Shown piece by piece: positions 1-41,146 of a stretch of 41,146 nt of DNA. This stretch comes from an uncultured Bacilli bacterium (GTDB taxonomy: Bacteria; Bacillota_I; Bacilli_A; RF39; UBA660): positions 1-41,146 of the forward strand of contig CANRKD010000005.1 of NCBI GenBank assembly GCA_947631105.1. The letters are read 5' to 3'. The notes beneath the pieces are model-generated. The model ran no database searches and was not told where the DNA came from. It saw only the letters and a list, made by a program, of their open reading frames with translations. Positions within the stretch are counted from its first letter, which is position 1; every line of letters starts with the position of its first letter. The position numbers were made by a program, and so were the translations under genes.

Positions 1-58
1 CTAGAGTTAGGAGGGTATTTCTTACTTTTTTATTTTTCTTAAATTTTTCTAATTTCAT
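1..58 (-). CDS. 5' end of a surface-protein gene, cut by window edge
   Basis: The minus strand from 58 encodes 19 residues beginning MKLEKFKKNKKVRNTLL. These 58 bases are identical to the start of the complete gene at 5295-6425, so this is a second copy of that membrane-anchored surface protein family. A ribosome binding site (AGGAGAGG) lies just upstream, and the upstream region also aligns with that of the paralogue. The coding part visible here is the positively charged cytoplasmic end and the beginning of the membrane anchor. The poly-G stretch of the paralogue would lie outside the window, so whether this copy has one cannot be seen. Confidence 0.75.
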   Translation of the reverse strand, partial: MKLEKFKKNKKVRNTLLTL

Positions 59-86
59 TTTCTTCCTCTCCTATTTTTATATCTTT

Positions 87-115
87 ATTTTAAATCATTT
101 TCTTGTTCCTGACAA
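87..115 (-). promoter_or_regulatory. Promoter of the edge surface gene
   Basis: On the minus strand TTGTCA (115-110), a 17-base spacer and TAAAAT (92-87) stand upstream of the partial gene. The site aligns with the promoter of the paralogue at 6457-6485. The remaining bases up to truB hold no recognisable gene. Confidence 0.45.
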
Positions 116-208
116 CTAAAAAAAATGATCTATTGATGACTTTCAAAAAACTAACAAAATAAAAAATGTAAAATTAAATAAATCATCTATCTATTTAAAA
201 TTACATTA

Positions 209-1063
209 TTAGAGTAACATCAAATAAGGTTTATATATATGCTTATTGTTTTTATAAATAGCAACAATTGTATTTGCATATTTCAACATTAGAAATAAAT
301 CATCTTTTTCTAAATAAAGTGAAACACCATTCTTTACTTTAAAATATTCTTCTTCACTTAAAAAATAGATAGGATAATCAAAAATGTCTTGAATATCTAA
401 CATATTATACTCATCCTTTTCTATTTTCTCTAAAGAAATAGCTTGCTTAATTGTAAATTTCCCTTGTCTTGTCCTTTTCAAATCAGACATAGTTCCTAAT
501 ACATGTAATTTTTTACAAATATCTTGTATTAAACTTCTAATATAGGTGCCTTTTGAAACAACTACACGAAAAACAATTTGACCGGATACATTTTTTAATA
601 ATTCAATTTCACTAATATTTATCTCTCTTTTTGGTAAAGTAATTTCTTGTTTATCTCTAGCATATTCATAAAGTCTTTTCCCATTTATTTTAACAGCTGA
701 ATATATAGGCACTTCTTGTATACTTTTGCCAACAAAAGAATTTAAAATGTTTATAACTTCTTGCTTATCCACAACTATATTATCATTTTTTTCAAGTATA
801 CGACCTGTTACATCTAAAGAATCTGTTTTCATTCCTAATTTTATAGTAGCAATATATTCTTTATCATAGGAAGTAATTTTATCAACTAATTTAGTATATT
901 TACCTAAACATACGACTAAAACTCCTGTTGCTAATGGATCTAAAGTACCTGTATGACCTATTTTTTTGATATTAAATTTTTTATTTAAAATATTAATGAT
1001 ATCACGACTTGTAAAATCTTTTGGTTTGTCGATAACTAATACACCGTTTATAGGATTACTCAT
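209..1063 (-). CDS. truB: tRNA pseudouridine(55) synthase TruB
   Basis: TruB converts U55 of the tRNA T-arm to pseudouridine. The 284-residue protein has the family motif GHTGTLDPLATG at residues 36-47, and the Asp of this motif (Asp42) is the catalytic residue. The N-terminal INGVLVIDKP stretch is also typical. It is a little shorter than the E. coli enzyme, mainly in the C-terminal region. The start overlaps the end of rbfA by 8 bases, so it is the last gene of the rimP-nusA-infB operon. In Bacillus ribF usually follows truB, but here the next gene is a surface-protein gene. Confidence 0.96.
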   Translation of the reverse strand: MSNPINGVLVIDKPKDFTSRDIINILNKKFNIKKIGHTGTLDPLATGVLVVCLGKYTKLVDKITSYDKEYIATIKLGMKTDSLDVTGRILEKNDNIVVDKQEVINILNSFVGKSIQEVPIYSAVKINGKRLYEYARDKQEITLPKREINISEIELLKNVSGQIVFRVVVSKGTYIRSLIQDICKKLHVLGTMSDLKRTRQGKFTIKQAISLEKIEKDEYNMLDIQDIFDYPIYFLSEEEYFKVKNGVSLYLEKDDLFLMLKYANTIVAIYKNNKHIYKPYLMLL

Positions 1064-1394
1064 GTATGTCTTTAATGATTCTTTCTATTTTATCACCATA
1101 AGCAATAGACTCATCATATAAAAACTTAAGTTTAGGAGTATTTCTTAAATTCATTTTTTCTGAAACTAGTTTTCTTACATAAGAAGACGCTTGCTCTAAT
1201 TCTTTCATTAATTGTTTATGATCCATATTACTCATACTAGTAAAATAAACTTTCGCAAAAGATAAATCTGCACTAACATCACAACCAGTAATCGTAATAG
1301 TTTTTAATAAATTATCTCTAGCTTCCTCTCCTAAAATTTCGCTTATTATACGCATCATTTCTGAGGCAATACGTTGTTGCTTAATACTTGGCAT
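1056..1394 (-). CDS. rbfA: 30S ribosome-binding factor RbfA
   Basis: RbfA is a small KH-like protein that assists late maturation of the 30S subunit and is needed for cold growth in other bacteria. The 112-residue product has the expected length and recognisable family segments: the N-terminal QQRIASEMMRIISEIL helix, the VSADLSFAKVYFT strand region and the C-terminal LKFLYDESIAYGDKIERII helix. Its ATG shares one base with the infB stop codon and its 3' end overlaps truB by 8 bases. Translation of infB, rbfA and truB is therefore probably coupled. Confidence 0.95.
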   Translation of the reverse strand: MPSIKQQRIASEMMRIISEILGEEARDNLLKTITITGCDVSADLSFAKVYFTSMSNMDHKQLMKELEQASSYVRKLVSEKMNLRNTPKLKFLYDESIAYGDKIERIIKDIHE

Positions 1395-3505
1395 TATCTT
1401 TTCACCTCAACCATTTCATAAGATTTAATAATATCTCCTTCTTTAATATCACTATAATTTTCTAAAGTAATACCACATTCAAATCCTTTTTTAACTTCTT
1501 TAACCACATCTTTTTCTCTTTGTACACTTGCTATTTTTCCTTCATAAATCACAATACCATCACGAATAACTCGAGCCAGAGAATTATTTTTTATAATTCC
1601 TTCATTAACATAACTACCTGCAATATTGCCAACTTTAGAAAATTTAAATATTTTACGAATAACAGCTTCTCCTAATTCTTTTTCTTCATATTCAGGATCT
1701 AACATACCCTTCATTGCTAATTCCATTTCTTCAACTACTTTATAAATAATTGTATATAAACGAATCTCTACATTATACTCTTTAGCAACTTCACGAGTAA
1801 TATTAGAAGGACTAACATTAAATCCAATAATAATAGCAGAACTAGCATTTGCTAAAACAACGTCACTTTCTGTAATAGTACCAATACCACTACGAATAAC
1901 TTTAACTTTTACACCTTCTACATCAATTTTATCTAAAGCATTACGAACAGCTTCTTCACTTCCACGTACATCTGCTTTTAAGACAACATTAATTTCTTTT
2001 TGTCCTTCATTAATTCTGCTAAACAAGTCATCTAAGCTAAGATTATTTTGACTTAATTTTTGTTCACGCGCCGCAACCGCTCTTTTTTGTCCTATTGATT
2101 TAGCTTCACTTTCCGTTTCAAAAGCCATAAATTTATCTCCGGCACTAGGATTATTCGACAACCCAGTTATCTCAACTGGCGTAGAAGGTCCTGCACTAAC
2201 GATAGAAATGCCTAAATCATTTTTCATTGTACGTACTTTTCCACTACAAGTTCCAACTACAATAGGATCTCCTAAACGCAATGTCCCATTTTGAATTAAT
2301 AAAGATGCCACACCACCAATATTTTTATCCAAACGACTCTCAATAACAGAACCAACTGCATAACGATTTGGATTAGCTTTAAATTCATTAACTTCACTAA
2401 TCGTTTGAATGGTCTCTAAAAGTAAATCAATACCTTCACCAGTCACAGCTGAAATATCGACAAAAGGATATTCTCCACCCCATTCTTCAGGAGTAATGCC
2501 AGCTTCACTCATTTCTTGGCGAATTCGTTCAGGATGCGCTTCTGGTTTATCTATTTTATTAACAGCTACAACGATTGGAACATTTGCCGCTTTTGCATGA
2601 TCAATAGCCTCTTTCGTTTGTGGCATAACTCCATCATCAGCAGCTACAATAATAATAACAATATCTGTTACACTCGCTCCACGAGCACGCATTTCTGTAA
2701 AAGCCGCATGACCTGGAGTATCAATAAAAGTTATTTTTTTACCATTATGGTCTACTTGATATGCTCCAATATGTTGAGTAATTCCACCAAATTCTGTAGC
2801 AGTAACTTTAGAATGACGAATATAATCTAATAAACTAGTTTTTCCATGATCAACATGTCCCATAATAGTTACAACTGGAGGACGTAATTCTAAATCATTT
2901 TCATTATCAGTAATTTCATATTCTTCAAAGTTTGCTAAATCTTGTGTTTCTTCTTTTTTAAGAGTTTTATCGTAATCCATTGCAATTAATGAAGCATTAT
3001 CAAAATCAATGGTTTGATTCACTGAAACCATAAGTCCTAAACCAATTAATTTTTTAATAATATCATTGACATTAACATTCATAGAATCAGCTAAATCTTT
3101 AACACTCATTCCTTGTTTATAAAGAACAACATTTTCATCCACACTATTTTTCATTAATTTTTCTTTATGCTTATACATTTCTTTGCGTTTATTAAAATAT
3201 TCTTCTTTACCGCTCGCAATTTGACTTTTTTTCTTTAATTTTTGTTTCTTTTGTGTATCATTAATGGCAGCAATTTGACTATGACCCATAATTTCTTCTA
3301 CAACTTCATCAATATCTTCATTATCTTCAATTGTAGTTTCCGTATCAGTACTAATCAAACTAATAGCATTATCTAAAATAATAACATCATCATCAGTAAG
3401 TTCATCTTGAGCATTCTTAACTTCAATACCTAGTTCATTCGCTTTTTTTAATACTTCTGCAACCGATAAATCAAGGCTTTGGGCATATTCTTCTACACTC
3501 ATCAT
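1394..3505 (-). CDS. infB: Translation initiation factor IF-2
   Basis: IF-2 is the GTPase that places fMet-tRNA on the 30S subunit and promotes subunit joining. The 703-residue protein carries two IF2_N-type helical domains (about residues 3-50 and 125-180), separated by a short charged linker. The G domain follows, with GHVDHGKT at 216-223, DTPGH at 262-266 and NKID at 316-319. Domains II-IV fill the C-terminal half. The linker is shorter than in enteric IF-2, as is usual in low-GC bacteria. An AAGGAG-like site precedes the ATGATG start. The gap to ylxR is only 17 bases, so the ylxQ (L7Ae-like) gene that often sits here is absent. Confidence 0.97.
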   Translation of the reverse strand: MMSVEEYAQSLDLSVAEVLKKANELGIEVKNAQDELTDDDVIILDNAISLISTDTETTIEDNEDIDEVVEEIMGHSQIAAINDTQKKQKLKKKSQIASGKEEYFNKRKEMYKHKEKLMKNSVDENVVLYKQGMSVKDLADSMNVNVNDIIKKLIGLGLMVSVNQTIDFDNASLIAMDYDKTLKKEETQDLANFEEYEITDNENDLELRPPVVTIMGHVDHGKTSLLDYIRHSKVTATEFGGITQHIGAYQVDHNGKKITFIDTPGHAAFTEMRARGASVTDIVIIIVAADDGVMPQTKEAIDHAKAANVPIVVAVNKIDKPEAHPERIRQEMSEAGITPEEWGGEYPFVDISAVTGEGIDLLLETIQTISEVNEFKANPNRYAVGSVIESRLDKNIGGVASLLIQNGTLRLGDPIVVGTCSGKVRTMKNDLGISIVSAGPSTPVEITGLSNNPSAGDKFMAFETESEAKSIGQKRAVAAREQKLSQNNLSLDDLFSRINEGQKEINVVLKADVRGSEEAVRNALDKIDVEGVKVKVIRSGIGTITESDVVLANASSAIIIGFNVSPSNITREVAKEYNVEIRLYTIIYKVVEEMELAMKGMLDPEYEEKELGEAVIRKIFKFSKVGNIAGSYVNEGIIKNNSLARVIRDGIVIYEGKIASVQREKDVVKEVKKGFECGITLENYSDIKEGDIIKSYEMVEVKR

Positions 3506-3522
3506 AAACTATCACTCCTTTT

Positions 3523-3780
3523 CTAAATATATTTTAACATATCCTCATATAATGAATTTGGGACTTCCACTTCTAATACTTTATCTAATATTTTATTCTT
3601 TTGAGCTTTATTTATCACTTCAGCATCTTTTTTTAAATAAGCACCCCTACCATTTAATTTACCAGATTCATCAATGATAACTCCCTGTTCTTTTGTTCTC
3701 ACAATACGAAGCAATTCTTTTTTTTCTAATTTTTCACGCGTAACTACACACATTCGTAAAGGTATCTTTTTTTGTTTCAT
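3523..3780 (-). CDS. ylxR: YlxR-family RNA-binding protein (DUF448)
   Basis: The 85-residue product is a YlxR/DUF448 protein, a small basic nucleic-acid-binding protein encoded between nusA and infB in many bacteria. Visible hallmarks are RMCVVTREK near the N-terminus and LNGRGAYLKKD in the middle. The reading frame is open further upstream, but the start at 3780 is preferred because AAGGAGGG sits at ideal spacing before it and because homology begins there. It follows nusA by 34 bases. Its exact role is not settled, although links to RNase P and to transcription have been proposed in other species. Confidence 0.9.
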   Translation of the reverse strand: MKQKKIPLRMCVVTREKLEKKELLRIVRTKEQGVIIDESGKLNGRGAYLKKDAEVINKAQKNKILDKVLEVEVPNSLYEDMLKYI

Positions 3781-3814
3781 TTTATACCCTCCTTCATAAT
3801 ATTTTGATATGATT

Positions 3815-4933
3815 TTAAGATTCTTTATTTCCCTCTTCATTAATTTGTGCAAGAGTTTTTACTTCTATTTTATATTTTGTTAAACGACTAGCAAGTTTAA
3901 TATTACTTCCTTTTTTACCAATAGCTAAACTTAAATTATCATCATTAACAATTGCCAGTGCTTCTTTCTTTATTGGATCAGTAATATTAACTATTACATC
4001 TTTTGCTGGATTTAAAGCATTTTTGATAAACTCTTCAGGATTTTCACTATATAAAACTAAATCTACTCGTTCTCCATTTAATTCTTTTAAAATATTGGCT
4101 ATACGGCTTCCACGTTCTCCAATACATGCACCAATCGGATCAATTTTTTCATTAGTCGAATATACTGCCACTTTACTTCTAATTCCTGCTTCACGTACAC
4201 ATGCATAAAGCATTATACTTCCATCAACAAGTTCAGGAATTTCCGTTTCAAACAAACGACGTACAAATCCATAATGTTTGCGAGATAACAAAATAAGTGG
4301 TCCTTTCGTAGTAGCTTCTACTTTTGTTACGTAAACTTTTATACTTGAACCCATTTTCACATTTTCATCTGGAATCATTTCAGACTTTGGTAAAATTCCT
4401 CTTGTTCGTCCTAAATCTACATAATAATTTTTAGAATCTTCCATAGCTAGAAGTCCTACAAGCATTTCTCCTTCTTTATCTTGGAATTCTTCCATAATAC
4501 TATTTCTTTCAGCCTCACGAATTTTTTGATTAATTACTTGTTTAGCTGTAGAAGTAGCAACTCTACCAAAATCTTTTGGTGTAACCTCTTTCTCAATTGT
4601 TTCACCAACCTTAATATCTGGTACAATTTCTTGGGCATCTTCCAATAAAATTTGAGCATCCTCATTTATTGCAGGAGGAATATGAACAATATTTCCATTT
4701 TCATCTACACTCTCACTACCTTCATCATATTCATCCACAACTACCAAATAAGAATAGACTTTAATTTCTCCCGTATCACGATTAATATCTACTCTCACAT
4801 TTGTTTTTGAATCAAAATTTTTCTTATAAGCAGTTGCAAGAGCAAGCTCCATTGCTTCTAAAACTACATCACGACTAATATTTTTTTCTTCCACAATATG
4901 ATCGAGCGCTTTTAAAAATTCTTTTGCATTCAT
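3815..4933 (-). CDS. nusA: Transcription termination/antitermination factor NusA
   Basis: NusA binds RNA polymerase and modulates pausing, termination and antitermination. The 372-residue protein has the usual Gram-positive layout: an N-terminal polymerase-binding domain (1-125), an S1 domain (about 135-200) and two KH domains. The KH GxxG loops are seen in IGERGSRI and IGKKGSNIKLA. There are no C-terminal acidic repeats, as expected outside proteobacteria. The ATG shares one base with the rimP stop codon (TAATG), which suggests coupled translation. Confidence 0.97.
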   Translation of the reverse strand: MNAKEFLKALDHIVEEKNISRDVVLEAMELALATAYKKNFDSKTNVRVDINRDTGEIKVYSYLVVVDEYDEGSESVDENGNIVHIPPAINEDAQILLEDAQEIVPDIKVGETIEKEVTPKDFGRVATSTAKQVINQKIREAERNSIMEEFQDKEGEMLVGLLAMEDSKNYYVDLGRTRGILPKSEMIPDENVKMGSSIKVYVTKVEATTKGPLILLSRKHYGFVRRLFETEIPELVDGSIMLYACVREAGIRSKVAVYSTNEKIDPIGACIGERGSRIANILKELNGERVDLVLYSENPEEFIKNALNPAKDVIVNITDPIKKEALAIVNDDNLSLAIGKKGSNIKLASRLTKYKIEVKTLAQINEEGNKES

Positions 4934-5190
4934 TATTCATTACCTCTTTCTTTACTTAAAACATCTAAAATATACTCCTCCTCAATTAAATCTAATTGAT
5001 CTAAAATAGGATTAATAATATTAGTGGCATTTACAATCGTATCTAAATCCAAGCCATTTGCCTTATCTAAAACAATTCTTAAGAAATTATATTTTCCTTC
5101 CTTTTCAAAAGTAATACTATCAATTACTATATTCTCTTTTTCTAAAGGTAAAGCAATATTTTTTCTAATATTTTCTAATATTTTTTCCAT
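4933..5190 (-). CDS. rimP: RimP-like ribosome maturation factor, N-terminal domain only
   Basis: RimP helps assemble the 30S subunit. The position directly before nusA and the sequence identify the protein, with LRIVLDKANGLDLDTIV followed by LIEEEYILDV matching the RimP N-terminal domain. The product is only 85 residues, whereas RimP is normally about 150. It stops just after the segment where the conserved SSPG turn leads into the C-terminal SH3-like domain. nusA begins at the stop codon, so no sequence is left for the missing domain. This is either a natural one-domain RimP or a decayed gene kept for coupling. GAGGTGATGT precedes the start. Confidence 0.8.
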   Translation of the reverse strand: MEKILENIRKNIALPLEKENIVIDSITFEKEGKYNFLRIVLDKANGLDLDTIVNATNIINPILDQLDLIEEEYILDVLSKERGNE

Positions 5191-5218
5191 ACATCACCTC
5201 AAAAAATTTAATAAATAA

Positions 5219-5240
5219 AAGTGGGAATTTCTGCCCACTT
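5219..5240 (-). terminator. Hairpin between surface gene and rimP
   Basis: AAGTGGG and CCCACTT form a 7-bp stem with an 8-base loop. On the minus strand it is followed by a T-rich tail (TTATTTATT). It can end transcription of the surface gene at 5295-6425. Because a promoter-like site lies just before it at 5256-5264, it may also form part of the rimP operon leader. Confidence 0.7.
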
Positions 5241-5255
5241 AAATCTGTTAGATTG

Positions 5256-5264
5256 ATTATAACA
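5256..5264 (-). promoter_or_regulatory. Extended -10 promoter of rimP-nusA operon
   Basis: The minus strand reads TGTTATAAT, an extended -10 element (TGnTATAAT), with no good -35. Transcripts starting about 7 bases downstream would contain the hairpin at 5219-5240 in their leader before reaching the rimP start at 5190. Confidence 0.5.
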
Positions 5265-5294
5265 TAATTATGTTTAAAAAAAAAGAAAATTTTT

Positions 5295-6425
5295 TTATGA
5301 TAATTTCCATGGAGAATTCATTTCTCCTGTCCCACCAGTTTCTTCTAAATCAGATTTTAATATTACAATAGGACGTATTGTATGTCCTTTTGCTGCCAAA
5401 CCATCTGGATGTATTAATACATGAAAACCAATTCCACCTTCATAAGAAGAACCTACAAATCGTTGACAATACCCAGTTTGAAAATGAAATTCCCTGGAAG
5501 CCAAATAATACTCTGATGCATTTACATCCAATTTTTTACTGGCTCTAATTTTTCCTATAGCTGTTCTGACTAATGCCACATCCATTAAATAACCCATATC
5601 TCCTCCTCCTACTGATTCATTGCTATTATCTTTTGTAGATTCTTGATATGGCCATTCTTCTAAATATGTAGATGTATCTGTGATAAATTCAGTTTGTCCA
5701 TTATATCCCATTGCTCTTGCATCTATTGTATATGCACTATTTTCATAAGCTCCTGATATCATATTTAATGTCCCTACAAAATTTTTATATCCTGTTTTTC
5801 CATAGAAATATACTTCAGCACTTGATACATTTTCACTTATCATTTCGATTGTTCCGTCTTCTTTTATGTTTATTATTCTCCATGTGGTTAATTCACTTGG
5901 ATTGATGGTTTGATCTCCATTTGAAGAAGGTATATTACAATTCGATCCTTCTTCTGCACATCCTGTTAAACTTCCTGGTATTGTAAAACTAGTTGCAGTT
6001 GGTGTCATATCAACATAATCTCCTAATTTCGCTTTCTCTGCTAATGTTGCTTCACTTGTATCTGTACTAAAATTTACTGTACATATTATTCTTTTTTTAT
6101 TCTCTACTTTTATATCACTTAATGTCCATGTGATATTATTCCACTCTGCTGTTACTCCTTCATTACATTTTACTTCTTTTCCTATATAACCTGATTCTTT
6201 TGTTGGAAATGAATCGGGCAAATTTTCTCCATCTACTGTATAGGCCAGTTCTATATCTCCAAATTCAGGGATTATTCCTTGCAATACATCATAGCTTTTA
6301 CTCTCCTGGTATAGGGCATAACTCCTATATAATATTATACCCCCCCCCAGGATTGTACTTGCTATTCCTAGAGTTAGGAGGGTATTTCTTACTTTTTTAT
6401 TTTTCTTAAATTTTTCTAATTTCAT
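5295..6425 (-). CDS. Membrane-anchored surface protein with poly-G tract
   Basis: The 376-residue product has a Lys-rich cytoplasmic end (1-14) and one hydrophobic segment (about 15-33) acting as signal anchor. The rest is a long exported part. It contains TTWRIINIKEDGTIEMISE, followed by a C-terminal segment with IRPIVILKSDLEETGGTGE. That layout resembles DUF6273-like modules of Bacillota surface proteins, but the family assignment is tentative and the function unknown. Cys residues in the exported part could form disulfides. Codons 26-29 (CTG GGG GGG GGT) contain nine consecutive G in an otherwise AT-rich gene. One G fewer or more brings a stop within a few codons. The start is supported by AGGAGAGG and by a promoter at 6457-6485. 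A paralogue starts at 58. Confidence 0.8.
   Translation of the reverse strand: MKLEKFKKNKKVRNTLLTLGIASTILGGGIILYRSYALYQESKSYDVLQGIIPEFGDIELAYTVDGENLPDSFPTKESGYIGKEVKCNEGVTAEWNNITWTLSDIKVENKKRIICTVNFSTDTSEATLAEKAKLGDYVDMTPTATSFTIPGSLTGCAEEGSNCNIPSSNGDQTINPSELTTWRIINIKEDGTIEMISENVSSAEVYFYGKTGYKNFVGTLNMISGAYENSAYTIDARAMGYNGQTEFITDTSTYLEEWPYQESTKDNSNESVGGGDMGYLMDVALVRTAIGKIRASKKLDVNASEYYLASREFHFQTGYCQRFVGSSYEGGIGFHVLIHPDGLAAKGHTIRPIVILKSDLEETGGTGEMNSPWKLS
6340..6348 (-). repeat. Homopolymeric G9 tract, candidate phase-variation switch
   Basis: Nine C on the plus strand, G9 in the coding strand, lie within codons 26-29 of the surface protein. With eight G the frame reads GTA TAA and stops at codon 30. 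With ten G it reaches TAG at codon 34. Both neighbours of the present length are therefore OFF states. Confidence 0.8.
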
Positions 6426-6466
6426 CTTTCTTTTCCTCTCCTATTTTTATATTTTTATTATAAGGC
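6368..6466 (-). repeat. 5' segment duplicated at window start
   Basis: Bases 6368-6425 equal bases 1-58 exactly. The similarity continues, with a 3-base length difference, through the ribosome binding site and the -10 region to about 6466 (about 97 in the other copy). Truncation by the window hides the full extent of the duplication. Conserved 5' ends with divergent exported parts would be typical of a multicopy surface family. Confidence 0.75.
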
Positions 6467-6485
6467 ATTTTATAAAACTTGAAAA
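6457..6485 (-). promoter_or_regulatory. Promoter of surface protein gene
   Basis: On the minus strand TTTTCA (6485-6480), a 17-base spacer and a perfect TATAAT (6462-6457) stand about 35 bases before the start codon. Confidence 0.65.
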
Positions 6486-6540
6486 GATTATTTTTTGATT
6501 AATGGTTAATTCAATAAAATTTTTTGAGCAAATCTTTCAT

Positions 6541-6569
6541 AAAAAAAAATTTCATAATATTGAAATTTT
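6541..6569 (-). terminator. Terminator after yugP-like gene
   Basis: AAAATTTCA and TGAAATTTT form a 9-bp stem with a 6-base loop (6546-6569). Five T follow on the minus strand. The stem is AT-rich, so its strength is uncertain. Confidence 0.6.
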
Positions 6570-6701
6570 AATTTTTTACTATGCAATCAAACATCATCAC
6601 ATCAAATTTTTGAACTATTTATCTCTGATACAAAATAAAGTTTTTTTCAAAAATATTTTATCCCACAAAACATAACATAGGACTAATAAATAATACATCG
6701 G

Positions 6702-7373
6702 CTAATCATCACGACGATTTCCAAATATTAAAATTAATCTTAATAGCTCTAAAGCACTTGCTAGAACTCCTGCTACATATGTACTTGCCGCCGCTATTAA
6801 CATATTAGAGATTCCTTCTTCTTCATTTTGATTAGCAAAATTTAAATGATGAATTATCTTTTTTGCTCGAGAACTTGCATTTAATTCAACTGGCAGAGTA
6901 ACTATTTGAAATATAAGACCTGTCCCTACAAAAATAATCCCTAACCAAATCAAGTTTAAAGATTCCAAAAGAATTCCAACCAACAAAATAAAGTAAGAAA
7001 TAGAAGTTGCAAAATTAACAACAGGAAAAATTAAACTTCGTACTTTCATATACAAATATCCTTCTTTATCTTGTAGAGCATGCCCACATTCATGAGCAGC
7101 AACAGCTATCGAAGCAATGGATGTTCCATGATAAATATTGGTAGAAAGACGCACAACTTTTCTTTTTGGATCATAATGATCCGTTAAATTGCCTGGCGTT
7201 TCTACAATATAAATTTCTTTTAAGCCATTTGCATCTAATATTTTTCTAGCAACTTCATATCCTGTTAACTTTTTGGCATTATCAATGTCTTTATATTTAG
7301 AAAAACTACTGGTAACAAAAATCTGAGCAATAGCGGGAATAATAAGAATTAATACCCACAACATTAAATTCAT
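6702..7373 (-). CDS. YugP-family membrane zinc metallopeptidase
   Basis: The 223-residue protein matches the YugP-type neutral zinc metallopeptidases (Zn_peptidase_2). It has an N-terminal membrane helix (about 3-22) and the zinc motif HECGHALQ near residue 127, in which the two His are ligands and the Glu is catalytic. Two or three more membrane helices follow (about 140-185 and near the C-terminus). The active site is expected close to the membrane. Substrates are unknown. It lies 26 bases after cysS and probably shares its transcript, with a terminator downstream at 6541-6569. Confidence 0.85.
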   Translation of the reverse strand: MNLMLWVLILIIPAIAQIFVTSSFSKYKDIDNAKKLTGYEVARKILDANGLKEIYIVETPGNLTDHYDPKRKVVRLSTNIYHGTSIASIAVAAHECGHALQDKEGYLYMKVRSLIFPVVNFATSISYFILLVGILLESLNLIWLGIIFVGTGLIFQIVTLPVELNASSRAKKIIHHLNFANQNEEEGISNMLIAAASTYVAGVLASALELLRLILIFGNRRDD

Positions 7374-7399
7374 ATATAATCACATCCATTTATTAAATT

Positions 7400-8791
7400 T
7401 TATTTTATTTCATAAGTTGTTCCATCACGAGAATCTTTAATAACAATTCCCATATTCAATAACTCTGTTCTAATTTGATCTGCTAATTCATAATTTTTAT
7501 TTTTTTTTGCTTCATTTCTTTTAGCTATTTGACTTTCTACAAATACGATATCAATATTTGAAGAATTAATTTCTTGCTTTGTCAAATCAAGAGATAGAAC
7601 TTTATCCCATGATTCAATTAGTGATATCTTCGTTGCATCATTGATTTTGCTTTTTAGTAAATCATAAATTAAACTAATAGCATTCGCGGTATTTAAATCA
7701 TCACTGATATAAGTTTTGAATTGACTATCATATTTATTGAAATCTTCCCTATCTATTTTACCAGTAGGAATTAACTTACTAATTTTACTTTTTAATTTTT
7801 GATAGGCTTGAGAAGCATTATCTAAAGCATTATACGAAAATACCAGTTCTTTACGATAAGAAGTATTTAAACACATAAATCGATAAGCTAAAGGATGGTA
7901 ACCTTTTTCTTCTAATAAAGAAATAGTTAAAAACTCTCCTTTTGATTTACTCATTTTCCCGGTCTCATCATTTAAATGTTCCCCATGTACCCAATAATGA
8001 CACCACTCATGACCTAAGTACGATTCGCTTTGGGCAATTTCATTCGTATGATGTGGAAATATATTATCTATTCCACCACAATGAATATCTAGATACTCTC
8101 CTAAATACTTCATACCAATTCCAGAACATTCAATATGCCATCCTGGATAACCCACTCCCCAAGGAGAATCCCATTTTAATTCTTGATCATCAAATTTAGA
8201 TTTGGTAAACCATAAAACAAAATCCGCTTGATTATGTTTAGATACATCTTCTTCTACACCATCTCTCACGCCAATAACCATTTCATCAACTTTATGATTG
8301 GTTAACTTATAATAATCACTAAGTTTCGTTGTATCAAAATAAATATTACCTCCACTTTGGTAAGCATACCCTTTTTCTAATAATGTGATAATGATTTGAA
8401 TATATTCAGCAATATTATCAGTAGCATTGGAAACAATCTCTGGCCATTTAATATTTAAACTTTCTGTATCTTTTTTAAATGCATTTGTATAAAATTTAGC
8501 TATGTCTAATACAGATTTATTTTCTCTTTTAGCTCCTTTCAACATTTTATCTTCCCCAGAATCAGAGTCACTTGTTAAATGCCCTACATCCGTAATATTC
8601 ATGACTCTTTTCACTTTATAGCCAATATAATTAAGGGTTTTTTCTAAAATATCTTCAAATATATAAGTACGTAAATTTCCTATATGTGCAAAATGATAAA
8701 CTGTAGGTCCACAAGTATACATATTTACAGTATTTTTATCGTGAGATATAAATTCCTCCACTTTATGGGTTAATGTATTATAAATTTTCAT
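7400..8791 (-). CDS. cysS: Cysteinyl-tRNA synthetase
   Basis: This class I enzyme attaches cysteine to tRNA(Cys). The 463-residue protein has the HIGH-like motif HIGN at 36-39 and KMSKS at 279-283. The zinc ligands expected for CysRS are present: Cys27, Cys222, a His in PHHTNE (about 247) and Glu251. The length is normal. It follows gltX by 58 bases with no terminator between them, so gltX, cysS and the YugP-like gene form a likely operon. In Bacillus gltX and cysS are also close together, with cysE between them; cysE is absent here. Confidence 0.97.
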   Translation of the reverse strand: MKIYNTLTHKVEEFISHDKNTVNMYTCGPTVYHFAHIGNLRTYIFEDILEKTLNYIGYKVKRVMNITDVGHLTSDSDSGEDKMLKGAKRENKSVLDIAKFYTNAFKKDTESLNIKWPEIVSNATDNIAEYIQIIITLLEKGYAYQSGGNIYFDTTKLSDYYKLTNHKVDEMVIGVRDGVEEDVSKHNQADFVLWFTKSKFDDQELKWDSPWGVGYPGWHIECSGIGMKYLGEYLDIHCGGIDNIFPHHTNEIAQSESYLGHEWCHYWVHGEHLNDETGKMSKSKGEFLTISLLEEKGYHPLAYRFMCLNTSYRKELVFSYNALDNASQAYQKLKSKISKLIPTGKIDREDFNKYDSQFKTYISDDLNTANAISLIYDLLKSKINDATKISLIESWDKVLSLDLTKQEINSSNIDIVFVESQIAKRNEAKKNKNYELADQIRTELLNMGIVIKDSRDGTTYEIK

Positions 8792-8849
8792 TTCATCAAC
8801 TCGCTTTTGTATTATTATAATCTATTTTTTTAATTATGGTATGATTTAT

Positions 8850-10280
8850 TTATAATTGCTCTTCTAATCTAATAATTATAACCTTTTTTCCTAATAAATA
8901 AATTAAAGTTGCCAAATCAATACCATGCATGGTACCACTAAGCAAAATTCTTAATTCCATATACAATCTTTCCTTAGCTAATTGCGTACGCTTTTCAATA
9001 ATATCTAACGTCTGTTGTATAAAAGAAATTTGCCAATTATTTATTTTACTAAATTCCGTCTTATAAATTTCTAAAAAACTAGGATTAAGTCCATTCTTTT
9101 TGATATATAAAATTGCATTTTCATCAAATTCAATTTCTTTTTGAAAAAATAAATGAGTAAATAAAACGATTTCTTTGCCAAAGGATAAATGATTTTTATA
9201 AGAAAGTAAAAGGGTATCTATCCAATATTTTTCTCTATTTTCTAAATCATAAACTTTTTCTAAAAACGGACGGATATATTCTAAATAATCAGAATCTGAC
9301 ATTTTTATTATATAATGATGATTAAACCATTTTAATTTTTGAATATCATAAACGGCTGGATTTTTTTGAATACCAGAAATATCAAAATTTTCAATAAGTT
9401 CTTCTAATGTAAAAAATTCTTGATTTGTTTTCGGAGACCACCCTAATAAGGCAATATAATTCAATATAGCACTCGGTAAAAAGCCATCATGAATTAACTG
9501 CAACAAATTATCCTCTTTATTTCTTTTGCTAATTTTTGATCCATCTTTTTTTATTAGTAATGGCAAATGAATAAATTTTGGAGTATCAAACCGAAGAGCA
9601 TCATATAACAAAACATATTTAGGAGTACTAGATAAATATTCATTACCACGTGTGACGTGAGTTATATTCATCAGAGCATCATCTACGACATTAGCAAAAT
9701 TGTAGGTAGGATAGCCATTACTTTTTATTAAAATATTATCCTCCAAATTTGAGTTTTCTACCCGAATATCTCCATAAACCAAATCTCTATAACTTGTAGT
9801 TCCCTCTTTAGGTATTTTTTGACGAATAACATATTTTTCACCATTGGCGATTCTTTTTTTTACTTCATCTAAAGGAAGATCGCGACAAGTTCCTGGATAC
9901 AAAAAAGTTCTATTTTCTTCTTCAGCTTTCATACGTTCTTCATTAATCTCTGTCTGATTGCAAAAACAATAATATGCATAACCTTCACGGATCAAATATT
10001 CAGCATATTTTTTATAAATATCCAAACGTTCACTTTGAACATAAGGCCCATATTTTTCATTTTTATTAGGCCCTTCATCATATTCTAGGCCAAATAGTTC
10101 TAATACTTTATATATAAACTCTTCAGCACCTAATTCATAACGATTTTGATCAGTATCTTCAAGACGTAATATAAACTCTCCTTCATAATGCTTTGCAATC
10201 AAATAAGCAAATAAAGCACTTCTTAAATTGCCAATATGCATATTACCTGTAGGACTTGGAGCAAATCTTGTTCTTATCAT
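8850..10280 (-). CDS. gltX: Glutamyl-tRNA synthetase
   Basis: This class I enzyme charges tRNA(Glu), and in bacteria without GlnRS often tRNA(Gln) as well, which is then amidated. The 476-residue protein starts with RFAPSPTGNMHIGNLR, in which HIGN (15-18) is the ATP-binding signature. KISKR near residue 250 is the second signature. The C-terminal helical anticodon-binding domain is present. The start is preceded by AAAGGG at suitable spacing and by an extended -10 promoter. Confidence 0.97.
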   Translation of the reverse strand: MIRTRFAPSPTGNMHIGNLRSALFAYLIAKHYEGEFILRLEDTDQNRYELGAEEFIYKVLELFGLEYDEGPNKNEKYGPYVQSERLDIYKKYAEYLIREGYAYYCFCNQTEINEERMKAEEENRTFLYPGTCRDLPLDEVKKRIANGEKYVIRQKIPKEGTTSYRDLVYGDIRVENSNLEDNILIKSNGYPTYNFANVVDDALMNITHVTRGNEYLSSTPKYVLLYDALRFDTPKFIHLPLLIKKDGSKISKRNKEDNLLQLIHDGFLPSAILNYIALLGWSPKTNQEFFTLEELIENFDISGIQKNPAVYDIQKLKWFNHHYIIKMSDSDYLEYIRPFLEKVYDLENREKYWIDTLLLSYKNHLSFGKEIVLFTHLFFQKEIEFDENAILYIKKNGLNPSFLEIYKTEFSKINNWQISFIQQTLDIIEKRTQLAKERLYMELRILLSGTMHGIDLATLIYLLGKKVIIIRLEEQL

Positions 10281-10311
10281 AAAATCAACCCTTTATATGT
10301 TTACTGAAATT

Positions 10312-10320
10312 AGTATAACA
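10312..10320 (-). promoter_or_regulatory. Extended -10 promoter of gltX operon
   Basis: The minus strand reads TGTTATACT about 32 bases before the gltX start. It lies immediately after the clpC terminator, as expected for the first promoter of a new unit. Confidence 0.55.
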
Positions 10321-10321
10321 T

Positions 10322-10354
10322 AAAAAAAATAGTCTAGAAAGCGTTCTAGACTAT
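10322..10354 (-). terminator. Terminator of clpC-like gene
   Basis: ATAGTCTAGAA and TTCTAGACTAT form an 11-bp stem around the loop AGCG on the plus strand. On the minus strand the hairpin is followed by a run of eight T with one A after it. This is a strong intrinsic terminator. Confidence 0.9.
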
Positions 10355-10394
10355 AAACCAATTATTTATGCTTTGACCATAAATATAAAAAAAT

Positions 10395-10431
10395 GTAATA
10401 ATGATTATAATTGCAATTATCCTTTTATTAC
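10395..10431 (-). other. Nested stem-loop in clpC 3' untranslated region
   Basis: GTAATAA (10395-10401) can pair with TTATTAC (10425-10431). Between them lies the perfect palindrome ATAATTGCAATTAT. The structure sits 8 bases after the clpC-like stop codon and before the terminator. It may stabilise the 3' end; no function is known. Confidence 0.3.
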
Positions 10432-10438
10432 AAATTTA

Positions 10439-12607
10439 TCATACCATGTTTTTTATCAATTTTTCAACAGCAAATTCATTATTATATTTTTCAATTAAAT
10501 GTTTTAAATTTCGAAGTCCATATTTATCACATTCTGCTTCTTTTAATAAATCATTTTGATCTATTTTGTGATTATGTAAATTTTTAGAAATATATTTGTT
10601 TAATATTTCAGATGAAAAAGTTTCATAAGAAATAATATCTGTAAATCGTCCCAAAAATTCCTTAGTAAACATATTTTGAAGGGTATGATCATATTGCTCC
10701 ACAAAACCTACATTTCGCGTATTATAAACATTACTTGTCATAAAGATCATAGTATGATTAAAGTCAATTTTTTCCCCTTTAGCATCTGTAACAAAACCTT
10801 CATCTAATATTTGTAAAAACAAATTCAATACTCTAGGATGAGCCTTTTCTAATTCATCTAATAAAAGAATAGAATATGGATTTTCAAGAACTTGTCTAAA
10901 AATATAACTATCATCATATCCTACATAACCAGCACTTACTCCTATTAACTTATTAATAGACGTATCTAAATTATATTCACTCATATCTAAACGTATTAAG
11001 TTATTTTTATACATAGCACTAGCAATTACTTTAACAGTTTGCGTTTTGCCTACTCCACTTGGTCCAGTTAATAAAATAGACAAAGGTTTGGTATTATTAT
11101 TTAAATACCCCCAAATATTTTTTAAAATAGATTGTATCGCTTTCTCTTGACCAAATATTTGTTTTTTCAATTTATTTTTTAAATCATTAAATATTTCTGT
11201 TTTATTTTCTAATAAAGGAACATTAACTTTTTTAGATACTACTTCTAATATATCTTCGTATTGTATCTTATTTTCACAATTATTTTTTATTTGTTCAATT
11301 CTTTCCAAATAAGCGTTCTCTTTTTCTTTACATAAAAAAGCTTTTTCATAATCATCCTTATAAATATAATTTTCTTTTTCTTTTACAATTTGATGAATTT
11401 TTTCATTTAACTCATGTAAATCTTGAAAAGAAATACTTTTTCTTTTTTTATTTGCACAAATCATATCTAATAACTCTATAGATTTATCTGGATTACTTTT
11501 TTGTTTAATATATTGACTAGCCAAAGTAACAATATCACAAATATTTTGAGTTGTAATTTGGATTTTATGATGTTTCTCATAATCTTTTTTTATTCCTAAA
11601 AGAATTTCTTTTGTTTTATTCTCATCTGGCTCTTCTATTTGGATAGCAAAAAAACGTCTTTCTAAAGCTTTATCTTTATAAATATACTTGTAATATTCAT
11701 CGTTCGTTGTCGCCCCAATACATTTAAATTCTCCTCGCGCCAAATAGGGTTTTAAAATATCACTTGCATTAATAGCACCTTCTGCTCCACCAGCATTTAC
11801 CATAGTATGAATTTCATCTATAAATAAGATAATATTCTTATCTTCAATGATTTCTTTAATAATTTTATTTAAACGTTCTTCAAACTCACCACGATATTTA
11901 GTTCCTGAAACCAATGCACCCATCTCTAAAGAAATAATCCGTTTATTTAACAACTCAAATGGAACTTCATTATTATTAATTCTTCTTGCCAGTTCTTCAA
12001 TGATAGAAGTTTTACCTACGCCAGCTTTTCCAATTAACAGTGGATTACTTTTCTTTTTACGCAATAATGTTTCTATAATTAAATTTAATTCTTCTTCTCT
12101 TCCAATAACTTTTTCTTCAGCACATACCATTTGATTTAAATTAACTCCAATATCTTCTATTTCTAACTTTTTATTTGAATGATGTACCAAGCTTATTTTT
12201 AAATCATCATAAATTGTATCTAAATCAATATCTAAACCGAGTAATATACGTACTGCAATTCCCTCCCCTTCTTCAAGCATAGCTAAAAATAAATGTCTTT
12301 CATTAACTTGGCCATTGTTATTATCAAGAGCATCATTCATAGCTGATTCAATAATTCTTTTCAAAAGAGGGGTATACAATGTAAAATCAGTAGATTTAGT
12401 AGAAGAACCCACAACTCTTATTAATTCATCATAAAAGATTTGATAAGTTAAACCATATTCTTTTAAATGTAAACTTACTTCATTTTCCTGACTTAAAATA
12501 GCTAACAATAAATGCTCACTGCCAACATAAGGATGTTTTAATTTTTTTCGATAATTTTCTGCCTTTTTAAATAACGTTGCTACATCTATTCCATAATTTT
12601 CAAACAT
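10439..12607 (-). CDS. ClpC-like AAA+ unfoldase (Hsp100)
   Basis: The 722-residue protein has the Hsp100 layout. There is a Clp_N double repeat (1-140), then AAA1 with Walker A GKAGVGKT (193-200), Walker B FIDE (262-265) and an Arg-finger pair near 317. A short middle domain (400-445) has a UVR-like stretch KAFLCKEKENAYLERI. AAA2 has GPSGVGKT (515-522), LLLDE and R654. The short middle domain points to ClpC and not ClpB. VGF (633-635) lies where ClpP-docking loops carry [ILV]GF, so work with ClpP is likely. It is somewhat short for ClpC (about 810) and is not next to ctsR/mcsAB. It has its own promoter, whose -35 lies inside an inverted repeat, and a strong terminator. Confidence 0.88.
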   Translation of the reverse strand: MFENYGIDVATLFKKAENYRKKLKHPYVGSEHLLLAILSQENEVSLHLKEYGLTYQIFYDELIRVVGSSTKSTDFTLYTPLLKRIIESAMNDALDNNNGQVNERHLFLAMLEEGEGIAVRILLGLDIDLDTIYDDLKISLVHHSNKKLEIEDIGVNLNQMVCAEEKVIGREEELNLIIETLLRKKKSNPLLIGKAGVGKTSIIEELARRINNNEVPFELLNKRIISLEMGALVSGTKYRGEFEERLNKIIKEIIEDKNIILFIDEIHTMVNAGGAEGAINASDILKPYLARGEFKCIGATTNDEYYKYIYKDKALERRFFAIQIEEPDENKTKEILLGIKKDYEKHHKIQITTQNICDIVTLASQYIKQKSNPDKSIELLDMICANKKRKSISFQDLHELNEKIHQIVKEKENYIYKDDYEKAFLCKEKENAYLERIEQIKNNCENKIQYEDILEVVSKKVNVPLLENKTEIFNDLKNKLKKQIFGQEKAIQSILKNIWGYLNNNTKPLSILLTGPSGVGKTQTVKVIASAMYKNNLIRLDMSEYNLDTSINKLIGVSAGYVGYDDSYIFRQVLENPYSILLLDELEKAHPRVLNLFLQILDEGFVTDAKGEKIDFNHTMIFMTSNVYNTRNVGFVEQYDHTLQNMFTKEFLGRFTDIISYETFSSEILNKYISKNLHNHKIDQNDLLKEAECDKYGLRNLKHLIEKYNNEFAVEKLIKNMV

Positions 12608-12646
12608 AAAATCCTCCTAAATAGATTCTATGTTTATGATGATAAA

Positions 12647-12674
12647 ATTATAAAAAAATTATACAAATTTTCAA
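12647..12674 (-). promoter_or_regulatory. Promoter of clpC-like gene
   Basis: On the minus strand TTGAAA (12674-12669), a 16-base spacer and TATAAT (12652-12647) precede the gene. AGGAGG stands just before the ATG. The -35 hexamer lies inside the inverted repeat at 12661-12692. Confidence 0.65.
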
Positions 12675-12692
12675 AATTTATAAAATTTGTAT
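12661..12692. promoter_or_regulatory. Inverted repeat between divergent promoters, candidate operator
   Basis: ATACAAATTTT (12661-12671) and AAAATTTGTAT (12682-12692) are perfect 11-base inverted arms with a 10-base centre. The repeat covers the -35 of the clpC-like gene on one side and touches the -35 of the plus-strand RNA on the other. It does not match the CIRCE or CtsR consensus. Confidence 0.55.
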
Positions 12693-12720
12693 TGACAGTA
12701 GAAAATAAATATGATAAATT
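12692..12720 (+). promoter_or_regulatory. Promoter of the structured RNA
   Basis: A perfect TTGACA (12692-12697), a 17-base spacer and TAAATT (12715-12720) predict a start near 12727. That is exactly where the first long RNA stem begins. Confidence 0.7.
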
Positions 12721-12726
12721 TTAATT

Positions 12727-13178
12727 ACCATAGGATAGATACAAAGTTGGAATTAGACTTTATATTATCTTTCAGAAGAAATATGAAGTTTTAAATTCTT
12801 GATGTATTTGATATCTATCTTAGGGTGTATTGCTTAAGATTAATTTTTGTATTTTAGATTTTTATCTTACAATATATAAAATTAATATTAGGTATTTTAT
12901 AGTAGATACTTTTGTTATATACAATAAAAAAGGATTATTGTTTCTATGTCACATTAATCATGACTCTGTGTACACAGGAATAGAAAACAAAAGTATCGAA
13001 GAGGAGAGATGGACTCATTCAATGAGATAAAAGGATTATTTTTATTTATCATTGATGGTAAAAACTCGTAGCGATATATTGAGGTAGCTGGCTTTATATT
13101 GCTTTAGAAAACGTTAAGATATTTATTATTTAGATATTGTTTTTAGTAGAAAAGTGATTAAATTTCTGCTTTTTTTTT
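12727..13178 (+). ncRNA. Candidate structured noncoding RNA, about 450 nt, unidentified
   Basis: This 600-base gene-free stretch has a promoter, long-range pairings and a terminator, all on the plus strand. Stems seen directly: 12728-12741 with 12812-12825 (14 positions, one mismatch, one G-U); 12905-12916 with 12986-12997 (12 bp, perfect); inside it 12922-12927 with 12935-12940; 13026-13031 with 13045-13050; 13070-13078 with 13095-13103 (9 bp, one G-U). A 12-base self-complementary CTGTGTACACAG lies at 12966-12977 inside the perfect stem. No tRNA-like end or tag (tmRNA), no RNase P core motifs and no SRP Alu/S-domain signature are seen. The longest ORF across it would start with TTG and lacks a ribosome binding site. 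The identity is unknown. Confidence 0.65.
13145..13178 (+). terminator. Terminator of the structured RNA
   Basis: AGTAGAAA pairs with TTTCTGCT (8 bp, one G-U) around a 10-base loop. Eight further T follow the stem. It faces the herA-like terminator at 13187-13210, so the two transcripts converge here. Confidence 0.85.
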
Positions 13179-13186
13179 GCCTTAAT

Positions 13187-13210
13187 AAAAAAAGACATAT
13201 TTCTATGTCT
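13187..13210 (-). terminator. Terminator of herA-like gene
   Basis: AGACATA and TATGTCT form a 7-bp stem with loop TTTC. On the minus strand a run of T follows. The hairpin overlaps the stop codon of the gene. Confidence 0.8.
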
Positions 13211-14969
13211 AACTATTGATATACCATTTTTCTACTATATTAACATCTGTACTTTTTGGCATTGGATTTGGAAGATCAAACTGAGTAATCAATGGTATTT
13301 TAAACGCATTTCCAAATAATAAAGCACATCCAGGTCTTAAAGATTTAACCTTTTCTATATTATTCATGGAAATATTTGAAGAAATCGATGCAACCATTTG
13401 AATATCTTCTGGATAAAACATTCTAAAAACAATAAAATTTGAACATTGACTTAAAGCATTTGTTGATAATTCGCTAATACGTTGCGTGATAAGTCCTAAT
13501 AACAGTCCATATTTTCGACCTTCTTTAGCAATTCGATCAAAAATATTATAACCAATAATATGGATATCATTATCCATTTGCACATATCGATGAGCTTCCT
13601 CAATAATGATATTAATTGGATAACCTCCCCTATCTGGATTAGATGTTGAAAATTTATAGAATATTTTTGATAAAATTTTAATCAAAATTTTGGCAAACCG
13701 ATCATCTATGCCATTAAAATCTACATCAATTAATTGCACTAATTCATTTGTAGGAGTTAAAAATAATCTTTTTACATATTCACTTCTACCAACATTTTCA
13801 TCAAATTCAAAAAAATCTTTTAAATTACTATTAATAATACTATGTAAACTGGTTTTTAATTTATTCATTTTTTCAAAAATATTAGCATTTAACATAGATC
13901 CTTCGCTAACTAATGCAAACTCTAAAGCATAATATAAATCATCAAGAGTATAAACCGAAGGAGTTACAGAAATTTGATCGATTTGAACTTCTGAGAACTT
14001 TTTCAAATGATCTGATAATAATTCCATCGCTGCCAATTTACCTTGAGCATCTATATTAAAACATTGTCTAATAGTACGATTGTAACCTGGCTGACTAATA
14101 ATAGTTTCTAAATTGATATCTTTTGTATTAAATTTACTTAAAAAAGCCAAAGCCTGATCTCTAATTTGTTGGGCAGGCTTACCACTAGATAACATATCTA
14201 ATAACCCTTTTGCTACAATATCACTTTTATATTTATTACAAATTTCATCATTTCCCTTAAAAATATATACGTAAGTTAAAGTTTTTTCTAAAGTAGGTAT
14301 TAAAGTAGCATCATCAACATTTAACAAAATAGCTAAATCATCGGCATCTAATAAATATGGTGGGATGCGTATTGGTTCCACATTATTGCCCTCTGTATAA
14401 TTTGATGATAAAATTTTTACATTGATATCTGTATGATTATGAATATTGGTTAAAGACGAAATATATTCTCCATAAGCATCAAATAAAATAATATGACTAT
14501 TCACAGGATTTTTTTTATTATCTGCAAATAAATTTTGAATAATTCTTGCCACTCCACAAGATTTACCACCACCGGTATTTCCAACTACTGCAAAGTGACT
14601 AGAAAACAAATCATTTAATTTAACACTTATATTAAATCCATCATATATAGTCGATCTACCAAATAATAAATTATCAGGCAATAAAATATCTTGACTACCG
14701 ATTATATATTCTAATTCTTCTTTATAAATCATTCGACAAACAGAATTTATAGAAGGAAAATTCTCTGTACCTGGAATAAAAGTATTATTTCTAATCTCCC
14801 CAATTAAAGCAATGTGAAACTCAGCTTCATCTACAAAAATAATTTCTCCGACCAATTTTTTTCGATTTTCAAAAATTACATAATAGCCAATTATATCAAT
14901 TAAAGAAATTTTTTTTAAATTTTCTACTCGAATTAGTTTATCTTCTATCTTCAATATCTTACCTAGCAT
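13209..14969 (-). CDS. HerA/VirB4-like ATPase (DUF87 family)
   Basis: The 586-residue protein resembles HerA-type hexameric DNA-translocating ATPases. There is an N-terminal beta-rich HAS-barrel-like domain (1-110). Walker A is GNTGGGKS (130-137), and the Walker B segment NIIIEEAHRYV lies near 450-460. The C-terminal sensor region includes GLLLGLITQRISELS. In archaea HerA works with the nuclease NurA, and in bacteria related ATPases appear in defence pairs. No NurA, SIR2 or DUF4297 partner is encoded next to it. It lies divergent from the two WXG100-type genes, so a T7SS connection is possible but unproven. A promoter is visible at 15012-15040. Confidence 0.8.
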   Translation of the reverse strand: MLGKILKIEDKLIRVENLKKISLIDIIGYYVIFENRKKLVGEIIFVDEAEFHIALIGEIRNNTFIPGTENFPSINSVCRMIYKEELEYIIGSQDILLPDNLLFGRSTIYDGFNISVKLNDLFSSHFAVVGNTGGGKSCGVARIIQNLFADNKKNPVNSHIILFDAYGEYISSLTNIHNHTDINVKILSSNYTEGNNVEPIRIPPYLLDADDLAILLNVDDATLIPTLEKTLTYVYIFKGNDEICNKYKSDIVAKGLLDMLSSGKPAQQIRDQALAFLSKFNTKDINLETIISQPGYNRTIRQCFNIDAQGKLAAMELLSDHLKKFSEVQIDQISVTPSVYTLDDLYYALEFALVSEGSMLNANIFEKMNKLKTSLHSIINSNLKDFFEFDENVGRSEYVKRLFLTPTNELVQLIDVDFNGIDDRFAKILIKILSKIFYKFSTSNPDRGGYPINIIIEEAHRYVQMDNDIHIIGYNIFDRIAKEGRKYGLLLGLITQRISELSTNALSQCSNFIVFRMFYPEDIQMVASISSNISMNNIEKVKSLRPGCALLFGNAFKIPLITQFDLPNPMPKSTDVNIVEKWYINS

Positions 14970-15011
14970 AGCATCACCGAAAATTTACTTCCCTCTCTTT
15001 ATTTTTTTTAT

Positions 15012-15040
15012 ATTGTAACATGTTTACATAAAAATGTAAA
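15012..15040 (-). promoter_or_regulatory. Promoter of herA-like gene
   Basis: On the minus strand TTTACA (15040-15035), a 17-base spacer and TACAAT (15017-15012) lie about 45 bases before the start codon. Confidence 0.6.
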
Positions 15041-15050
15041 TTTTCTTACA
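15014..15050. promoter_or_regulatory. Four alternating TGTAA/TTACA half-sites, candidate operator
   Basis: TGTAA (15014-15018), TTACA (15024-15028), TGTAA (15035-15039) and TTACA (15046-15050) alternate in orientation and are spaced 10, 11 and 11 bases apart, one helical turn each. They cover the herA promoter and end 6 bases before the -35 of the WXG100 operon. One regulator could control both directions. Confidence 0.45.
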
Positions 15051-15056
15051 ATAATA

Positions 15057-15086
15057 TTGCAAGAAAAATAAAAACATTGGTATACT
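15057..15086 (+). promoter_or_regulatory. Promoter of WXG100 operon
   Basis: TTGCAA (15057-15062), an 18-base spacer and TATACT (15081-15086) are present. TG at 15078-15079 makes this an extended -10. AGAGAGGA stands before the first ATG. Confidence 0.7.
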
Positions 15087-15129
15087 AAAAATAGATAAGG
15101 TATTTATCATAGAAAGAGAGGATTATAAA

Positions 15130-15438
15130 ATGGCATTAGATATGAATAATGCAACATATGCACGCAGTTTATCAGGTTTAAAAGCAATGGTAGATAACGT
15201 TACCAAAGACTTAGATAAAACTATTGCTCAATTGCAACCCAAGGGAGCGTTTGTGGCTAACCTTGAATCAACTATTAGAAAATATTGGGTAGGAGAAGAC
15301 GCTGAACAATGGATAAAAGAATTTGAAACAAATGTTACAAATTGTAAAAATGTAGTTACTAAAATGAAAAATATAGTTTCAGTTCAATTGCCAGCTGAAT
15401 ATAAAGAATTTCAAGCTTTTCAAAGTAGTAATAGATAA
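15130..15438 (+). CDS. WXG100-family T7SS secreted protein (EsxA-like)
   Basis: The 102-residue protein is predicted to be two helices joined by a turn containing YWVGEDAEQW, in which W53-V-G55 is the WXG signature. The size and lack of a Sec signal are those of WXG100 proteins, which dimerise and leave the cell through EssC-driven type VII secretion. A clear C-terminal YxxxD/E is not seen, but the partner gene 20 bases downstream has one. The gene has its own strong promoter and lies opposite to the herA-like gene. Target or function outside the cell cannot be read from the sequence. Confidence 0.88.
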   Translation: MALDMNNATYARSLSGLKAMVDNVTKDLDKTIAQLQPKGAFVANLESTIRKYWVGEDAEQWIKEFETNVTNCKNVVTKMKNIVSVQLPAEYKEFQAFQSSNR

Positions 15439-15458
15439 TATAAAGGAGATGATTAATA

Positions 15459-15776
15459 ATGGCAGATATAATTGGTATTAATACGAATGGAATAACAGAA
15501 ATGAAAAAAGCTGTTACAGATTTTATAAAAGGTGTACAAAGCATGAATGTAACTGTAAGTAGTCCAGAATTACATAAAGCAATAAAAGGTACAAAAACAG
15601 AAGTGAATTGGGAACAAGCAAAGTTAGCAATGAATCAAAAAATAGTAGAATTGACAAATCAATTAAACTCTTTTAATACTAAACTGGACAATGTTAAAGC
15701 AAAATATGCTGCTAATGATGGTACCGGACAAGCACTAACTGCAACAGGTAAAATGGTAAAAGAGCTAAAAAGTTAA
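15459..15776 (+). CDS. WXG100-like partner protein with YxxxD motif
   Basis: The 105-residue protein is mostly helical, with no signal peptide. It lacks a strict WXG, but Trp51 (VNWEQAK) sits in the expected hinge between two helices. YAAND at 83-87 fits the YxxxD export motif known from T7SS substrates. Together with the upstream protein, which has WXG but no such tail, this suggests a heterodimer carrying a split signal; that pairing is inferred. AAAGGAG precedes the start, 20 bases after the first gene. A strong terminator follows at 15813-15853. Confidence 0.75.
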   Translation: MADIIGINTNGITEMKKAVTDFIKGVQSMNVTVSSPELHKAIKGTKTEVNWEQAKLAMNQKIVELTNQLNSFNTKLDNVKAKYAANDGTGQALTATGKMVKELKS

Positions 15777-15812
15777 TTATATTTTTTATTCAAATTAGCT
15801 TAATTATAATAT

Positions 15813-15858
15813 AAAAGGATTGTAATCTATAAAATATAGATTACAATCCTTTTAATTT
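15813..15858 (+). terminator. Strong terminator after the WXG100 pair
   Basis: Perfect 18-base arms (15813-15830 and 15836-15853) enclose a 5-base loop. The stem ends in TTTT and is followed by AATTTTT. It is the longest perfect hairpin noticed in the window. Confidence 0.9.
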
Positions 15859-16055
15859 TTATTTATTTCACAAATTTTTTGATTTTACTAGTGGTTTTAT
15901 CCATAAATTTTGATGCACTTAATTTTAATATATCATTATCACATGTGTATATGATATGTATTAACATTTACTTCTTAATATTAATTTTCTCAGATATCTA
16001 CCTATATTTTCGCAAATTTTTATATACAGCTTAACTAACTTTGTTGACAACATAT
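15859..16055. other. Gene-free stretch between convergent T7SS transcripts
   Basis: Between the WXG100 terminator and the esaB/essC terminator there are about 200 bases of AT-rich sequence. I see no ORF with a ribosome binding site. The only structure noticed is a weak ATATCAT/ATGATAT pair. Confidence 0.5.
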
Positions 16056-16089
16056 AAAAAACTCATTTCTTTTTTAAAATGAGTTTTTT
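16056..16089 (-). terminator. Terminator of essC-esaB operon
   Basis: Perfect 13-base arms AAAAAACTCATTT (16056-16068) and AAATGAGTTTTTT (16077-16089) enclose an 8-base loop. The stem ends in six T on either strand, so it may work both ways. Confidence 0.8.
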
Positions 16090-16147
16090 ACCACTATCAT
16101 TAAAATTGATTTTTCTGTATTCACGTTCTTTATCTCATAAAATATTT

Positions 16148-16414
16148 TCATGATAATAAAACTAATTTTGTCCCATTACGAATATCAGTATTTAATAATA
16201 ATGTATCAGGAGAATATTGTTGACCAGTTTTAACATTAAATAATAAATTACTATTAGATTTAATAAGTTCATTATTTGTAAAATCTGATATAGTATTATT
16301 CAAAAGATTAATAATATTACCAATTTTTTTATTAACCGGTAAATATATATCATAAGATTTATCAATCTCAGGCACAATTAATCTTACTAGCACTTTATTA
16401 TTAATAACTTTCAC
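16148..16414 (-). CDS. esaB: EsaB/YukD ubiquitin-like T7SS protein
   Basis: The 88-residue protein has the beta-grasp pattern of YukD/EsaB, with strands KVLVRLIVPE and SYDIYLPVNKKIGNIINLL and the terminal strand TKLVLLS. In Firmicutes T7SS this small cytoplasmic protein is encoded beside EssC and regulates or supports secretion. Its start overlaps the end of essC by 14 bases, so the two are translationally linked. Identification rests on size, fold pattern and position. Confidence 0.82.
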   Translation of the reverse strand: MKVINNKVLVRLIVPEIDKSYDIYLPVNKKIGNIINLLNNTISDFTNNELIKSNSNLLFNVKTGQQYSPDTLLLNTDIRNGTKLVLLS

Positions 16415-19400
16415 TTCCTTCCTCTACTGTCCCTAAACACTTAATTATTTGATAATGTCCGTCAACTACTGCATAAGTTAAACCATTAAAATCTTCATTA
16501 ATATCATTATTAGTAATACTCTTGATTTTTATAGCAAGTTGTGTATCAATTCCTTTTCCAACCCATATTCCCATCGTTGAATCGACTATTGTTTTATACC
16601 AATCTTCTTTCATTATTCTTTTATAAGATGAATAATTATCTGCAAATATAAAATAACTATTGGGATATAAATGAATATTTTTAAAAATATCAAATAAACT
16701 ATTAATTCCTTCATCTAAAACTTTATCATAAATGTATCCAATACCTAATATTATATAAAGCTTTTTTATATTGTTTTTATCGTTAATTTTTATATTATCA
16801 ATATTTTGAGTAAATTCACTATTAATATATTCTAATCCAAAATTATTTGTTATACATTCCATAAAATCAATTATTTCAACTTTTATATTAGGAATAGATG
16901 ATAAAATTGATAATAAATCAACAATAAAAGCTTTTTCTATCAATAAATTACTACCTAAAATTTGAGTAATTCTTTTAGACAAAAAATTATATTTATATAT
17001 AGTTGCGTCATAAATATTTACACCAATTGGAACATTTTCTATAGTATCTATATAAGAAGATAAAGTATCTGATGTAACTATTTTAGGAATGATAGGTATT
17101 GATTTTGCTTTTCTATAAACATCTTTAACTTTTTCAAAATTTTGTTTAATAATGGAATTAATTTGATCTTTTAAATAAATATTACATGATTGAAATTCAT
17201 AAGTTCCATTATTTAAAGTAACAATACCTCGACCAAAATATTTTGAAGGAGTCAAATTGTCAGGAGCATCTAAATAAAACTTATAATCAAACGAATCTGC
17301 TAATTGTAAAGCAATTTTATTATTAAATGACTTGGAAAGACTAATTTTAACCGCATTCGGTGATACAGCTGACATCACAAAAACAATTCCGTATTTCGAA
17401 CTTTCACGAATTAAATGGCCAAAAAAATCTTCATAAATTCCATAAGACTCAACAAAAGATTCGTATCCATTTAACACTACCATTATTAAAGGAATTTTTT
17501 CTGAATTATTTTCTATATAAGATGAATAGCTTCCTCCATAATTAGAAAATAAATCTTTTCTTTTATTCATTTCACGTTCCAACATAAGCAATAAACTGGA
17601 AATCTTATTCTTATCTTCAGAAAATACAATATCACCCACTTGTGGTACTGTATTAAAAACTTTTAATATTTCTGCACCAAAATCCAATATATATATATTT
17701 ATTTCATCAGTATTATGATATATGCAAATTGAATAAATAATAGTCATTAATAAATTTTCTTTTCCAGATCCTGGATTACCATAAATTATTAAATTACCTG
17801 TATTAGTAAAATCAATTGTCAACATATTTTGAAATTGATTAGTAGGAACATCATACTCACCAATTACAGGATTAATTAAATAAGGTTTAGCAATATAATT
17901 GTATTTTTTTATAATATTAAATAAATAAATATCTTTAGGAATACTTGGTAACCATAATTGTCTAAAAATTATATTTTCTCGTTTAGCAATAGAATACAAA
18001 ATTTTTACAATATTTGTCAATTGATCACCATAGTTGACTTGATGTTCTACTTTTAATATATCATTTACTTCTTTAATTAAATTACCATTATTATTAATAA
18101 ATTGAATAGAATCATCAACATTTTTTTCTGTCCTATCTAAGGGTTGATACTTAGCTCCAGTCCAGGCAGATTGCCCAATTTCAAATAGTTCATCGTAGCC
18201 AACTTGCAAATAAAATCGACCAGTTTCTTTAATACTAGCTGCCTCAGGTCGTTTTAATAATTCATAACTATCTTCTGTACTTTGTACTTTTAAACATATT
18301 TTAAATTTTGAATTTGACCAAATTTGATCATCAACTATACCACTCGGTTTTTGAGTAGCTAATATTAAATGCACACCTAAAGATCGACCAATCCTAGCTG
18401 TAGAAATTAATTCTTGCATAAAATCTGGTTGTTGAGATTTTAACTCAGCAAACTCATCACTTATAATAAATAAATGAGATATAGGTTCTTTAACCTTTTT
18501 CATACGATAAAATTTTTGATATTTATAAATATCGACTGTACTTTCTCTTAATAAATCTCTAGCCTCATTAAATATTCTTTGTCTTCTTTTTAATTCACTA
18601 TTTATTGATACTAAAGTTCTATTCATTTCTCCAGTATCCAAATTTGTAATCGTTCCTACCAAATGAGGTAATTTTACCCCAGTATCACGATTTTCAAAAG
18701 CTCCAGCTAAACCTCCACCTTTATAATCAATTAAGACAAATTGAACTTCATCAGGATGATAATTAATAGCCATAGATAAAATAAATGTTATTATGAATTC
18801 ACTTTTCCCACTACCCGTAGAACCAGCGATTAAACCATGCGGACCATGATATTTTTCATGTAAATCTAATTCAAATACTTTACCATCAGAATGTACACCA
18901 ATTGGAGCTTTCAAACTTAAAGTCGGATCATTATTTTCCCAACGATTTAAAATATTCAATTGTTCTACTTTACCTACATTATACATTTCTAAAAAATTTA
19001 AACTATTTGGAAGTTGATTAATTAAAGAATTTGAACTAGCTGGAATATTTGCTATAAATTGTGAATAAGGCACTAAACTTTCTTCTAAATAATCTGGAAA
19101 AAAAGAACAATCTTTACTTGCATTTAAATCTTTACCATAAATGCCAGCTACATTATTTTTAAATTGAATAAATTCATTAAATTTACTAGGAATATTTTTT
19201 AAAGTAGGTTCAATCATAAGCAAAGAAAAGCCAATATTTATATCACTATTAATTATTTTTTCTATAATACCAAATTTTTTAGCTAAAATATAATTATCTG
19301 TAATTATAAGATAATATTCATCAAAATCTTTATAACTAATTGCATGAAATTTACCATCTTTATCTTTATCTTTATCTGGACTTACTTGATTTTTATTAAT

Positions 19401-20993
19401 ACGTTCATTGTAAATATTTTCTAAATAATAAGATATTTGTTTGATTTCATCCTCATTCGTAGCAAAAAAATGCATATTATTATCCATACTGTGACAATGA
19501 GATAAATATTTAACAAACTCCCAATAATCAGAATTCATTTTATTAGTAAAAATAACAATTTTTAAATCCATACCACTATAATAAGAAATCAATTGAAGCA
19601 TCATATTATTTATAATTTCTATTTTTTTATCTGTATCTTCAATTATTATGGGTAAAATTTTATTCTCAACAAGAGATATCGTAATAGGAACATCCTTTAA
19701 AATATAATTTTCATTAACAATTGTTTGAACTTCTTCTTTTAAATTATCTTCTTCTAATCTAAAATCCTCAAGAGTTGCCTCTACTTTTATGCTTGCTCTT
19801 TTATTTCCAATTCCAAGCCTAAAAGTTAAAAAATCATTATCACTTATTTCTCTACTCCATACTCTATTAGTTTTATTTTTTAAATTGTCTATTAGTTCTT
19901 TATAACTTAAATTATTTTCAAATAAAATATTTTTTTCCTGTTCCATAGCTTCTTGAATAATAATTTTCTTTTTATTTAAATAATCTTTATATTTATTTTG
20001 TCTAATCTTTTCCTTTTTCTTTATTTTTCGTTTCTGATATTTATCTAATAAAATAGGAAACAAAACACTACCTAAAATCATTGTAAAACAAATTAAGATT
20101 TCTGTAATAGCATTAACTAAATTCCCTTTGCCACTTGCTACACTAAACACAGCTATTATGCCTGTAATAGACGAAGATATTCCCATCATAACAGTAGAGC
20201 CTAAAGTTAAAATAGCTGGTGGGCCATCATCTTTTATCGCTGCTGGAGGAGCATCAATATGAACTTTCAACTCTGAAAAAGAAGATTTTAATCTGGGAGT
20301 ATGAAAAAATAATTGATCATCACTATACAATGTTACAAACCTTTCAGTACCAACTACTGGAGAAAAAATATTTCCTTGACCTAAAGTATTTAATGGTTTA
20401 TATTCTGTCAAATTAATTTTTAAATTACTATTTAATTCATTAATTAAAATAAAAGATTCCATCCAAATAATTTTCAATCCATTGGTAAAAATAATATCTC
20501 CTCTCTGTAAAATTTTAGAAAAACATCTTTTTCCATTAACATAAGTAAATAAACTCTCATGTTGCTCAGATTTTAAAATCCAATTATCTGCATTTTTTTC
20601 TATAACAAAATGCGACATTCCGATTTCTGTAATATTATATTCTATTTCACATCCACTTTTACCTAACACAATTTTAGATTTATCTAAAACAGAATATTTT
20701 GTGTATTTTAGTGGAATATCATAACAATACATTTTTATTGTTTCCCCAATATCCCCAAATTTTATATCATAAAAATTCAAATGTGAAATAATATCACTAG
20801 TTACAGCTGTAATTCCTTTTCGAACAATAAAATTGGGAGCTTCATTAATTATCCATTGATTGTTTTTGGCTGCTAAAATAATATTTTCAGAAATTCCCTT
20901 GGACGAAATATAAGTAATTAAAAAAGAATCTTCTATTTTAGAAGGTAATATAAAATCTTCCACTTTTTGATTATCTGCTATAAATATCTTCAT
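16401..20993 (-). CDS. essC: Type VII secretion ATPase EssC
   Basis: EssC is the membrane FtsK/SpoIIIE-type motor of the Firmicutes T7SS. The 1530-residue protein begins with FHA-like domains (about 1-190; for example KSKIVLGKSGCEIEYNI). Two membrane helices follow (about 265-325), then a coupling region. The first ATPase domain has a canonical Walker A GSTGSGKS near residue 724 and Walker B IISDE. The second has GNPGSGKE near 1070, where the usual Ser/Thr after Lys is Glu. The third, near 1330-1480, has no clear Walker A. Only the first site looks fully competent. It has its own promoter. EssA, EssB, EsaA and EsaD-like effectors are not in the window. Confidence 0.93.
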   Translation of the reverse strand: MKIFIADNQKVEDFILPSKIEDSFLITYISSKGISENIILAAKNNQWIINEAPNFIVRKGITAVTSDIISHLNFYDIKFGDIGETIKMYCYDIPLKYTKYSVLDKSKIVLGKSGCEIEYNITEIGMSHFVIEKNADNWILKSEQHESLFTYVNGKRCFSKILQRGDIIFTNGLKIIWMESFILINELNSNLKINLTEYKPLNTLGQGNIFSPVVGTERFVTLYSDDQLFFHTPRLKSSFSELKVHIDAPPAAIKDDGPPAILTLGSTVMMGISSSITGIIAVFSVASGKGNLVNAITEILICFTMILGSVLFPILLDKYQKRKIKKKEKIRQNKYKDYLNKKKIIIQEAMEQEKNILFENNLSYKELIDNLKNKTNRVWSREISDNDFLTFRLGIGNKRASIKVEATLEDFRLEEDNLKEEVQTIVNENYILKDVPITISLVENKILPIIIEDTDKKIEIINNMMLQLISYYSGMDLKIVIFTNKMNSDYWEFVKYLSHCHSMDNNMHFFATNEDEIKQISYYLENIYNERINKNQVSPDKDKDKDGKFHAISYKDFDEYYLIITDNYILAKKFGIIEKIINSDINIGFSLLMIEPTLKNIPSKFNEFIQFKNNVAGIYGKDLNASKDCSFFPDYLEESLVPYSQFIANIPASSNSLINQLPNSLNFLEMYNVGKVEQLNILNRWENNDPTLSLKAPIGVHSDGKVFELDLHEKYHGPHGLIAGSTGSGKSEFIITFILSMAINYHPDEVQFVLIDYKGGGLAGAFENRDTGVKLPHLVGTITNLDTGEMNRTLVSINSELKRRQRIFNEARDLLRESTVDIYKYQKFYRMKKVKEPISHLFIISDEFAELKSQQPDFMQELISTARIGRSLGVHLILATQKPSGIVDDQIWSNSKFKICLKVQSTEDSYELLKRPEAASIKETGRFYLQVGYDELFEIGQSAWTGAKYQPLDRTEKNVDDSIQFINNNGNLIKEVNDILKVEHQVNYGDQLTNIVKILYSIAKRENIIFRQLWLPSIPKDIYLFNIIKKYNYIAKPYLINPVIGEYDVPTNQFQNMLTIDFTNTGNLIIYGNPGSGKENLLMTIIYSICIYHNTDEINIYILDFGAEILKVFNTVPQVGDIVFSEDKNKISSLLLMLEREMNKRKDLFSNYGGSYSSYIENNSEKIPLIMVVLNGYESFVESYGIYEDFFGHLIRESSKYGIVFVMSAVSPNAVKISLSKSFNNKIALQLADSFDYKFYLDAPDNLTPSKYFGRGIVTLNNGTYEFQSCNIYLKDQINSIIKQNFEKVKDVYRKAKSIPIIPKIVTSDTLSSYIDTIENVPIGVNIYDATIYKYNFLSKRITQILGSNLLIEKAFIVDLLSILSSIPNIKVEIIDFMECITNNFGLEYINSEFTQNIDNIKINDKNNIKKLYIILGIGYIYDKVLDEGINSLFDIFKNIHLYPNSYFIFADNYSSYKRIMKEDWYKTIVDSTMGIWVGKGIDTQLAIKIKSITNNDINEDFNGLTYAVVDGHYQIIKCLGTVEEGSESY

Positions 20994-21016
20994 AGTTACC
21001 CCTACCTATTTTAAAT

Positions 21017-21045
21017 ATTATAGCATATAATATTTATTATGAAAA
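21017..21045 (-). promoter_or_regulatory. Promoter of essC-esaB operon
   Basis: On the minus strand TTTTCA (21045-21040), a 17-base spacer and a perfect TATAAT (21022-21017) are followed by AGGTAGGGG just before the essC ATG. Confidence 0.7.
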
Positions 21046-21064
21046 GTTAGTTTAATAGAAAAAT

Positions 21065-21091
21065 AAAAAAATCTAGAAATCTAGATTTTTT
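21065..21091 (-). terminator. Terminator of yfcC-like gene
   Basis: AAAAAATCTAG and CTAGATTTTTT form an 11-bp stem around AAAT. The stem ends in six T on the minus strand. Confidence 0.8.
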
Positions 21092-21103
21092 ATTTTTAAT
21101 AAT

Positions 21104-22537
21104 TTATAAATATGTTAATAAAGCAAAAATCGCAATTAAAAGTATTAACATAATTATAAAGAATTTCCAAATATATTGAATCCATTTTTTATAAGGAATT
21201 TCTAAATAAGATAATCCAAATAATACCATTAAACTAGTTGGAGCAATTATTTGTATTAAACCATTGGTAACAACATAAATAACAAATGCTATATTAAATG
21301 AATTACCAAATCCATTAACCATATAATCCCCTAAAACATAACCCGTATAACCAAAGTCAATATGGAATAATGATGATATAGCTGCAGATATACAAGTTAT
21401 AAATGGATTAAATTTATCTGTTAAACCAAATAACCAATTAGAAATTGTTACAGTAAATGGTGCCCAATAAATAAGTACAAATATTACATAAAGTAATAAA
21501 AGTAATATCATTGGTTTAATAATCTTTTTTAAACCCTCTAAAGCATTATCAATTAAATCATCAAACTTAATACCATATATAATAACTGAAAGTAATAAAA
21601 TGATAGAAAGTACTATTGTAATAGTATATAAATCCCATGCCCCAAATGCTGTAGCATTGTTTCCTAAAATATACTTAATAATTGGAAAATCTCCAACAGA
21701 TAACTCTGTTAACCATATATGGAAATCATCAAAAATTGTAATACCAAAATTTCCACTCCAGTCAATATATCCTAAAATTACAAATATTAATGTAACTATA
21801 AAGAATAAAACCATTGGCCAAGTTTTAACCTTTTTAGAACTTACTTCTTCTACTTCATACAAATCATCAATTTGTTCATGATTTTTAGAAACTAAAACTT
21901 TTTTTACATGTTTCATAGTAAAGAAATTAAACAAAATAAATGCTAATGCTAAAATACCAAAACGGATACCAATTTCTAAAGTTACAGTTACTTCTTTATA
22001 ATAATTTAAATAATTAATAAAATATACTAGACCATCTGTTCCATATGTTGCCCCTAACACACCAATTAACATTGAACCAAAAGTAATTAAAAAAGCTGTA
22101 ATCTTATCTAATTTTAACTTCGTTGCAATATTAATAATAAATGGTACAAAAATTAGAACTACAAAACTTTGAGTAATAAATGTAGTCAACAATGTAACAA
22201 ATAATGAGGAAATTAAAACAAATGCTTTTTCCTTTCCTTGAAATTTCTTAGCAACTTTTTGTACTAGTGCTTGATAGCCTTTTATATTTGAAATAATTCC
22301 ATAGAAAATTCCTACAAATGCTATAAATAAAAGTTGTTGCAAGAAGAAATTAGCACTATATACCCCGGATAATAAAATATCTGCTAAGCCTTGTCTACCT
22401 AGACCATAATCAGAAAAAGTACTACCACTAAAATATCCATATGGAATAATCCAAGTTAATACTAAAGTAACTAAGATAGCAATTAACACAATTTTTAATA
22501 AATCATGTTTTTCAAACATACTTTTAATTTTTTTCAA
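21104..22537 (-). CDS. YfcC/DcuC-type membrane carrier
   Basis: The 477-residue protein is almost entirely hydrophobic, with about 11-13 membrane helices. It resembles the YfcC family (C4-dicarboxylate/basic amino acid carrier superfamily). The N-terminal WIIPYGYF and the C-terminal SLMVLFGLSYLEIPYKKWIQYIWKF are characteristic. The substrate cannot be stated. The start is TTG at 22537, supported by AGGAGG 10 bases upstream; the next ATG (22519) has no such site. It lies upstream of essC on the same strand, but a terminator and a separate essC promoter lie between them, so a shared role with secretion is not implied. Confidence 0.8.
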   Translation of the reverse strand: MKKIKSMFEKHDLLKIVLIAILVTLVLTWIIPYGYFSGSTFSDYGLGRQGLADILLSGVYSANFFLQQLLFIAFVGIFYGIISNIKGYQALVQKVAKKFQGKEKAFVLISSLFVTLLTTFITQSFVVLIFVPFIINIATKLKLDKITAFLITFGSMLIGVLGATYGTDGLVYFINYLNYYKEVTVTLEIGIRFGILALAFILFNFFTMKHVKKVLVSKNHEQIDDLYEVEEVSSKKVKTWPMVLFFIVTLIFVILGYIDWSGNFGITIFDDFHIWLTELSVGDFPIIKYILGNNATAFGAWDLYTITIVLSIILLLSVIIYGIKFDDLIDNALEGLKKIIKPMILLLLLYVIFVLIYWAPFTVTISNWLFGLTDKFNPFITCISAAISSLFHIDFGYTGYVLGDYMVNGFGNSFNIAFVIYVVTNGLIQIIAPTSLMVLFGLSYLEIPYKKWIQYIWKFFIIMLILLIAIFALLTYL

Positions 22538-22578
22538 TTATACCGACCTCCTATACAAATTATAGCACAAAATAATAC

Positions 22579-22604
22579 AAAAAAAAGACAATTCTGCCTT
22601 TTTT
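22579..22604 (-). terminator. Terminator of lysS
   Basis: On the minus strand AAAAAGGCA pairs with TGTCTTTTT (one G-U) around the loop GAAT, continuing into further T. The hairpin lies about 20 bases past the lysS stop codon. Confidence 0.75.
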
Positions 22605-22622
22605 AGTTAAAAATTTTAATTT

Positions 22623-24086
22623 TTAGTCTTTGGGTTTCATAAGCGGAAATAAAATTCCATCTTTAATATTATCAGCATTTGTTAAAAGTTGCATCAATCG
22701 ATCAATCCCTATGCCCCAACCAGAGATAGGTGGCATTCCATATTCCATAGCTTCTATGTAATCATAATCCATCGGCATTGCTTCTTCATCTCCATCTGCT
22801 TTTAAAGCTGCTTGTTCTAAAAGTCTTCTTTCTTGTTCTTGTGGATCAACTAATTCTGAATAAGCGTTGATAATTTCTGCACCATTAATAACAAGTTGAA
22901 AACGATCAGTTAAATTAGGATTTTCATCATTAGCACGAGCTAAAGGAGATAAACTAATCGGATGTTTTGTTAAATATAACGGCCCAACTACATGAGGACG
23001 AGCAACTTTTTTATAAAGTTGATCAACTAAATTCCCATACCCTAAATTTTCTAATGGAACATCACTGTCAATTTCAATTTTCTCTTCCTTAATTTTATTT
23101 AATAAACTTTCTTTTGTATTAAAAATATCTATATCAATATTAGAATATTTTAATATTAAATCTCGAAAAGAAGACTCCTCCCATTCTCCACTTAAATCTA
23201 CCATTTTATCGCCAATTTGAATTTCAAGCGTTCCAAATAAATTTTGAATAATCGTTTGTAACATTTCACGCAATAACTTCATGTTATCTTTATAATTTAA
23301 ATAAGCCCCATATCCTTCAATCATCGTAAAATCTTGCAAGTGAGTAGCATCCATACCTTCATTACGAAAACATCTAGCAATTTCAAAAACTTTCGTAAAA
23401 CCTCCAACTATTGCCCTTTTCAAATAAGTTTCAGGAGCAATACGCAAATATAAATCAATATCTAATGCATTATGATGGGTAATAAAAGGTTTAGCTGTTG
23501 CTCCACTAGCTTTATTATTTAAAATTGGAGTTTCAATCTCTATATATCCTAAATTTTGTAAATAACTTCTTATCTCCCAAATAAGACGACTACGTAATAA
23601 AAATTTATATTTAGATTCATCATTAGTTATTAGATCAACATAACGGTTACGATAAATCATTTCAATATCTTCTAACCCATGAAATTTTTCTGGAAGTGGT
23701 TTTAAAGCTTTGCCTAAAAATTCAAATGAAGATGCTCTTACCGTTTTTTCTCCAGTATGAGTAGTAAAAATTTCACCTTCAACACCAATAAAATCACCTA
23801 AATCAAAATTTTCTTTAAATTCTTGATATTTTTCTTCTCCAACCATATCTATTTTAATAGATATTTGAATTTTTCCACCAATATCTCCAATCGTTAAAAA
23901 GGCCATCTTTCCCATTTTGCGCATTAAAACGATACGACCAGCAACTCGAACACCAGTAGTACCATCTTCTAAATTAGCAGCATCTTTAATTTCATAATTA
24001 ATTGCAAATCGTTCTGGATAGGGATTTTTAATATTTTTTAATTTTTCTCTTCGTACAATTTCCTGTTCTGTAAATGTTCGTTCCAT
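22623..24086 (-). CDS. lysS: Lysyl-tRNA synthetase, class II
   Basis: The enzyme charges tRNA(Lys). The 487-residue protein has an N-terminal OB-fold anticodon-binding domain (about 50-145) and the class II catalytic core. Motif 2 includes FRNEGMDATHLQDFTMIEGY, and the C-terminal motif 3 includes GWGIGIDRLMQLL. The reading frame is open upstream to 24122, but the start at 24086 has AAGGAAG at proper spacing and gives the standard length. It is flanked by terminators on both sides, so it is probably a single-gene unit; no T-box leader is seen. Confidence 0.97.
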   Translation of the reverse strand: MERTFTEQEIVRREKLKNIKNPYPERFAINYEIKDAANLEDGTTGVRVAGRIVLMRKMGKMAFLTIGDIGGKIQISIKIDMVGEEKYQEFKENFDLGDFIGVEGEIFTTHTGEKTVRASSFEFLGKALKPLPEKFHGLEDIEMIYRNRYVDLITNDESKYKFLLRSRLIWEIRSYLQNLGYIEIETPILNNKASGATAKPFITHHNALDIDLYLRIAPETYLKRAIVGGFTKVFEIARCFRNEGMDATHLQDFTMIEGYGAYLNYKDNMKLLREMLQTIIQNLFGTLEIQIGDKMVDLSGEWEESSFRDLILKYSNIDIDIFNTKESLLNKIKEEKIEIDSDVPLENLGYGNLVDQLYKKVARPHVVGPLYLTKHPISLSPLARANDENPNLTDRFQLVINGAEIINAYSELVDPQEQERRLLEQAALKADGDEEAMPMDYDYIEAMEYGMPPISGWGIGIDRLMQLLTNADNIKDGILFPLMKPKD

Positions 24087-24130
24087 AAGTCCACTTCCTT
24101 TTTTACTATGATTAGTATACAAAAGGCCTA

Positions 24131-24166
24131 AAAAAAATGCAATTATTAATTTACAACTATTGCATT
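24131..24166 (-). terminator. Terminator after the broken gene upstream of lysS
   Basis: AATGCAAT (24136-24143) and ATTGCATT (24159-24166) form an 8-bp stem. On the minus strand T follows in a run. It ends transcription from the pseudogene at 24231-24828. Confidence 0.65.
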
Positions 24167-24230
24167 AAAAATTTAATTGAATAGATAAACAATTTATCAA
24201 CTTCAATCAGTTGATTGCATTTTCATACTG

Positions 24231-24828
24231 TTATTTTTTTAAATTACGTATAATACTTTGTTCAAAATCAGCAGCAATTTTATTTCCATTTAAAAATAGT
24301 GCTTGATCATTTTCAAATAAATGTTGACTTGTATTAAAAAATTCGTTCATAGAAGATACTAATTGATCACGACGTACTTCTTGTCTTCCTATTTGTAGTT
24401 TATCTTTATCTGTTATTTTTCTAAAAAATGAAACGACTATAGGACATTTAGAAAAAACATTATATAAACTGACAGCATCCATATTACAATATTGATTGAG
24501 AAATGTATGCTCAGTAACAAACGAACTATATAAATTAATATTTAAGCTACTTTCAAATGGAAATAAAAGGATATCATTTTGAGTATAATATTCAGTAAAA
24601 ACACCATTACCTTTATATCTTAAAAACGTTATATTATCTTTAAGTTTATTCTTCGCAATATCTCAAATGTCTGAAAACGAAGCAAACCTTCTTTTTTCAA
24701 TACTAGTGTTATAGTCCATAAATATTGCCAATCTGTTACAACAACCTCTCCTATTTTTGGCTCTTCCATAATTTTTGATTCTTCCATAGTCTTTGGTTCT
24801 TTTATATTTTTTTTATTTTTTTAAACAT
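24231..24828 (-). pseudogene. Frameshifted gene of unknown function, about 200 codons
   Basis: A good ribosome binding site (AAGGAG) and ATG at 24828 open a frame that stops after eight codons. Sense continues in the other frames. The A8 run (24807-24814) needs one more A to join MFKKIKK to NIKEPKTMEESK, followed by EEPKIGEVVVTDWQYLWTITL. A second break near 24662-24665 needs one base to join RFQTFE to DIAKNKLKDNITFLRYKG. The last 83 residues, from an internal ATG at 24482, form an intact frame ending IIRNLKK. The repaired product would be soluble, with no signal peptide, and is not recognised. Both breaks are single-base, so assembly or read error is possible. Confidence 0.7.
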
Positions 24829-24881
24829 TCTACTTTCTCCTTTGTATTATCTATTATAATTAAAATATTTCGTAGGACCCT

Positions 24882-24904
24882 AAAAAAAGAAAAATAACTT
24901 TTCT
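24882..24904 (-). terminator. Weak terminator after typA
   Basis: AGAAAA and TTTTCT form a 6-bp AT-rich stem, with six T following on the minus strand, just past the typA stop codon. The short stem makes this tentative. Confidence 0.45.
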
Positions 24905-24915
24905 CTTTCACATCA

Positions 24916-26721
24916 TTAATCGACTTTTCTATTACGATAACGTTCTTTTGGATCTAAATATTTTTTACGTAGACGAATATCTGTTGGTGTTACTTCAACA
25001 TACTCATCATCTTCAATAAATTCTAAGGCTTCTTCTAATGTAAATTTTTTAGGAGTTGTTAAATTAATTGCTTCATCTGCTCCACTACTTCTAGTATTAG
25101 TCAAATTTTTATTTTTGCACGGATTGACATCTAAGTCATTATCTCGATTATGAATTCCCACAATCATACCAACATAAACATCGGTCGCTGGCTCGATAAT
25201 AAGGGTACCACGTTCTTGTAAATTCCATAACGAATAGCCTAAAGCTTTTCCGTTTTCCATAGAAACTAACACACCATTTTTTCGTCTTATTATATCACCA
25301 ACATATGGTTTATAATCTTCAAAACTGCGTACCATAATTCCTTCACCACGCGTATTGGTGATAAATGCACTTCGATATCCAATCAAACCCCTTGTTGGAG
25401 CAGAGAATTCCAAATGTGAGCCACCATTTTCACTAGAGACAACTAAAAGTTGCCCTTTTCTTTCTTGTAAATCATTTATAATTGTACCTGAATACTCCTC
25501 AGGACAATTAATAATAACTTTTTCAAACGGCTCATATTTTTTTCCTTCATGTTCTTCAAATAAAACTTCGGGTTTGGATACAGATAATTCATAACCTTCT
25601 CTACGCATATTTTCTAATAAAATAGATAAATGAAGCTCTCCTCGTCCACTTACTTTAAATCCATCGGCATTTTCTAATTCTTCAACAACCAATCCCACAT
25701 TTGTTTGTAATTCACGTTCTAATCGATCTTTAATATGACGCGTAGTTAAAAATTTACCACTTTTTCCAACAAAAGGCGAATTATTTACTAAAAAATTCAT
25801 AGAAAGTGTAGGATGTTCAATCTCAATAGGTGGTAAAGCATCAATTTTATCTTTTTCACACACAGTATCTCCAATAGATATATCACTACAACCAGCAATT
25901 GTTACAATATCTCCATAATAGGCAACATTTTTTTCAACACGATTTAATCCTTCATTTACAAATAATTTAGTAACTTTAAACGTTTCAATACTACCATCAT
26001 TTTTAGACAAAGAAACTAATTCTCCTTGCTTAATACATCCTTTAGTAATTCTACCTACTCCCAATCTTCCTATATAATCATCATATCCTAAATTTGAAAT
26101 TTGTAATTGTAAATTATCTTTTTCACTTCCCTTAAAAGGTTCTACAATCTCTAAAATTGTATCCAAAAGTGGAGCAATAGATTTAGAATCATCATCTAAA
26201 CTACGCTTGGCAATTCCATCTCTAGCCACTCCATAAATAATTGGAAAATCAAGTTGTTCATCAGTTGCATTAAGATCCATAAATAAATTAAATGTCATAT
26301 CTACAACTTCCAAAGGCCTTGCATCTTTTTTATCAATTTTATTAATAAATAAAATTGGCCTTAAATTTTGTTCCAAAGCTTTTTTTAACACAAATCTTGT
26401 TTGAGGCATAGGACCCTCTGCTGAATCGACCAACAATATAACTGTATCAACAGTTTTAATTACACGTTCCACTTCACTTGAAAAATCTGCATGTCCGGGA
26501 GTATCTACAATATTAAATTTAATATCTTTATAACGAATAGCACAATTTTTAGAATAAATCGTAATTCCACGTTCTCTTTCAATATCATTAGAATCCATAA
26601 CACAATCTACAATTTCATCATGTTCATTAAAAACTCCGTTTTGGGCAAGTAATGCATCTACTAAAGTACTTTTTCCGGCATCAACGTGAGCAACAACTGC
26701 TATATTAACAATCTTATCCAT
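24916..26721 (-). CDS. typA: GTPase TypA/BipA
   Basis: TypA is a translational GTPase of the EF-G family that binds the ribosome and aids 50S assembly and stress adaptation. The 601-residue protein begins [19 protein letters not shown], holding the G1 loop. DTPGHADF and NKIDKKDA follow as G3 and G4, and the TypA-specific C-terminal domain is complete. The frame is open upstream to 26769, but the start at 26721 is chosen because AGAGGTG stands 6 bases before it and homology begins there. A strong terminator of the preceding gene lies just upstream, so typA is probably transcribed on its own. Confidence 0.96.
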
Positions 26722-26757
26722 AACCATCACCTCTAAAATTCTTATTGATTTTACTAC

Positions 26758-26786
26758 AAAAAAAAGCATTTTGCAACAAAATGCTT
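26758..26786 (-). terminator. Terminator of the unknown two-gene unit
   Basis: AAGCATTTTG and CAAAATGCTT form a 10-bp stem with loop CAA. On the minus strand it is followed by six T. Strong. Confidence 0.88.
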
Positions 26787-26797
26787 ATAAAGTACTA

Positions 26798-27151
26798 CTA
26801 TTCTAAACCATCTACCCATTTTCTTAATGTTCTTAAGAAAAAAGCCAAAGCAACAATAATATACAATAACTCTATAATAAGCCCCCATAACATCAATGTA
26901 TTTAAATTATTATTAAAGAAAATTCGAATACAATTATCACCAATATCTCGAATAAAAATAAACGGAATTTTAAAAATACATGTAATGATCAATAAAAGTA
27001 ACATATCTAAAAACATTTTTAAACGTTTTTTATTATCACTGTTCTTAAAAATATTGGCCAATTTCAAAAGCATATTGTAAATATTAGAAAAAAAATTGGG
27101 ATTCATATTATTCGATTCATTCATATTTTTTAATGGCTTCATAAAAATCAT
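26798..27151 (-). CDS. Small membrane protein of unknown function
   Basis: The 117-residue product has a polar N-terminal third and two or three hydrophobic segments (about 46-70 and 88-108). It ends with a basic stretch (LRTLRKWVDGLE). No family is recognised. The ATG at 27151 overlaps the stop of the upstream 588-codon gene by 4 bases (ATGA), so the two are almost certainly co-translated. A second ATG at 27142 (MKPLKN) could also serve as start. It is the last gene before a strong terminator. It could anchor the large coiled protein to the membrane, but this is only suggested by gene order. Confidence 0.65.
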   Translation of the reverse strand: MIFMKPLKNMNESNNMNPNFFSNIYNMLLKLANIFKNSDNKKRLKMFLDMLLLLIITCIFKIPFIFIRDIGDNCIRIFFNNNLNTLMLWGLIIELLYIIVALAFFLRTLRKWVDGLE

Positions 27152-28914
27152 TCACTTTCTTTAGGAAAAATATTATCTTCATAAAAAATACATGTATTTT
27201 TTACTTTCATACTTCTTATTATAATCACTTCTTCTTTTTTTACAACAGATTCTTTTTCATAATGAACAACCTTTACAAATTTAGGATTTGTTTTAATATT
27301 AACCTGATATTGCATTAAAAATAACACATTATTCTCTCGAACATCTAATTCTATATTATCTAAAATATCTAATGGTTTTACAATTTGAATAGGAGAATAA
27401 TAAATTGGCACATTTGGTTGTATATGAGATTGATAAGAAGACGAAGGATTCAAATAAGTAATATTTTTAAAATTTAAAAGTAATATTTTTTTATTTTTAT
27501 GTGTATAAAAACAATCAAAAGTATTTTCCAGTTTCATTTGAATAGAATTTAAAATATGTAATACATCAACCAAAGATTCTACAAATGCATCAAAAGAACT
27601 AATCTTTAATATACTTAAATATTTAACTCGAAGCTTTGCATTTAAATAATTATCTAGTAAATGATAACTTTCATTAAAACGATAAATTTGTTTTTTTAAT
27701 ATTAATTTACTAACAATTTCTTCTACTTTTAAAGTATCTAAATTATCAATCTCTAACAAAGAATTTAGGCATTCTCCTAAAAAAGAAGTAGTAACATGAA
27801 TAGCTGATTTTTCATTTTTAGAAAGATGATTATAAGATTTTTTTAAAATATCTACCACTTCTAAATCAGTATACTTTTTAAAAAAAATAGGATTTTCTAT
27901 TTTTGGAGGTAGTGAAATATTAGTTAAATTTTCATTATTGATTAAATAATCCCCTAAATGAACAAAATCAACTTGCAAAGCACTTTCATATTTTTCTATA
28001 ATTAATTTTTTTTCTTTATCAATATATAAATTTACATTTTCAAAATGATTACATTCACTGTTTTGATCAATTTTTTCTAACATATTTGTAATACTTTTTT
28101 TACTTTTAAAAATTTTCATTTTAGACTTTAAAGCATTATCAAGTATTTCTATTTTCTTTTTGATATCATCAATTTCAATTGGATACCTTTTTAATAAATA
28201 AACATTTTGTAGATGAATTTCATTTAAATCTATAGTTTTTAAATAGTTAATAATTTTCGTAATAAACAACTGAATTTCATCGATTGTATTTAAAGAGGAA
28301 ACTTCATCATAAAATTGACTCACTATTTTATCAGATTCATCTGTGTCATCAACTAATACTTCATAGGCTTCTAAATTATTTTGATTTGATTTATTATATT
28401 GATGCAGTTTATTATTATAAGTTTTTGTTAATTTATTAAAATTTTCTTGTAATGCTAAAACATTAATAGAAGCATTATTTTGATCTCTTAATTTTTCTTG
28501 CAATATTGAAATCAGAATACTGACAGTTCTCAATAATTGTTTCTTTTTTAAAATAATATCCTCATCTTCAAATTGTTTAGAATTTTTATCAAAGTGTTTC
28601 ATATCCTCAGTAGATAAAATATTATTTTTAAATTTATATATCACTTTAGGATCTAACTTTTCGTAATCATCAAATTCTACAACAACTTCAGGAATATTTT
28701 TATGATTTAAAAACCACCAATAACGATAAACTTCATCTTCTAATACTTCAATATCTGAAAATAATAAAACTCTTTCTAATTGTCCATAAAGTGCATTTGG
28801 CCAAATAAAGTATATTCCCCAGTTATCTTTATCTTTATATAAATAAGGTGCACGATTTAAAGAATAGAAGCCATACTTTTTTAATATTTTTAATATTTGT
28901 TCCTTTTTCAACAT
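27148..28914 (-). CDS. Large, partly coiled-coil protein of unknown function
   Basis: The 588-residue product has no signal peptide and no convincing membrane helix, so it is probably cytoplasmic. The N-terminal 100 residues are rich in Tyr and Trp (WGIYFIWPNALYGQ, YRYWWFLNHK) and look like a compact domain. Residues 120-320 are Lys/Glu/Asn-rich and helical, with coiled-coil character. The C-terminal 130 residues have a strand-rich pattern. I do not recognise a family or any catalytic motif. It was considered as a T7SS component such as EssB but lacks the membrane segment needed. RBS AAAGGGGAT precedes the ATG, and an extended -10 lies at 28943-28951. Confidence 0.7.
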   Translation of the reverse strand: MLKKEQILKILKKYGFYSLNRAPYLYKDKDNWGIYFIWPNALYGQLERVLLFSDIEVLEDEVYRYWWFLNHKNIPEVVVEFDDYEKLDPKVIYKFKNNILSTEDMKHFDKNSKQFEDEDIILKKKQLLRTVSILISILQEKLRDQNNASINVLALQENFNKLTKTYNNKLHQYNKSNQNNLEAYEVLVDDTDESDKIVSQFYDEVSSLNTIDEIQLFITKIINYLKTIDLNEIHLQNVYLLKRYPIEIDDIKKKIEILDNALKSKMKIFKSKKSITNMLEKIDQNSECNHFENVNLYIDKEKKLIIEKYESALQVDFVHLGDYLINNENLTNISLPPKIENPIFFKKYTDLEVVDILKKSYNHLSKNEKSAIHVTTSFLGECLNSLLEIDNLDTLKVEEIVSKLILKKQIYRFNESYHLLDNYLNAKLRVKYLSILKISSFDAFVESLVDVLHILNSIQMKLENTFDCFYTHKNKKILLLNFKNITYLNPSSSYQSHIQPNVPIYYSPIQIVKPLDILDNIELDVRENNVLFLMQYQVNIKTNPKFVKVVHYEKESVVKKEEVIIIRSMKVKNTCIFYEDNIFPKESE

Positions 28915-28942
28915 TATAATTATCCCCTTTTATATTAATTAA

Positions 28943-28951
28943 ATTATATCA
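28943..28951 (-). promoter_or_regulatory. Extended -10 promoter of the unknown two-gene unit
   Basis: The minus strand reads TGATATAAT about 30 bases before the start codon. A matching -35 is not evident. Confidence 0.5.
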
Positions 28952-28972
28952 TAGCTATTTTTATTTTTCTAC

Positions 28973-29001
28973 TTGATAATTCATAAAACAACGAGTATTA
29001 T
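28973..29001 (+). promoter_or_regulatory. Promoter of DUF308 gene
   Basis: TTGATA (28973-28978), a 17-base spacer and TATTAT (28996-29001) lie about 20 bases before the start codon. GAAAGGA is the likely ribosome binding site. Confidence 0.6.
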
Positions 29002-29022
29002 AAAAAATAGAAAGGATTATCT

Positions 29023-29562
29023 ATGAAAAACGAGAAAACTACATTAATAAAACCTAAGAAAATACAAGATAAAGAAAAAAACAAAATAGAACTAGTTGGA
29101 GCTATTACTTTATTTATAATTGGTTTTATTCTTTTCACCAATTCCAGTCAGGCAATAATTATCGTCTGCTATTTTATAGGTTCAATCATTTTATTATTTG
29201 GCGGATATAATTTAATTCGATATTATTCTTTAAAAAAAGAATTAAATATAGAAAGTAATATCAATTTAATTTCTGGCGTCATAAGTATCTTTATGGGAAT
29301 TATTATTATATTATTAGCTAGTGCTATAGAAACTTTTCTAAGATTTATTATTGGAATCATTTTAATTTATAATGGTATCAGCAAAATTAAAAATTCTTTA
29401 GATTATAACAATTATTTCATTTTAACATTAGGTATAATTTTTGTAGGAATGGGGCTTTATACTATACTAGCCGAAAATATCATCTTGGCACTTTGTGGTA
29501 TTATTTTAATGATAGCCAGCATTTTAGATATTATTAAATATATAAAATCAAATAAAAAATAA
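29023..29562 (+). CDS. DUF308/HdeD-like membrane protein
   Basis: The 179-residue protein has a charged cytoplasmic N-terminus (1-25) and six hydrophobic segments arranged as repeating hairpins (for example GAITLFIIGFILF, LISGVISIFMGIIIILLAS and LTLGIIFVGMGLYTILAE). This is the DUF308/HdeD pattern. HdeD of E. coli is linked to acid resistance at high cell density, but the function in Bacillota is unknown. It is transcribed alone, divergent from the unknown unit and convergent with the thioredoxin-like gene, sharing a terminator with it. Confidence 0.75.
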   Translation: MKNEKTTLIKPKKIQDKEKNKIELVGAITLFIIGFILFTNSSQAIIIVCYFIGSIILLFGGYNLIRYYSLKKELNIESNINLISGVISIFMGIIIILLASAIETFLRFIIGIILIYNGISKIKNSLDYNNYFILTLGIIFVGMGLYTILAENIILALCGIILMIASILDIIKYIKSNKK

Positions 29563-29584
29563 AGTCGATTGACTTTATTTTTTT
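29557..29584. terminator. Bidirectional terminator between convergent genes
   Basis: AAATAAAGTC and GACTTTATTT form a 10-bp stem with loop GATT and T runs on both strands. The hairpin contains the stop codon of the DUF308 gene and that of the thioredoxin-like gene. Confidence 0.88.
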
Positions 29585-30264
29585 GAACTATTTTTTTTAC
29601 TTGTGTTTTTTTTAGTAGTAGTTTTCTTCCCAGTTGTTTTTGTTGGAGTCTTTTTTTTCGTTGTAGATGATTTTTTAGGTTTAGTAGTTTTTTCAATAAC
29701 TTCTTCTTTTTTTACTTCATGTACTTCCTTTTCTAAAGCAACAGATTCATCATCACGCGCCATATAAATCAAGAAACATATTCCAGCAATTACAGCGATG
29801 ATAATAACAATCGCTACAGCAGAATTTTTATCCTCCTTAGCTACTGCCGTTCCATCTAATATGGAAGCAACAATATCTTGGTATTTCCCATCTTGATTAT
29901 TTTCATAAGCAGTTTTAATTGCTGATTTTATATCTTCCTCATAATCTTCAGTAAAACCTTGGAATGTTTTATCTGCTATTATAATGTAAGGAACTCCATT
30001 AACTTTTTCTCCAAAATAATCAGCAACAGATTGCATTTTTGTAGCATTATCTTTATCATTCCAAACTTCATTTTCTACCAAATTAAAATAATTTTTATAT
30101 TCTTCATCACTACTTAATTCACTAAAGAAAGTCAAAGCCTTTGCACAATACCCACAACCTTCTCCTCTAAAAATATAAACATTTATTTTTTCATCAGCAA
30201 AAACATTTAGTGGTAATAAAACTAATACTGCTAAAATTAATAATAAATTTCTAAATTTTTTCAT
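29575..30264 (-). CDS. Membrane-anchored thioredoxin-like protein with Lys/Thr tail
   Basis: The 229-residue protein starts with a Sec signal peptide or anchor (1-23, ending VFADE). A thioredoxin-fold domain follows with the redox motif CGYC (37-40) and the cis-Pro segment NGVPYII (Pro92). A membrane helix spans about 149-168. The last 34 residues are almost only Lys, Thr, Ser and Pro. The redox domain should lie outside the cell and the basic tail inside, if the signal is cleaved. It may act in extracytoplasmic disulfide exchange. The tail could bind nucleic acid, ribosome or acidic lipid; this is unproven. AGGAGG stands before the ATG. Confidence 0.82.
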   Translation of the reverse strand: MKKFRNLLLILAVLVLLPLNVFADEKINVYIFRGEGCGYCAKALTFFSELSSDEEYKNYFNLVENEVWNDKDNATKMQSVADYFGEKVNGVPYIIIADKTFQGFTEDYEEDIKSAIKTAYENNQDGKYQDIVASILDGTAVAKEDKNSAVAIVIIIAVIAGICFLIYMARDDESVALEKEVHEVKKEEVIEKTTKPKKSSTTKKKTPTKTTGKKTTTKKNTSKKNSSKK

Positions 30265-30361
30265 TTCGTATTTTCCTCCTTAATGCCTATTATACAATTT
30301 TTTTTTACAATTTTAAAGAAAATAATACAAAATGTGCTAAAACAGAAAAAAATGAAGAAAT

Positions 30362-30631
30362 TTATTCTTCACAATCACAATTATTACAAGAATTTTCTAA
30401 TTTTTGTTTCATTTGTTCTATTTTATTTTTATCGACATTACTTATAGAATAAAAACCAGCTTCTTGCATACTTTTATAAATATCATTATGCATTTTCAAA
30501 GTTTCTCCTATCACTTTATTAAAAAGGATCATCATTTTTTCATTACTTGATTCAATAACTCCGTGCATATATAAATCATTTAAAACTTTACTTGTATACA
30601 GTAAATTTTCCATTAAAAACTTATCATTCAT
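30362..30631 (-). CDS. CotF-like spore coat/ferritin-like helical protein
   Basis: The 89-residue protein resembles the Coat_F family (Bacillus CotF), small four-helix proteins of spore coats that also occur in non-sporulating clades. The fitting stretches are FLMENLLYTSKVLNDLYMHG, a central ES(S/T)N-type segment and MHNDIYKSMQEAGFYSI. The C-terminus is Cys-rich (SCNNCDCEE), which could bind metal or cross-link. It lies 12 bases after a 57-codon gene with which it shares a transcript; GGGAGG precedes its ATG. Whether this organism forms spores cannot be told from the window. Confidence 0.68.
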   Translation of the reverse strand: MNDKFLMENLLYTSKVLNDLYMHGVIESSNEKMMILFNKVIGETLKMHNDIYKSMQEAGFYSISNVDKNKIEQMKQKLENSCNNCDCEE

Positions 30632-30643
30632 TTTTTTACCTCC

Positions 30644-30817
30644 CTATAGTACTTCCATGAACATCTCTAAAATTGTTTTATGCTTTTTTAAAATTTTCTT
30701 CACCAATTTTATAAGATTCTCATCTTCTAAGCAATCTATGATTTCTACACATGTTTCAATTGTATAAATTTCATGGTTGACTGCATCTTCAATATACAAA
30801 ATTTCTTTTTCCGTCAT
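30644..30817 (-). CDS. 57-residue helical companion of the CotF-like gene
   Basis: This short gene starts at 30817 with MTEKEILYIEDAV and ends KTILEMFMEVL. AGAGGTG stands 5 bases before the ATG, and the stop lies 12 bases before the CotF-like start. The product is acidic, helical and has two Cys (Cys23 and Cys29). Small helical proteins commonly accompany Coat_F genes, and this one may pair with it. Ribosome binding site, spacing and codon pattern make it a real gene despite its length. Confidence 0.75.
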   Translation of the reverse strand: MTEKEILYIEDAVNHEIYTIETCVEIIDCLEDENLIKLVKKILKKHKTILEMFMEVL

Positions 30818-30886
30818 ATTAACACCTCTAATTATAATATGGATAATTCAACTACTTTTAACATAACAAAAAATGGTAAAAAAAAA

Positions 30887-31774
30887 TTAGAATAAACTAA
30901 TTTGTTCTTTTACCGGAAATTTCTTTTTATAATCACTAATTATTTCACTCATATCACATAAAATATGATTTCTATTACATTCATTAACAAAAAATTCCAA
31001 CAACTCACGATATTTTAAAGGATTACAAACATTTCTTTTTTCATAGACACTTTCATAATCCTGAGAAAGACCAGGATATAATCTATCTATATTTTGAAAA
31101 TAATATTCTCGTACTCTTTTACCTAAAATCATCCCCATTTTCGTATATACAAATTTAGCATCACTTTCTTTAGCTAATTGTATACATTTTTGAATATTTT
31201 CTTTAGTATCTGTTACAAAAGGTAATATAGGCATCATAAGTAAACCGGCATAAATATTATTTTCTCTTAAAGTGTTTAAAACTTCGAATCTTTTAGATGA
31301 GGAAATAACATTTGGCTCTAAAAATTTAGCAAGATTATCATCATATGTAGTAATACTAATTTTAATAATTACATTATTTCTTTTTTGAATTTCTTTTAAT
31401 AAATCCATATCTCTTAAAATTAAATCGCTTTTTGTATCAATAGAAACACCAAATTCATACTTTTTAATTAATTCTAAAGCTTTTCTCGTAATTTTATATT
31501 TTTTTTCTTTTTCATTATATGGATCACTTAAAGTACCAAAACTAACCACACCTTTATATTGTTTACTAGCTAATTCCTCTTCCAATATTTCTAAAGCATT
31601 TACCTTAGATACAATTTTTTCAAAATTTACAATATGATATGCTTCACTCCTACTATCACAATAAATACAACCATAATTGCATCCTCGATATAAATTCATA
31701 TGATAATCAATTCCAAACCAAAGCTTACCATTTTCACTTTTTGTCATAATCGTTTTAGTTCTTATATAATCCAT
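30887..31774 (-). CDS. SplB-like radical SAM protein
   Basis: The 295-residue protein carries the radical SAM cluster motif CNYGCIYC (Cys32, Cys36, Cys39, spacing CxxxCxxC). The order of downstream segments, with VVSFGTLSDPYNEKEKKY and KISITTYDDNLAKFLEPNV, is typical of the SplB/Rv2578c-like group (COG1533). Spore photoproduct lyase belongs to this wider group, but most members have unknown substrates. The ATG at 31774 is preferred over a GTG nine bases earlier because AAAGGGTGG stands before it. The CotF-like pair follows on the same strand. The spore link is suggestive only. Confidence 0.82.
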   Translation of the reverse strand: MDYIRTKTIMTKSENGKLWFGIDYHMNLYRGCNYGCIYCDSRSEAYHIVNFEKIVSKVNALEILEEELASKQYKGVVSFGTLSDPYNEKEKKYKITRKALELIKKYEFGVSIDTKSDLILRDMDLLKEIQKRNNVIIKISITTYDDNLAKFLEPNVISSSKRFEVLNTLRENNIYAGLLMMPILPFVTDTKENIQKCIQLAKESDAKFVYTKMGMILGKRVREYYFQNIDRLYPGLSQDYESVYEKRNVCNPLKYRELLEFFVNECNRNHILCDMSEIISDYKKKFPVKEQISLF

Positions 31775-31826
31775 AAAAACCACCCTTTGTACAATTATAC
31801 CATAAAAAAATATGTTTTATATAGAT

Positions 31827-31855
31827 TTAACACTTCTAAAATATATGAATATAAT
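31827..31855 (+). promoter_or_regulatory. Promoter of ABC importer operon
   Basis: TTAACA (31827-31832), a 17-base spacer and a perfect TATAAT (31850-31855) leave a leader of only about 20 bases. There is no room for a riboswitch. Confidence 0.75.
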
Positions 31856-31881
31856 ACCAGTGTAATAAAGGAGGAAAAAAA

Positions 31882-32880
31882 ATGAAAGCCAAAATATTAA
31901 AAATATTAATTGGTTTAATTATTATTGTTCTTCTTGTTGTAACAATGAGTAAGTTCAAAAAAGAAGAAGAACAAACAACAAATATAGAGACTATAAGATT
32001 AGCAGAAGTCACCCATAGTGCTTTTTATGCTCCATTATATGTAGCTATAGAAAATGGATATTTTAAAGAAAATGGATTAAATATAGATTTAATATTAACC
32101 AGCGGAGCAGATAAAGTAGCTGCTGCTGTACTATCAAATGATGTAGAAGTTGGTTTTGCTGGTCCAGAAAGCGCTATTTATGTCTATAATGCCAAAGAAG
32201 AAGATTATTTAGTAACCTTTAGTGGTCTAACAAAAAGAGACGGACAATTTATTGTTTCTAGAACAGATATTAAAGATTTTTCACTAGAAGATTTAAAAGG
32301 AAAAGAAATATTAGCTGGTAGAACTGGAGGTATGCCTTTACTAAATTTCCAAAATGCTTTAAAAAATGAAAATATCAATGAAAAAGAAATAAATATTAAC
32401 ACAAGTGTTGAATTTGCAGCACTATCAGGTTCATTTATAGCTGGAGAAGGAGACTTTGTCAATCTATTTGAACCAAATGCAACAAAAATCGTAAATGAAG
32501 GTCTTGGATATATTGTAGGAAATATTGGTACATATTCAGGTGAAGTTCCTTATACAGCTTTCTATGCACGAAAAAGTTATTTAAATAATAACAAAGAAAC
32601 GCTAAAAAATTTTACAAAAGCTATAAATAAGGGTCTAGAATATGTAAAAGTTAATAGCGCCGAAAATATTGCTAAAGTCATATTACCTCAATTTCCAGAT
32701 ATTTCATTAAAAGATTTAACAACAATTGTAGATAATTATAAAAAATATGATTCTTGGTTAGAAAATCCATTTATAACAGAAGAAAGTTATAAAAATTTAG
32801 AAGATATTATCATTGATGCAGACTTACTTGATTCTTATGTTCCTTATAATGAACTAATCCAAAATTTATATAATGAATAA
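31882..32880 (+). CDS. ABC importer substrate-binding protein (NMT1/SsuA-like)
   Basis: The 332-residue protein has the NMT1/THI5-like fold seen in binding proteins for thiamine precursors, sulfonates, nitrate and related small molecules. The N-terminal pattern IRLAEVTHSAFYAPLYVAIE, then YFKENGL and VEVGFAGPES, is characteristic. A hydrophobic segment (8-22) lacks a lipobox Cys, so it is probably held by an uncleaved anchor instead of being a lipoprotein. The substrate is not deducible; no thiamine, riboflavin or other riboswitch precedes it. The ATPase gene overlaps its end by 8 bases. AAGGAGG precedes the ATG. Confidence 0.88.
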   Translation: MKAKILKILIGLIIIVLLVVTMSKFKKEEEQTTNIETIRLAEVTHSAFYAPLYVAIENGYFKENGLNIDLILTSGADKVAAAVLSNDVEVGFAGPESAIYVYNAKEEDYLVTFSGLTKRDGQFIVSRTDIKDFSLEDLKGKEILAGRTGGMPLLNFQNALKNENINEKEININTSVEFAALSGSFIAGEGDFVNLFEPNATKIVNEGLGYIVGNIGTYSGEVPYTAFYARKSYLNNNKETLKNFTKAINKGLEYVKVNSAENIAKVILPQFPDISLKDLTTIVDNYKKYDSWLENPFITEESYKNLEDIIIDADLLDSYVPYNELIQNLYNE

Positions 32881-33622
32881 ATTATTAGAAATTAAAAACT
32901 TATCTAAAAAATATCACACCAAAGATGGAGAAATTATAGCAATTAAAAATATAAACATTGACGTTTTAGAAGAAGAGTTTATTTCATTAGTAGGTTCTTC
33001 AGGATGTGGAAAATCAACTCTATTAAATATTATTGCTGGTTTAGATAAACAAAGCGAAGGAGAAATCATTTTTCACAAAAAAAAGCCAAAAATTGGTTAT
33101 ATGTTTCAAAGTGATTGTCTCTTTCCTTGGCTAACCATTTATGAAAATGCTATTTTAGGTTTAAAAATTCAAAAAGAAGATACTTTAGAAAATAAAGAAT
33201 ATGTCATAAAACTACTTAAAAAATATAATTTATATGAATTTAAAGATAAATACCCTAATTGTCTATCTGGAGGAATGAAACAAAGAATTGCTTTAATTCG
33301 TACATTAGCATTAAAACCAGATATACTACTCTTAGATGAACCATTCAATGCTTTAGATTATCAAAGTCGTTTAGCCATTAGTAATGACGTCTACGATATC
33401 ATAAAAAAAGAAAAACAAACAGTTATTATGGTAACACATGATATTTCAGAATCAGTATCTATGTCATCAAAAGTGTATGTTTTATCAAAAAGACCATGTA
33501 CAGTAAAAAAAGAATATATTATTAATTTATCAGAAAAAAAAGATCCTATAAATAATCGAAAAGATAAAAAATTTATGGAATATTATGATCAAATTTGGAA
33601 AGATCTAGATATTAATGTCTAA
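32873..33622 (+). CDS. ABC importer ATPase (SsuB/TauB-like)
   Basis: The 249-residue protein energises uptake with the binding protein and permease around it. All nucleotide-binding elements are present: Walker A GSSGCGKST (41-49), Q-loop Gln78, signature LSGGMKQ (130-136), Walker B LLLDEP (151-156), D-loop and switch His188. MFQSDCLFPWLTIYENA is typical of the SsuB/TauB/NrtD group. Its ends overlap both neighbours by 8 bases, a sign of tight translational coupling. Confidence 0.94.
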   Translation: MNKLLEIKNLSKKYHTKDGEIIAIKNINIDVLEEEFISLVGSSGCGKSTLLNIIAGLDKQSEGEIIFHKKKPKIGYMFQSDCLFPWLTIYENAILGLKIQKEDTLENKEYVIKLLKKYNLYEFKDKYPNCLSGGMKQRIALIRTLALKPDILLLDEPFNALDYQSRLAISNDVYDIIKKEKQTVIMVTHDISESVSMSSKVYVLSKRPCTVKKEYIINLSEKKDPINNRKDKKFMEYYDQIWKDLDINV

Positions 33623-34403
33623 AGAACAACTAAATTATTTAAAAAAACAAAAGAAAAATAAAATAGTTATTCTTTTTATTCAACTAGCTATCGTTTTTAT
33701 TTTTTTAATTACTTGGCAAATTTTATCTGATCAAAAAATAATTAATCCTTTTATCTTTTCAAGTCCTAAAAAAATTATAATAACCATTTATTCTTTATAC
33801 CAAAATTATCATTTATTTTCTCATATATTTACTACTTTATACGAAACAATCATTGCCTTTATTTTAGGAATTACTATGGGATTTCTTATTTCAATTTTAT
33901 TATATCAATGTAAAATGTTAGCAAAAATAATTGATCCTTTTTTAACCATGCTAAATTCCTTACCTAAAGTAGCATTAGGACCAATGATTATTATTTGGAC
34001 GGGTGCAAATGCAAAATCAATTATAACTATGGCTTTATTGATTAATTTAATAATTAGCATTATCACAATTTACAATGGCTTTTTAAATACCGATACTTAT
34101 AAATTAAAATTACTAAAATCATTTAAAGCAACAAAATTTCAGCTTTTAAAAGAAGTTGTTATTCCAGAATCTTATCGTACTATCCTTTCTTCATTAAAAA
34201 TAAATATTTCTATGTCATTAATTGGTGTGATTACTGGTGAATTTTTAGTTAGTAAAAAAGGTATTGGTTATCTAATCATTTATGGAACTCAAGTATTTAA
34301 CTTGAATATCGTTATGAGTGGAATTATAATTCTTCTAGTAATTTCATTTATTCTCTATGAAATTATGAATTGTTTAGAAAAACGATTATTAAAAAACAAA
34401 TAA
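33615..34403 (+). CDS. ABC importer permease (SsuC-like)
   Basis: The 262-residue protein has about six membrane helices and the BPD_transp_1 coupling region, with SFKATKFQLLKEVVIPESYRTILSSLK containing the helix that contacts the ATPase. The order binding protein, ATPase, permease and the conserved LPKVALGPMIIIW segment match SsuC/TauC/ThiX-like permeases. It starts within the ATPase gene (8-base overlap), and its stop codon lies inside the terminator at 34398-34431. Confidence 0.93.
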   Translation: MSKEQLNYLKKQKKNKIVILFIQLAIVFIFLITWQILSDQKIINPFIFSSPKKIIITIYSLYQNYHLFSHIFTTLYETIIAFILGITMGFLISILLYQCKMLAKIIDPFLTMLNSLPKVALGPMIIIWTGANAKSIITMALLINLIISIITIYNGFLNTDTYKLKLLKSFKATKFQLLKEVVIPESYRTILSSLKINISMSLIGVITGEFLVSKKGIGYLIIYGTQVFNLNIVMSGIIILLVISFILYEIMNCLEKRLLKNK

Positions 34404-34431
34404 AACTTGCTTTTAACAGCAAGTTTTATTT
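34398..34431. terminator. Bidirectional terminator shared by ABC operon and DUF2207 gene
   Basis: Perfect 13-base arms AAATAAAACTTGC and GCAAGTTTTATTT enclose an 8-base loop. The hairpin holds the stop codon of the permease gene and reaches the stop codon of the DUF2207 gene, so two convergent transcripts end in it. Confidence 0.88.
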
Positions 34432-36238
34432 ATCTAAATCCTCCTCCAGAAGAACCACCTGATGAACTTCCGCCACTAGAATAACTACTTCCTCCACTAC
34501 CAGAACTACGACTTGATCCACTATAATCATTTCCAGAGCTTGATCTAGCAATACCTTCTTGTACACCTTTATAACAAATAGTAGCCATATTTCGAACTGT
34601 AATAGTAGTAATATCTGTATTCAATTTAGATAGTTGATTAAAATTTGGATACAACTTATTAAATTGTTCCTCTACCTTATCAGCAATACCTAATAATTGA
34701 GCAAAAATTAAATATTCTTCCCAAACATGTACCTCAAAATATTCTCGTTCAGCAATTACACTAAAATCCAATAAAAACTTTTTAAGTCCAGTTAAATGAA
34801 GAGCCTCTTCTCTTAATTGTGGATTCACATTTTTAACAATAATTGTTTTTTTCCTTCCAAACATTCCATCTGTTTCTTCTGATGTAGATGTAATTAAACC
34901 TTGAGCCTCCAAATAAGATTGTTCTTTATCACAAATGAAAGAAAACCAAGAAAGTATTTTTGAATAATTTTTTTTGCTCCATTTTTCAAATTCTTTTGCT
35001 TCTAATATTTTATTAGAACCACAAGCGGATATTAGCATCGTAAACAAATTATTTTCTATTTCGTTTTCGGCATGGGTCATATTAGAAAAATCAATTGCAT
35101 AATTATTATCTTTAAAACTAAATAAACCTTTTTTTGTTTCGGATACGGTAATAAAACCGTTCTTTATCCATTTCAATAAAATAGCTCCAATAATACCCTC
35201 TCTTAATTTATTCTCAAAAACTACATTATATTGTAAACAAACCCAATAGGCTTTTTCTAAATCTTTATCACAAGGAATTTCTCGCCAATAATCAATTTGA
35301 TTTTCTGGTGGAAGTATTTTCCCTTCAATTCCAAAATTAAGTTCATTAGAAGATTTACCAGAACCTAACAGCCAAGTTTTGCCTTTTAATCTATATAATA
35401 CCATAAAGCCAAAAATCCAAAAAACAGGATTAAATATTAAAGCTATCAAAATTAATAAAATACTACCGAAAGAATAATGCGGTTCATAGGTATCATTTGA
35501 TAAATCTTTTACATCATTAAAAGCAGAATTATAAATATCATCAAAAGAACTATCTATCCGATTATTCGTATTAAATAGATTGCTTTCAAATCTTATCAAC
35601 CCAACTATATATTGATTGGAAGACAAATGTCCATCGGATTCAAAGATAATAGTACCATTTTCAAATACATCTTTTCCAAAATACCCAAATCCCCAAATTT
35701 TTGAATTTTCTAACGAAAAAGATACATCAGAATGAATTGTAATTTTCGCCTTTCCAATAGATTGATCCAAATTCAAAAAATTAAAATAAATTCCTTGTGC
35801 ATCCGTATATTGTGATACAAAATTACTTAAATCATATTTTAGTGTATAAATTCTTTTACCATAATTTGATATTCCCCAACACAATTCAACACCATTAGCT
35901 GTATTATGAATACCACATTTATAAGCTTTATTATTAAAACTTAAACTCGTATCCCATTCACTTAAAGAATCATAAACTGCTCCTGAATCATCACTTACGC
36001 TAAAATTCGTTATATTAGCATTTCCTAGATTAGCATAAGGTTTATAACCTTCTGTGCCTTGATCTAAATAAGCATCCCAAATTTCCGTTACAGAAGCATC
36101 TCCATTAGAATGAATTACAATATCCATATCGATACGATTTATTGTATTAGCATTTACTTTTATTATAGAAAAAAAAGAAGTTATAACTATGATCAAGCTA
36201 AATAATATTTTTCTTCTAGCTTTAATCATATAAACCAT
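34430..36238 (-). CDS. DUF2207 membrane protein
   Basis: The 602-residue protein has a signal peptide (about 1-31), an extracellular N-terminal domain of beta-rich DUF2207 type (32-250), a membrane segment near 255-285 and a cytoplasmic region. The C-terminus is Gly/Ser-rich (SGGSSGGGFR), as is usual in this family. The function is unknown; genes for DUF2207 and LemA proteins are often adjacent, as here (21-base gap). ATG at 36238 or at 36229 may start translation, both with purine-rich upstream sequence. Transcription probably begins before lemA. Confidence 0.87.
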   Translation of the reverse strand: MVYMIKARRKILFSLIIVITSFFSIIKVNANTINRIDMDIVIHSNGDASVTEIWDAYLDQGTEGYKPYANLGNANITNFSVSDDSGAVYDSLSEWDTSLSFNNKAYKCGIHNTANGVELCWGISNYGKRIYTLKYDLSNFVSQYTDAQGIYFNFLNLDQSIGKAKITIHSDVSFSLENSKIWGFGYFGKDVFENGTIIFESDGHLSSNQYIVGLIRFESNLFNTNNRIDSSFDDIYNSAFNDVKDLSNDTYEPHYSFGSILLILIALIFNPVFWIFGFMVLYRLKGKTWLLGSGKSSNELNFGIEGKILPPENQIDYWREIPCDKDLEKAYWVCLQYNVVFENKLREGIIGAILLKWIKNGFITVSETKKGLFSFKDNNYAIDFSNMTHAENEIENNLFTMLISACGSNKILEAKEFEKWSKKNYSKILSWFSFICDKEQSYLEAQGLITSTSEETDGMFGRKKTIIVKNVNPQLREEALHLTGLKKFLLDFSVIAEREYFEVHVWEEYLIFAQLLGIADKVEEQFNKLYPNFNQLSKLNTDITTITVRNMATICYKGVQEGIARSSSGNDYSGSSRSSGSGGSSYSSGGSSSGGSSGGGFR

Positions 36239-36259
36239 CTCTTTTCTTTATAAAATTTA

Positions 36260-36820
36260 TTAAAATTGTACTTTAACATTTTTCTTTTCTTCATCAGTTG
36301 CTTCAAAAAATTGCTCTGGTTTAAATCCCAATATGCCTGCTATCAATACAGTCGGAAAAACTTCAATCGCATTCTTATATTTCAAAACGGTATCATTATA
36401 GAATTGTCTAGCATAAGCAATTTTTTCTTCAATATCTTGCAGATTTTGTTGCAAATTTAAAAAATTAGTATCTGCTTTTAAATCAGGGTATGCCTCACTT
36501 AATGCAAACAATTTATTTAGTGCTCCGCTTAATTTATTATTAGCATTCATTTCATCATTAAGGGTAGTAGCACTTAAACCACTATTTCTAGCCTCAATAA
36601 CTTCATTTAAAGTTTCTTTTTCATGTTTTGCATATCCTTTAACAGTTTCAACAATATTAGGTATTAAATCAAATCTTTGCTTCAATAAAACTTCAACTTG
36701 ACTCCCTTGATCCTTCACTTTATTTTTTAATTGAACAAGTTTATTATATGTAGTAATTATCCACATAATAATCAAAACAAAAACAATTACAAAACATATT
36801 AAAATAATATATCCATTCAT
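36260..36820 (-). CDS. LemA family protein
   Basis: The 186-residue protein has one N-terminal membrane helix (4-23) followed by a long helical cytoplasmic or extracellular domain. YNKLVQLKNKVKDQGSQVEV, LKQRFDLIPNIVETVKGYAKHE and the C-terminal FPTVLIAGILGFKPEQFFEA are the LemA signatures. The role is poorly defined; co-occurrence with DUF2207 genes suggests a common envelope function. TTAGGAG precedes the ATG, and a promoter lies at 36851-36879. Confidence 0.92.
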   Translation of the reverse strand: MNGYIILICFVIVFVLIIMWIITTYNKLVQLKNKVKDQGSQVEVLLKQRFDLIPNIVETVKGYAKHEKETLNEVIEARNSGLSATTLNDEMNANNKLSGALNKLFALSEAYPDLKADTNFLNLQQNLQDIEEKIAYARQFYNDTVLKYKNAIEVFPTVLIAGILGFKPEQFFEATDEEKKNVKVQF

Positions 36821-36850
36821 CTTACTAAACTCCTAATCTATTATAGAAAA

Positions 36851-36879
36851 ATTGTATCATGAAGATTTTAAGATGTAAA
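36851..36879 (-). promoter_or_regulatory. Promoter of lemA-DUF2207 operon
   Basis: On the minus strand TTTACA (36879-36874), a 17-base spacer and TACAAT (36856-36851) precede lemA. Confidence 0.65.
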
Positions 36880-36885
36880 CTTATT

Positions 36886-36990
36886 TTAATCTACCTTTTT
36901 AAAGACTTTACTACTTTTGGCAATGTAATTCATTCTTGTTTTTCCAGTTTATTTAACATCATCAAAAGATATATTATAAAGTAAAAACTT
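36886..36990 (-). pseudogene. Possible short gene remnant
   Basis: In this otherwise gene-free stretch (36821-37128) one minus-strand frame reads YNISFDDVK, a stop, then TGKTRMNYIAKSSKVFKKVD and a stop. The composition is protein-like, but there is no ribosome binding site and no family is recognised. It may be the decayed 3' end of a lost gene. Confidence 0.25.
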
Positions 36991-37072
36991 TTCCTAAAAT
37001 TAAAAATTTTTTTAAAGAATATTACAAATTGATAATAATTTTTAAAGGATTATATTAAAATTTGGACACATT

Positions 37073-37081
37073 TGGTATAAT
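37073..37081 (+). promoter_or_regulatory. Extended -10 promoter of acetyltransferase gene
   Basis: TGGTATAAT is an extended -10 about 48 bases before the ATG. No good -35 is seen. Confidence 0.55.
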
Positions 37082-37096
37082 ATAATGTAATAACAC

Positions 37097-37112
37097 GCAG
37101 GGGAGCAGGGGA
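37097..37112 (+). repeat. Tandem GCAGGGGA in a G-rich leader
   Basis: Two adjacent copies of GCAGGGGA stand in the untranslated leader of the acetyltransferase gene, 16 bases before its start. AGGAGG follows as the true ribosome binding site. Such G-rich sequence is rare in this window. Confidence 0.7.
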
Positions 37113-37128
37113 TATCAGGAGGTATAAA

Positions 37129-37617
37129 ATGAATTATCAAATTGAATTAGCTAATATAAAAGATATAGATTCTATATTAAAATTATATTCTGACAGAATG
37201 AAATGGTTTAAAGATAATAACATAAAACAATGGAGCAGATACCTTGAACATCATCCAAAGGAAGAATTTAAAAAGACAATAAAAAATGGCACCTTTTATA
37301 TTATCAAACAAAATAATGAATTAGTTGCATGCTTTGATATATCTACTGATAGCAAGCCTTGGAATGATAATATTACACCCGCATATTACATACATAAAGT
37401 TGTTACAAAAATAGGTTATAAAAATTTAGGACAAATTATATTTGAAAAATGTAAAGAGTTAGCAAAATTAAATGGCAAGAAATATTTGAGAATTGAATGT
37501 TTAAAATCAAATAAAAAATTAAATGATATATATGAAAGACATAATTTTAAGCTAGCACGATATGGAAATAATGAACGTTATAGTTATTCATTAAGGGAGT
37601 TGAAATTAGATGAGTAA
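37129..37617 (+). CDS. GNAT-family N-acetyltransferase
   Basis: The 162-residue protein resembles GCN5-related acetyltransferases, which move the acetyl group from acetyl-CoA to an amine. The N-terminal WFKDNNIKQWSRYLE segment and the core ACFDISTD, YYIHKVVTK and LRIECLKSNKKLNDIYERHNF follow the GNAT order. The CoA-binding [RQ]xxGx[GA] loop is weak (KIGYKNLG). The acceptor is unknown. AGGAGG precedes the ATG. A short ORF begins within its last codons. Confidence 0.8.
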   Translation: MNYQIELANIKDIDSILKLYSDRMKWFKDNNIKQWSRYLEHHPKEEFKKTIKNGTFYIIKQNNELVACFDISTDSKPWNDNITPAYYIHKVVTKIGYKNLGQIIFEKCKELAKLNGKKYLRIECLKSNKKLNDIYERHNFKLARYGNNERYSYSLRELKLDE

Positions 37618-37696
37618 AACAATAATTGAAATTGTAGCAAAATATAAAAATAGAGATGAAAATAAAAAAAGAGTTGACTGTAGTATTAGAAAATGA
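37610..37696 (+). pseudogene. 28-codon ORF overlapping the acetyltransferase, probably broken
   Basis: An ATG at 37610 overlaps the acetyltransferase end by 8 bases and has AAGGGAG 9 bases upstream. It encodes MSKTIIEIVAKYKNRDENKK and eight more residues. An A7 run near 37664-37670 is followed by a sensible alternative frame (ELTVVLENEIKQQDF) that runs to about 37755. A single-base indel in the run would therefore give a protein of about 48 residues. The family is not recognised. Confidence 0.4.
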
Positions 37697-37775
37697 AATA
37701 AAACAACAAGATTTCAAACATTTTTTTATATTAAAGTTGCATTTAAGTCTTTAATTAACAAAAATTAAAATAGAT

Positions 37776-37804
37776 TTGACATTTGCATTTTTGTGCTATT
37801 ATTA
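37776..37804 (+). promoter_or_regulatory. Promoter before the two-helix membrane protein gene
   Basis: A perfect TTGACA (37776-37781) is followed by TATTAT (37797-37802) at 15 bases, or TTATTA (37799-37804) at 17. Confidence 0.55.
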
Positions 37805-37833
37805 ATTTTTAAAAGAGATTGGGAGTTTTAGAC

Positions 37834-38493
37834 ATGAAAGACTATTCATTAAATACTGAAGAACAAAAGAAATATATATTATCTTATAAAATTGAAGGCA
37901 AAAAAATAATTGCTAAATTGGCAAGCGGAAAATCTTATACTATTCCTTATACTGAAGAAAATGAACAATTAGTAATATCAAAGATGAAATCACAAGCTCG
38001 AAAAGCAGAAGTAGAACCACTTAATATAATAGATAAAATATTATCAATATTTCTACCTTTATTACTTCCTTTTGCAATTGCAAATTTTATTAATTATGGT
38101 GAATGGATTCTTGGTATAATTCTTGTCATAATTGCTAAAGGAGCTATAAAATATCCTGCAAAAAGTATAATAAATGCAATCAAGGAAAGAGATATTAAAA
38201 AGTTGAATTATTTCCTAGATCATCAACAAGAATTAAATAATAATATAAGAAATTTAATCGTTAGTCAAAAAACAGATAGTCAAATTAAATCAAAACAAAC
38301 TGAAGAAAAGAAACTATTTAATATTAATAATATTGACAACTATTCATTAAATGATTTAATAAATCTGAGAGAAATTCTTAAGAGAATTTCTTCATTTGGT
38401 TTCAAGGAAGATGAAAGTACGTTAGAAGAACAAAGGCCTGTTTTAAAAAGAGCATTAGGTCCTAACAAAAGTCAATTCACAAGAATTAAATGA
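37834..38493 (+). CDS. Two-helix membrane protein of unknown function
   Basis: The 219-residue protein has an N-terminal polar domain (1-70) with YKIEGKKIIAKLASGKSYTIPYTEENE. Two membrane helices (about 76-115) come next, and a Lys/Asn/Gln-rich cytoplasmic tail includes NINNIDNYSLNDLINLREIL. No family with known function is recognised. The ATG at 37834 is preferred over a TTG at 37819 because GGGAG lies before the ATG. The last 70 codons recur in decayed form directly downstream. Confidence 0.65.
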   Translation: MKDYSLNTEEQKKYILSYKIEGKKIIAKLASGKSYTIPYTEENEQLVISKMKSQARKAEVEPLNIIDKILSIFLPLLLPFAIANFINYGEWILGIILVIIAKGAIKYPAKSIINAIKERDIKKLNYFLDHQQELNNNIRNLIVSQKTDSQIKSKQTEEKKLFNINNIDNYSLNDLINLREILKRISSFGFKEDESTLEEQRPVLKRALGPNKSQFTRIK

Positions 38494-38731
38494 CATTAGA
38501 AATAATGAGAATATATTACTAGAGGTTAAGAAAAAAACAGTTAAAGCAAAACAAGCTGAAGAAAAGAAACCATTTAATATTAATAATATTGACAACTATT
38601 CATTAAGTGATTTAATAACTTTGAAAAAAATCTTGAGAGATTTCTTCATTTGGTTTCAATGAAGAAAAAGTACATCAGAAGAACAAGGGCCTGTTTTAAA
38701 AAGAGCACTAGATCCTAAAAAAATAAATTAA
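38494..38731 (+). pseudogene. Decayed tandem copy of the preceding gene's 3' end
   Basis: Bases from about 38497 to 38731 repeat those around 38245-38475, with an offset of about 256. The stretch AATATTGACAACTATTCATT is exact in both. The copy lacks a start and contains single-base indels that break the frame at FIWFQ and after. It is a partial duplication or the remains of a paralogue. Confidence 0.75.
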
Positions 38732-38775
38732 GAAAACAGAAATCCAAAAAAATTTCATATTTGAAACCCTATTTG

Positions 38776-38819
38776 AGCAACATATCACAACTAATCATAA
38801 GTGATATTGTTGCCTTTTT
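38776..38819 (+). terminator. Terminator after the membrane protein gene
   Basis: GCAACATATCAC pairs with GTGATATTGTTGC with one bulged base around a 13-base loop. CTTTTTA follows. From here to 38908 nothing else is recognised. Confidence 0.75.
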
Positions 38820-38908
38820 ATTGTATTTTTTCTCTATATTTGATTACATTTATAATTACACTTTTTAAAAATTACTATTTATCTAACTAACAAAAATTGT
38901 ACTATTTT

Positions 38909-40621
38909 TTAATTTATAGACTCACCATTTACATATAATTTATATCCATTAAAATCAATGTTACTATTGCTACTATCAACATTATCAAGAGAAGTTATAT
39001 AACTATCACCTGTTAATTTGATTTTAGATGTTTTATCTAATTTTAATTTTATTTCTTTAGCACTATTTTCGCCATTTATTGTTCCTTCATAATAAGAGTT
39101 TTTATTCATAGTCATATCAAGATTTGAAATAGAATCTATCACAATATTTCCTTTGGCTTCTTGATTTTTCATTAATAATTCTACGATTCCACCATTTGAG
39201 CCATTGTTTCCCCAAGAATCTTTTTGAGCTCTTAAAAAATTGCCATTAGAATCATTATTGATAAACTTATTATTTTTTAAAATAATTTTTGAACTTGTAT
39301 TCGTAATATAGAAAGTATCACCTTTATTTGTAGTTATTGTAGAATCAGTAGCACTAAACTCTGATACCCCAGTAGATGCATCTCCACTCATAGATTGATA
39401 TAGAAAAATATTTTTATAAGTAGTAGATTGTCCGTTTAATTTATTATTTGTATCAGTTAAATTTACATTTTCAAGAGTAATTTTATTTTTTCCTTCAATA
39501 ACAACGCCTTCGGATGCAGTAGCAGTTAAAGAGGCGTTTTTTACTATTATATCAGCAGTTGAATAAATTGTTGGAGATCCTGCTCCAGTTGTCTTATATG
39601 TTCCACCATCAACGTTTACTGTCCCTCCTCCACGATCGGATCTAATAGCTGCACTTGATACACCAGCAGTATTGATTGTAAGATTTTTAGCAATCATAGT
39701 TCCTCCACCTGTTGTCATAATTCCTCCAGAGTTATCTTTTGTTGTTGTTATTTTAGAATCACTAATCGTTATTTGTGTACCATCACTACTAGTATTATTC
39801 GTTGTTGCACTTCCTCCATAACTAAACACACCATTTGCTCCTGTTGCATTTGTGTTTATGGTCATATTTTTAAGTGTTATGTTTGCCCCATCTTTGGCAA
39901 TAATACCTGAATTAGTACCATAGAAACTAGTATTATCACCACCATCTGAATCGCCACTTTTATCTATACCTATATTTGATAAAGTTACATCAATATCTCC
40001 ACTAACTAAAATAGCATTTTCATCCTTTGCTGTACTTTCATATTCACCACTCGTTTCAGTTGTTGATTCAGTAATTTCTTTCACAGATGAATAAGATATA
40101 TTTGTATTTTGTCCTGCTCCCATACCTTGATTTGAATTATTATTAACATTTGTACTATCTTTCAATTTGTTAACAACTAAATTTTCTGTAAAAGTAAGCC
40201 CACTTGTTAAAATAATTACTCCTAAAATATAGATTAATATTTTATCACTATTAGCAAGTGTTTCTTTTAGAGTCTTTTTATTAAATCCAGACATTATTAG
40301 GTAAAGTACAATAAGAGATAAAGTTAAACTTTCTATTCCAAAAAGAATTAAATAAATATAATTATTGGCAGCATTATTTTTTTGTGGTTCTCCCATTTGT
40401 TCCATATCACCATTATTGTTTGACATATCTGGTGGAGTTCCTATATTATTATCCCCATTAGGCATTTCAGGTAGCTCACTTCCATTTTGACTCATATCTG
40501 CCATATTATTGGTATTGCTAGTATGAGATGATTTAGTGCTTAAATAACCTGTAAATACAATACTTCCACATAGTAATAAAATAATAATAATCAATATAAT
40601 ATTTTTTATTTTTCTTTGCAT
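38909..40621 (-). CDS. Membrane-anchored beta-helix surface protein
   Basis: The 570-residue protein has three membrane segments (about 5-27, 88-110 and 125-147) and an Asn/Gly/Met/Pro-rich linker (NMADMSQNGSELPEMPNG). A large exported domain (200-560) has repeated strand-turn units such as VTLSNIGIDKSGDS, ITLKNMTINTNATGANGVF and IIVKNASLTATASEGVVIEG. This is the right-handed parallel beta-helix pattern, resembling the Cthe_2159-type polysaccharide-binding proteins of Bacillota; no catalytic residues can be assigned. Adhesion or glycan binding is likely but inferred. The start at 40621 has GAAAGTGAG upstream and opens directly with the signal-anchor; the frame is open to 40663. Confidence 0.8.
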   Translation of the reverse strand: MQRKIKNIILIIIILLLCGSIVFTGYLSTKSSHTSNTNNMADMSQNGSELPEMPNGDNNIGTPPDMSNNNGDMEQMGEPQKNNAANNYIYLILFGIESLTLSLIVLYLIMSGFNKKTLKETLANSDKILIYILGVIILTSGLTFTENLVVNKLKDSTNVNNNSNQGMGAGQNTNISYSSVKEITESTTETSGEYESTAKDENAILVSGDIDVTLSNIGIDKSGDSDGGDNTSFYGTNSGIIAKDGANITLKNMTINTNATGANGVFSYGGSATTNNTSSDGTQITISDSKITTTKDNSGGIMTTGGGTMIAKNLTINTAGVSSAAIRSDRGGGTVNVDGGTYKTTGAGSPTIYSTADIIVKNASLTATASEGVVIEGKNKITLENVNLTDTNNKLNGQSTTYKNIFLYQSMSGDASTGVSEFSATDSTITTNKGDTFYITNTSSKIILKNNKFINNDSNGNFLRAQKDSWGNNGSNGGIVELLMKNQEAKGNIVIDSISNLDMTMNKNSYYEGTINGENSAKEIKLKLDKTSKIKLTGDSYITSLDNVDSSNSNIDFNGYKLYVNGESIN

Positions 40622-40714
40622 AATTTTCTCACTTTCTTTTTTATAATCCAAAGTATAAAACACAGAAGTTAAAGAAACATTAAAAATATAAATTATTTCA
40701 TAATAATTATACTA

Positions 40715-40745
40715 AAGAAAAAGCAAATCTCATATAGAGTTTGCT
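40715..40745 (-). terminator. Terminator of the small unit at the right edge
   Basis: On the minus strand AGCAAACTC pairs with GAG-A-TTTGCT (one bulge) around a 5-base loop. TTTTCTTT follows. It lies 38 bases past the stop of the 35-codon ORF and before the beta-helix gene. Confidence 0.75.
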
Positions 40746-40782
40746 CATACAAATTTTTTACATAATTCTTGTTGATATAGAT

Positions 40783-40890
40783 TTAATTACATTCTTCATC
40801 CACGTGTTCTTTACACATTTGAAGTTTTTCTTCTAAGATTTTTATTATTAAAAAAAACAGCTCCTTCCAAGTTAAAGAATATATTTTCAT
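40783..40890 (-). CDS. 35-residue peptide ORF
   Basis: The frame starts MKIYSLTWKELFFLIIKILE and ends HVDEECN. It has a short hydrophobic stretch (11-18), a charged tail and two Cys. It lies inside a complete transcription unit with a promoter (40995-41023), a leader with competing hairpins (40935-40962) and a terminator (40715-40745). The ribosome binding site is weak (AAAAGAAG). It may be a small membrane-active peptide, or the RNA itself may be the product. Confidence 0.45.
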   Translation of the reverse strand: MKIYSLTWKELFFLIIKILEEKLQMCKEHVDEECN

Positions 40891-40934
40891 TATACTTCTT
40901 TTGCTAACTTTTCAAAGCCATTTCACATCAATTT

Positions 40935-40962
40935 GGTGCGTTTGCAAAAGGGGTTTTGCACC
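40935..40962 (-). promoter_or_regulatory. Leader element with two mutually exclusive hairpins
   Basis: On the minus strand TGCAAAA can pair with TTTTGCA around CCCC, or GGTGC with GCACC around the whole. The two options share bases (TGC at 40960-40958), so they compete. The element lies in the leader of the 35-codon ORF, about 45 bases before its start. Confidence 0.45.
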
Positions 40963-40994
40963 TTAAAGATAAATTCATCACATTTGACAAATTA

Positions 40995-41023
40995 ATTATA
41001 ACGTAATTTTTATTGAAATTCAA
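40995..41023 (-). promoter_or_regulatory. Promoter of the small unit at the right edge
   Basis: On the minus strand TTGAAT (41023-41018), a 17-base spacer and a perfect TATAAT (41000-40995) predict a transcript of about 270 bases ending at 40715. Confidence 0.65.
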
Positions 41024-41036
41024 TGTGTATAACGAA

Positions 41037-41059
41037 AAAAAGGAACAGCGTTCCTTTTT
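41037..41059. terminator. Terminator near the right edge
   Basis: Perfect arms AAAAAGGAAC and GTTCCTTTTT enclose loop AGC. T runs are present on both strands. It probably ends a minus-strand gene beyond the window. No gene is recognisable in 41060-41146. Confidence 0.8.
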
Positions 41060-41146
41060 CTCCCCCTCATAAGAAGGGCATTTCATTACATATTCATAAT
41101 ATCATATTTAATGATTAATGTAGATATGTAACACTATTATTTTATG

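Follow-up and report, generated by a model that had tools for sequence, protein, structure and literature searches.

The question raised by this locus is what fills the gene-free gap between the genes of a ClpA/B/C-type ATPase and a HerA/DUF87 ATPase in a 41,146-nucleotide stretch of DNA from an uncultured Bacilli bacterium (the window). The original prediction had placed here a structured RNA without visible identity and had guessed the two flanking genes. Both guesses were right, and the TTGACA box, the 12-bp long-range stem, the palindrome CTGTGTACACAG and the terminator are all present as described (Table 1). The window RNA has its own sigma-70-type promoter and intrinsic terminator in the sequence, which is one mark of a structured non-coding RNA. 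RNAfold gave −108.5 kcal/mol for positions 12727-13181 compared with −82.0 ± 5.2 kcal/mol for dinucleotide shuffles (z = −5.1), and none of 100 shuffles was as stable.

Table 1. Features of the RNA locus and its surroundings in the window.
Feature	Position	Strand	Basis or remark
Whole RNA gene	12727..13178	+	start inferred from promoter, end from terminator
Promoter: TTGACA, 17-nt spacer, extended −10 (TGaTAAATT)	12692..12720	+	sequence
P1 domain, 5' long stem-loop	12727..12826	+	folded in window, G008, G425, G379, G520, G515
P2 hairpin, variable, missing from some homologues	12831..12893	+	fold; hairpin also in G008
P3, 12-bp long-range stem	12905..12997	+	GATACTTTTGTT (12905-12916) pairs with AACAAAAGTATC (12986-12997)
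P3a hairpin	12921..12941	+	fold; equivalents in G008 and G330 by eye
P3b hairpin, loop CATTAATCA	12948..12964	+	loop complementary to terminator loop
P3c palindrome CUGUGUACACAG, possible self-pairing loop	12966..12977	+	GUGUACAC in 6/8, GUGCAC in 2/8
Hairpin H, GAG-[AGAUGGA]-CUC	13004..13018	+	most conserved element
P4 hairpin, absent in G330	13020..13054	+	fold
Conserved AAACUCG single-stranded motif	13060..13069	+	alignments
P5 hairpin, loop UAGCU (13085-13089)	13070..13103	+	UAGCUA palindrome in 7/8
Conserved GCUUUAGAAAA	13101..13111	+	alignment
P6: AAAAC with GUUUU around variable insertion, running into terminator	13108..13143	+	read from eight sequences
Intrinsic terminator, loop AGUGAUUAA	13146..13178	+	stem formed in 8/8
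ClpA/B/C-type AAA ATPase gene, divergent from RNA	10439..12607	−	
HerA/DUF87 ATPase gene, convergent with RNA	13209..14969	−	
WXG100-like small protein (KYWVGED)	15130..15438	+	sequence; resembles cassette protein B weakly by HMM
Second small protein beside the WXG100-like one	15459..15776	+	
YukD-like 88-aa protein	16148..16414	−	named from position and length
EssC, type VII secretion ATPase	16401..20993	−	TIGR03928, 910.8 bits vs cut-off 778.4

A DNA search of 60 related genomes for relatives of the RNA returned one true homologue, in G008 of the same genus, which was matched in two pieces. A covariance model of the window and G008 sequences then found a copy in another genus (G330) and subsequently those of G425 and G379, while a later model round added G523, G520 and G515, all in the genus of G425. 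After chance matches had been removed by motif inspection, eight copies remained, spread over three genera of a single family; the genomes that carry them were treated as AT-rich, of about 1 Mb and belonging to that family. The RNA was detected in at least 2 of 22, at least 1 of 4 and at least 5 of 37 species of the three genera, these frequencies being lower bounds from a first-look filter that scores few candidates per genome. An improved model (R2), applied to 385 genomes, revealed no further copies among the best six candidates per genome. The spread across the three genera is patchy, and phage, plasmid and viral collections gave no match at the sensitivity used.

Several other candidates were rejected. 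A 15-mer motif with two mismatches occurred in 291 genomes about as often as its reversed control, so that only exact matches were useful; its matches in viral contigs, as well as those of the P5 motif pattern, were due to chance. The exact two-motif pattern gave only chance matches in viral and genome collections, with the other motifs missing. Three one-mismatch loci (G233, G188 and G031) looked coding and were attributed to chance, and model matches in G418, G504 and G505 (E 0.016-0.19) also looked coding and lacked the motifs. Pieces found by blastn in phages and plasmids, all with E > 0.1, were likewise due to chance.

The copies of the eight species (window plus seven homologues) measure 316-452 nt, the seven homologues alone 316-449 nt, that of G523 being cut near its promoter by the contig end. 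All or most of them present the same order from 5' to 3': P1, an optional P2, P3 enclosing P3a, P3b and P3c, hairpin H, an optional P4, AAACUCG, P5, CUUUAGAAAA, P6 and the terminator. A script scan detected TTGACA/G, a spacer of about 17 nt and an extended −10 element (TGnTAnnnT-like) at the right distance in the window, G330, G425, G379, G520 and G515, and the G008 promoter was read by eye as TTGACA-17-TAGCAT. The sequence of P1 is not conserved. Both sides have changed in 10-11 of the 12 pairs of P3 and in five of the nine pairs of P5, and all four pairs of the P3b stem covary. The long stem, which the original prediction had singled out, is therefore more than a chance complementarity, as it is conserved with compensatory changes in the homologues. 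Two homologues have the variant GAG-[AAAGUGA]-CUC of hairpin H, whose stem is invariant in all eight copies and for this reason yields no covariation evidence.

The covariation analysis in relatives that had been proposed with the prediction showed that many stems covary, a further mark of a structured non-coding RNA. In a plain MAFFT alignment of the window and G008, nine pairs in four helices were changed on both sides, compared with none or one when the partner was slid by 1-3 columns. The eight sequences were subsequently aligned to a second model, in which 95% of the cells pair; changes on both sides were found in 20 of the 28 modelled core pairs (42 cells in the eight sequences), compared with 3-7 pairs when slid, in an alignment that leans towards the structure of the model used to build it. 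None of 500 shuffles reached 20 of 28 double-changed pairs. This alignment puts part of P3 in the wrong place in G520 and G330, where inspection by hand shows the stem to be formed by other segments. The unconstrained minimum-energy fold departs from the consensus by 8.5 kcal/mol in G330, 1.4 kcal/mol in G520 and 2.0 kcal/mol in G515. Since 20 of 28 pairs are double-changed against 3-7 when slid, we consider the RNA structure, as read from these comparisons, to be established beyond reasonable doubt.

Two readings would deny the gap a new RNA, and both fare poorly. A diverged copy of a known RNA (RNase P, tmRNA, 6S, SRP, raiA, OLE, ROOL or GOLLD) would be structured and of similar size range. 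However, the comparison with Rfam 15 (4227 models) that accompanied the prediction as a suggested check gave no match at the gathering score in the whole window, only chance-level matches in the gap at E ≤ 10, none of them near any gathering score, and no match at E ≤ 1 in the window, G008 and G330 loci. The OLE, ROOL and GOLLD family models gave no sequence-structure match, and the suggested resemblance to ROOL or OLE holds at most in style, homology not having been found. Housekeeping RNAs occur in essentially every genome of a clade, whereas this RNA went undetected by DNA search in most sister species of the genus; distribution and Rfam together exclude them, and a known RNA in diverged form is very improbable. 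Even less credit is due to the idea that the gap encodes a small protein or that its hairpins arose by chance. The window copy does contain a 66-codon, TTG-started ORF, but comparison of the copies revealed no ORF common to the homologues, which excludes coding, and covariation speaks against both versions. Absence of conservation and a protein-coding pattern, two outcomes named beforehand as counting against a structured RNA, were examined and neither was seen. By the sequence evidence, what the gap contains is thus almost certainly a free-standing gene whose product, a conserved and structured non-coding RNA, belongs to a family absent from Rfam.

Loop sequences point to contacts beyond the helices. 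UGAUU is found in the terminator loop of all eight copies, and TGATT loops occurred in 7 of the 53 terminator-like hairpins of the loci examined, all seven from the RNA itself, the terminator of the eighth copy falling below the stem filter of this count. The terminator loop can form 5-7 Watson-Crick pairs with the P3b loop (UAAUC) in all eight copies, which are related sequences, whereas 2000 shuffled-loop controls showed such complementarity in a mean of 0.74 and a maximum of 4 of 8 copies. Both loops are nearly invariant, so that the evidence is one of complementarity and not of covariation. A kissing loop between P3b and the terminator hairpin is a good candidate and would probably form. 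The 12-base self-complementary sequence in the long stem, which had been suggested as a possible site of dimer contacts, is real, and every homologue keeps 6-12 self-complementary bases there; the P5 loop of the window retains AGCU of the longer palindrome of the other copies. Conservation and complementarity, not covariation, are what these palindromic contacts rest on, and they make self-association of the RNA plausible, with the odds about even. In OLE and GOLLD, palindromic loops pair between two RNA copies as symmetric kissing loops, and OLE dimerises partly via a palindromic loop that switches among GGCC, GAUC and AGCU, while raiA was a monomer in cryo-EM (PMC12286853). Given the pairing of such loops in OLE and GOLLD, a homodimer or ring is a fair prediction here rather than a result.

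We next consider the gene context, for which predicted genes around the copies were clustered by protein. The RNA lies inside or near a type VII secretion system (T7SS) locus in seven of the eight genomes. In G008, G425, G379 and G520, a WXG100-type substrate cassette of three small proteins (A, B and C) is followed by the RNA on the opposite strand, EssC and an 86-aa protein in the YukD position. The RNA also adjoins the cassette in G515 and G523, with no EssC in the stretch examined, which in G523 reaches the contig end. The window shares the ClpC-HerA neighbourhood of the RNA with G008, and has EssC at a distance of 3 kb from the RNA; together with the small partner of EssC and another, different pair of WXG-type proteins, it lies 2-8 kb away. 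EssC of the window, G008 and G520 scores above the TIGR03928 (NCBIfam) cut-off. The 88-aa protein of the window clusters with the 86-aa protein beside EssC in four other genomes and has no NCBIfam match; the WXG100-like protein matches neither Pfam nor NCBIfam. In the eighth genome, G330, the RNA is situated between the methyltransferase gene on the rpoB side and rplL in the ribosomal/RNA-polymerase region, with no T7SS gene in 19 kb, and this copy keeps the main motifs.

The surroundings offered some further observations. In one relative, ClpC and HerA stand on either side of a type VII secretion locus; this and the place of the RNA between substrate cassette and EssC in relatives form the most informative context, which is absent from the original prediction. 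The HerA-like ATPase adjoins T7SS genes in two genomes. With the anti-phage HerA model, whose cut-off is 850 bits, the HerA-like ATPase of the window scores only 149 bits and hence does not belong to that family. A W-x-G motif like that of WXG100 secretion substrates is present in cassette protein B, and A and B are fused in G008 into one protein of 236 aa (L038:10540-11250). Protein C (L038:10212-10481 and equivalents) is small and acidic, with 50 conserved N-terminal residues and an LNDLF-like (LNxxF-like) C-terminal end, and is possibly a T7SS chaperone or targeting factor. The small cassette proteins have no convincing Pfam or NCBIfam match. Two near-identical tandem A-B-C cassettes stand beside the RNA in G523 (L293:5972-6981 and 7230-8230). 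A UPF0236 transposase-like gene (L249:9999-11396) adjoins the G330 RNA and may mark transposition or insertion there. Window proteins of 588, 584 and 376 aa (27148-28914, 38909-40663 and 5295-6425) have no Pfam match.

From this context we infer a T7SS-related function of the RNA, to which we lean over its rivals. The RNA would fold compactly through the kiss of P3b with the terminator hairpin, and, in the manner of OLE and GOLLD, its copies would pair with one another through the palindromic loops of P3c and P5 to give a homodimer or ring. The folded particle might then act in trans on T7SS expression or assembly, as regulator or scaffold, with the invariant hairpin H (AGAUGGA loop) and the AAACUCG segment as its binding sites for a protein or mRNA of the T7SS. 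The G330 copy, which keeps the main motifs away from the T7SS, argues for an ability of the RNA to act in trans.

The position of the RNA would also suit a cis regulator of the T7SS operon, which would work by opposite-strand transcription with promoter competition or interference, the RNA fold being secondary. In G008, G425, G379 and G520 the RNA is transcribed on the opposite strand between cassette and essC; its transcription converges on the cassette and diverges from essC, whose start lies about 0.1-0.2 kb from the RNA promoter. Interference, however, requires no conserved motifs, palindromes or compensatory changes, and the structure is kept in the window and G330 copies, which lack those immediate neighbours. 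Cis interference accounts for the position but not for the conserved structure, and we consider it unlikely. Conservation of the structure and the loops, which are kept even in the one copy located elsewhere in the chromosome, suggests that the RNA is more than an antisense transcript. Slightly more weight, though still little, falls to a selfish or mobile-element RNA, or to cargo of a T7SS island serving itself or, for example, phage defence or competition. The patchy spread (at least 2/22, 5/37 and 1/4 species) makes this possible, one copy lies beside a UPF0236 transposase, and ROOL and GOLLD are likewise often linked to mobile elements. On the other hand, no mobile gene is common to the surroundings of the copies, the phage, plasmid and viral collections were without a match at the sensitivity used, and one particular gene cassette adjoins the RNA in six genomes. 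Taken together, we put a probability of roughly 0.6 on the overall reading, namely a structured RNA of a new class that acts in trans, probably associates with itself and is linked to type VII secretion.

As a broad kind, large structured RNAs without an assigned function are already known from bacteria, and what is new here, near certainly as judged from sequence, is a previously uncatalogued family and its gene context. To our knowledge, no structured RNA is known as part of type VII secretion loci. The literature on T7SS and small or antisense RNA held no such structured RNA, and the family may possibly be an unannotated entry among 3161 gut-metagenome candidates (PMC8040213). It represents a covariation-supported RNA class without known relative and, if it acts on the secretion system, would offer a way to reach the control or assembly of the T7SS through an RNA.

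Among known systems, raiA, too, is a structured RNA conserved in bacteria whose exact function is unknown, and differs in that the present RNA has no Rfam match. The packaging RNA (pRNA) of phage phi29 associates with itself by way of loops and works with a packaging ATPase of FtsK/HerA type. It is an analogy only, suggested by the neighbouring EssC (FtsK/SpoIIIE) and HerA-like ATPases, and we claim no relation in sequence or structure. By this analogy one may speculate, at long odds, that a ring or dimer of the RNA, assembled through the palindromic loops, attaches to EssC, an ATPase of FtsK/HerA type, or to its WXG100 substrates, which would make the T7SS a ribonucleoprotein machine or place it under direct RNA control. 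OLE resembles the window RNA as a bacterial structured RNA with conserved palindromic loops, but it is about 600 nt long, has a different gene context and no Rfam/OLE match links the two; dimerisation, moreover, is only predicted here. With ROOL and GOLLD, to which no homology was detected, the RNA shares a free-standing gene, many stems, kissing loops (here candidate ones) and a patchy distribution, whereas it is shorter and its multimer is a prediction. If self-associating, it would be a compact addition to the few natural RNA-only oligomers and easier to study than GOLLD or ROOL.
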